NCBI GenBank assembly: GCA_026989375.1
Contig: JALSJJ010000231.1
Location: 1-40,460, forward strand
Length of the DNA stretch: 40,460 bases
Source: Rhodothermus sp.
GTDB lineage: Bacteria > Bacteroidota > Rhodothermia > Rhodothermales > Rhodothermaceae
Direction of reading: 5' to 3'
In this document: positions 1 to 40,460 of the stretch, in pieces
How the letters are laid out: each line of letters opens with the position of its first letter
How positions within the stretch are numbered: the stretch's first letter is position 1
Made by a program: the position numbers and the translations under genes
The notes under the pieces: model-generated
Databases searched by the model: none
Told to the model about the DNA's origin: nothing
What the model saw: the letters and a program-made list of their open reading frames with translations, nothing else

Positions 1-49
1 GCAGCCGTTCGAGCACCTCGGCCCGGGTGTCGGGCCTTTCGTTCGTCAT
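1..49 (-). CDS. N-terminal fragment of an unidentified protein (runs off the left edge)
   Basis: An ATG on the minus strand at 49 opens a frame that stays open to the window edge and reads MTNERPDTRAEVLERL, a charged, plausible cytoplasmic N-terminus. No clear Shine-Dalgarno sequence is seen before it. Only 16 codons are visible, so no family can be named. It could be a real gene start or chance; the codon composition (GC-ending codons) fits the real genes nearby. Confidence 0.4.
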   Translation of the reverse strand, partial: MTNERPDTRAEVLERL

Positions 50-174
50 GGTCTGCCAAGTGTCGCGCAGAAATGCTTTGTAGCGGTCGGTGGCTGCTGT
101 AGCACCCATTGGGCGAGATAGCCCGGGTCGTACGGAGAAACGCCCCAACAGGCGCGAGCAAGTTAGCATAGACA

Positions 175-735
175 TTAGTTCAGGGCCTCCATGTCCACGC
201 CTTCAGTCCACTGAAATGCTTGGTAGGCCGAAGAAGACTTCGCTTGTAATGGATCCGACAATCACGTGGCCGTTGGCCGAAACGGCCCGGCGATATTGGA
301 GTTGTCGTCAGGCATTTCCTGTAAAAGCACATCCAGTTGGTTGTGCTGGTCCTGATCGGGATGGTCTGGCGCCGGCGGTACGCCTGCTCATAAAACAATG
401 AAAGCGTCCTTAAAAAAGGAGCGCTTTCGTTTGAGAGGCCCTGCGCAATAGCTGCATGTTCGGCACCCTATTCGTTTTTATGCTGTCGCTCCTTGTCCAT
501 GGAAATGACCGGGTTTTCTGAATGATGCCACCCTTGAAGTGCTGCCGGTGGTAGTTGACTACAATATGCCCGAAGGCAGAGACGTTGTAGGCCATGCTCC
601 AGTTGCCCTCGACTGTTTCAAGCCAGGTCAGGCGTGGTCCCGGTGTGCCGGTCTGGGCAGAGGCGGGCAGCAGGATCGAGCTCGTCAGGAAGCCATAGGC
701 TGCACAAACCAGTCCATGCAGCAGGTGGTTGTACG
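175..735 (-). pseudogene. Decayed secreted HAF-repeat protein
   Basis: Read on the minus strand from about 735, one frame gives a hydrophobic signal-peptide-like stretch ending LLPASAQ and then LTWLETVEGNWSMAYNVSA, which matches the HAF extracellular repeat pattern (L..LG.L.G...AYGVSADGSVVVG). The pattern resumes further on as SFPWTRSDSIK, then, after frame changes, MPDDNSNIA, AVSANGHVIVGS and AFQWTEGVDMEALN followed by a TAA at 175-177. No single frame joins these pieces and no good ATG starts the signal-peptide frame, so at least three frameshifts are needed. HAF-repeat proteins are secreted proteins of unknown function. The family call is from motif shape only; the claim that this is a broken coding region is stronger than the exact family. 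Confidence 0.55.
400..428. other. Hairpin inside the decayed gene region
   Basis: An 11-bp stem (400-410 with 417-420 and 422-428, one bulged G at 421) closes a TAAAAA loop. On the minus strand it is followed by a T-rich run (ATTGTTTTATG), so it could act as a weak terminator in that direction. It coincides with the stop of the first piece of the decayed gene at 410. Confidence 0.35.
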
Positions 736-1076
736 TGTGTGGGTGTACATAGGAAACTATTCCACTGTTATGGGGGAAGTGGTAAAAAGGACAAAGGAAG
801 GGAGTATGGAGGAAAAAAGTTCAGCGTGTAAACGTTATGGATTCCGTCGGTTACAACTAACAGGGTATGCAATTGTTTAGTAAAAATACAGGGCACTTGC
901 CTGATAAGTGTATGCTCGGCATAACGATTGGAGGGTGGCACAAAATTGGATGGCTGTATGGATACCTGTGTACCCGTGGGTTCATCAAGCATTGCAGGAC
1001 TTGTATTTTAAAAAATTTAAGATTGGGCGGTTGGAGGCGATAGTTACAAACTGTGTAGTACCAGCGCAACGCATCC
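736..1076. other. Gene-free leader ahead of the HDOD gene
   Basis: This stretch is richer in A and T than its surroundings. I see no coding frame with a plausible product on either strand and no RNA gene. It presumably carries the promoter of the gene at 1077, but I could not pick a convincing -35/-10 pair. Confidence 0.4.
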
Positions 1077-1970
1077 ATGACCTCAGATTTTCTCAGCCCT
1101 TCTGAGCATATTCTGACGTTGACGGATCTGGAGCTGGAATGTCCACCGCTCCCACAGACGCTTCTGGAAGCTATTCAGCTAATGGAGCGGCCGGAGCCTC
1201 CTGATCCGGGCGAGGTAGAAGCTATGCTGCGGCACGACCCGGCCGCGGTGGCACGTTTGCTCCGTGTGGTCAATTCGGCTTATTACGGGCTTCGCGGGCG
1301 AATCGGGGACGTACGCCACGCTATCGTCGTGCTGGGACCGCCGGCCGTTGTCGGCATGGTGATGAGCATGGGTGTACTGGCGATGAAAAGTGCTTTTGAT
1401 GCCCGGACGGCCGCCCCATTTTTAAACCTGGTGCGTCACTGTGTGGCTACGGCCTACCTGGCTCGTCTGCTTATTCAGCAGGCACCGGCGGTCGGTGACT
1501 GGCGTCTGGAGTCGGCCTACGTAGCCGGACTGCTGCACGATTTTGGTAAGCTTTTGTTGCTCTACAACAGGCCCGAGGTGGCGTTGGCGGCCTTTCAGCT
1601 CGGTGACGGGCTGCGCACGCCCGAAGAGGAAGAGGCTGTCTTCGGCTACAGTCTGCAGACCATCACGCAGGCGCTGGCATTGCACATGAAGCTTCCGGAG
1701 CCATTATTCCGGGCCCTGATGGATCTCTATGGTGAAGGACAGGGCGATGGGGTGGCAGCAACACCCGGCGCTCTGCTACGGGTGGCCAGCATGGGCGCAA
1801 CGTGGCTGGACTACGGTTTTGACGAGCCATCTCGCGATGAGGAAACATCGCTGGAAGCTGATTGGGAACTGACGGCACAGCTCTTTAGCTATCCATCCGC
1901 CGAAGCCGTCTGGCAAACCATTGAGCAAAACCGGGAAATTCTAAGCACCTACGTAGACGCGCATTTCTGA
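1077..1970 (+). CDS. HDOD domain protein (signalling)
   Basis: The 297-residue product is an HDOD-domain protein. The domain covers roughly residues 21-220 and opens with the typical LPPLPQTLLEAIQLM-like helix (here ECPPLPQTLLEA) and a DPAAVARLLRVVNSAYYG segment. Many HDOD proteins have lost the metal-binding His-Asp pair; here LLHDFGK places an intact HD at residues 154-155, so some phosphohydrolase chemistry cannot be excluded. HDOD proteins usually act as signal-transduction scaffolds in motility, cell cycle or stress responses; the partner cannot be told from this context. The start is the ATG at 1077; no strong ribosome binding site is visible. The next gene begins 54 bases downstream on the same strand. 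Confidence 0.85.
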   Translation: MTSDFLSPSEHILTLTDLELECPPLPQTLLEAIQLMERPEPPDPGEVEAMLRHDPAAVARLLRVVNSAYYGLRGRIGDVRHAIVVLGPPAVVGMVMSMGVLAMKSAFDARTAAPFLNLVRHCVATAYLARLLIQQAPAVGDWRLESAYVAGLLHDFGKLLLLYNRPEVALAAFQLGDGLRTPEEEEAVFGYSLQTITQALALHMKLPEPLFRALMDLYGEGQGDGVAATPGALLRVASMGATWLDYGFDEPSRDEETSLEADWELTAQLFSYPSAEAVWQTIEQNREILSTYVDAHF

Positions 1971-2024
1971 GCGTATCGACCGCGCCGTATCTTCCGGCTT
2001 TGAAGAAAGGTTTCGGTCGATCCT

Positions 2025-2846
2025 ATGGACATTCTGAACGTTCTGCCTGAGGGTACGTTTGCAGCGCTGGATGATTTGCTGACCTTCATCAGCATTTATG
2101 ATGATCGGGCGCGCACGCAGGCCTATCTGCGACTACTGCGAGCGCATCGCCAGGCTATCGCCGGAGCTGTATGCGTAGATGCTGGTTGCGGCATGGGATA
2201 CTTTGCCGAGGCAATGGTCCGGCTGGGTGCCCGGCGCGTCTATGCCGTCGAAGCCAATCCATATCTGTATGCTCTGGCAGCAGACCGACTGACAGCCTAC
2301 CCGGAAGTGGTGTGCGTGCATCAGCCCATTCAGGATTTTGAGCCGGAAGAGTCGGTGGACGTGCTGGTTCATGAGTTTTTCGGCCCCCTGCTGTATGACG
2401 AAGACGTGCACGTGCTTGAAGCGCTGCGTTTCCGGCCACGGCTTGTGTTGCCAGATCGAGCCGTGCTGATGGGAGGGCTGACCTGGATCGAAGCCGTGGC
2501 CGATGAGACGGTCACGCCAGCCGTTGTGCGCCAGCTCAAAGGAGCACTGGTGTCCGGGCTCTTTGACGAAGGCACATTGCCCTTGCAGTTTCCGGTGGCA
2601 TGCTGGAGGTTTGGAAAGGCCGAACGTGAGGTCGTGTGTGATCTGAGCGGACGCGAGGGAGACCTGTTGTATCTGGGCTTACAGATTTACCACGGGGATC
2701 GACTGATTTGCCAGGCCGGGCGCTGCGAAAACTGGCCCTATGTGTGGACCCCGCGGGCAGGCGATCGTTTTCGGCTGCGTTTTGTGCCCGTTGAACGAGG
2801 GACTGACGTATACTTTGCTTGGGAGGAAGTGGAACGGAATAGATAG
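2025..2846 (+). CDS. PRMT-like SAM-dependent methyltransferase
   Basis: A 273-residue class I methyltransferase. Residues 51-58 (VDAGCGMG) form the SAM-binding motif I, E76 in VYAVEAN is the acidic residue that binds the ribose, and VDVLVHEFFGPLLYDE (111-126) resembles the region of protein arginine methyltransferases that holds the first Glu of the double-E loop. A beta-rich C-terminal half (about 150-273) also fits the PRMT barrel. The substrate is unknown; arginine methylation is an inference from fold-level resemblance, and a small-molecule methyltransferase is possible. It starts at ATG 2025 and lies 43 bases ahead of the BatA-like gene, so the two are probably co-transcribed. Confidence 0.7.
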   Translation: MDILNVLPEGTFAALDDLLTFISIYDDRARTQAYLRLLRAHRQAIAGAVCVDAGCGMGYFAEAMVRLGARRVYAVEANPYLYALAADRLTAYPEVVCVHQPIQDFEPEESVDVLVHEFFGPLLYDEDVHVLEALRFRPRLVLPDRAVLMGGLTWIEAVADETVTPAVVRQLKGALVSGLFDEGTLPLQFPVACWRFGKAEREVVCDLSGREGDLLYLGLQIYHGDRLICQAGRCENWPYVWTPRAGDRFRLRFVPVERGTDVYFAWEEVERNR

Positions 2847-2889
2847 GCTGGGGTTCGGTGCTTTGAGGAATGATGGCGGCAGGTTACTC

Positions 2890-5022
2890 ATGACATTTTT
2901 AAATCCGCTGGCATTGTTGGCTCTTGCGGCGGCGGCTATCCCGATTCTGGTGCACCTGTTTCATTTTCGGCGGCCGCAGCGGGTAGCGTTCAGTTCACTG
3001 ATCTTTCTGAAGGAATTACAACAGACGGCCCTGCAGCGACTTCGCATTCGGCAATGGCTGTTGCTACTGTTACGCACGCTGGCGCTGGTCTGTCTGGTAC
3101 TGGCTTTTGCGCGTCCGGTGTTTCGGGGACCGCTGGCCTCTTGGGTCGGAGCAGGGAGGGCTGCGGTTGTGGGGCTGGTGGTGGACAACTCACTGTCGAT
3201 GGCGGTACGTGATGCGGAGGGGGCTTACTGGACGCAGGCGCAGGCTATAGCTGCCGGAATTCTGGCGCAGCTCGATGCGGATGCCCGCGTCTGTGTAGTA
3301 CCCGTAGCCGGTCCCTTGGGGACGCCGGAGCCGGTGCCACGTAGCGTGGCCGCAGAGCAGCTATCCATGCTTACGGTGCGGCACGGCGCTCGGACGCTTG
3401 CAGCCGCCCTGCAAGAAGCATACACCTGCGTGCAGCAGACGCAGACTCCGGCGATTCTCTACGCTGTCAGTGATTTGCAGGCTTCGACGCTGGTCGATTC
3501 GCTGGCTCAAGCTGTTCCCGAGCCGCTCCCTACGCTACTTATTCCTGTGGGTGGACAGACGCCAGCCAACTTGGCCATTACCGATGTGCGGATTATCAGT
3601 CGTATCATCGAACAAGGGCAGCCGGTGCAGATTGAGGCCACGTTGGCTAATTTTGGGACGGCTGCCGTCAAGGGGGTGGTGGCCACCCTTACGCTTGATG
3701 CGCAACGGGTGGCCCAGGCGTCTGCTGATTTACCTCCCGGTGGTAGGGTGCGCGTTACGTTTTCGACCACGCCCATGCGGCGGGGATGGGTGCCAGGTGT
3801 TGTAGCATTGCTGCAACCCGACGTCTTGCTCGATGATAATGCACGTTATTTGGTGCTGCATGTGCCTGAGGCAAGGCGGTTGCTATTGGTAGTCGGCGAG
3901 CAGGCCAGGACTGACTATCTGGAGCTGGCCCTTTCCCCGGAGATTCGGCAGGAGCGTGTGCGTTTTGAAATTTCTCGCATTGAAGAGCCAGCATTGCCGG
4001 CCACCAGCCTGGAGAATTACGACGTGGTAATGCTGGCGGGGGTCCATGACCTTTCGAGTGGCGAGATAGCAACGCTGGTGCGCTACGTGGCCGAGGGGGG
4101 AGGCCTGCTATTCTTTCCCGGAGCCGACGGTCGCTTGGAAGACTACCGACAGCTACTGGAGCGGTTGGGAGCTGGACAGGTGCAGGGGTTTGTCGGCAGC
4201 TGGAACGGTACGACGCCAATCGCCACATTCGACCGAATGGATCTGGCGCACCCGCTATTTGAAGGGTTGTTCGTTCGGTTGCCTGGTCAACGGGAGGTGC
4301 GGACGGAACGGCCGGCCGTCTTTTTTGCCCTGAATTATGCTCCGGGTACGGGGGACGAACAGACACTGATTCGGCTCAGCAACGGATTGCCCTTGCTGCA
4401 AGAAGTGCGGTATGGCCAGGGACGCGTGCTGCTCTGGATGGTAGCGCCTGACCCGGCCTGGAGCGAGTTCCCTCTGCGGGGACTTTTTGTGCCGCTGCTC
4501 TACCGAGCGGTGTTTTATCTATCGGATAGGGATACAGAAATGCTGCAGACGCTGGAGGCCGGTCGGCCAGCTCGTGTGCGTTTGTGGGATTTTCCGGTAG
4601 AAGCTGTGCCGGAGCTGGTGGGCCCCGAAGGCCAGATCTACCGGGCTGAGCCCGAACGTCAGGAAGGAACGCGCTGGGCACGCTTCGAACCCGGACCAGC
4701 TCAACCCGGCATCTATACGCTACGGGCTGGAGCGCAGATAGTGCGGCGCATCGCCGTCAATCCGGCAATTGAGGAATCGGACCTGCGTCCAGCCGCTGCT
4801 GAAGAAGCTGTCCGCCGTCTGCAGGAACAGACCGGTCTGTCGGTCACCCTGCTGGAGATTCCTGAAGCTTCGTCTCAGGCGGTCGCTGAGACCCTTCAGC
4901 AGGCCCAGGTGGGCGTGGAACTCTGGAACGTCTTTCTGGGGCTGGCGTTGGGCTTTCTGATCCTGGAGATGCTGGTCGCGCTCCGCACCCGCATCGAAAC
5001 CGTAACGGCCGGCAACGCGTAG
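2890..5022 (+). CDS. BatA-type membrane protein with VWA domain
   Basis: This 710-residue protein begins MTFLNPLALLALAAAAIPIL, the typical N-terminus of the BatA/two-TM family: TM1 about residues 4-24, a short cytoplasmic loop with HLFHFRRPQRVAFSS, and TM2 about 50-75. A von Willebrand A domain follows, with an intact metal-binding DxSxS motif (D99, S101, S103). The middle (around 370-450) resembles the glutamine-amidotransferase-like domain seen in these proteins (VVMLAGVHDLS, YVAEGGGLLFFPG), and a single TM near the C-terminus (about 680-700) re-anchors it. An upstream in-frame start at 2740 exists, but it would overlap the preceding gene by more than 100 bases and precede the family N-terminus, so 2890 is chosen. 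Bat proteins have been linked to stress tolerance and MoxR ATPases; no moxR is seen here. Confidence 0.85.
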   Translation: MTFLNPLALLALAAAAIPILVHLFHFRRPQRVAFSSLIFLKELQQTALQRLRIRQWLLLLLRTLALVCLVLAFARPVFRGPLASWVGAGRAAVVGLVVDNSLSMAVRDAEGAYWTQAQAIAAGILAQLDADARVCVVPVAGPLGTPEPVPRSVAAEQLSMLTVRHGARTLAAALQEAYTCVQQTQTPAILYAVSDLQASTLVDSLAQAVPEPLPTLLIPVGGQTPANLAITDVRIISRIIEQGQPVQIEATLANFGTAAVKGVVATLTLDAQRVAQASADLPPGGRVRVTFSTTPMRRGWVPGVVALLQPDVLLDDNARYLVLHVPEARRLLLVVGEQARTDYLELALSPEIRQERVRFEISRIEEPALPATSLENYDVVMLAGVHDLSSGEIATLVRYVAEGGGLLFFPGADGRLEDYRQLLERLGAGQVQGFVGSWNGTTPIATFDRMDLAHPLFEGLFVRLPGQREVRTERPAVFFALNYAPGTGDEQTLIRLSNGLPLLQEVRYGQGRVLLWMVAPDPAWSEFPLRGLFVPLLYRAVFYLSDRDTEMLQTLEAGRPARVRLWDFPVEAVPELVGPEGQIYRAEPERQEGTRWARFEPGPAQPGIYTLRAGAQIVRRIAVNPAIEESDLRPAAAEEAVRRLQEQTGLSVTLLEIPEASSQAVAETLQQAQVGVELWNVFLGLALGFLILEMLVALRTRIETVTAGNA

Positions 5023-5059
5023 CTTTTCCCGTCTACGCGTTCCCCGACGTGGCAGAACC

Positions 5060-5629
5060 ATGAATGTAACGGCTGAACTGCTGCGCACGCTCCACGGCGT
5101 TTTGCCGGTCTGCTTTTTCGGGGTAACGCTGCTTTTTCTGGGGGTTACGCTGTTTCACTATCAGCAGATCAAGCAGGTACATCTGCGCTGGCTTCGGCGC
5201 TGGCCGCTCCTACCCACCGGTTTTTTACTGCTGGTTATTGCGCTGGGCGCGTATGCTGTACTCAATGGGCAACCTGTTCCCGTTTTCCGGTTAGGCCTGT
5301 ATCTTGCTGGCGGGCTGTGTTGGCTGGGGGCGGCTATTGTGTCGGAGCAGGTGCTCATCACGGATTGCGGGATTATCGACGGCTTGAACCGGGCCGATCG
5401 ATATGTAGGGTGGGGGCAGATTCTGGACTACTTTCCCTGGCAGGATCCTGATGGGCAGGTGCGTGGCTTTGCCTTCCTGTTTGCAGATATTCGAGGCAAG
5501 CGGCGACGCCTTAATTTGGTTGTTCCGCGCGTACGCCAGCCGGCTTTTCGACGGCTGCTGGTCCATTATCTGGATACCCGTTTTGAGCTGACGCTGCAAC
5601 AGTGCTACGGAAAGACGTTGAAAGAATAG
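5060..5629 (+). CDS. Small multi-pass membrane protein, unknown function
   Basis: A 189-residue protein with three or four predicted membrane helices in the first 105 residues ([52 protein letters not shown]), followed by a cytosolic tail of about 85 residues. The tail ([19 protein letters not shown], then a basic [10 protein letters not shown]) looks like a small PH-like or bPH-type beta domain, as found after short TM bundles in uncharacterised membrane proteins. It sits 37 bases after the BatA-like gene and 16 bases before hflX, which suggests a shared transcript. I do not recognise a named family. Confidence 0.75.
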
Positions 5630-5645
5630 CCCGGCACTTTGTGCA

Positions 5646-7040
5646 TTGGCCGACGTTGAAACTGCAGGAAGTAGAAGGAAAACCGTCATAAAATCGAAGC
5701 AGCGTACAGCGTTGTATACGGCCACCTCACCTCGTCCAGAGACTGCGATTCTGGTAGGCGTTGTGACGCCTGGAACGACGCGCGGGGATGTGGAAGATTC
5801 GTTGGAAGAGCTGGCGCAGCTGGCCCACACGGCGGGTGCAGAGGTAACGGATCGTGTCCTGCAGGTACTCCGGCGCATCCACGCCGCCACGTATATTGGC
5901 CGGGGCAAGGTCGAAGAACTCAAACGTCTCGTCGCTGTGCGCAAAAGTGATCTGGTCATCTTCGACGATGACCTCTCACCTGTCCAGATGCGGAATCTGG
6001 AACGTGCGCTGGGTTGCAAGTTGCTTGACCGGACCGGCCTGATTCTGGATATTTTTGCGCGACGCGCTCGCACGGCTGTGGCCAAAACGCAGGTTGAACT
6101 GGCGCAACTGGAATACATGCGCACGCGTCTGACGCGCCAGTGGACGCACCTGTCTCGTCAGAAAGGGGGCATTGGTACAAAGGGACCGGGAGAGACTCAG
6201 ATTGAGACGGACCGGCGCCTCATCGCTCGACGCATCGCTGTGCTCCGCGAGCGTCTGGAGCGAATCGACCGCCAGCGAACCACGCAGCGTAAAAAGCGAC
6301 AACGCTATACCCGCGTATCGCTTGTTGGCTATACGAACGCGGGCAAATCGACGCTGATGAATGTGCTGGCCGGAACGCGCGTGCTGGCTGAAGACCGGCT
6401 TTTCGCCACGCTGGATGCGACCACACGACTGGTTTATCTGGAGCCCGGAAAACCTGTCTTGCTTTCCGATACGGTCGGCTTCATTCGTAAGCTGCCCCAT
6501 CGCCTCATTGAAAGCTTCAAGAGCACGCTCGACGAAGTGCGCGAAAGCGATGTGCTCCTGCACCTGGTGGATGCGACACATCCTCGCTTTGAGGACCACA
6601 TTCAGGTGGTACACGAAACGTTGGCCGAGTTGGGGGCGGCCGACAAACCGATGCTGCTGGTGTTCAACAAAATAGACAGACTGGCTGATCTGGGATTGCT
6701 ACAGGCGTTGCGTGCGGAATACCCCGAAGCGGTTTTCGTTTCGGCATTGCGCGGCATTGGACTGGAAGAACTCAAGCGGCGCCTTCAGGAACGCATCGAA
6801 GCCGAGGCACTGGAACTGGACGTTTGTGTCCCGCTGACCGAAGGACGAACGCTTGCCTATCTCTATCAAGTGGCTGACGTGCTGGAAGAAGCCTATCTGT
6901 ATGCACGCAACAGCCACGACGAGACACCGTTACCGGTTGCCCGGTTGCGCCTGCGCGTTCCCGTGCATCGACAGGCCAACGTGGAGCGGCTCTTGGCTCG
7001 TTTTCGCACGCTACAACCCTTGCCCGACGGAACGCCATAA
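5646..7040 (+). CDS. hflX: GTPase HflX
   Basis: HflX is a ribosome-associated GTPase that helps rescue or split stalled 70S ribosomes under stress. The N-terminal HflX domain is clear ([45 protein letters not shown]), as is the linker with [18 protein letters not shown]. The G domain has G1 GYTNAGKST (about 229-237), G3 DTVGFI (about 274) and G4 NKID (about 341), and a C-terminal domain follows. The start is uncertain: there is no ATG in frame near the N-terminus, so TTG at 5646 (464 residues) or TTG at 5712 (442 residues) must be used. A purine-rich AGGAAGTAGAAGGAAA lies between them and favours a start downstream of it. Confidence 0.93.
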
Positions 7041-7267
7041 GCGCGGGCTCAATGCGCCAGAAATAGGGAGACAGGGGACTAAAAAATCCCTTGCATCCGG
7101 ACGATGCCTGAAGTAAATCTATGGTAAAAATTGCAGGCGGTCTCAGCGAGATGCCAGGGCCGCAACAATCTGGTGATCTGTTGAGGAGGAAAGTTGCAGA
7201 GGGAAACGGTACAGGGCTTGCCCGGTATCTCCTGTAGGGCCGGGTGCTATGACGTGAGGTGGTTGTC
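7041..7267 (+). other. Leader of the CBS-domain gene with alternative hairpins
   Basis: Between hflX and the CBS gene there is no coding frame of note. Two pairings exclude each other: TACAGG (7210-7215) with CCTGTA (7231-7236), and CCCGG (7221-7225) with CCGGG (7240-7244). A small hairpin GCATC/GATGC is also present near 7091-7105. The Shine-Dalgarno GAGGTGG follows at 7256-7262. Such an arrangement could regulate translation or transcription, but it does not match a riboswitch class that I know. Confidence 0.3.
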
Positions 7268-7930
7268 ATGCGGATCGTACAACTGATTCAGGAAGGGTTG
7301 CAGCCGCTGAAGCCTGAGGTGCCCATACATCGGGTACGGGCGCAGATGGCGGCACAGGGGGTGCGTCACCTGCCCGTGGTCAACGAGGCAGGCACATTGC
7401 TGGGATTGGTTGCGGACGAGCAGCTTCGCCTGGCGGATGATCCCAATCGGCCGGTTGTAACGCTGGTGCATGGCGTGCCTCTCAGCGTGACCCCTGATCT
7501 GCACGTGTTCGATGCTGCGCGGGTGATGCTGCAACACGGCCTGACCGTGCTACCGGTCGCCGAGTCGAACCAGCACTATCGCGGTGCCGTGTCCGGCCAG
7601 CATTTGCTGGAGCAGCTTATCCGAATGCTTTCGCTGCACGAACCCGGCGCTATTCTGGAGCTGGAGCTCGACGCTCGTGACTATGCACTTTCTAACCTGC
7701 TCTACTGCGTGGAGCAGTGTGATACGCGGGTGCGGGCATTGCTGGTACAGCCGCTGGATGCTTCGGAAAGCCGCTTCCGTGTAACGCTGAAGTTGAATGT
7801 GCAGGATTCGGCACGCGTGCGCCATGTGCTTGAGCACCATGGCTTCCATGTTGCCGCTGCCTACAACGAAGAAGACGACGAGGAGCTGCGTCAGCGTGTT
7901 GAGGCTTTCATGCGTTACCTAGAGGTTTGA
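7268..7930 (+). CDS. CBS-pair protein with C-terminal ACT-like domain
   Basis: The 220-residue product has two CBS motifs (about 1-60 and 70-125: MAAQGVRHLPVVNEAGTLLGL and VMLQHGLTVLPVAESNQHYRG), which together usually bind adenine nucleotides. They are followed by a ferredoxin-like or ACT-like half (about 130-205: ILELELDARDYALSNLLYCVE ending VLEHHGFHVAAAYNEED). This CBS-ACT layout is found in small regulatory proteins such as AcuB-like ones. The ATG at 7268 has a strong GAGGTGG five bases upstream; an in-frame GTG at 7259 would lie inside that site, so ATG is chosen. It is followed by a strong terminator. The target it regulates is unknown. Confidence 0.82.
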   Translation: MRIVQLIQEGLQPLKPEVPIHRVRAQMAAQGVRHLPVVNEAGTLLGLVADEQLRLADDPNRPVVTLVHGVPLSVTPDLHVFDAARVMLQHGLTVLPVAESNQHYRGAVSGQHLLEQLIRMLSLHEPGAILELELDARDYALSNLLYCVEQCDTRVRALLVQPLDASESRFRVTLKLNVQDSARVRHVLEHHGFHVAAAYNEEDDEELRQRVEAFMRYLEV

Positions 7931-7947
7931 GGGTAATAAGTGCATGT

Positions 7948-7979
7948 AAAAAAAAGGGGGCCTGAGGCCCCTTTTTTGT
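7948..7979. terminator. Bidirectional rho-independent terminator
   Basis: An A8 run, then GGGGCC (7957-7962), a TGA loop, GGCCCC (7966-7971) and T6 (7972-7977). The A and T runs flank the stem symmetrically, so it can stop transcription from the CBS gene (plus) and from the amidohydrolase gene (minus), which converge here. Confidence 0.92.
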
Positions 7980-7998
7980 TGCGCAGGGTTGTTGCGGA

Positions 7999-9321
7999 TC
8001 ATTGCACAGGCTGTGGGACTGGCTGGCCGTTCTGCTTGTAAATGACGCCGGCTTTCATGACAAACGCTACCTCCTGGAGAGCTGAGATATCTTCCAGCGG
8101 GTTGCGTTCGACGGCGATCACGTCGGCCCATTTACCGGGTTCAAGCGTCCCGAGGTTGTCCAGCTGGCCCAGCAGGTCGGCGGCATTGTAGGTGGCTGCC
8201 TTGATGGCTTCAAGAGGGGGCATGCCCGCTTCTACCATGTAAACGAACTCCAGCGCGTTGCGGCCATGCCGGAAGACGCCGGCATCGGTGCCAAATGCAA
8301 TGGGAACGCCAGCTCGATAGGCGCGGGCGAACGTTTCCTGAATCACGGGTCCAATGCGCTGTGCTTTTTCGGCCACCACCGGCACATAGTAGCCCGGAAT
8401 TTTGGCCGAGTCGGCCACGCTCCGGCCAGCCGTAATGGTGGGTACCATGTAAACGCCATATTCTTTCATCATCTGCATGGTCTGGTCGCTCATGAACGTG
8501 CCGTGCTCAATGGAAGCTACGCCGGCCCGAATGGCGCGCTGCATGCCTTCGTCGCCGTGCGCGTGTGCCGCCACCTTCAGGCCGAAGTCACGCGCCACCT
8601 CGACGATGGCGCGAATCTCGTCCTCAAAGAACTGCGGAGAAGAACCATCTCGTGCGATCGAGAGCACCCCGCCGGTTGCGGTGATCTTAATCACGTCGGC
8701 CCCCCGTTTGATAGCGAGCCGGACCCCCCGGCGGGCACTGGCTACACCATCGACCACTCCTTCGGCCTCGCTCGGGATGCCCAGAATGTCTTCGCGGAAG
8801 CCATTGGTAGGATCGGCGTGTCCGCCCATGATGGCCAGACTCTTGCCGGCCACAAACATACGCGGACCGACAATCCAGCCCTGATTGATCGCATCCCGCA
8901 GGGCCAGATCAATCCCTTCGTTGCCTCCTACGTCGCGGACCGTGGTAAAACCCGCCATCAGGGTTCTCCGAGCATAGACCGTAGCCCGGAGCGCCTGCAG
9001 GGCCGGCGACATCCGAAACCGGTCCAGATAGCCGCCTTTCCGACTCTCCATGGACAGATGCGTGTGCATGTCGATCAGACCGGGCAGACAGTAGGCCTGC
9101 CGGAGATCGACCACCTGGTCGCCGGGCTGCGGACGCACAAAGCCTGGAGTAACCGCTTCGATCCGCTCACCCCGCACGACGATTGTACGGGCCGGCATAG
9201 GTTCTGGCGAAACACCAGGATCGATCACGGTACCACAATGCACCAGCAGGCGACCCGGAGTAGGCTGTGCCTGCACTCCGAGAATCATAGCAGACAGCAG
9301 CAAGAAAAGACGCCAGCGCAT
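7999..9321 (-). CDS. Secreted metal-dependent amidohydrolase (imidazolonepropionase/prolidase-like)
   Basis: A 440-residue amidohydrolase-superfamily enzyme with a signal peptide (MRWRLFLLLSAMILGVQAQ), so it acts in the periplasm or outside. Metal ligands are all present: HxH in DMHTHLS (H86, H88), the lysine usually carboxylated in VIKITATGG (K212), H253/H255 in AAHAHG, H273 in IEHG, and the catalytic Asp in FGTDAG (D346). This set is that of a binuclear or mononuclear subtype such as Xaa-Pro dipeptidases of the imidazolonepropionase-like group; the true substrate (dipeptide, carbamate or cyclic amide) cannot be read from sequence. A longer frame starts at 9378, but the signal peptide begins at the ATG at 9321, which is chosen. 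It stands alone, converging on the CBS gene. Confidence 0.88.
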   Translation of the reverse strand: MRWRLFLLLSAMILGVQAQPTPGRLLVHCGTVIDPGVSPEPMPARTIVVRGERIEAVTPGFVRPQPGDQVVDLRQAYCLPGLIDMHTHLSMESRKGGYLDRFRMSPALQALRATVYARRTLMAGFTTVRDVGGNEGIDLALRDAINQGWIVGPRMFVAGKSLAIMGGHADPTNGFREDILGIPSEAEGVVDGVASARRGVRLAIKRGADVIKITATGGVLSIARDGSSPQFFEDEIRAIVEVARDFGLKVAAHAHGDEGMQRAIRAGVASIEHGTFMSDQTMQMMKEYGVYMVPTITAGRSVADSAKIPGYYVPVVAEKAQRIGPVIQETFARAYRAGVPIAFGTDAGVFRHGRNALEFVYMVEAGMPPLEAIKAATYNAADLLGQLDNLGTLEPGKWADVIAVERNPLEDISALQEVAFVMKAGVIYKQNGQPVPQPVQ

Positions 9322-9439
9322 AGCTCTAACCGGTTTGGTGGATGGACGTGTCTGCAGCATACAACATTTAGCATGCAAAAGGAACCCCCGCCAGAAGCAA
9401 GCATTGGCTTGCCCGATATCCGATCAGCAATTTGAAGGC

Positions 9440-9913
9440 ATGAACAGGCCATCGGTAGAACATAAGGGACTGCTTGAAGCATTCTGGTTGCTGAGTACAC
9501 TGCGTGTGGCAGTCAGAACGGCCGAATCCGTACGTGCTCGACGCCATCCACGGCCGATTCGGCAGCAGTTGAAGCAGGATGTGCGGCAGTTGCGCCGGTT
9601 GCTTGATCGCCTGCAGTTGGCGCTGCTCTACACAGACGTGGTGGGTGACCAGACGCTTGACGCTGTCCTGCTACGTCGGTTTGATCTGTTGCTTACCGCG
9701 CGTGAAGTGGCTGACGGCTGGCGCACGTTGCATCAGGATCTACTCAACTGGTACCCTGCCGTTCCGGCCGCTCTGGTAGAAGCAGTGCGTCGGACAGCCC
9801 GGCAATTCGATCGGTTAGGCGCTCAGACTCCGGTTGCTTGTTGGCAGGCCGCACTGCACACTGGAAACCGTGTGCTACGCGCCATCTGGCGCACACTGCG
9901 CCCATCTCATTGA
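9440..9913 (+). CDS. Small helical protein, unknown function
   Basis: A 157-residue, strongly helical, arginine- and leucine-rich protein (RQQLKQDVRQLRRLLDRLQL; VLLRRFDLLLTAREVADGW) without a signal peptide, membrane helix or recognised motif. The ATG at 9440 follows GAAGG; longer in-frame starts back to 9335 would overlap the divergent amidohydrolase promoter region. It lies 89 bases ahead of gyrB on the same strand. I do not recognise the family; it may be a lineage-specific protein. Codon use is like that of its neighbours. Confidence 0.65.
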   Translation: MNRPSVEHKGLLEAFWLLSTLRVAVRTAESVRARRHPRPIRQQLKQDVRQLRRLLDRLQLALLYTDVVGDQTLDAVLLRRFDLLLTAREVADGWRTLHQDLLNWYPAVPAALVEAVRRTARQFDRLGAQTPVACWQAALHTGNRVLRAIWRTLRPSH

Positions 9914-9987
9914 GAACTTCAATAGGGACCAGGCGTACCAAATCTGCTTTGATGTCTGTTAAAAGATCCGGTACTGGCCGGCTTTAA

Positions 9988-11952
<1,965 letters not shown>

Positions 11953-11969
11953 GGTGCCGGGCTGCTTCC

Positions 11970-12929
11970 ATGACGCCCCATCTAAGCATTGTGGTGCCCG
12001 TCTATGACGAGGCCGCTTCACTGCCGGAGCTGGCCGAAGAGATCCGTACTGTCTGCGAAGCGCACGGCTACCACTTTGAGGTGTGGTTCGTGGATGATGG
12101 CTCGCAAGACGACTCCTGGAGGGTTATCAAACGCCTGCACGCCGAGGATCCTCGCTTCGCAGGGGTGCGTCTGCGACGCAATTATGGCAAAAGTGCGGCG
12201 CTGGCTGTGGGCTTCGAACGGGCAAAGGGGCGTTATGTGGTTACGCTTGATGCCGACTTGCAGGACGACCCCGCTGAAATCCCGGCGCTGATCAACCTGC
12301 TGGAAGCAGGCTACGACCTGGTAAGTGGCTGGAAGAAGCAGCGGAAAGATCCTCCCAGTAAAACTATTCCAAGTCGCTTTTTTAACTTTGTCACCCGCAA
12401 GCTTTCAGGTATCCCGCTACACGACTTTAACTGTGGGCTGAAAGCCTACCGGCGCGAAGTGGTAAAGACCGTACGCGTTTACGGTGAGCTACACCGCTAT
12501 ATTCCGCTGCTGGCCTACTGGGAGGGCTTTACACGAATCACGGAAAAGCCCGTGCGCCATCGGCCTCGGAAGTACGGCCGCACAAAGTTTGGACTGGAAC
12601 GCTTTGTTCGGGGATTCCTGGACCTGATCACGGTGCTTTTCCTGACCCGCTTTATGTCGCGGCCAATGCACTTTTTCGGAACATTTGGCGTGCTGGCGTT
12701 TCTGGCAGGTTTTGGCATCAGCCTGTGGCTCTCTCTTGAAAAACTGCTCTGGCATCGGCCCCTTACGAACCGGCCCCTGCTATTGTTGGGAGTGCTGATG
12801 ATTCTGGTCGGCGTGCAGATGTTTACCATAGGACTGCTCGGGGAACTCATCATTCGCGAGCGCATGGAGCGGACGCCCACTTATCAGGTAGTTGAAGAGC
12901 ATCCACCGGAGCTTGTGCGAACCGTCTGA
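11970..12929 (+). CDS. Glycosyltransferase family 2, polyprenyl-phosphate type, membrane-bound
   Basis: The 319-residue product is a DPM1/ArnC-like GT2 enzyme, expected to transfer a sugar from a nucleotide donor to undecaprenyl phosphate at the inner membrane. The GT-A fold is shown by LSIVVPVYDEAASLPEL, WFVDDGSQDDSW, LRRNYGKSAALAVGFERAKG and the metal-binding LDADLQDDP (about residue 95). Two C-terminal membrane helices follow (about 233-257 and 268-290), as in ArnC/GtrB-type transferases. It starts 17 bases after gyrB and ends 5 bases before the next glycosyltransferase, so it heads a small glycan operon that also includes a methyltransferase. Confidence 0.88.
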   Translation: MTPHLSIVVPVYDEAASLPELAEEIRTVCEAHGYHFEVWFVDDGSQDDSWRVIKRLHAEDPRFAGVRLRRNYGKSAALAVGFERAKGRYVVTLDADLQDDPAEIPALINLLEAGYDLVSGWKKQRKDPPSKTIPSRFFNFVTRKLSGIPLHDFNCGLKAYRREVVKTVRVYGELHRYIPLLAYWEGFTRITEKPVRHRPRKYGRTKFGLERFVRGFLDLITVLFLTRFMSRPMHFFGTFGVLAFLAGFGISLWLSLEKLLWHRPLTNRPLLLLGVLMILVGVQMFTIGLLGELIIRERMERTPTYQVVEEHPPELVRTV

Positions 12930-12934
12930 CGATT

Positions 12935-14062
12935 ATGACTCGTCTTGTACTGGTCGGTCCGGTGGCCCCTTATCGTGGAGGAATTGCCCACTTTACGGAA
13001 GCCCTGGGGCAGGCGCTGCAGTCGCGTGGCCATCAGGTGGCGGCGTTAAGCTTCCGGCGGCAGTATCCTCGATGGCTATTTCCGGGACGGCAGCAGACCG
13101 AACCGGAGCCGATCACCCCTTCAATGCCTGCCACCTACACGCTCGATCCCCTGCATCCCTGGACCTGGTGGCAGGCCGCCTCCCTGCTTCGACGGCAGCG
13201 GCCCGATCTGATAGTGTTTCAGTACTGGCTGCCTTTTTTTGCGCCAGCCTATGGAGCGATAGCAATAGAACTGCGTCGATGGGGCATTCCCTCCGTGGCG
13301 CTTGTGCACAATGCGCTGCCCCATGAGCGACACCCGCTCGATGCCACGCTCAGTCGCTGGTTTCTGCGCCGATGCCATGCGCGCATTGTGTTGTCGGAGG
13401 CTGTGGCCCATCAGCTTGTGGAGCTGGGACTATCGGTAGATGCGCAGCTTGTGCATCCCATTGATTTTCGCTACGGGCCTGTGCGTCCCCGTACAGTTGC
13501 CCGCCAGCGGTTGGGGCTACCTTCCGAGGCACCGGTGCTGCTATTCTTTGGGTTTGTGCGGCGCTACAAGGGGTTAGATGTGCTGCTGGAGGCCATGCCT
13601 ATGATCCGAGCGGCATTGCCCGAAGTACAGCTTGTCGTAGCCGGCGAGTTTTACGAGCGTCTGAATCACTACCGAGCACGCATTCGAGCACTGGGACTGT
13701 CGTCGTGCGTGCATTTGCACGATCGCTACATTCCGGAATCAGAAGTCGTCTGGTACTTCTCTGCAGCAGATCTGGTGGTACAGCCCTATCTTTCGGCCAC
13801 GCAGAGCGGGATCGTCCCTCTGGCGTTTCACTTTGAACGCCCGGTGGTGGTGACGGCCGTGGGTGGCCTCCCCGAGGTGGTGCCGCACGAAGAAGCTGGC
13901 TTTGTTGTGCCACCGGGGGACGCCAGCGCTCTGGCCGAAGCGGTCGTGCGCTTTTTCCGGGAAAGATGGACGGAGCGGTTGACGCAGGGGGTGCGACGCC
14001 TGCGCGTGCGCTACGGCTGGGATCCCCTGTGCACCACGCTGGAACAGATGCTGTCTGACTGA
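12935..14062 (+). CDS. Glycosyltransferase family 4 (GT-B fold)
   Basis: A 375-residue GT-B glycosyltransferase. The N-terminal acceptor domain begins MTRLVLVGPVAPYRGGIAHF, with the glycine-rich loop and His typical of GT4. The C-terminal donor domain has LLFFGFVRRYKGLDVLLEAM (about 200-220), VQPYLSATQSGIVPLAF, and the GGLPEVV and GFVVPPGDASALAEA segments that bind the nucleotide sugar (the conserved E-x7-E region lies around here). It is soluble or peripherally membrane-bound. Its stop overlaps the start of the next gene (TGATG), showing translational coupling. The sugar and the acceptor are unknown; surface polysaccharide or glycolipid is an inference from neighbours. Confidence 0.87.
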   Translation: MTRLVLVGPVAPYRGGIAHFTEALGQALQSRGHQVAALSFRRQYPRWLFPGRQQTEPEPITPSMPATYTLDPLHPWTWWQAASLLRRQRPDLIVFQYWLPFFAPAYGAIAIELRRWGIPSVALVHNALPHERHPLDATLSRWFLRRCHARIVLSEAVAHQLVELGLSVDAQLVHPIDFRYGPVRPRTVARQRLGLPSEAPVLLFFGFVRRYKGLDVLLEAMPMIRAALPEVQLVVAGEFYERLNHYRARIRALGLSSCVHLHDRYIPESEVVWYFSAADLVVQPYLSATQSGIVPLAFHFERPVVVTAVGGLPEVVPHEEAGFVVPPGDASALAEAVVRFFRERWTERLTQGVRRLRVRYGWDPLCTTLEQMLSD

Positions 14063-14886
14063 TGCGCTACGATCCGGTCAAAGATCGATTGGGACGACTT
14101 TTTGGACGCCATCCGCTTTTGCAACGGCTGTTTTTTGGCCTCCTGCATCTAATTTTTCTGCGTAGCTGGTATGTGCGGCGTGCGCTGCGCCGCATTTTTG
14201 CCGGATGGCCGACTGAGCGGCGCGTGCGGGTGCTTGATGCCGGGACGGGCTTCGGTCAGTACGCCTATTACATCGCCCGCCGGTATCCTCAGGCCGAGGT
14301 GGTCGGGGTCGATCTTAAGACCGACTATCTGGAACAGGCCCGGCGTTTTGTGGCCCGGACGCCGGTGGCCGACCGTGTGCGTTTTGTGCAGGACGACCTG
14401 ACCAGCCTGCAAACGGAAGGTCCCTTCGACCTGATCCTGTCGGTGGACGTCCTGGAGCATATTGAAGACGACCTGGCCGTGCTTCGCAATTTTGCACGGG
14501 TGCTCCGACGCGGCGGCTACGTGATCATCCACACCCCTTCGGATCAGGGCGGCTCTGATGTGCGCACGTCCGGTCAGCAGAGCTTTATCGAAGAGCACGT
14601 GCGCGAAGGGTACAGCCGGGAGCAACTGTTGGCGCGTTTGCAAGCGGCCGGACTGAAACCAGTCGAAAGCCACTACAGCTACGGTCCCTTTGGCTCGCTG
14701 GCCTGGCGGCTGCTCATCAAGTATCCCATACTGGGGCTCAGCCGGAGTCCACTGGCTTACCTGTTGCTCCCCCTGTACTACCTAGTCGTGCTGCCTGTAG
14801 GTTTGGTGCTCCATGCGCTGGATCTGGTGTGGAAAAACCGGACAGGCACCGGGTTGCTTGTGATTGCCCGCAAGCCGGATGACTAA
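14062..14886 (+). CDS. Class I SAM-dependent methyltransferase with C-terminal membrane segment
   Basis: A 274-residue methyltransferase. SAM motif I is VLDAGTGFGQYAYYIA (about 58-73), motif II VVGVDLKTDYLEQA, and DLILSVDVLEHIEDD plus VLRRGGYVIIHTPSD complete the Methyltransf_11-like core. An N-terminal hydrophobic patch (LLQRLFFGLLHLIFL) and a C-terminal helix (LAYLLLPLYYLVVLPVGLVL, about 228-250) suggest that it sits at the membrane, fitting a lipid-linked substrate. It overlaps the upstream glycosyltransferase by one base and ends the GT-GT-methyltransferase set, so it may methylate a polyprenyl-linked glycan, but this is inference. Confidence 0.82.
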   Translation: MRYDPVKDRLGRLFGRHPLLQRLFFGLLHLIFLRSWYVRRALRRIFAGWPTERRVRVLDAGTGFGQYAYYIARRYPQAEVVGVDLKTDYLEQARRFVARTPVADRVRFVQDDLTSLQTEGPFDLILSVDVLEHIEDDLAVLRNFARVLRRGGYVIIHTPSDQGGSDVRTSGQQSFIEEHVREGYSREQLLARLQAAGLKPVESHYSYGPFGSLAWRLLIKYPILGLSRSPLAYLLLPLYYLVVLPVGLVLHALDLVWKNRTGTGLLVIARKPDD

Positions 14887-15316
14887 TCCCTGTGCAAAAC
14901 GCTTCGGGAGAAGTTTTTTAAGCCAAGCCACGTCAGCCAGATCCTGCGGTTGTCCGAGCGCACGTTTGTTCTGGATCAGATGTTCAATGTCAAGATAGAA
15001 AGCGTTTCTCGTATCAAAGTCTGCGCCTTCGATAGAAAAGTCCGGATATCAATACGTCGAGGAGCCACACCGATCTGAAAGACAACGTCTTTTGTGACAA
15101 AATTGTTAACCGAGATCTGATTCAGTGGAGCGCCAAACTGCATCAGGGCTTTGAAAGACCCGTTGAGCATTGGCCTGGGTAGAGAACGCTCAGGTTCAGA
15201 TCTCCGGGTGCGCGGGGCAGCCCATGAGCAGCCAGGGCATATGCTCCAGCGATCAGATACTCAACGCCGGCATCGAAAAAGGCGGACAACATGTCGTTGC
15301 AGTCGGGATTGAGCAT
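14887..15316 (-). pseudogene. Frameshifted nucleotidyltransferase (MNT/AbiEii/DUF6036-like)
   Basis: Minus strand, from ATG 15316: MLNPDCNDMLSAFF, GVEYLIAGAYALAAHG and LPRAPGDLNL, the start of a minimal nucleotidyltransferase where the last part should be a GDLD metal site. That frame ends in a stop at 15143. A second frame (15170 downward) continues FKALMQFGAPLNQIS and VVFQIGVAPRRIDI, and a third (about 15045 downward) ends IEHLIQNKRALGQPQDLADV and WLKKLLPKR. These three pieces are the consecutive parts of one domain, so the gene has at least two frameshifts and is dead. The family resembles AbiEii-type and DUF6036 proteins, often the toxin or modifier half of toxin-antitoxin pairs. Confidence 0.78.
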
Positions 15317-15500
15317 CAAAGGGAGACGTTTTCGCATGGCATTGTTGAAACGACCAGGCTTCAACGATCAACGGTCAGACCAGCGCAATGCGTTCGGCTG
15401 GGGCAGCGCCAGCGCAGCTTCTTCGTAGCTTTGGGCTTCTGCGCGTTAAGCCGGCGGATGGTGATTGAGCGGCGACGCATGGGTGCATAATGGTACCTGC
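15317..15500 (-). pseudogene. Remnant of a small gene upstream of the dead nucleotidyltransferase
   Basis: Just upstream (minus strand) of the nucleotidyltransferase remnant, short coherent pieces appear in three frames: TIRRLNAQKPKA, then YEEAALALPQP, then AERIALV, then PLIVEAWSF and RLQRHVVR. Together they look like one small basic protein of about 60 residues broken by frameshifts, in the place where the partner of a nucleotidyltransferase pair would sit. The reconstruction is by eye and its function as an antitoxin is inference only. Confidence 0.45.
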
Positions 15501-15616
15501 TATTTAGAGCGGAGTTGGGATGCGCGCCACCTTGCGCTATGGGGACTCCATAGGAGAGGTATAGACCCACTGTAGATGGTTACGTGCGGTCTTTGGCAGA
15601 GAATCCATCGCGCCGA

Positions 15617-17402
<1,786 letters not shown>

Positions 17403-17407
17403 GAGAA

Positions 17408-18709
17408 TCAGGCACCCAGCTCCAGGGTGTAGTAAAGAAGCAGCAGGACCGCCAGCACGTGCAGCAACGGGTGTACAGCACGCGCCCGCCCACTCAGCAC
17501 CTGCAGCAGCACATAAGTGATCAGGCCGAAGGCAATACCGTTGGCAATGGAGTAGGTGAAGGGCATGATGGTGAGGGTCAGGAAAGCCGGGATCGCCTCG
17601 TCGTATTTGCGCCAGTTCAACTCGGTCAGCCCCTGCATCATGAAGACGCCCACCAGGATCAGGGCTGGGGCGGTGGCGACGGCCGGTACGGCCGTGAAAA
17701 ACGGGGCCAGAAAGAGCGAGAGCAAAAACAGCAAAGCGACCACCACGGCGGTTAATCCGGTACGCCCTCCTTCCTCGATGCCGGTAGCCGATTCGATATA
17801 CGTGGTGACGGTGCTGGTGCCCAGCAACGCACCGAGGGTTGTGCCTACAGCGTCGGCCGAGAAAGCTTCGCGGGCCCTTGCCAGCTCGCCCCGAGCATTG
17901 AGAAAACCGCCCAGGCGGCCAATGCCCATCAACGTGCCGGCCGTATCAAAAAAGTCCACGAACAGAAACGCCAGCACGACGCCCAGTAGCTTGGCCTGTA
18001 GGAGCGTGCTGAAGTCGAAGGCCAGCAACGTTTCCCGAGGGAGACCGGGGAGTTGCACCCACCGTTCAGGCAGCGGTGCCAATCCTGTCAGCCACGCGAC
18101 AAGGGTCCCGGCCAGGATGCCCAGCAGCAGCGCACCCGGTACGCGGCGCACCAGTAGGAAGCCCATGAGCATCAGGGTGCCAAGCGCCAGGAGCGTAGTC
18201 GGACGCGTCAGCGGGCCGAGCGCGATCAGCGTAGCCGGGCTGTCGACAACCAGGCCGGCATTCTGAAAGCCAATGATTGCCAGGAACAGACCGATCCCCC
18301 CGGAGGTGGCCACTTTCAGCGTGTCTGGAATAGCCCGAAGGACAACGCCGCGTACGCCGCTGAGTGCCAGGGCCAGAAATAGCAGGCCTTCCACAAAGAC
18401 CGCTGCCAGTGCAACGGGATAGCTCACGCCCATGCTCTGCACGACGCCATAGGTGAAGTAGGCATTCAGGCCCATGCCAGGCGCCAGGGCGAACGGATAG
18501 TTGGCCCAGACGCCCATGATCAGCGTGGCAACTGCAGAGGCCAGCGCCGTTGCCCGCACCACATCGTCGGGGGGCATCCCGGCATCAGCCAGGATCTGAG
18601 GGTTGACCAGCAGGATATAGGCCATGGTCAGGAAGGTGGTTACACCGGCCCGCACTTCGGTCCAGCGTGATGTGCCCCGTTCTGATAGATGGAAATAGCG
18701 GTCCAGCAC
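17408..18709 (-). CDS. NCS2 purine permease, AzgA type
   Basis: A 433-residue inner-membrane transporter of the AzgA-like branch of the nucleobase:cation symporter-2 family (adenine, guanine or hypoxanthine uptake). The family signatures are GVTTFLTMAYILLVNP near the N-terminus and ANYPFALAPGMGLNAYF, followed by about a dozen hydrophobic segments and the ESATGIEEGGRTGLTAV loop near TM10. GTG 18709 (reading MLDRYFHLSERGTSRWTEV) fits the family start. A frame extension to GTG 18808 would overlap the lexA-like stop and adds an unrelated sequence, and no good ribosome site marks either. It lies 73 bases downstream of the LexA-like gene and is probably co-transcribed with it. Confidence 0.88.
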   Translation of the reverse strand: MLDRYFHLSERGTSRWTEVRAGVTTFLTMAYILLVNPQILADAGMPPDDVVRATALASAVATLIMGVWANYPFALAPGMGLNAYFTYGVVQSMGVSYPVALAAVFVEGLLFLALALSGVRGVVLRAIPDTLKVATSGGIGLFLAIIGFQNAGLVVDSPATLIALGPLTRPTTLLALGTLMLMGFLLVRRVPGALLLGILAGTLVAWLTGLAPLPERWVQLPGLPRETLLAFDFSTLLQAKLLGVVLAFLFVDFFDTAGTLMGIGRLGGFLNARGELARAREAFSADAVGTTLGALLGTSTVTTYIESATGIEEGGRTGLTAVVVALLFLLSLFLAPFFTAVPAVATAPALILVGVFMMQGLTELNWRKYDEAIPAFLTLTIMPFTYSIANGIAFGLITYVLLQVLSGRARAVHPLLHVLAVLLLLYYTLELGA

Positions 18710-18782
18710 AGTATCGCCGGGAGGCGTTGGCTGATGCCCGCCGCAATATGCAAAAAGCCGATACCGGAGGCAAGTCCGTGGC

Positions 18783-19430
18783 TCAGGGAAGCCGGCGGAA
18801 GATTGCACGAATGCGCCCGATGATGTAGCAGCCCGGGTCGTCTGGCGGGAAGACTTCTTCTAAATAGGTCCGGTTGGCCGGTTGCAGGTGGATGCGGTTG
18901 TTCGCGAAGACGAAGCGACGCGCCAGCAGCAGCTCGCCCACCAGACAGGCGACCAGCTCCCGGTTGTTCAGCGTGCGCCAGGGCGTCTCCTCGATCAAAA
19001 GTAGATCCCCTTTGAAGATGCCTTCGCCGCTCATGCCGTCATCGCCGGCCCGTCCGATGAGGCAGGTGTCGGGGTCAAGGCCGCGAGGCAAGAAGAACGG
19101 ATCGACGGAGAGGAATGCGACCGGGCGTGTTCGCAACCGCTCGGGTTCATGACTGGCCGTGCGGCTGACAACGGGAAGGCTGGGGATCTCGTCAGTCAGA
19201 GCAAAGGGGTCCTCGGTATCAAGCAGATGGAGGCCACGGGCGGCGCCGGGGTCGCGGCGCAGGTAGCCCTTCTTTTCCAGGGCCTGAAGCAGCTTGAACA
19301 CACCGTTGGTGGAGCGAATGCCCAGCGCCTCGCCAATTTCCTGCAAGGTGGGGGGTTTGCGATGGCGGCGCTGGTAAGCGCGGATGAACTCGTAGGCTTC
19401 GTTTTGTCGGGCAGTTAGTCGGCCTTTCAT
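18783..19430 (-). CDS. LexA-like repressor with degenerate self-cleavage site
   Basis: A 215-residue LexA homologue. Residues 1-70 form the LexA winged helix (LTARQNEAYEFIRAYQRRH; PPTLQEIGEALGIRSTNGVFKLLQALEKKGYL), and 85-215 align with the S24 peptidase-like latent domain. Against E. coli LexA, LPVVSRTASHEP (85-96) aligns with LPLVGRVAAGEP, so the scissile Ala-Gly is Ser93-His94. GDDGMSGEGIFKGD (129-142) puts Gly132 at the catalytic Ser. GELLLARRF (165-173) puts Ala170 at the catalytic Lys. The protein should therefore not self-cleave, while DNA binding and dimerisation (the C-terminal fold looks intact) are probably kept. It is divergent from mraZ and has two palindromes upstream that may be its own operators. 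Whether it is an SOS regulator or a repurposed repressor is unknown. Confidence 0.87.
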   Translation of the reverse strand: MKGRLTARQNEAYEFIRAYQRRHRKPPTLQEIGEALGIRSTNGVFKLLQALEKKGYLRRDPGAARGLHLLDTEDPFALTDEIPSLPVVSRTASHEPERLRTRPVAFLSVDPFFLPRGLDPDTCLIGRAGDDGMSGEGIFKGDLLLIEETPWRTLNNRELVACLVGELLLARRFVFANNRIHLQPANRTYLEEVFPPDDPGCYIIGRIRAIFRRLP

Positions 19431-19463
19431 GGGAGCGTATGCAGAAGGTGATCTGCTGATCTA

Positions 19464-19470
19464 CAAGATA
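19464..19470 (-). promoter_or_regulatory. Probable -10 element of the LexA-like gene
   Basis: On the minus strand, TATCTTG lies 34 bases upstream of the ATG. It matches the -10 elements proposed for pyrG and mraZ. No good -35 hexamer is found at 16-18 bases; that region is occupied by the nearer palindrome (19476-19491), as expected for a repressed or activator-dependent promoter. Confidence 0.45.
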
Positions 19471-19475
19471 AGAAA

Positions 19476-19491
19476 GTGAAAATATTTTTAC
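19476..19491. promoter_or_regulatory. Putative operator 1 (GTGAAA-N4-TTTTAC)
   Basis: GTGAAAATATTTTTAC is an inverted repeat with one mismatch to GTGAAA-N4-TTTCAC. It lies 46-61 bases upstream of the LexA-like start, over the expected -35 region of that gene. Confidence 0.55.
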
Positions 19492-19507
19492 CATGTCAAA
19501 TGAAGAG

Positions 19508-19523
19508 GTGAAAATTATTTCAC
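19508..19523. promoter_or_regulatory. Putative operator 2 (perfect palindrome GTGAAA-N4-TTTCAC)
   Basis: GTGAAAATTATTTCAC has perfect 6-base arms. Its centre is 32 bp from that of operator 1, about three helical turns, so two dimers would bind on the same face of the DNA. It is about 90 bases from the mraZ -35 element on the other side. Confidence 0.6.
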
Positions 19524-19614
19524 TATCCCCCTAAAATGGGCGCAATTGCACGCATAATGCAGGTTTCTAAGCACAGGTAATGAGGCAAGAAAGTGTTTTT
19601 TTGAGCCAAATATC

Positions 19615-19643
19615 TTGACTTTTTGAAAAAAACCCTTACCTTG
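19615..19643 (+). promoter_or_regulatory. mraZ / dcw cluster promoter
   Basis: TTGACT (19615-19620), 16 bases, then TACCTTG (19637-19643). The -35 is close to consensus and the -10 is like those of pyrG and the LexA-like gene. It would start transcription near 19650, inside the run of GTGGGR boxes, leaving a leader of about 65 bases before the mraZ ATG. Confidence 0.6.
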
Positions 19644-19667
19644 TGGGAACGGTGGGGAAAAGTGGGG
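19643..19667 (+). promoter_or_regulatory. Three MraZ-binding boxes
   Basis: GTGGGA (19643-19648), GTGGGG (19652-19657) and GTGGGG (19662-19667) are direct repeats with 9- and 10-base periods. MraZ is known to bind tandem TGGGN boxes with a 10-base period ahead of its own gene. They cover the region just downstream of the -10 element, which fits autorepression of the whole cluster. Confidence 0.8.
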
Positions 19668-19714
19668 AATTTTCCCATACCCTCACGTAAGGTGTTGGGT
19701 GCTGCGCAAGAACG

Positions 19715-20158
19715 ATGGCGGGCTTCAAGGGACAGGCCGAGTATTCTGTGGACGAGAAAGGCCGGGTGGCCATCCCGGCCAAAATGCGGGCTGTCCTGAA
19801 GCCCGAAGCCAAAGGGACGTTCACGGTTACACGGGGCTTCGAGCGGTGCATCTTTCTCTATCCGCTCGACCGATGGGAGGAGATAGAGGCGAAGATGATG
19901 TCGCTCAACCTATACAACCGGGAGACGCGCAACTTCGTGCGGTTGATCTTGCGCTGGGCCGAGGAGGTCACGCTGGACAAGCAGGGACGGGTCGTGTTGC
20001 CCAAGCCGCTGATGGAATATGCGGGTATTACGGATCGGGCGCTGATCATGGGCGCGCTCGATCATATTGAAATCTGGAATCCGGCCACGTTTAATCAGTA
20101 CATGAATGAGCAACCCATGGACTACGAAACACTGGCCGAACAGGTGATGGGGGTGTGA
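19715..20158 (+). CDS. mraZ: Transcriptional regulator MraZ
   Basis: MraZ is an AbrB-like DNA-binding protein that controls the division and cell wall cluster, which it heads. The 147-residue product has the two swapped-hairpin repeats typical of the family: FKGQAEYSVDEKGRVAIPAK (about 4-23) and VTLDKQGRVVLPKPLMEYAG (about 86-105). It assembles as a ring-shaped oligomer in studied species. Its promoter carries three GTGGGR boxes. The stop overlaps the GTG start of rsmH, so the two are translationally coupled. Confidence 0.95.
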   Translation: MAGFKGQAEYSVDEKGRVAIPAKMRAVLKPEAKGTFTVTRGFERCIFLYPLDRWEEIEAKMMSLNLYNRETRNFVRLILRWAEEVTLDKQGRVVLPKPLMEYAGITDRALIMGALDHIEIWNPATFNQYMNEQPMDYETLAEQVMGV

Positions 20159-21144
20159 GTGCTGTGCAGAAACATACCGGCAGTGCTGCAGCGGGACCTT
20201 ATGGGTCGCCGTACCATGTGCCTGTTCTTTGTCAGGCTGTTGTTGAAGGACTGATCACCCATCCCGCCGGCTGCTATGTAGACGCCACCATTGGAGGAGG
20301 TGGCCACGCGGCAGCGTTGCTCGATGCACTGGCACCTGAGGGGCGGGTGATCGGGATCGATCGGGATCCGGAAGCGCTGACAGTAGTGCGCCGACGCCTG
20401 GCGGAGGCGATAGCTGCTGGACGGCTGCAGCTCGTGCAGGGTAATTTCGCCGATCTGGAAGGTCTCCTGGACGAGTTGGGGGTGCCGTCCATCGACGGGC
20501 TTTTGCTGGACCTGGGCGTGTCATCGCATCAGCTCGATGACGCGATGCGCGGGTTCAGCTTCCGGGCCGAAGGACCGCTGGATATGCGAATGGATCCTTC
20601 AAGTCCGGGACCGACAGCCGCGCAGTTGCTGGAGCGATGGAGTGCGTATGAGCTGGCCGACGTGTTGCATCGCTATGGCGAAGAGCCACGGGCGCGCAAA
20701 CTCGCTCGGGCAATTTATCAAGCCCGGCCGATCCGCACTACTGCCGAATTGGCTGAAGTAGTGCGGCGTGAAGTGCCGGCCCGTGAAGTGACCAAGACGC
20801 TGGCGCGGGTTTTTCAGGCGCTACGCATTGCGGTTAACGACGAGCTGCGGGTGCTGGAACGTGTGCTGGAGGCTGCCACGCGGCGGGTGCGTCCGGGAGG
20901 ACGCCTGGCGGTGCTCAGCTACCATTCGCTGGAGGATCGGCGCGTGAAGCGCTTTCTGCGCTACGGCAATCTGGAAGGGAAGCCGGTCCGTGACTTCTAC
21001 GGACGGCTGGTGAGTCCCTGGCGTCCGCTGACCCGTCGGGCGATACGTCCCTCAGCCGACGAAGTCGTGGTCAATCCCCGCGCTCGAAGTGCCCGGCTGC
21101 GGATTGCTGAGCGTGTGGCCGAACCAGCCTTCGAAAATCCATGA
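20155..21144 (+). CDS. rsmH: 16S rRNA (cytosine-1402-N4)-methyltransferase RsmH
   Basis: RsmH (MraW) methylates the N4 of C1402 in the 16S rRNA decoding centre. The 329-residue protein has YHVPVLCQAVVEGL, SAM-binding YVDATIGGGGHAAALL (about 41-56), LLLDLGVSSHQLDDAMRGFS and the C-terminal LAVLSYHSLEDRRVKRF, all diagnostic. The GTG at 20155 overlaps the mraZ stop; a second GTG at 20164 is a possible alternative, and conservation begins only after about residue 18. Its own stop overlaps the next gene's ATG (ATGA). Confidence 0.96.
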   Translation: MSAVQKHTGSAAAGPYGSPYHVPVLCQAVVEGLITHPAGCYVDATIGGGGHAAALLDALAPEGRVIGIDRDPEALTVVRRRLAEAIAAGRLQLVQGNFADLEGLLDELGVPSIDGLLLDLGVSSHQLDDAMRGFSFRAEGPLDMRMDPSSPGPTAAQLLERWSAYELADVLHRYGEEPRARKLARAIYQARPIRTTAELAEVVRREVPAREVTKTLARVFQALRIAVNDELRVLERVLEAATRRVRPGGRLAVLSYHSLEDRRVKRFLRYGNLEGKPVRDFYGRLVSPWRPLTRRAIRPSADEVVVNPRARSARLRIAERVAEPAFENP

Positions 21145-21563
21145 TCACGCAACGTCCCAGCAAAACCTACCGCCGACCGCGATCTGGGCAGGCCCGCCGT
21201 CGCACGACGCGTCCGGCCGAGCGCTGGCCGTCGTGGCGTGAGCTGGCCCGCCGGAATGCTATGGCTTCGCTGGATAGTCCCGGGGGGACAGATCGGCTGT
21301 CGATACGACGGCTGACCATGTATGTGCTTATGGCGGCGGCGCTGTCTACTGCTTACGTGTGGCATGTGTATGCCACACGGGCTGTGCTGCGAGAAGTGCA
21401 ACAGCTTCGGCGAGAGCACCTGCAACTGGTGCTGCAATACAACCGGTTGCGTGGCGAATTTGATCGGGCCACCAGTCCGGCGGTGATCTATCGGCGCGCG
21501 CAGGCGCTGGGCCTGAAGGAGGGCTTTACGTACGGACCGGTGGTTATTCGAGAGAATCCCTGA
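21141..21563 (+). CDS. ftsL: FtsL-like divisome protein
   Basis: A 140-residue bitopic protein in the place of ftsL. A basic N-terminal tail of about 55 residues (RRPRSGQARRRTTRPAER) is followed by one TM helix (about 58-78, LTMYVLMAAALSTAYVW) and a periplasmic coiled coil (REVQQLRREHLQLVLQYNRL), ending with the short RAQALGLKEG segment that is usual in FtsL/FtsB-like proteins. FtsL joins FtsQ and activates FtsW/FtsI at the septum. Sequence identity in this family is low, so the call rests on topology, size and position between rsmH and ftsI. Confidence 0.82.
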   Translation: MITQRPSKTYRRPRSGQARRRTTRPAERWPSWRELARRNAMASLDSPGGTDRLSIRRLTMYVLMAAALSTAYVWHVYATRAVLREVQQLRREHLQLVLQYNRLRGEFDRATSPAVIYRRAQALGLKEGFTYGPVVIRENP

Positions 21564-21572
21564 GGTCAATGC

Positions 21573-23666
21573 GTGTGTGCCGTGGAGCCCCGCGATCAAA
21601 TGCTTACGCGCATGTATGGGGTGTTGGTATTGATGGCACTATGGCCGCTGGCCATCGTGGGACGGATGCTCTGGATCTATCTGGGAGAAGGAGCAGCATT
21701 GCGAGACGAGGGGCGCCGCCAAGTACGGGCGGTTGTGGACATTCCTGCCATGCGGGGCGAAATCCTCGACCGCACTGGAAAGGCGTTGGCCGTCAACACG
21801 GTGCGTTATGACCTGGCACTTGATCCGGAAGTCGAAGGCTTTGAAGCACGGGCGGCTGTGTTCTTTGAAAGACTGGCCCGTTTGACCGGAAGGCCGGCTG
21901 CATATTTTCGGCGACGCGTAGCCCGCCGGCAAAGTCCCCGCTATGTAGTGCTCTGGCGCGGTCTTACCGAGGCGCAGAAGGCGGCCATTGAAAGCTGGAA
22001 AGTGCCCGGTGTCATTCTGGAGCCCCGTTTCAGCCGCTGGTATCCCTACAGGTCGCTGGCGGCGCATGTGCTCGGCTATGTAGGAGCCGATGGGCGAGGG
22101 CTGGCGGGGCTGGAACTGCAATATGATGCATACCTGCGGGGGCGGCCAGGGCGGCGTGTGGTCCAGCGCGACCGTCGGGGGGTACTCAAGCCAATGGTGG
22201 GCGGCGAAGTCGTCGAGCCCGAGCATGGACAGACGCTGGTGCTCACGATCGATCTGATCCGGCAGACTATTCTGGAGGAAGAACTGGCCCGGGGAGTAGC
22301 TGAAGCAGCGGCACGCTGGGGAACCGCCATTGCCATGGACCCGCGTACGGGCGCGGTGCTGGCCATGGCCAATGTGCCCACGTTTGATCCTAACCAGCCG
22401 GCCACAGTCCCCGAGGCGTTTCGGCGCAATCGGGCCATTACCGACCGCATGGAGCCCGGCTCGACCTTCAAGCTTATTACCGCCATTGCGGCCTTGGAGC
22501 AAGGCGTGGCGGCCCTTGAGGACACCATTGATACCGGAGCTGGCTGGGCCGTCTTTGGCGGTCGCACCATGCGCGACGTGCATGCCTACGGACGCATCTC
22601 TTTTGCGGATGCGCTCGTGCTGTCGAGCAACGTGGGCGTTGCCAAAGTGGCCACCCGGCTTAAGCCAGGTATCCTTTACCAGTATGCCCGTAATCTGGGC
22701 TTCGGGCAGCCGACCTGGATTGACCTGCCGGGTGAGGTGAGCGGCACGCTGAAGCGTCCATCCCGTTGGAGCGGCACCACGTTGACTTCGATGAGTATTG
22801 GCTACGAAGTCGATGCAACGCCGCTCCAGATCCTGACCGCTTACTGTGCGCTGGCTAACGGTGGACTGTTGGTGCGGCCTTATGTGGTGGCTGAGCGGCG
22901 GACGCTTACGGGCGAAGTGGTCTGGAGGGCACGGCCCGACTCGATCCGGCGAGCCTTCCGTCGCGAAACGGCCCGACGGCTGTTGCCCGTATTCGAGCGG
23001 GTGGTGAATGAAGGCACAGGACGCGCGGCGCGGATTGAAGGACTCCCGGTGGCCGGCAAAACGGGCACAGCCTCCAAGGTAGTGAACGGTCGCTATCGAC
23101 CCGGGGCTTATCGGGCATCGTTTGTGGGCTTTTTTCCGGCCGACGATCCGCAGGTAGCGCTGATCGTGGTGCTCGACGAACCGCGCCGTAGCATCTATGG
23201 GGGAGAGGTAGCCGCACCCATCTTTCGACGGATTGCCGAGCGCTGGATCAGCACGTTCCCGAAAATTGCCGAACGTATGACGCCCCATGAGACGGTGCCT
23301 GCGCAGATTCTTCGGCCGCTGCCTTCGGTTATCGGACAGCCACTGGCCGTAGCAGCCGCTCGCCTCTGGAGCGAAGGGTTAAAGGTGCGAACAACTGCCT
23401 CCGGCGATCGGCCGGCCATCGTGGTGGCCCAACAGCCATCGCCAGGCACGTCGGTAGAGCCGGGAACAACGGTGCGGCTGGAAGTGGCGCCCGATACGCT
23501 GAGACGCCGCATGCCTGATCTGCGGGGGATCAGCGCTCGGCAGGCAATTTACTGGCTGAATGCGCTCCGCGTGGCGGTGCGGGTGGAAGGTCATGGCCAG
23601 GTCGTTGCCCAGTGGCCGGAACCTGGAGCTCCCTTACCCAAGGAGGTATATCTGCGATGCCAGTAG
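21573..23666 (+). CDS. ftsI: Penicillin-binding protein, FtsI/PBP3 type with two PASTA domains
   Basis: Septal peptidoglycan transpeptidase, 697 residues. One N-terminal TM (about 15-37, VLVLMALWPLAIVGRMLWIY) is followed by the PBP dimerisation domain (RGEILDRTGKALAVN) and the transpeptidase with S297-T-F-K300, S351-S-N353 and K496-T-G498. Two PASTA domains end the protein (about 577-637, with SVIGQPLAVAAARLW, and 640-697, with MPDLRGISARQAIYWL). PASTA domains are absent from proteobacterial FtsI but occur in Bacteroidota and Gram-positives. The start is GTG 21573, 6 bases after GAGGT; later ATGs at 21600 and 21612 are alternatives. The murE ribosome site lies inside its last codons. Confidence 0.94.
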   Translation: MCAVEPRDQMLTRMYGVLVLMALWPLAIVGRMLWIYLGEGAALRDEGRRQVRAVVDIPAMRGEILDRTGKALAVNTVRYDLALDPEVEGFEARAAVFFERLARLTGRPAAYFRRRVARRQSPRYVVLWRGLTEAQKAAIESWKVPGVILEPRFSRWYPYRSLAAHVLGYVGADGRGLAGLELQYDAYLRGRPGRRVVQRDRRGVLKPMVGGEVVEPEHGQTLVLTIDLIRQTILEEELARGVAEAAARWGTAIAMDPRTGAVLAMANVPTFDPNQPATVPEAFRRNRAITDRMEPGSTFKLITAIAALEQGVAALEDTIDTGAGWAVFGGRTMRDVHAYGRISFADALVLSSNVGVAKVATRLKPGILYQYARNLGFGQPTWIDLPGEVSGTLKRPSRWSGTTLTSMSIGYEVDATPLQILTAYCALANGGLLVRPYVVAERRTLTGEVVWRARPDSIRRAFRRETARRLLPVFERVVNEGTGRAARIEGLPVAGKTGTASKVVNGRYRPGAYRASFVGFFPADDPQVALIVVLDEPRRSIYGGEVAAPIFRRIAERWISTFPKIAERMTPHETVPAQILRPLPSVIGQPLAVAAARLWSEGLKVRTTASGDRPAIVVAQQPSPGTSVEPGTTVRLEVAPDTLRRRMPDLRGISARQAIYWLNALRVAVRVEGHGQVVAQWPEPGAPLPKEVYLRCQ
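23640..23647 (+). promoter_or_regulatory. Ribosome binding site that fixes the murE start
   Basis: AAGGAGGT, a full anti-16S match, lies inside the end of ftsI, nine bases before ATG 23657. It rules in that ATG over an in-frame upstream start at 23612. Confidence 0.8.
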
Positions 23667-25192
23667 CTATCCCACGAGAACCGATCTCAATAGCTCACGT
23701 GCTTCAGCGTTTGGAGCGCGAAGGGCTGCTGCAAACGGTTGTCGGACCGACAGCCGACCGGCAGGTTACGCATCTGTCAGATAACAGTCAGGAGGTACGG
23801 GCCGAGGCACTGTTTGTGGCGGTGCGGGGTGAGCGTGTCGATGGACATCAATTTATAGAACAGGCTGTAGAGCAGGGAGCTGTGGTCGTCGTGGGAGAAA
23901 CGCTACCGGAGGGATGCGCCGAGCGCTTTCCGGCGACAACGTTTGTCCAGGTGTCGAATAGTCGGCGGGCGCTGGGGATTCTGGCCACCATCTTCCACAT
24001 GAATCCCGCCCGGCGACTGCGTCTGATTGGCATCACAGGTACCAACGGGAAGACGACTACGGCTTTTCTGGTGTATTACATGCTGAATGCGATCGGGGAG
24101 GAGACCGGGTTGATTGGGACGATCTGCTACCGATTTGGTCGGCACGAACTGCCCGCATTGAATACCACGCCTGGGCCGATTGAGCTAAACCATTTGCTAC
24201 GGCGCATGACGGGTGTTCCTTGTAGAAACTGCGTCATGGAAGTTTCGTCGCATGCGCTGGAGCAGGAGCGGGTAGCGGGATTGCCCTTCTCCATTGCGGT
24301 CTTTACCAACCTGACGCGCGACCACCTGGACTATCACGGATCGTTCGAAGCGTATTTAAAGGCCAAGAAGAAGCTCTTTGACAGGTTGACCTTTCGGGCA
24401 ACGGCGCTCTACAACATTGATGATCCCAGTGGTCCAGCACTTGTGGCCGACACGAAGGCCTGTCGCATCAGTTACGGCCTGCGGGAGGAAGCACAACTGC
24501 AAGTGCATATCGTCAGCCACAGCCTTGAGGGGCTGGGGCTCAACATAGACGGCCGTTTCCAGCGCTTTCCACTGGTAGGACGCTTCAATGCCTATAACCT
24601 GCTGGCGGCCTATGGGGTGGGCCGGGCGATGGGCTTGGATCCTGACCTGCTGTTGGAGGCGCTGAGTCAGGTGCCGCAGATTCCCGGTCGCTTTGAGCGC
24701 TTTACGTTTGAAGATGGCACGACAGCCATTGTGGATTACGCCCACACCCCTGATGCGCTCGAAAACGTGCTACGAACCATCCGTGAGGTAATGCCAGCGG
24801 GGGCGCGACTGTGGTGCGTCTTTGGATGTGGGGGCGAGCGCGATCGGGGTAAACGACCGGTAATGGGTACAATCGCCGAACGGTTAGCAGACTGTGTAGT
24901 CGTCACCAGTGATAATCCGCGCTCAGAAGATCCGCAGCAGATTTTCGAGGATATTCGGCGAGGGATGCGCCATCCTGAAGCAGCCCTGTGGGAAGTAGAT
25001 CGGGCGCGAGCTATTGAGCAGGTTGCGAAGCTGTGTCGTCCAGGCGATGTGGTGTTGGTGGCGGGAAAGGGCCATGAAGCTTACCAGCTTATCGGTACGG
25101 AAAGGATTCCTATGGACGACCGCCAGTTGGTGCGGGAGTTCTTCGAGCACTACCACACGCCGGCGCGCCCCCCTTCGTTCAGATTTTTGTAA
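23657..25192 (+). CDS. murE: UDP-MurNAc-tripeptide synthetase (meso-DAP-adding)
   Basis: MurE adds the third amino acid to UDP-MurNAc-L-Ala-D-Glu in the cytoplasm. The 511-residue protein has the Mur ligase N-domain (VTHLSDNSQEVRAEALFVAV), the ATP loop GITGTNGKTTT (125-135), MEVSSHALEQERV with the carbamylated-Lys region downstream, and a C-domain carrying D419-N-P-R422-SED, the DNPR motif that selects meso-diaminopimelate rather than lysine. It starts inside the last ten bases of ftsI. This predicts a DAP-type peptidoglycan. Confidence 0.95.
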   Translation: MPVAIPREPISIAHVLQRLEREGLLQTVVGPTADRQVTHLSDNSQEVRAEALFVAVRGERVDGHQFIEQAVEQGAVVVVGETLPEGCAERFPATTFVQVSNSRRALGILATIFHMNPARRLRLIGITGTNGKTTTAFLVYYMLNAIGEETGLIGTICYRFGRHELPALNTTPGPIELNHLLRRMTGVPCRNCVMEVSSHALEQERVAGLPFSIAVFTNLTRDHLDYHGSFEAYLKAKKKLFDRLTFRATALYNIDDPSGPALVADTKACRISYGLREEAQLQVHIVSHSLEGLGLNIDGRFQRFPLVGRFNAYNLLAAYGVGRAMGLDPDLLLEALSQVPQIPGRFERFTFEDGTTAIVDYAHTPDALENVLRTIREVMPAGARLWCVFGCGGERDRGKRPVMGTIAERLADCVVVTSDNPRSEDPQQIFEDIRRGMRHPEAALWEVDRARAIEQVAKLCRPGDVVLVAGKGHEAYQLIGTERIPMDDRQLVREFFEHYHTPARPPSFRFL

Positions 25193-25194
25193 CC

Positions 25195-26340
25195 ATGCTG
25201 TACTACCTGTTGCAATATCTGGAGGTTACGTATCAGCCGCCCGGTTTTCAGGTCTTCCGCTTCATTACGGTCCGGGCGGTGCTGGCCGCGCTGACGGCGC
25301 TGGCTCTTTCCCTGTTTGTGGGCCGCCGCATTATTCGCTGGCTACAGCGCAAACAATTGGGCGAACATGTACGGAACGATATGCTCATCAGTCATGCCCA
25401 TAAGGCTGGCACGCCTACCATGGGTGGCCTGATCATCTTGCTGTCGCTGCTGGTGTCGGTATTGCTCTGGGGAGCCATTGCCGAGGTGTATGTCTGGCTG
25501 GCTTTGTTGGCCACGGCCTGGATGGGGGCGTTCGGGTTACTCGATGATTACATCAAAACGATTCTGCGTGATAAACGGGGGTTGGCTCCACGTATCAAGC
25601 TGATTGGCCAGGTCAGCCTGGGGCTGATTGTGGGAAGTGTACTCTACTTCCATCCCCAGTTTGCCGAGATCCATACCATAACCTATGTGCCCTTTCTCAA
25701 AGACCGAGTATTTGACTACTACTTCTTCGGCGAAAGTTTGTCGGTAGATATCGGGTGGGCCGTCTATCTGCCGGTGGCCATATTCGTTGTGACCGCCGTA
25801 TCGAACGCGGTGAACATTACCGACGGACTCGACGGGCTGGCAGCAGGCACCACAGCCTTTGTGGCCGGGGGACTCATGGTGTTTGCCTATATCTCAGGCA
25901 ACGCCATCTTGGCCGATTTTCTCAACGATCTGTACCTGCCGGGAGCCGGTGAGTTGGCCGTATTTGCAGCGGCAATGGCGGCGGCCTGTCTGGGTTTTCT
26001 CTGGTACAATGGCTATCCTGCTCAGGTTTTTATGGGCGACACAGGCGCGTTAGCGCTGGGGGCGGCGGTAGGCACACTCGCGCTTATGGTCAAAAAGGAG
26101 CTGCTGCTCCCGTTGCTGGGGGCTGTCTATTTCGTAGAAGCACTCTCGGTGATCATTCAGACGACCTATTTCAAATATACGCGATGGCGCACGGGTACCG
26201 GACGGCGTGTGTTTCGGATTGCGCCGTTGCATCACCACTTTGAAGCAATGGGCTTACACGAGTCAAAAATTGTGATCCGCTTCTGGATCATAACCGCATT
26301 GACGGTGCTGGCCACACTGCTGACGTTGCGGATTCGATGA
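25195..26340 (+). CDS. mraY: Phospho-MurNAc-pentapeptide transferase
   Basis: MraY makes lipid I by moving phospho-MurNAc-pentapeptide to undecaprenyl phosphate in the inner membrane. The 381-residue protein has about ten hydrophobic helices and the catalytic motifs KAGTPTMGG, GLLDDYIK, NAVNITDGLDGLA, FMGDTGALALG and the C-terminal LHHHFEAMG. It starts two bases after the murE stop. There is no murF between murE and mraY, unlike in E. coli. Confidence 0.96.
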   Translation: MLYYLLQYLEVTYQPPGFQVFRFITVRAVLAALTALALSLFVGRRIIRWLQRKQLGEHVRNDMLISHAHKAGTPTMGGLIILLSLLVSVLLWGAIAEVYVWLALLATAWMGAFGLLDDYIKTILRDKRGLAPRIKLIGQVSLGLIVGSVLYFHPQFAEIHTITYVPFLKDRVFDYYFFGESLSVDIGWAVYLPVAIFVVTAVSNAVNITDGLDGLAAGTTAFVAGGLMVFAYISGNAILADFLNDLYLPGAGELAVFAAAMAAACLGFLWYNGYPAQVFMGDTGALALGAAVGTLALMVKKELLLPLLGAVYFVEALSVIIQTTYFKYTRWRTGTGRRVFRIAPLHHHFEAMGLHESKIVIRFWIITALTVLATLLTLRIR

Positions 26341-26346
26341 GGTGCG

Positions 26347-27711
26347 ATGGATCCGAAAGGGCTGCGCAAAAAACGGGTAACGGTGGTGGGAGGTGCGCGA
26401 AGTGGGCTTGCGGTAGCGCGGCTGTTGCGCAGGGCAGGGGCACGCGTGTTTCTGACCGAGCAAAAACCTGCAGCGCCGGGGTTGGAAGCTACGCTCGACG
26501 CGCTGGGTGTGCGCTACGAGTTCGGCGGCCATACGGTCCGGGCGCTGGAAGCCGACCTATTGGTCGTCAGCCCGGGGGTACCGTCGACGATCCCGCTGGT
26601 GCAGCACGCGCTGCGTATTGGATTGCCGGTGTATTCGGAGATCGAGATAGCCTCATGGTTCTGTCGAGCACCCATTGTGGCCGTTACGGGCACTAATGGC
26701 AAGACAACCACGACCAGCCTGATCGGCTACATCTTCCGAAAAGCCGGACGGCAGACGATCGTCGCGGGCAACATTGGCTATCCGTTTTCCGACTATGTGC
26801 TTGATGCGATGCCTGAAGACGTAGTGGTGCTGGAGGTTTCCAGCTTTCAACTGGACCATGTGGCTACCTTCCGGCCACGTGTGAGCGTGTTGCTCAACAT
26901 CACGCCCGATCATCTGGATCGGTATAACTATAGCTTCAATGAGTATGCTCAGAGCAAATTCCGCATTTTCGCTAACCAGCGTGATGCGGATGTGCTGGTA
27001 TACAACCACGACGATGAGCTCATCCGCATGGCAGCTGAGCGCGCGCATCGTAAACGAGGATTGCGGGTGCTTGGCTTCAGCCAGCGGACGGAGTTACCGG
27101 TTGGCGCTTTTGTGCGCGACGGCTACCTGATCCTTCGGATCGAACAGCAGGAGGAAGTCCTTATGCACGCGAATGAGCTGGCTCTGCGCGGGCGACACAA
27201 CCTGTACAACTCGCTGGCCGCAGCGGTGGCAGCCCGTGTCATGGAGGTCCGCAACGACGTGGTGCGCGAAAGTCTGGCAAGCTTTGAGGGCGTGCCGCAC
27301 CGCCTGGAGTTTGTGCGTGAGCTTGACGGCGTCCGCTACGTCAACGATTCAAAAGCCACCAATGTGAATGCCGTGTGGTATGCCCTGGAAAGCTTCTCCT
27401 GTCCGATTGTGCTGATTGCCGGAGGACGGGACAAGGGCAATGACTACGCGGTCCTCAAGCCGTTGGTGGCTGAGAAAGTGCGGGCGCTGGTAGCGATTGG
27501 CGAAAGTGCCGACAAGTTGCTGCGCGAGCTGGGCTCCCTGGTGCCCCATGCGGTCAAGGCGCAGAGCATGGAAGAGGCAATCCAGTACGCCCGCGTGTTT
27601 GCAGAGCCGGGCGACGTAGTGCTGCTCAGCCCGGCCTGTGCGTCGTTCGACATGTTTGAGAACTATGAAGAGCGCGGCGACACGTTTCGTCGCCTGGTGC
27701 TGAGTCTGTAG
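26347..27711 (+). CDS. murD: UDP-MurNAc-L-Ala D-glutamate ligase
   Basis: MurD adds D-glutamate to UDP-MurNAc-L-alanine. The 454-residue protein has a Rossmann-like N-domain (VTVVGGARSGLAVARLL), the Mur ligase ATP loop VTGTNGKTTT (113-122), EVSSFQLDHV and LNITPDHLDRY, and the C-domain with PHRLEFVRELDGVRYVNDSKATN and LIAGGRDKG. Six bases separate it from mraY and two from ftsW, so it is part of the continuous operon. Confidence 0.96.
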   Translation: MDPKGLRKKRVTVVGGARSGLAVARLLRRAGARVFLTEQKPAAPGLEATLDALGVRYEFGGHTVRALEADLLVVSPGVPSTIPLVQHALRIGLPVYSEIEIASWFCRAPIVAVTGTNGKTTTTSLIGYIFRKAGRQTIVAGNIGYPFSDYVLDAMPEDVVVLEVSSFQLDHVATFRPRVSVLLNITPDHLDRYNYSFNEYAQSKFRIFANQRDADVLVYNHDDELIRMAAERAHRKRGLRVLGFSQRTELPVGAFVRDGYLILRIEQQEEVLMHANELALRGRHNLYNSLAAAVAARVMEVRNDVVRESLASFEGVPHRLEFVRELDGVRYVNDSKATNVNAVWYALESFSCPIVLIAGGRDKGNDYAVLKPLVAEKVRALVAIGESADKLLRELGSLVPHAVKAQSMEEAIQYARVFAEPGDVVLLSPACASFDMFENYEERGDTFRRLVLSL

Positions 27712-27713
27712 CA

Positions 27714-28889
27714 ATGCGCAGGAGTCGAGCGACATCGCGCGTGTATCGGCCCCCGACAGCCGTCGGCACGGACCGCTACGTGCAATTCGTGGTGGTAGCG
27801 CTTATGGCCTTTGGCGTGGTGGCCGTCTACAGTGCCGTGTCGTTTCTGGCTGAGACCAAAGCCGGGGGAGAACCGGAGCGGCTGCTGCTGCGGCATCTGG
27901 TGCGGGTGTTCCTGGCTGCCGGAGCGATGGTGGTAGTAGCCCGCATAGATTATCGGCGGTTAGCCCGCTGGAGCTTGCTCATACTGGTGGGCGCGTTGGG
28001 TTTGCTGCTGTTGGTGCAAGTGGCCGGGGTGGCTTTTGGCGGCGCAACACGCTGGTTACGGATCGGTTCGCTGGCGTTCCAACCGTCAGATCTGGCCGGC
28101 GTAGCGCTACTGCTACATCTGTCGGTGTTGCTCACGCGCAAGCAGGCCTATATCGACTCCTTCGAGCGAGGCTTCCTGCCGCTGCTGTTCTGGATACTGG
28201 TGACGGCCGTGCTGATCGGGATCGAGAATCTTTCGACAGCCGCACTGTTGACGGGTAGCATGCTGCTGGTGTGTTTTGTGGGAAGGGTGCGGCTCCTGCA
28301 TCTAACCGGTTCTGGCCTGCTGGGGCTGGGGTTGGCTGCTCTGGTGCTACTGACTTCTCCCCAGCGGGCGGCCCGCGTGGAGGCTTTCCTGGGCACTAAG
28401 ATCTTTGCCCACACCGAAGCCGAAGCTGTCTTCGATCCGCTTGATGAAGGGTATCAGGCCCGGCAGGCTCGTATTGCCTTTGCCATGGGCGGACTGACCG
28501 GAGTAGGTCCCGGCAAAAGCGTACAACGGGACTTTTTACCGGCGCCCTATAATGATTTCATCTTTGCGATTGTGGCTGAAGAGTACGGTATGGTGGGCGC
28601 GACGCTACTGTTGGCAGCCCTGATGATCTTGCTTTTTCGCGGATATCTGCGCATTGCCCGACATGCTCGTGATCCATTAGGATTTTTCCTGGCCTTTGGC
28701 GCCACCACAATGCTGACGCTTCAGGGCTTTGTACATGCAGCGGTCACCTGTGGGTTGCTGCCGGTGACGGGCTTGCCGTTTCCTTTTGTCTCTTACGGTG
28801 GCACGTCGTTGCTGACCAGCGGCATTCTGGCGGGATTGCTGCTAAGTGTTTCGAGACAGGCGCAACTACCTGAAAAGGGGCGATCCTGA
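27714..28889 (+). CDS. ftsW: SEDS-family glycosyltransferase FtsW
   Basis: FtsW polymerises lipid II into septal glycan strands with FtsI. The 391-residue multi-pass protein shows VYSAVSFLAETKAGGEP after TM1, RWLRIGSLAFQPSD (the conserved loop), YQARQARIAFAMGGLTGVGPGKS, LPAPYNDFIFAIVAEEYG and GLPFPFVSYGGTSLL, all SEDS hallmarks. Position between murD and murG supports FtsW over RodA. Its stop shares one base with the murG ATG (TGATG). Confidence 0.94.
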   Translation: MRRSRATSRVYRPPTAVGTDRYVQFVVVALMAFGVVAVYSAVSFLAETKAGGEPERLLLRHLVRVFLAAGAMVVVARIDYRRLARWSLLILVGALGLLLLVQVAGVAFGGATRWLRIGSLAFQPSDLAGVALLLHLSVLLTRKQAYIDSFERGFLPLLFWILVTAVLIGIENLSTAALLTGSMLLVCFVGRVRLLHLTGSGLLGLGLAALVLLTSPQRAARVEAFLGTKIFAHTEAEAVFDPLDEGYQARQARIAFAMGGLTGVGPGKSVQRDFLPAPYNDFIFAIVAEEYGMVGATLLLAALMILLFRGYLRIARHARDPLGFFLAFGATTMLTLQGFVHAAVTCGLLPVTGLPFPFVSYGGTSLLTSGILAGLLLSVSRQAQLPEKGRS

Positions 28890-30085
28890 TGGCTGAGATG
28901 CTCCTGCGAGAAGCTGAAATGCCGACGGCCGTGTTGATGGCGGCCGGTGGGGCACCGCGGGTGCTGATAGCCGGCGGTGGTACCGGGGGGCATGTGTATC
29001 CGGCCCTGGCCATCGCCGAGGCCATTCAGGCACAGTGTCCGGAGGCGGTGATTGCTTTTGCCGGTACGCGTGAGCGCCTGGAATGGCGGGCCGTGCCGGC
29101 GGCCGGTTATTCGATTTATCCAATTACGGCCGCTGCGCTGCCGCGCCACCTGTCGCTCCGCGCGCTCCGACTGCCGGGGAAGCTGGCCCAGGGCTTTTTC
29201 GAGAGCTTTCGTCTGATTCGGGCCTTTGATCCGGATGTGGTGGTGGGCACCGGGGGCTATGTGTCGGCGCCTGTATTACTGGCTGCCTGGTTGTTGCGGC
29301 GTCCTATTGTGATCCAGGAGCAGAATGCGTTTCCGGGATTGACCAATCGGCTGCTGGGGCGGTGGGCTGCTCGGATTTACATAGCTTTTCCGGAAGCTCA
29401 GGCGTACTTCCCGGCCGATCGTTGTGTGCTGAGCGGCAATCCGGTGCGCCGTGCACTCCGACAGGTGTCGCGTCTGGAGGCGCGGCGCCGCTTTGGTTTG
29501 CCGGAGGAAGCACAGGTGTTGCTGGTGGTTGGTGGATCGCTGGGCAGTGCGGTACTCAATGAGGCGTTGATGCAGGCGGTGCCTACCCTGCTCGATGAAC
29601 CGCGCCTGTATTTGCTCTGGCAGACGGGCCGAACGCATTACAAGGCCGTCCAACAGCAGCTACTCGGGCTGACAAAACAGGTACACCATCGGATACGGCT
29701 GTTACCCTACATCGAGGATATGGCAGCAGCCTATGCCGCGGCCGATCTGGCCCTGTGCCGGGCCGGAGCATTGACCTGTAGCGAACTGATGGTGACCGGA
29801 ACGCCGGCCATTCTGGTGCCGGCTACCCAGGTGGCGGCTGATCACCAGACGCGCAATGCCGAAAGCATGGTGCGAGCAGGTGCGGCGCGACATCTGCCTG
29901 AAACGGAACTATCCACGCGCCTGGTAACCGAAGTCTGGACGCTCCTGGCGGACGCGGCGCGGCGGGCTTCCATGGCCAAAGCGGCACGGCGGATGGCGCG
30001 TCCAGAGGCCGCGGTACAGATTGCAACCACAGTGCTGGAGCTGGCCATGAGGCGACAGAAACAGGTACGAGGACGTCATGGGTGA
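28889..30085 (+). CDS. murG: Lipid II synthase MurG
   Basis: MurG adds GlcNAc to lipid I at the inner face of the cytoplasmic membrane. The 398-residue GT-B protein has VLIAGGGTGGHVYPALAIAE, VVGTGGYVSAPVLLAAWLL, IQEQNAFPGLTNRLLG, VVGGSLGSAVLNEAL and the donor-binding CRAGALTCSELMVTGTPAIL. The ATG at 28889 overlaps the ftsW stop; it adds about 20 residues ahead of the family core (which begins at PRVLIAGGG), so ATG 28919 or 28937 could be used instead. Confidence 0.95.
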   Translation: MAEMLLREAEMPTAVLMAAGGAPRVLIAGGGTGGHVYPALAIAEAIQAQCPEAVIAFAGTRERLEWRAVPAAGYSIYPITAAALPRHLSLRALRLPGKLAQGFFESFRLIRAFDPDVVVGTGGYVSAPVLLAAWLLRRPIVIQEQNAFPGLTNRLLGRWAARIYIAFPEAQAYFPADRCVLSGNPVRRALRQVSRLEARRRFGLPEEAQVLLVVGGSLGSAVLNEALMQAVPTLLDEPRLYLLWQTGRTHYKAVQQQLLGLTKQVHHRIRLLPYIEDMAAAYAAADLALCRAGALTCSELMVTGTPAILVPATQVAADHQTRNAESMVRAGAARHLPETELSTRLVTEVWTLLADAARRASMAKAARRMARPEAAVQIATTVLELAMRRQKQVRGRHG

Positions 30086-31517
30086 ACGCGAGAACTGGCG
30101 TCGGCCGCCCCTGTTCGGGCGTGTCCGGCACGTGCACATGGTGGGCATTGGCGGCATCGGGATGAGCTCAATCGCCGAAGTGCTTCTGCTACGCGGTTTT
30201 CGCGTGACAGGATCTGACCTGAAGCGCAGCGACATAACCGCGCGGCTGGAACGGTTAGGCGCCGTCATTCACGAGGGGCACCGGCCCGAACATGTGGGTG
30301 ATGCCGATGTGGTGGTCTATTCTTCGGCCGTATGCCCCCAGGAAAATCCGGAGACGCTGGAAGCGCTCCGCCGCCATATCCCGCTCATTCCTCGAGCCGA
30401 GATGCTCGGCGAGCTGATGCGGATGAAGTTTGGAATCGGAGTGGCCGGCACGCACGGCAAGACAACCACCACGTCGATGGTGGGTCTGGTGGTGGCTGAG
30501 GGCGGGTTTGATCCCACAATCATCGTGGGGGGCAAGGTGGCGGCATTCGAGTCGAATGCTGTTGCTGGCGAAGGGGACATCATTGTGATCGAGGCAGACG
30601 AATATGACCGCACCTTCCTGCGGCTGACACCTACGCTGGCGGTAGTGACGAGCATCGAACCGGAGCATCTGGACGTTTATCAGGACCTGGCCGATCTCAA
30701 GGCAGCCTTCCGCCAGTTTGCCAACAGCGTGCCCTTCTTTGGAGCGGCTATCCTGTGCCTGGACGATCCGAACGTACAGGCGCTGGTGGGCGAGCTGGAT
30801 CGGCGCGTGCGCACCTATGGGCTGGCCCGACAGGCCGAGGTCCGCGCCGAAAACGTCCGGTTTGAAGGCTTTGGCTCTCGGTTCGAGGTGCTCTTGCAGG
30901 GCGACCCCCTGGGAACGATCCAGTTGCAGGTGCCGGGGCTCCATAACGTGCGCAACGCGCTGGCAGCCGTAACGGTAGGGCTGGAGCTGGACATCCCGTT
31001 TGATTGCATGCAGCAAGCACTGGCCCGCTTTACCGGCGTGCGCCGTCGTTTTGAGCGACTGGGCGAGCAACATGGCGTGCTGGTGGTCGATGACTATGCC
31101 CACCATCCGACGGAAATTCGGGCTACGCTGGAAGCCGCCGCGACAGCTATGCCCGATCGGCGGCTGGTCGCTGTTTTTCAACCGCATCTGTACACCCGCA
31201 CCCGTGACTTCCAGGAAGACTTTGCCCGGTCGTTTGTGGATGCCGACGTGCTGGTAGTTACCGAGATCTATGGAGCCCGCGAAACGCCAATCCCAGGTAT
31301 TACCGGTGAGCGTATTGCTGAGTTGGCCCAGCGTTTTGGACATCGGAACGTGCACTATGTGGCCGACCGCCGCCAGATTCCAGGGTATTTGCTGGAGCAC
31401 GTGCTGCAGCCTGGCGATGCCGTGCTTTTTATGGGAGCAGGCGACATCTGGCGGGCTGCTCGAGAGCTCCTGGACTATTTACAATTAACCGAGGCGTTAC
31501 CGCATGCCGCGTCGTAG
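30078..31517 (+). CDS. murC: UDP-MurNAc L-alanine ligase
   Basis: MurC starts the pentapeptide by adding L-alanine to UDP-MurNAc. The 479-residue product has HMVGIGGIGMSSIAEVLL, the ATP loop VAGTHGKTTTTSM (122-134), EADEYDRTFLRL, IEPEHLDVYQDL and the C-domain VVDDYAHHPTEIRATL with FQPHLYTRT. It overlaps murG by 8 bases and ftsQ by 14 bases. Confidence 0.96.
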   Translation: MGERENWRRPPLFGRVRHVHMVGIGGIGMSSIAEVLLLRGFRVTGSDLKRSDITARLERLGAVIHEGHRPEHVGDADVVVYSSAVCPQENPETLEALRRHIPLIPRAEMLGELMRMKFGIGVAGTHGKTTTTSMVGLVVAEGGFDPTIIVGGKVAAFESNAVAGEGDIIVIEADEYDRTFLRLTPTLAVVTSIEPEHLDVYQDLADLKAAFRQFANSVPFFGAAILCLDDPNVQALVGELDRRVRTYGLARQAEVRAENVRFEGFGSRFEVLLQGDPLGTIQLQVPGLHNVRNALAAVTVGLELDIPFDCMQQALARFTGVRRRFERLGEQHGVLVVDDYAHHPTEIRATLEAAATAMPDRRLVAVFQPHLYTRTRDFQEDFARSFVDADVLVVTEIYGARETPIPGITGERIAELAQRFGHRNVHYVADRRQIPGYLLEHVLQPGDAVLFMGAGDIWRAARELLDYLQLTEALPHAAS

Positions 31518-32325
31518 CGCTCATAGGAACACCACGCGACCCTACCGGTCAGGCGGGCAGCGCCGCAGACCAATCCGGCTGCTGGTGATCGGACTGCTGG
31601 TGTTGGTCCTGTGTGGCGTGGCCTGGCTGTGGTTGGAGCGTGTGCAGTTGAGACAGATTGAAATTGTAGGTGTCCGCCAGGCCGATCCTGAAGTGCTGCG
31701 GCAGTTGGCCGCTGTAGACTCCGACGTGGCCCTGTTCGCACTGGATCCGGTGCTGATTGCCGATCGGGTGCAGCGACATCCCTGGGTACGGACGGCTTCG
31801 GTAATGCGTCTGCCGACCGGTACGCTGCGCATTACCGTAAAAGAACGTGTGCCGGTCGTTTTGCTGATGGATGCCAACGGGCGGCCTGTAGGCTATCTGG
31901 ACGCTGAAGGTTATGGTATGCCGTTAGGGAGCGGGCCTGCGATTGACGTGCCCCTGCTGTCCGGGGTGTCTGGGCCAGCGCATCCAATGCGACCGTTGGA
32001 AGACCGACAGGTACGCGCGTTGCTGGCTGCGCTGGCTGCGCTGAAGCCATCAGAGCGAGCGCTTATCGCAGAGATTGTGCGGACGCCGCAGGGTGAATTC
32101 TGGCTTTACACCACGCCTGCGGCTGGACAGCGCAGCATTCCCGTGCGGCTGGGCACCGAAGATTTCGATCGGCGTCTGCGTCGCCTGGTCGCTTTCTGGC
32201 ACCAGGCCGTCCTGACCCAGCCGCACAAGACGTTTTCGTCCATTGACCTTCGATTTGCCAACCAGATTGTGGTGCGTGAGCAGACGCACCCTTCAACCCA
32301 AAAATTCGTGTTGGGCCATGAATGA
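31504..32325 (+). CDS. ftsQ: Cell division protein FtsQ
   Basis: A 273-residue bitopic protein with a basic cytoplasmic tail (MPRRSAHRNTTRPYRSGGQ), one TM (about 27-44, LLVIGLLVLVLCGVAWLW) and a periplasmic POTRA domain (about 50-120: LRQIEIVGVRQADPEVLRQL, ADRVQRHPWVRTASVMR, TLRITVKERVPVVLL). The beta domain follows with GYLDAEGYGMPL. It links cytoplasmic and periplasmic divisome parts through FtsL/FtsB-like partners. It overlaps ftsA by 8 bases. Confidence 0.92.
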   Translation: MPRRSAHRNTTRPYRSGGQRRRPIRLLVIGLLVLVLCGVAWLWLERVQLRQIEIVGVRQADPEVLRQLAAVDSDVALFALDPVLIADRVQRHPWVRTASVMRLPTGTLRITVKERVPVVLLMDANGRPVGYLDAEGYGMPLGSGPAIDVPLLSGVSGPAHPMRPLEDRQVRALLAALAALKPSERALIAEIVRTPQGEFWLYTTPAAGQRSIPVRLGTEDFDRRLRRLVAFWHQAVLTQPHKTFSSIDLRFANQIVVREQTHPSTQKFVLGHE

Positions 32326-33586
32326 GCGCATTGTTGTGGGTGTAGACATCGGCACCACAAAGGTATGTGCCGTGGTCGCTTCGGCCGACGAGATGAATCG
32401 GGTGAACATCTTAGGGGTCGGTGTGGCCGAATCGGACGGATTGAACCGAGGCGTCGTGGTGAACATCGATAAGACAGTGGCTTCCCTGCAGGCGGCGCTT
32501 CATGAGGCCGAGCGGACGGCCGGCATTCAGGCGCGACAGGTGATCGTGGGTATTGCCGGCGATCACATCCAGAGCTTTCAGAGCCGCGGCGTGATCACCA
32601 TCTCCAACCGGGATGGCGAAATCACCCGGCGCGACGTCGAACGGCTTCTGGAAGACACGACGCATGTCGCGTTGCCAGCCGACCGGGAGATTTTGCACGT
32701 CATCCCCCAGGAGTTTATCGTGGATGGACAGGATGGGGTGGCCGACCCGGTGGGCATGAGTGGGGTGCGGCTGGAGGCGAACGTTCATATCATCACAGGG
32801 CTGGTGTCGGCGGCCAAAAACGTCTATCGCTGCATCGAAAAAGCTGGCTACGAAGTGGCCGATCTGGTGCTGGAGCCGCTGGCTTCATCGTTTGCTGTGT
32901 TGCATCCAGATGAAAAAGAGATCGGTGTTGCGCTGATCGATATCGGGGGTGGCACTACAGACGTCGCGGTGTTCGAGGATAATACGATTCGACATACCGG
33001 GGTCATTGCGGTGGCCGGCAACAAGGTAACCGATGATCTCCGAAAAGGGCTGGGCATTATGCGCGACCAGGCCGAACGGCTCAAATGCCGCTTCGGAGTG
33101 GCCATGGTCGATCTGATCGAAGAAGACGAAGAGATAACCATCCCGGGCATCGGGGGACGGCCCGAAAAACGTATCAGTCGGAGCACGCTGGCTCAGATTA
33201 TTCAGCCCCGCATGGAGGAGATCCTGGAGATTGCGGCCATTGAGATCAAGCGAAGTGGGTATGCGCGGCATCTGGCAGCCGGTGTGGTGCTTACCGGAGG
33301 CGGCGCGCTTATTCCAGGCACGGCCGAACTGGCCGCTGATGTGCTGGGCATGGAAGCCCGCATCGGGCTACCGATGGGAATAGCCGGGGGCATGGCCGAA
33401 GAAGTAAGCGATCCAAAATTTGCGACGGCGGTGGGACTGGTGCTGTATGGCCTGCGGCCCGAACTGATTGGAACCCCAGGCCTGAGCTATGAGATGCAGA
33501 CGCGCACTGGAGGAGAAACCATCCCGGGCGAGATGCTACTGCGCAAGATTGCTAACCGCATGAAAGCCTGGTTTAACGAGCTGTAA
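32318..33586 (+). CDS. ftsA: Cell division protein FtsA
   Basis: FtsA is the actin-like membrane tether of FtsZ. The 422-residue protein begins MNERIVVGVDIGTTKVCAVV (phosphate 1 loop), has the SHS2/1C domain, the phosphate 2 motif ALIDIGGGTTDVAVFEDN, the adenosine motif VVLTGGGALIPGTAEL and a C-terminal amphipathic helix LLRKIANRMKAWFNEL for membrane binding. A frame extension to 32243 lies inside ftsQ and lacks family similarity, so ATG 32318 is used. A perfect hairpin separates it from ftsZ. Confidence 0.95.
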   Translation: MNERIVVGVDIGTTKVCAVVASADEMNRVNILGVGVAESDGLNRGVVVNIDKTVASLQAALHEAERTAGIQARQVIVGIAGDHIQSFQSRGVITISNRDGEITRRDVERLLEDTTHVALPADREILHVIPQEFIVDGQDGVADPVGMSGVRLEANVHIITGLVSAAKNVYRCIEKAGYEVADLVLEPLASSFAVLHPDEKEIGVALIDIGGGTTDVAVFEDNTIRHTGVIAVAGNKVTDDLRKGLGIMRDQAERLKCRFGVAMVDLIEEDEEITIPGIGGRPEKRISRSTLAQIIQPRMEEILEIAAIEIKRSGYARHLAAGVVLTGGGALIPGTAELAADVLGMEARIGLPMGIAGGMAEEVSDPKFATAVGLVLYGLRPELIGTPGLSYEMQTRTGGETIPGEMLLRKIANRMKAWFNEL

Positions 33587-33597
33587 GCGACAAGCAC

Positions 33598-33620
33598 GGT
33601 CGGAGGTGCTCGCTCCGACC
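33598..33620 (+). other. Perfect hairpin between ftsA and ftsZ
   Basis: GGTCGGAG (33598-33605) pairs fully with CTCCGACC (33613-33620) around a 7-base loop. No T-run follows, so it is not a standard terminator. It may be an RNA processing or stability element that raises ftsZ expression over the upstream genes, or a partial attenuator. Confidence 0.6.
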
Positions 33621-33666
33621 CATCATATATCCAGAACGCTGAACCACAACCAATCAGAGGGGAGTC

Positions 33667-34908
33667 ATGGAACAGTCCATTAGTTCGCGCTTCGCGTTTG
33701 ACGACTCGGCGCACACAGAGGCCAAAATCTGTGTCGTGGGCATCGGAGGGGGTGGCGGCAACGCCATCAACAACATGCTGGAGCGGGGCATCCAGGGCGT
33801 GGATTTTGTTGCCATCAACACAGATGCCCAGGCACTGGCTGCCAATCGGGCTCCGGTGAAGATTCAGGTAGGACGCAACCTGACCAAGGGATTGGGAGCC
33901 GGTGCGCGGCCTGCAATCGGCGCGCAGGCTGTCGAGGAAAGCCGGGAGGAAATTGAGCAGGCGCTCAAAGGCTATGACATGGTCTTTATCACGGCCGGCA
34001 TGGGTGGTGGTACAGGTACCGGCGGTGCGCCCGTCGTGGCAGCTATCGCGCGAAAACTGGGCATTCTAACGGTGGCAATCGTTACCAAGCCGTTTGAATG
34101 CGAAGGCCCCAAGCGCATGAAGGCTGCACTCGACGGCATTGCCCTGCTCAAGGAAAATGTTGACACATTAATCGTTATCCCGAACGAGCGACTTCTTGAC
34201 ATTTCGGACGAAAACACCACACTCCTTGAAGCCTTCGCCAAGGCCGATGAGGTGCTTTACAATGCCACGCGGGGCATCAGCGATCTGATCACCGTGCACG
34301 GCCTGATCAACCTGGACTTTGCGGACGTGAAGACCACCATGCAAAATGGCGGAACAGCCATTATGGGATCAGCAGTGGCTTCAGGTGAAAATCGGGCCGA
34401 AAAAGCAGCGATCGCAGCCATTTCCAGTCCGCTCCTGGACGGCCTGTCGATTGCCGGTGCCCGGAACGTACTGGTCAACATTACCGCCGGACGGTCGCTG
34501 GGAATCCGCGAGGCGACCACGGCGGTGCGTATCATCCAGCAGGAGGCTGGCGAAGACGTTGAGGTCATTTTCGGTACGGTCATCGACGACAACATGGGTG
34601 ATGATCTGCGTGTCACAGTGATAGCTACTGGTTTTGATCGTGAACAGCGACCGGAAACAACCGGACGGCGTCGTACCGTTCCGCTTGAACCGGAGGAACC
34701 TTATATCAACTACAAGGGGGAGGAGAATCTAAAGCGGCTGGACAAGCCAGCTTTTGAGCGGCGCACTATTCCTGGAACAGCACCGGTTGAAGGGAAGCGC
34801 CTGGGCAACATTCGCCGGCTGCATGCGGATGAGCTTCGTGAGCGGGGTGAACGTATTCGCAAAGATAATCCGGATACGCCAGCTTTTCTGCGCAAAATGC
34901 TGGACTGA
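33667..34908 (+). CDS. ftsZ: Cell division protein FtsZ
   Basis: FtsZ is the tubulin-like GTPase that forms the division ring. The 413-residue protein has KICVVGIGGGGGNAINNML, the tubulin signature GGGTGTGG (113-120), the T7 loop NLDFADVKT, a variable linker from about residue 330, and the C-terminal peptide DTPAFLRKMLD that binds FtsA. ATG 33667 follows a strong purine-rich site (GAGGGGAG, 33657-33664), the best in this cluster, in line with the high need for FtsZ. Confidence 0.97.
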   Translation: MEQSISSRFAFDDSAHTEAKICVVGIGGGGGNAINNMLERGIQGVDFVAINTDAQALAANRAPVKIQVGRNLTKGLGAGARPAIGAQAVEESREEIEQALKGYDMVFITAGMGGGTGTGGAPVVAAIARKLGILTVAIVTKPFECEGPKRMKAALDGIALLKENVDTLIVIPNERLLDISDENTTLLEAFAKADEVLYNATRGISDLITVHGLINLDFADVKTTMQNGGTAIMGSAVASGENRAEKAAIAAISSPLLDGLSIAGARNVLVNITAGRSLGIREATTAVRIIQQEAGEDVEVIFGTVIDDNMGDDLRVTVIATGFDREQRPETTGRRRTVPLEPEEPYINYKGEENLKRLDKPAFERRTIPGTAPVEGKRLGNIRRLHADELRERGERIRKDNPDTPAFLRKMLD

Positions 34909-35122
34909 TGCTGCCCCATGATCGGTGACATACAGGTGACACGGGCAGACGGCATATTGCAAAGCAGCGGTTGGGCCCGGAGCTGGCCGGAACCGGTTGT
35001 GCCCAGAATAGCAGGAGCGCTGCCTTCCGTCGGTGGACCGACGAGCACGGTCCTGACGCTGCAGGTTACCTCGGCCTGCAGGGGTTGTGGTTCAGCGGGT
35101 AGCCGATAAGGCTGCCAACGAA
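34909..35122. other. Gap after ftsZ with no supported gene
   Basis: Short frames exist on both strands (for example 34918-35109 plus, 63 codons, with a Cys-x-x-Cys near its end), but none has a ribosome site or recognisable features. Confidence 0.4.
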
Positions 35123-35156
35123 AAAAGGGCCGTGTCCATCCGGACACGGCCCTTTT
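35123..35156. terminator. Bidirectional terminator closing the dcw cluster
   Basis: A perfect 15-bp stem (35123-35137 with 35142-35156) closes on a 4-base loop, with A-rich and T-rich ends (AAAAAAGGGCC ... GGCCCTTTTC). It stops the ftsZ transcript and the convergent outer-membrane protein gene. Confidence 0.93.
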
Positions 35157-35177
35157 CTGTTGCAGAGGGTGCAGACA

Positions 35178-35687
35178 TCAGGGGCCAAACTTGAACAGCA
35201 GCCCTCCAGCAATTGTCACCAAGTCCACGTCGCCCAGCACAGTTACCTGGGCCTGCACAAACGGCCGAATCGGGCCAATGCCAAAACGAGCGCCACCGAT
35301 CAGGTTGATGCCGGTATCTGTATCGCTGGCACTGAATGCTACGAAATCACCCATATCCACCTTAACAGAAGTCCGAGCAATGCCCAGTCCAGCCCCGATA
35401 TAAGGAGTGAAAAGGAGTCCCGGACCAAAACCCAGCAGGGCATTCAGCCCCAACTGCCAGAACGTTGTGTTTCGTTCCATGAAATAGTAGTCGAAGGTCG
35501 CCTGAAAATCGATGGGCAATGCCAGCACGGATAGTCGGGCATCGACTCCCAGAAAGGTCTCTTCGATATCGCCTCCTACGTCGTAACCTATCCGTGGCCC
35601 GAGCTCAAAAGTTACCGGAGACGGGATCTGTGCGTACGCTGTCGAGGTCAGCGCAAGAAACGCAACGAGTCGTAATACGTGCTTCAT
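35178..35687 (-). CDS. Small outer-membrane beta-barrel protein
   Basis: A 169-residue protein with a signal peptide (MKHVLRLVAFLALTSTAYAQ) and alternating hydrophobic beta strands: VTFELGPRIGYDVGG, LPIDFQATFDYYF, LFTPYIGAGLGIARTSVKV, INLIGGARFGIGPIRPFVQA and the C-terminal VTIAGGLLFKFG. This is the pattern of 8-stranded OmpA/OmpX-like barrels, as in the outer-membrane beta-barrel families common in Bacteroidota. The function is unknown. It is alone on the minus strand, ending at the dcw terminator. Confidence 0.83.
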   Translation of the reverse strand: MKHVLRLVAFLALTSTAYAQIPSPVTFELGPRIGYDVGGDIEETFLGVDARLSVLALPIDFQATFDYYFMERNTTFWQLGLNALLGFGPGLLFTPYIGAGLGIARTSVKVDMGDFVAFSASDTDTGINLIGGARFGIGPIRPFVQAQVTVLGDVDLVTIAGGLLFKFGP

Positions 35688-35851
35688 GGCGATTCAGGGT
35701 TTGATTTTGAAAGTTTCCGCTTCCGTCCAGAAAGAATGGTGCCGTATTTTCATGCGACCGGCTGCAAGTCGCCCCAAAATACAGCTTCGTAGTGATACGT
35801 GCAAGCTACCCACACCATAAGCCAAGATGAGCCTTGCGTAGCTATACTTTG

Positions 35852-37489
35852 ATGCGCATTGTTTTTAGTAAGTTGTTGTTCCTGATAGGAGTAGCTGTCC
35901 TATCGGTGGCACGGGCCCAGGTGTGGGGTGTGGTGTGGCAGCCACCTCGTGATACATTGCAGGCGCTACAGGAATGGCAGCGGGTTCGTCACCTGGGAGT
36001 GAGGGCGTTGCGGTTGGATTCCCCTTCGCCCCCAGCGTTCCTCCTGAAGGCGGCTGACACCCTGGGGATCGTGCTTCTGGTAGAGCTGCCGGTGGTTGAC
36101 GAACCTGCCCGTCAGCTTTTGCGACGGTTGCCGGCGCTGCAGCGGCAGCTTCGTACCTTATTGCAACAGGTGGCCGGTCATACCTCGGTGCGAGCGATTG
36201 GACTGGCGCGTCTGGTCGACACGGCAGACCCGGACGCCTGCCGCTATTTTGAAACATTGCGGGCTGAGGTGCAGCGTGTGCGTCCGGACCTGCAGGTGTA
36301 CTATGAAACGCGCTTCATCGAGGGTGATCGATGTGGGACGGCTGTGGATTTTGTGTTGCTGGACGCCCGCGATGTTGAGGATCCGATGCATCTGCTGCAG
36401 CGCTGGCAGCAGGTACACCCGACGGTTCCGGTCGGGCTTGGACGGCTGGGCACCTGGGTACGGGCCGATACGTTGCGCGGTCTGCGTCGGCCTCACTCCC
36501 CGGAGTGGCAGGCTCGCTATCTGGAACGGCATCTGAGGCAACTGCAGGGCGCTTTTAGCGGTTTTGTGTTCGTCTATCGCTGGCAAGATGTTACCCGTTC
36601 ATATCCGGCGTTGTATCTGGACCGTCCTTTTGTGGAGACCTACGGGTTACACAACCTGCAGGGGAAGACGCGGCCGGCGTTTGAGGTAGTGCGTGGATTT
36701 TTTACAGGAGCGCAAACGGTTTTTGCGTTTCCGGCCGGACGTCCCCTTGATACTTCCGGGTCCGGGATCGTGTTGATCGGGTGGATTCCGATAGTGCTGC
36801 TGGTGTTGAGCTATCGGTTTTCGCTGCGGTTTCGTCTGCTTGGCACGCGGTATTTTCGGGCGCATGGCTTCTACATAGAAGCGGTGCACTACGGACGGGA
36901 TCTTCCAAAAGGGGCGCTGGCCGCCTTGGGGCTCGCCGAAGGGATAGCGCTGGGAGTGATCCTGACCGCCATAGCACAGATGCTTCGAAAAAGTTTGGTA
37001 GCTACCTGGCTAATCGGAAGACTTCCGTTGGCTGTGGCACAGCCGATCGTGGAAAGCATGCAGACGCCGGCCCTGCTCCTATCGATGGTAGCGCTGGGTA
37101 GTCTGGGCGCTCTGGGATACTGGGGAGGAATGCTGATGTTACTCAGTCGTTGGGGGCGTCGCGTTGGATTTGTGCAGGCCTGGACGCTGGCGCATATGCC
37201 CCGGTGGCCGTTGTTGGCGTTGATGATGGGAGCGCTCAGTTTGCTGCCAGACGCAGGCGGAGACACGGGACACGCGTTGCTGCTCCTGTGGGTGTTTGCA
37301 GAAGCGTGGGGACTTTTTCGGACAATCCGGGATGCAGGACAGGTGATAGGGGGTTCAGGTTGGATCTATCTGGTGCTTACTGTGCTGCATCCAGGCTGCT
37401 GGTTACTGCTTGCGGTGCTGGGGGGTCTGGGATGGGGGCTCTACACCGGTCATACCATTTTTCTCTGGCATCTGCTCGTGGTTCGGTAG
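35852..37489 (+). CDS. Glycosidase-like barrel fused to a multi-pass membrane domain
   Basis: A 545-residue protein with a signal peptide (MRIVFSKLLFLIGVAVLSV, cut after ARAQ). The exported part (about 25-290) looks like a TIM barrel of the glycoside hydrolase 2/5 type: HLGVRALRLDSPSPPAFL, LGIVLLVELPVVDEPAR, IGLARLVDTADPDACRYFE, LQVYYETRFIEG, VDFVLLDARDVEDP, FVFVYRWQD. The active-site pair is not clear (a Glu in VYYETRF is a candidate), so it may be inactive. The C-terminal half (about 310-545) has six or seven TM helices resembling Yip1-like domains. ATG 35852 starts the signal peptide; a TTG at 35834 is less likely. Its 3' end overlaps the convergent gene by 87 bases. Confidence 0.7.
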   Translation: MRIVFSKLLFLIGVAVLSVARAQVWGVVWQPPRDTLQALQEWQRVRHLGVRALRLDSPSPPAFLLKAADTLGIVLLVELPVVDEPARQLLRRLPALQRQLRTLLQQVAGHTSVRAIGLARLVDTADPDACRYFETLRAEVQRVRPDLQVYYETRFIEGDRCGTAVDFVLLDARDVEDPMHLLQRWQQVHPTVPVGLGRLGTWVRADTLRGLRRPHSPEWQARYLERHLRQLQGAFSGFVFVYRWQDVTRSYPALYLDRPFVETYGLHNLQGKTRPAFEVVRGFFTGAQTVFAFPAGRPLDTSGSGIVLIGWIPIVLLVLSYRFSLRFRLLGTRYFRAHGFYIEAVHYGRDLPKGALAALGLAEGIALGVILTAIAQMLRKSLVATWLIGRLPLAVAQPIVESMQTPALLLSMVALGSLGALGYWGGMLMLLSRWGRRVGFVQAWTLAHMPRWPLLALMMGALSLLPDAGGDTGHALLLLWVFAEAWGLFRTIRDAGQVIGGSGWIYLVLTVLHPGCWLLLAVLGGLGWGLYTGHTIFLWHLLVVR

Positions 37490-38455
37490 AGAAGGGAGGT
37501 CGGGGGTACGGGTCAGTTCAGCCCAGACACGTTCGACGAACGTATAGAAGGGCTGTTTTTGGTGTAACCATCCAAAATGCAGAGCGAACGGCGTAACCTC
37601 CATGTAGTCGCCGCGGCCAGGTAACCGGGAAAAAAAGCCGCGTAACAGTCGGCGCCAGAACGGAGAAGCAATGCCGCGGAGGGCATACACCAGGCGGTCG
37701 GTATAGTACCGACAGATTACCTGTTTGAAGTCAGGGTCATGGATCGTCAGGTCATCGATATAGTCGAGCTGGGGGCTATACTGACCGGCAAACCAGGGAA
37801 AAACAGGCAGGTTGAGCCGACTCATCGCCATGGCCAGACTCCACTCGCAGGATTCCTCGGTGCGGCCTTCGTGTAGCCGACTACGGAAGTGGGTCTCCGA
37901 GCGCCGCGCCAGAAATTCCGAGGCCAGTTCGCAGACGGTGCGGGTTAGCGCTGCGTCCTGTGCATAGATCATGCCGGCTTGCACGCGTGGCAGATAGGTC
38001 AATCCAAAGCGGCGCAGGGTGCGGCGGCGGCGATCCAGCAACACATCGAGCACGACGCCGAAACCTTTGGGCCCCCCAAAAAAGAAGTCGGCGCGTTCCA
38101 GACCGGTTGCTGTAAACGGGAAAGCGGCCAGTTGTTGCCAGAGTGGATCAGGGTTGCGGCACCAGATCATATCGGCATCGACAAACAGGCACCGGTCAAA
38201 GGGCATGAAGCGATACAGGTGGTGTTTGAAGCCGACGATGGAACGATGGGCTTCGGGTAGCGGAGCGATGACCTGAAAAAGATGGTCCAGTCCATGGCGC
38301 TCCAGTAGGGCCCGGTGCTCATCCGGACAGAAAAGCGCCACCGGCCGTGTGGTATCGTAGCGCCGCAGGGTCACCACCGAGGCCACCGCATGCTGCACGT
38401 ACTGCGCGGCGCCGTAGGTATGCAGAACGTATCCTTCCTGGCGTGACCTATCCAT
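37403..38455 (-). CDS. GT8-like glycosyltransferase
   Basis: A 350-residue, soluble, GT-A-like protein. The DxD metal site is in CLFVDADMIWCRNPD (about 95), preceded by SIVGFKHHLYRFMPFDR and followed by FGGPKGFGVVLDVLLDR and AGMIYAQDA, as in glycogenin/GT8-like and related uncharacterised transferases that use a nucleotide sugar. ATG 38455 is chosen because homology-like sequence starts at YVLHTYGAAQYVQHAVASV; an in-frame start at 38518 adds 21 residues. The C-terminal tail is polar and probably disordered (PEKNGMTGVEPPSQTPQH) and is what overlaps the convergent membrane protein gene. Confidence 0.75.
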   Translation of the reverse strand: MDRSRQEGYVLHTYGAAQYVQHAVASVVTLRRYDTTRPVALFCPDEHRALLERHGLDHLFQVIAPLPEAHRSIVGFKHHLYRFMPFDRCLFVDADMIWCRNPDPLWQQLAAFPFTATGLERADFFFGGPKGFGVVLDVLLDRRRRTLRRFGLTYLPRVQAGMIYAQDAALTRTVCELASEFLARRSETHFRSRLHEGRTEESCEWSLAMAMSRLNLPVFPWFAGQYSPQLDYIDDLTIHDPDFKQVICRYYTDRLVYALRGIASPFWRRLLRGFFSRLPGRGDYMEVTPFALHFGWLHQKQPFYTFVERVWAELTRTPDLPSLPNHEQMPEKNGMTGVEPPSQTPQHRKQ

Positions 38456-38563
38456 TACGTTAGGGTTAAGACAGAGGGTCTCAACCCAACGATACGAAAG
38501 GCGTCGGGTTTTCAGCAAAGATTTGAAAATTTCGTATTCGTCCAGAGCCGCCCGGCCATGCCG

Positions 38564-39178
38564 CTATGAAGAGCGGGAGCGGGCCATCCTGGCCTGTTTT
38601 TTACGCAGACTCTTCATGAGCGCGTCGAAGCCGCGTTTGCGGATCACGCTCTGAAAGGAGCGGGCATATCCTTTGACCGTGCTCACTTCGTCGATGATGA
38701 TATCGTAGGCCTTCCACTGTCCGTTTCGTCGGGTGAACAGATAGACCACCTGGGTGGGGGTCTCTTTGTAGATGACCGTGGTGACAGCGCGGGCGCTATC
38801 GCCCTGTACTTCAATACGGTCGTACTGCACACGGGCACGATAGATGTCCAGATCCGACAGGGACTGTTCGCGTACGATGTCGCTGAAAAGTTCAATGAAT
38901 TCCTGACGCTGTGCTGGGGTCAAGTCCGCCCAGAAGGGGCCAAGGGCCAGGCGGCCCATTGTTTCGAAATCGACGAAGCCGTTGATCAGATCTTTAAGTT
39001 GTTCCCGGTCTTCAGCAGTCAGGGGATCGGTCTGGAGCAGGGCTTTGATCTGTTGGTCGCGCGTCTCCAGCAGTTGCTGAAGCTTTCGGGCTTCGGTGCT
39101 GGACTGTGCCTGTACGGGCAGGGTGCTTCCGAGCAGGAGTATTGTCAGCAGGGTACCAGATAGCAGGTAGCGGTTCAT
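38564..39178 (-). CDS. MlaC/Ttg2D-like phospholipid-transport protein
   Basis: A 204-residue periplasmic protein with a signal peptide (MNRYLLSGTLLTILLLGSTL, cut after VQAQ). The MlaC family pattern is clear: LKDLINGFVDFETMGRLAL, LTPAQRQEFIELFSDIVREQ, VTTVIYKETPTQVVYLF, WKAYDIIIDEVSTVKGYARSF. MlaC shuttles phospholipids between outer and inner membrane complexes; no mlaE/F/D genes are visible here, so they may lie beyond the right edge. It follows the tolC-like gene by 52 bases on the same strand and is probably co-transcribed with it. Confidence 0.9.
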   Translation of the reverse strand: MNRYLLSGTLLTILLLGSTLPVQAQSSTEARKLQQLLETRDQQIKALLQTDPLTAEDREQLKDLINGFVDFETMGRLALGPFWADLTPAQRQEFIELFSDIVREQSLSDLDIYRARVQYDRIEVQGDSARAVTTVIYKETPTQVVYLFTRRNGQWKAYDIIIDEVSTVKGYARSFQSVIRKRGFDALMKSLRKKQARMARSRSS

Positions 39179-39230
39179 ATGGGTCCGATAAGGGTTGTTG
39201 GCAAAACAGGGTTGTGCTGCCGGTTACTTG

Positions 39231-40460
39231 TTAGTCAACAAGTGTGCCGCGCCGTACGTTCAGGTCGAGTACTCCGATGGCCCGTTGCAGGCGTAGCACG
39301 GCCCGGTTGTAGTTGTAGACTGCTTCATAGTACCGTGCCTGGAGCTCCAGGTTTTCGCGTACGGCGCGCACCAGGTTTTCGGTATCACCCAGATCCAGGT
39401 CGAAGTTAATCTGTTCGGTGCGAAGCCATTCTTTGCTGATGGTTAAGGCGCGGTCGCGGGCTTCAAGGGCGGCCTGTGCGATGCGCACATTACGGTAGGC
39501 TTCTTCCACTTCGAAGCGAACAAGCTGACGGGCAGCTTCCAGTTGATAGGCCACTTCGTTGCGCTGAGCGCGGGCCTGTTCAACGCGGGCACGTGTTTGT
39601 CTGAAGTTCAAGTTCAGTCGAAAACCGAAGCCGGCCCGCAAACTTTCTCCGAAGTAAGGATCACTGATATAGGGATTGGGCTGCCGATAGCGGCCAGCCG
39701 TGTACGTCCATCGTCCCGAAATCCCCAGAAACAGCTTGGGGTAATAGTCTGAGCGGGCTACCCTGACGAGCGCCTCGCGGGCGGCCAGGCCAGCCTGAGC
39801 TTGCTGGATTTCCGGACGATGGGTTTCGGCCAACGCCAGGTAAGTCTCCAGCGGTTGGAGCGTAAATGCGATAGGTGCAAGCGGGCCTTCGGCTGGATCG
39901 ATCACAGTATTTTCGGGAAGGAGTAGCTGGCGGGACAGGGCTGCGTGGGCAATCTGGTGCTGTTCTTCGGCTTCGACCACCCGCTGCAGGTACTCCTGTT
40001 CCGTAATGCGGAGCTGGAACAGGTCGGCGTCGTCCACAGAGGGGTCGCCTTCCTGGAGCAGACGATTTACTTCTTCTTTGGCCCGGTCTAAGATCTCGCC
40101 CGTTTCACGGGCCAGTCGGAGCAGCGCTTCGGTAAGTTGCAGGCTGTAGTACAGTTCGCCGGTCCGGGTGGCTACTTCCAGCGCTTTCTGGCGGACACCT
40201 GCGGCTTCGACTTCGGTGCCGTAGCGGGCTGCCCGGAGCTGACCGCTGACTTCACCCCAGGTCCACAGGGGTTGGATAAGCTGTACTTCAAGCTGGTTCA
40301 GCGGACGGACGTTGCGCCAGTCGTTACGTATGTCAGGATTCAGGTACAGAGCGTCCGTGGGAAACGCGTTATTCTCCGGAATTTTTAGACCCGGACCGAG
40401 GGCATGGGCACTCTGAAACTGAAACTGGGTCAAAAAGCGGCTGGCGCGGGCCAGATCATA
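39231..40460 (-). CDS. TolC-family outer-membrane efflux protein (partial, runs off the right edge)
   Basis: About 409 C-terminal residues of a TolC-like channel protein. The frame is open to the window edge (YDLARASRFLTQFQFQSA), so the N-terminus and signal peptide are missing. The two outer-membrane efflux protein repeats with long coiled-coil helices are evident: RTGELYYSLQLTEALLRLAR and LALAETHRPEIQQAQAGLAA in the first and middle parts, ARVEQARAQRNEVAYQLEAA and FEVEEAYRNVRIAQAALEAR in the second. LELQARYYEAVYNYNRAVLR near the end is typical. It may work with an Mla-type or efflux system encoded upstream. Confidence 0.9.
   Translation of the reverse strand, partial: YDLARASRFLTQFQFQSAHALGPGLKIPENNAFPTDALYLNPDIRNDWRNVRPLNQLEVQLIQPLWTWGEVSGQLRAARYGTEVEAAGVRQKALEVATRTGELYYSLQLTEALLRLARETGEILDRAKEEVNRLLQEGDPSVDDADLFQLRITEQEYLQRVVEAEEQHQIAHAALSRQLLLPENTVIDPAEGPLAPIAFTLQPLETYLALAETHRPEIQQAQAGLAAREALVRVARSDYYPKLFLGISGRWTYTAGRYRQPNPYISDPYFGESLRAGFGFRLNLNFRQTRARVEQARAQRNEVAYQLEAARQLVRFEVEEAYRNVRIAQAALEARDRALTISKEWLRTEQINFDLDLGDTENLVRAVRENLELQARYYEAVYNYNRAVLRLQRAIGVLDLNVRRGTLVD

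Follow-up and report, generated by a model that had tools for sequence, protein, structure and literature searches.

Two short palindromes of the form GTGAAA-N4-TTTCAC lie between a LexA-like gene and the divergent mraZ gene in Rhodothermus sp., raising the questions of which of the two genes they serve and which protein reads them. The window analysed here, meaning the whole stretch of 40,460 nucleotides (contig JALSJJ010000231.1, GenBank assembly GCA_026989375.1), contains both palindromes in a 284-bp intergenic region. An earlier note on this DNA had proposed a cooperative autoregulatory operator, possibly of LexA type. The features considered in this work are summarized in Table 1.

Table 1. 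Features of the LexA-like/mraZ locus, in coordinates of the window
Feature	Position	Strand	Sequence or size	Basis or remark
Protease-dead LexA paralogue (LexA_DNA_bind + degenerate S24)	18783-19430	minus	215 aa	profiles, alignment
Predicted -7 element of the LexA-like gene	19463-19470	minus	TATCTTGT	genus alignment
Operator site 1 (gene-proximal palindrome)	19476-19491		GTGAAAATATTTTTAC (minus strand reads GTAAAAATATTTTCAC)	1 mismatch
Operator site 2 (gene-distal palindrome)	19508-19523		GTGAAAATTATTTCAC	0 mismatches
Predicted mraZ promoter	19615-19644	plus	TTG-N19-TACCTTGT	conserved in genus
Presumed MraZ box of the division/cell-wall cluster	19643-19676	plus	TGGGA/GGGGA repeats every 10 bp	genus conservation
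mraZ (first gene of the dcw cluster, divergent neighbour)	19715-20158	plus		profile
rsmH	20155-21144			profile
ftsI-like	21573-23666			label from gene order
murE-like	23612-25192			label from gene order

The palindrome pair and its promoter context

The pair was described earlier as one perfect and one single-mismatch copy, 32 bp apart from start to start, and this description proved exact. The motif is best written as GTGA-N8-TCAC with an AT-rich centre. On the minus strand, relative to the ATG of the LexA-like gene, site 1 occupies -61 to -46 and site 2 occupies -93 to -78. Among 4000 dinucleotide shuffles of the intergenic region, none contained two sites and eight contained one. The alignment of this region within the genus displays as conserved blocks both palindromes, the -7 element of the LexA-like gene, the mraZ promoter, and the repeats that we take to be the MraZ box.

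The predicted -7 element begins 5 nt downstream of site 1 and reads TATCTTTG in several sister species; we take TATCTTGT/TATCTTTG to be a -7 element by comparison with the Bacteroidota consensus TAnnTTTG. In the predicted promoter, the spacer and the -33 edge are thus occupied by site 1, a position that would favour repression. The nearer palindrome had been placed over the -35 region, which comes close; no clear -33 hexamer of this promoter is visible in the sequence.

The LexA-like protein and its family

The window protein matches the LexA winged-helix domain PF01726 (E 4.2e-19, 68.5 bits versus a cut-off of 23.7) and the S24 fold PF00717 (36.8 bits versus 23.3), but does not reach the NCBI LexA equivalog TIGR00498 (94.6 versus 110.95 bits). 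Its AlphaFold2 model has a pLDDT of 91, and the best Foldseek matches of the predicted structure are all LexA structures. The segment D130-D131-G132-M133 stands at the catalytic-Ser motif. In an alignment with solved LexA structures, G132 falls on Ser119, A170 falls on Lys156, and the Ala84-Gly85 cleavage bond is matched by Ser-His in the window protein; close orthologues read SRTxS in this stretch, with no Ala-Gly. Of 45 relatives, 44 have Gly at the catalytic Ser position and all have Ala, Val, Ile, or Pro at the catalytic Lys position; D130, M133, and R171 are invariant among them.

Judged from these residues, this is no SOS LexA but a protease-dead paralogue of ancient origin (hereafter dead LexA), and the missing residues predict that it does not undergo RecA-stimulated self-cleavage. 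Because the Ser-Lys dyad and the Ala-Gly site are lost, the term "LexA-type" for its putative operator is confined to the fold and the DNA-binding mode and does not extend to the SOS function. In the recognition helix, 40 of the 45 relatives carry a family-specific Lys46, a position held by Glu in E. coli LexA and by Gln in the canonical LexA of the order; this residue may have changed in step with the half-site described below.

A maximum-likelihood tree with an E. coli outgroup sequence, whose bootstrap was not fully settled, placed the dead proteins on one side of a branch (98/98) and the LexAs with catalytic residues on the other. The dead side includes four proteins from Ignavibacteria/Kapabacteria-type genomes (L017, L021, L028, and L032); these share the DDGM motif, and they are encoded away from mraZ, without this operator, and have Gln at the Lys46 position. 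A diverged LexA paralogue that is divergent from mraZ in G048 (L204) reads DDSM, keeping the Ser, and has its Lys replaced by Arg, which may represent an intermediate step in the loss of the dyad.

A catalytic-LexA profile matched 111 of the 114 genomes of the order, most of them strongly; in Rhodothermus and G108, the dead paralogue was the sole match. A search for S24 proteins found one per Rhodothermus genome, with one more in G003. Canonical LexA is a separate gene from the dead paralogue and is present in nearly all other genomes of the order, and the searches indicate that a cleavable LexA is lacking from the thermophile lineage Rhodothermus. Two f2 genomes (G012 and G024; loci L072 and L076) carry two canonical lexA genes in tandem.

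Conservation, phasing, and genome-wide occurrence of the pair

Both palindromes are kept in all seven Rhodothermus genomes and in G033. Searches with the pattern derived from the window find such pairs before orthologues of 40-93% protein identity. Conservation upstream of orthologues had been proposed as a check, and a scan with a position weight matrix, built from sites of the same loci after initial matches with the pattern of the earlier note, detected a pair in helical phase at 35 of the 41 orthologous loci across the order. Recognisable sites, or the second site, are missing in a few orthologues (G108, one of two loci in G161, G177, and G196). The spacings across the order are 22, 31, 32, 33, 41, 42, 43, and 54 bp, corresponding to approximately 2.1, 3, 4, and 5.1 helical turns. 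A Rayleigh test of the spacing phase gave p ~ 4e-8 with 20 lineage entries and p = 0.002 with the eight distinct values, so that repeated relatives alone do not account for the phase. The windows into which all eight distinct spacings fall cover 29% of the spacings from 18 to 59 bp.

At one locus (L093, G088:C5:347001-367000), the dead-LexA orthologue contains an in-frame TGA, and its twin palindromes, 32 bp apart, lie roughly 0.5 kb upstream and remain close to mraZ. This gene is probably a decaying copy after an insertion.

As a presence/absence control, the upstream regions of mraZ were scored in genomes outside the earlier set of dead-LexA loci, most of them apparently without the gene. 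The sites were absent from all 29 regions without a dead-LexA gene (best score 7.7), whereas all eight further loci with the gene carried a strong site (minimum score 16.9), paired at 32 or 54 bp in seven of them. The site is thus present with the dead LexA and absent without it in this set, which indicates that it follows the LexA-like gene and not mraZ. In the f4 genomes G020 and G048, which have strongly diverged paralogues, the palindrome has diverged as well, to GTGTA-N6-TACAC. G092 (L198) retains a broken dead-LexA remnant (a frame with ...TDDGLNAVGIRKGDFLVIE...) beside mraZ and no longer has the palindromes.

With up to three mismatches allowed, the pair pattern occurs once per genome in each of the seven Rhodothermus genomes, always at this locus. 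A genome-wide regulon of GTGAAA-N4-TTTCAC, as envisaged earlier, did not emerge: with at most one mismatch, 2-5 sites per Rhodothermus genome were found versus 2-8 for the reversed control pattern, and with no enrichment over this control there is no sign of the box as a shared element of DNA-repair genes. In G002 and G003, the sole matches at this threshold were the pair itself, and searches of the order for perfect matches mostly returned this same locus in genomes with the dead-LexA gene. Since the pair follows the gene and is unique in each of the seven genomes, it has the character of an autoregulatory operator and not of a regulon motif. The proposal of a cooperative-looking autoregulatory operator gained support from its retention in relatives, the constant helical phase of the sites, and the co-occurrence with the gene, and we consider it very probable that the adjacent LexA-like gene is autoregulated, with the two palindromes as its operator.

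In the mechanism that we propose, one protein dimer would bind each GTGA-N8-TCAC palindrome through the LexA-type winged helix, and two dimers, spaced by whole turns along one face of the DNA, would bind cooperatively. The proximal dimer would block the LexA-like gene's promoter at its -33/spacer region. With neither the Ser-Lys dyad nor the Ala-Gly bond present, RecA-triggered self-cleavage would not relieve this repression, and the loop may act as a constant-level homeostat or be relieved by another signal. The sites, their conservation and phasing, their co-occurrence with the gene, their uniqueness in the genome, and the loss of the catalytic residues can be seen in the sequences themselves, whereas binding by the dead LexA, cooperativity, and repression rather than activation are inferred.

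The mraZ neighbourhood, other readings, and known LexA systems

At almost every orthologous locus (34-100% protein identity), the dead-LexA gene and mraZ-rsmH-ftsI-murE run divergently, and the distance from the operator to mraZ is fairly constant (~170-245 bp). The operator might therefore also serve the mraZ/dcw promoter, with the dead LexA acting together with MraZ as a dedicated local regulator of division and the cell wall, either through looping or by activating or repressing from upstream; as the pair is unique in the genome, mraZ/dcw is the only other obvious target. The sites, however, lie ~95 bp upstream of the mraZ promoter but adjoin that of the LexA-like gene, and the synteny could be passive inheritance. 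Moreover, mraZ persists in genomes that lack both the dead LexA and the palindromes, which argues that mraZ is independent of them and leaves a local division role hypothetical. We regard this extension as rather unlikely, and control of mraZ/dcw is, speculatively, the leading idea for a role of the dead LexA beyond self-control.

In several Rhodothermales genomes, with or without the dead LexA, canonical LexA-like boxes (CTACTGTGTGACATATGTGTG and TTACACATATTTACATATGTAA) precede mraZ, by ~140-180 bp in L180 (G167), L187 (G127), and L174 (G183), and they occur also at many dead-LexA loci. They are absent upstream of mraZ in Rhodothermus, the genus without a canonical LexA. These boxes suggest SOS control of the division/cell-wall cluster. 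A CACATAT box is found at dead-LexA loci in 21 of 34 genomes (34 copies versus 1.2 expected). As a mark specific to the dead LexA it failed the control, being enriched also before mraZ without the dead LexA (9 versus 0.9); the box is thus a feature of mraZ or of the region and not of the dead-LexA gene. A broader and rather doubtful scheme would make the region upstream of mraZ in this order a DNA-damage/division node, in which the dead LexA, SOS-controlled where a canonical LexA exists, throttles dcw transcription, and Rhodothermus has lost the cleavable LexA, keeping only the uncleavable one. If this were true, canonical boxes of the CACATAT class and the twin operator of the dead LexA would sit together before the division/cell-wall cluster.

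It is quite improbable that the palindromes are owned by another regulator, such as a CRP/FNR-family protein controlling the LexA-like gene. Although GTGA...TCAC looks like a CRP half-site, CRP sites have the spacing GTGA-N6-TCAC and the palindrome has N8, and a global regulator would be expected to have many sites, whereas this pair is unique per genome. The palindrome also tracks the dead-LexA gene in the control set and changes where the protein diverges (G020 and G048). We rejected this reading on spacing, uniqueness, and co-occurrence. Even harder to maintain is the reading that a functional SOS LexA uses this box and that RecA triggers the derepression of a DNA-damage regulon: the protein exceeds the Pfam cut-offs for LexA_DNA_bind and Peptidase_S24 and is the only LexA in the genus, but the replaced Ser and Lys, the missing Ala-Gly site, the score under the TIGR00498 cut-off, and the lack of enrichment of other sites in the genome all argue against it. 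The pair is AT-rich and palindromic, as would be expected had it arisen by chance or for purely structural reasons (an AT-rich inverted repeat or a terminator-like element), but the absence of two sites from every shuffle and the retention of the pair in phase over the order while the flanks diverge refute this reading almost completely.

LexA boxes differ widely among phyla. As the probable regulator of its own gene, the dead LexA resembles E. coli LexA in its winged helix and S24 fold, in its 16-bp palindrome with an AT-rich N8 centre, and in the autoregulation predicted here, and differs in lacking the Ser119/Lys156 dyad, the Ala-Gly bond, and a regulon. The half-site is GTGA in place of the CTGT of the E. 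coli box CTGT-N8-ACAG. Since the 16-bp geometry is kept, this is a half-site change and not a wholly different architecture. In sequence, the operator differs from the LexA boxes named in the earlier note, as had been stated there, and also from the Balneolaeota box.

Non-cleavable LexA is already known: that of Synechocystis sp. PCC 6803 lacks the Ala-Gly site and the catalytic Ser and is not an SOS switch (PMC7567884). The dead LexA shares these features, but it has also lost the Lys, occurs order-wide beside dcw, and has a local operator in place of the broad Synechocystis regulon. In Balneolaeota, the LexA box is a direct repeat, TTACACATATTTTWTACATA (TTACACATAT...TACATA), with an intact SOS regulon (PMC7739468). 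That lineage is related, and its box resembles the canonical LexA boxes of the Rhodothermus order; its LexA is a different protein, however, and its direct repeat contrasts with the palindromic GTGA-N8-TCAC. The non-canonical LexA of Bacteroidetes has a CI-type penta-helical HTH (PF01381), an intact S24 dyad, and other motifs, one of them CTAA-N5-TTAG, in a paper that mentions neither Rhodothermus nor Salinibacter (PMC8565304). Both it and the dead LexA are S24-family regulators of related phyla, but the dead LexA has a true LexA winged helix (LexA_DNA_bind) and no dyad. A search for literature on LexA in Rhodothermus or Salinibacter, or with the dcw cluster, returned nothing relevant, and no description of the subfamily, the operator, or the dcw link was found in the literature searched, which included few subscription journals.

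The locus thus points to an order-wide LexA subfamily without self-cleavage that has its own operator, GTGA-N8-TCAC, with one pair per Rhodothermus genome. The spacings of 2, 3, 4, and 5 turns offer a natural set of operators for studies of cooperative repressor binding. The family makes it possible to test what the LexA fold is used for once RecA is no longer sensed, and whether the dead LexA links DNA damage to the division cluster.
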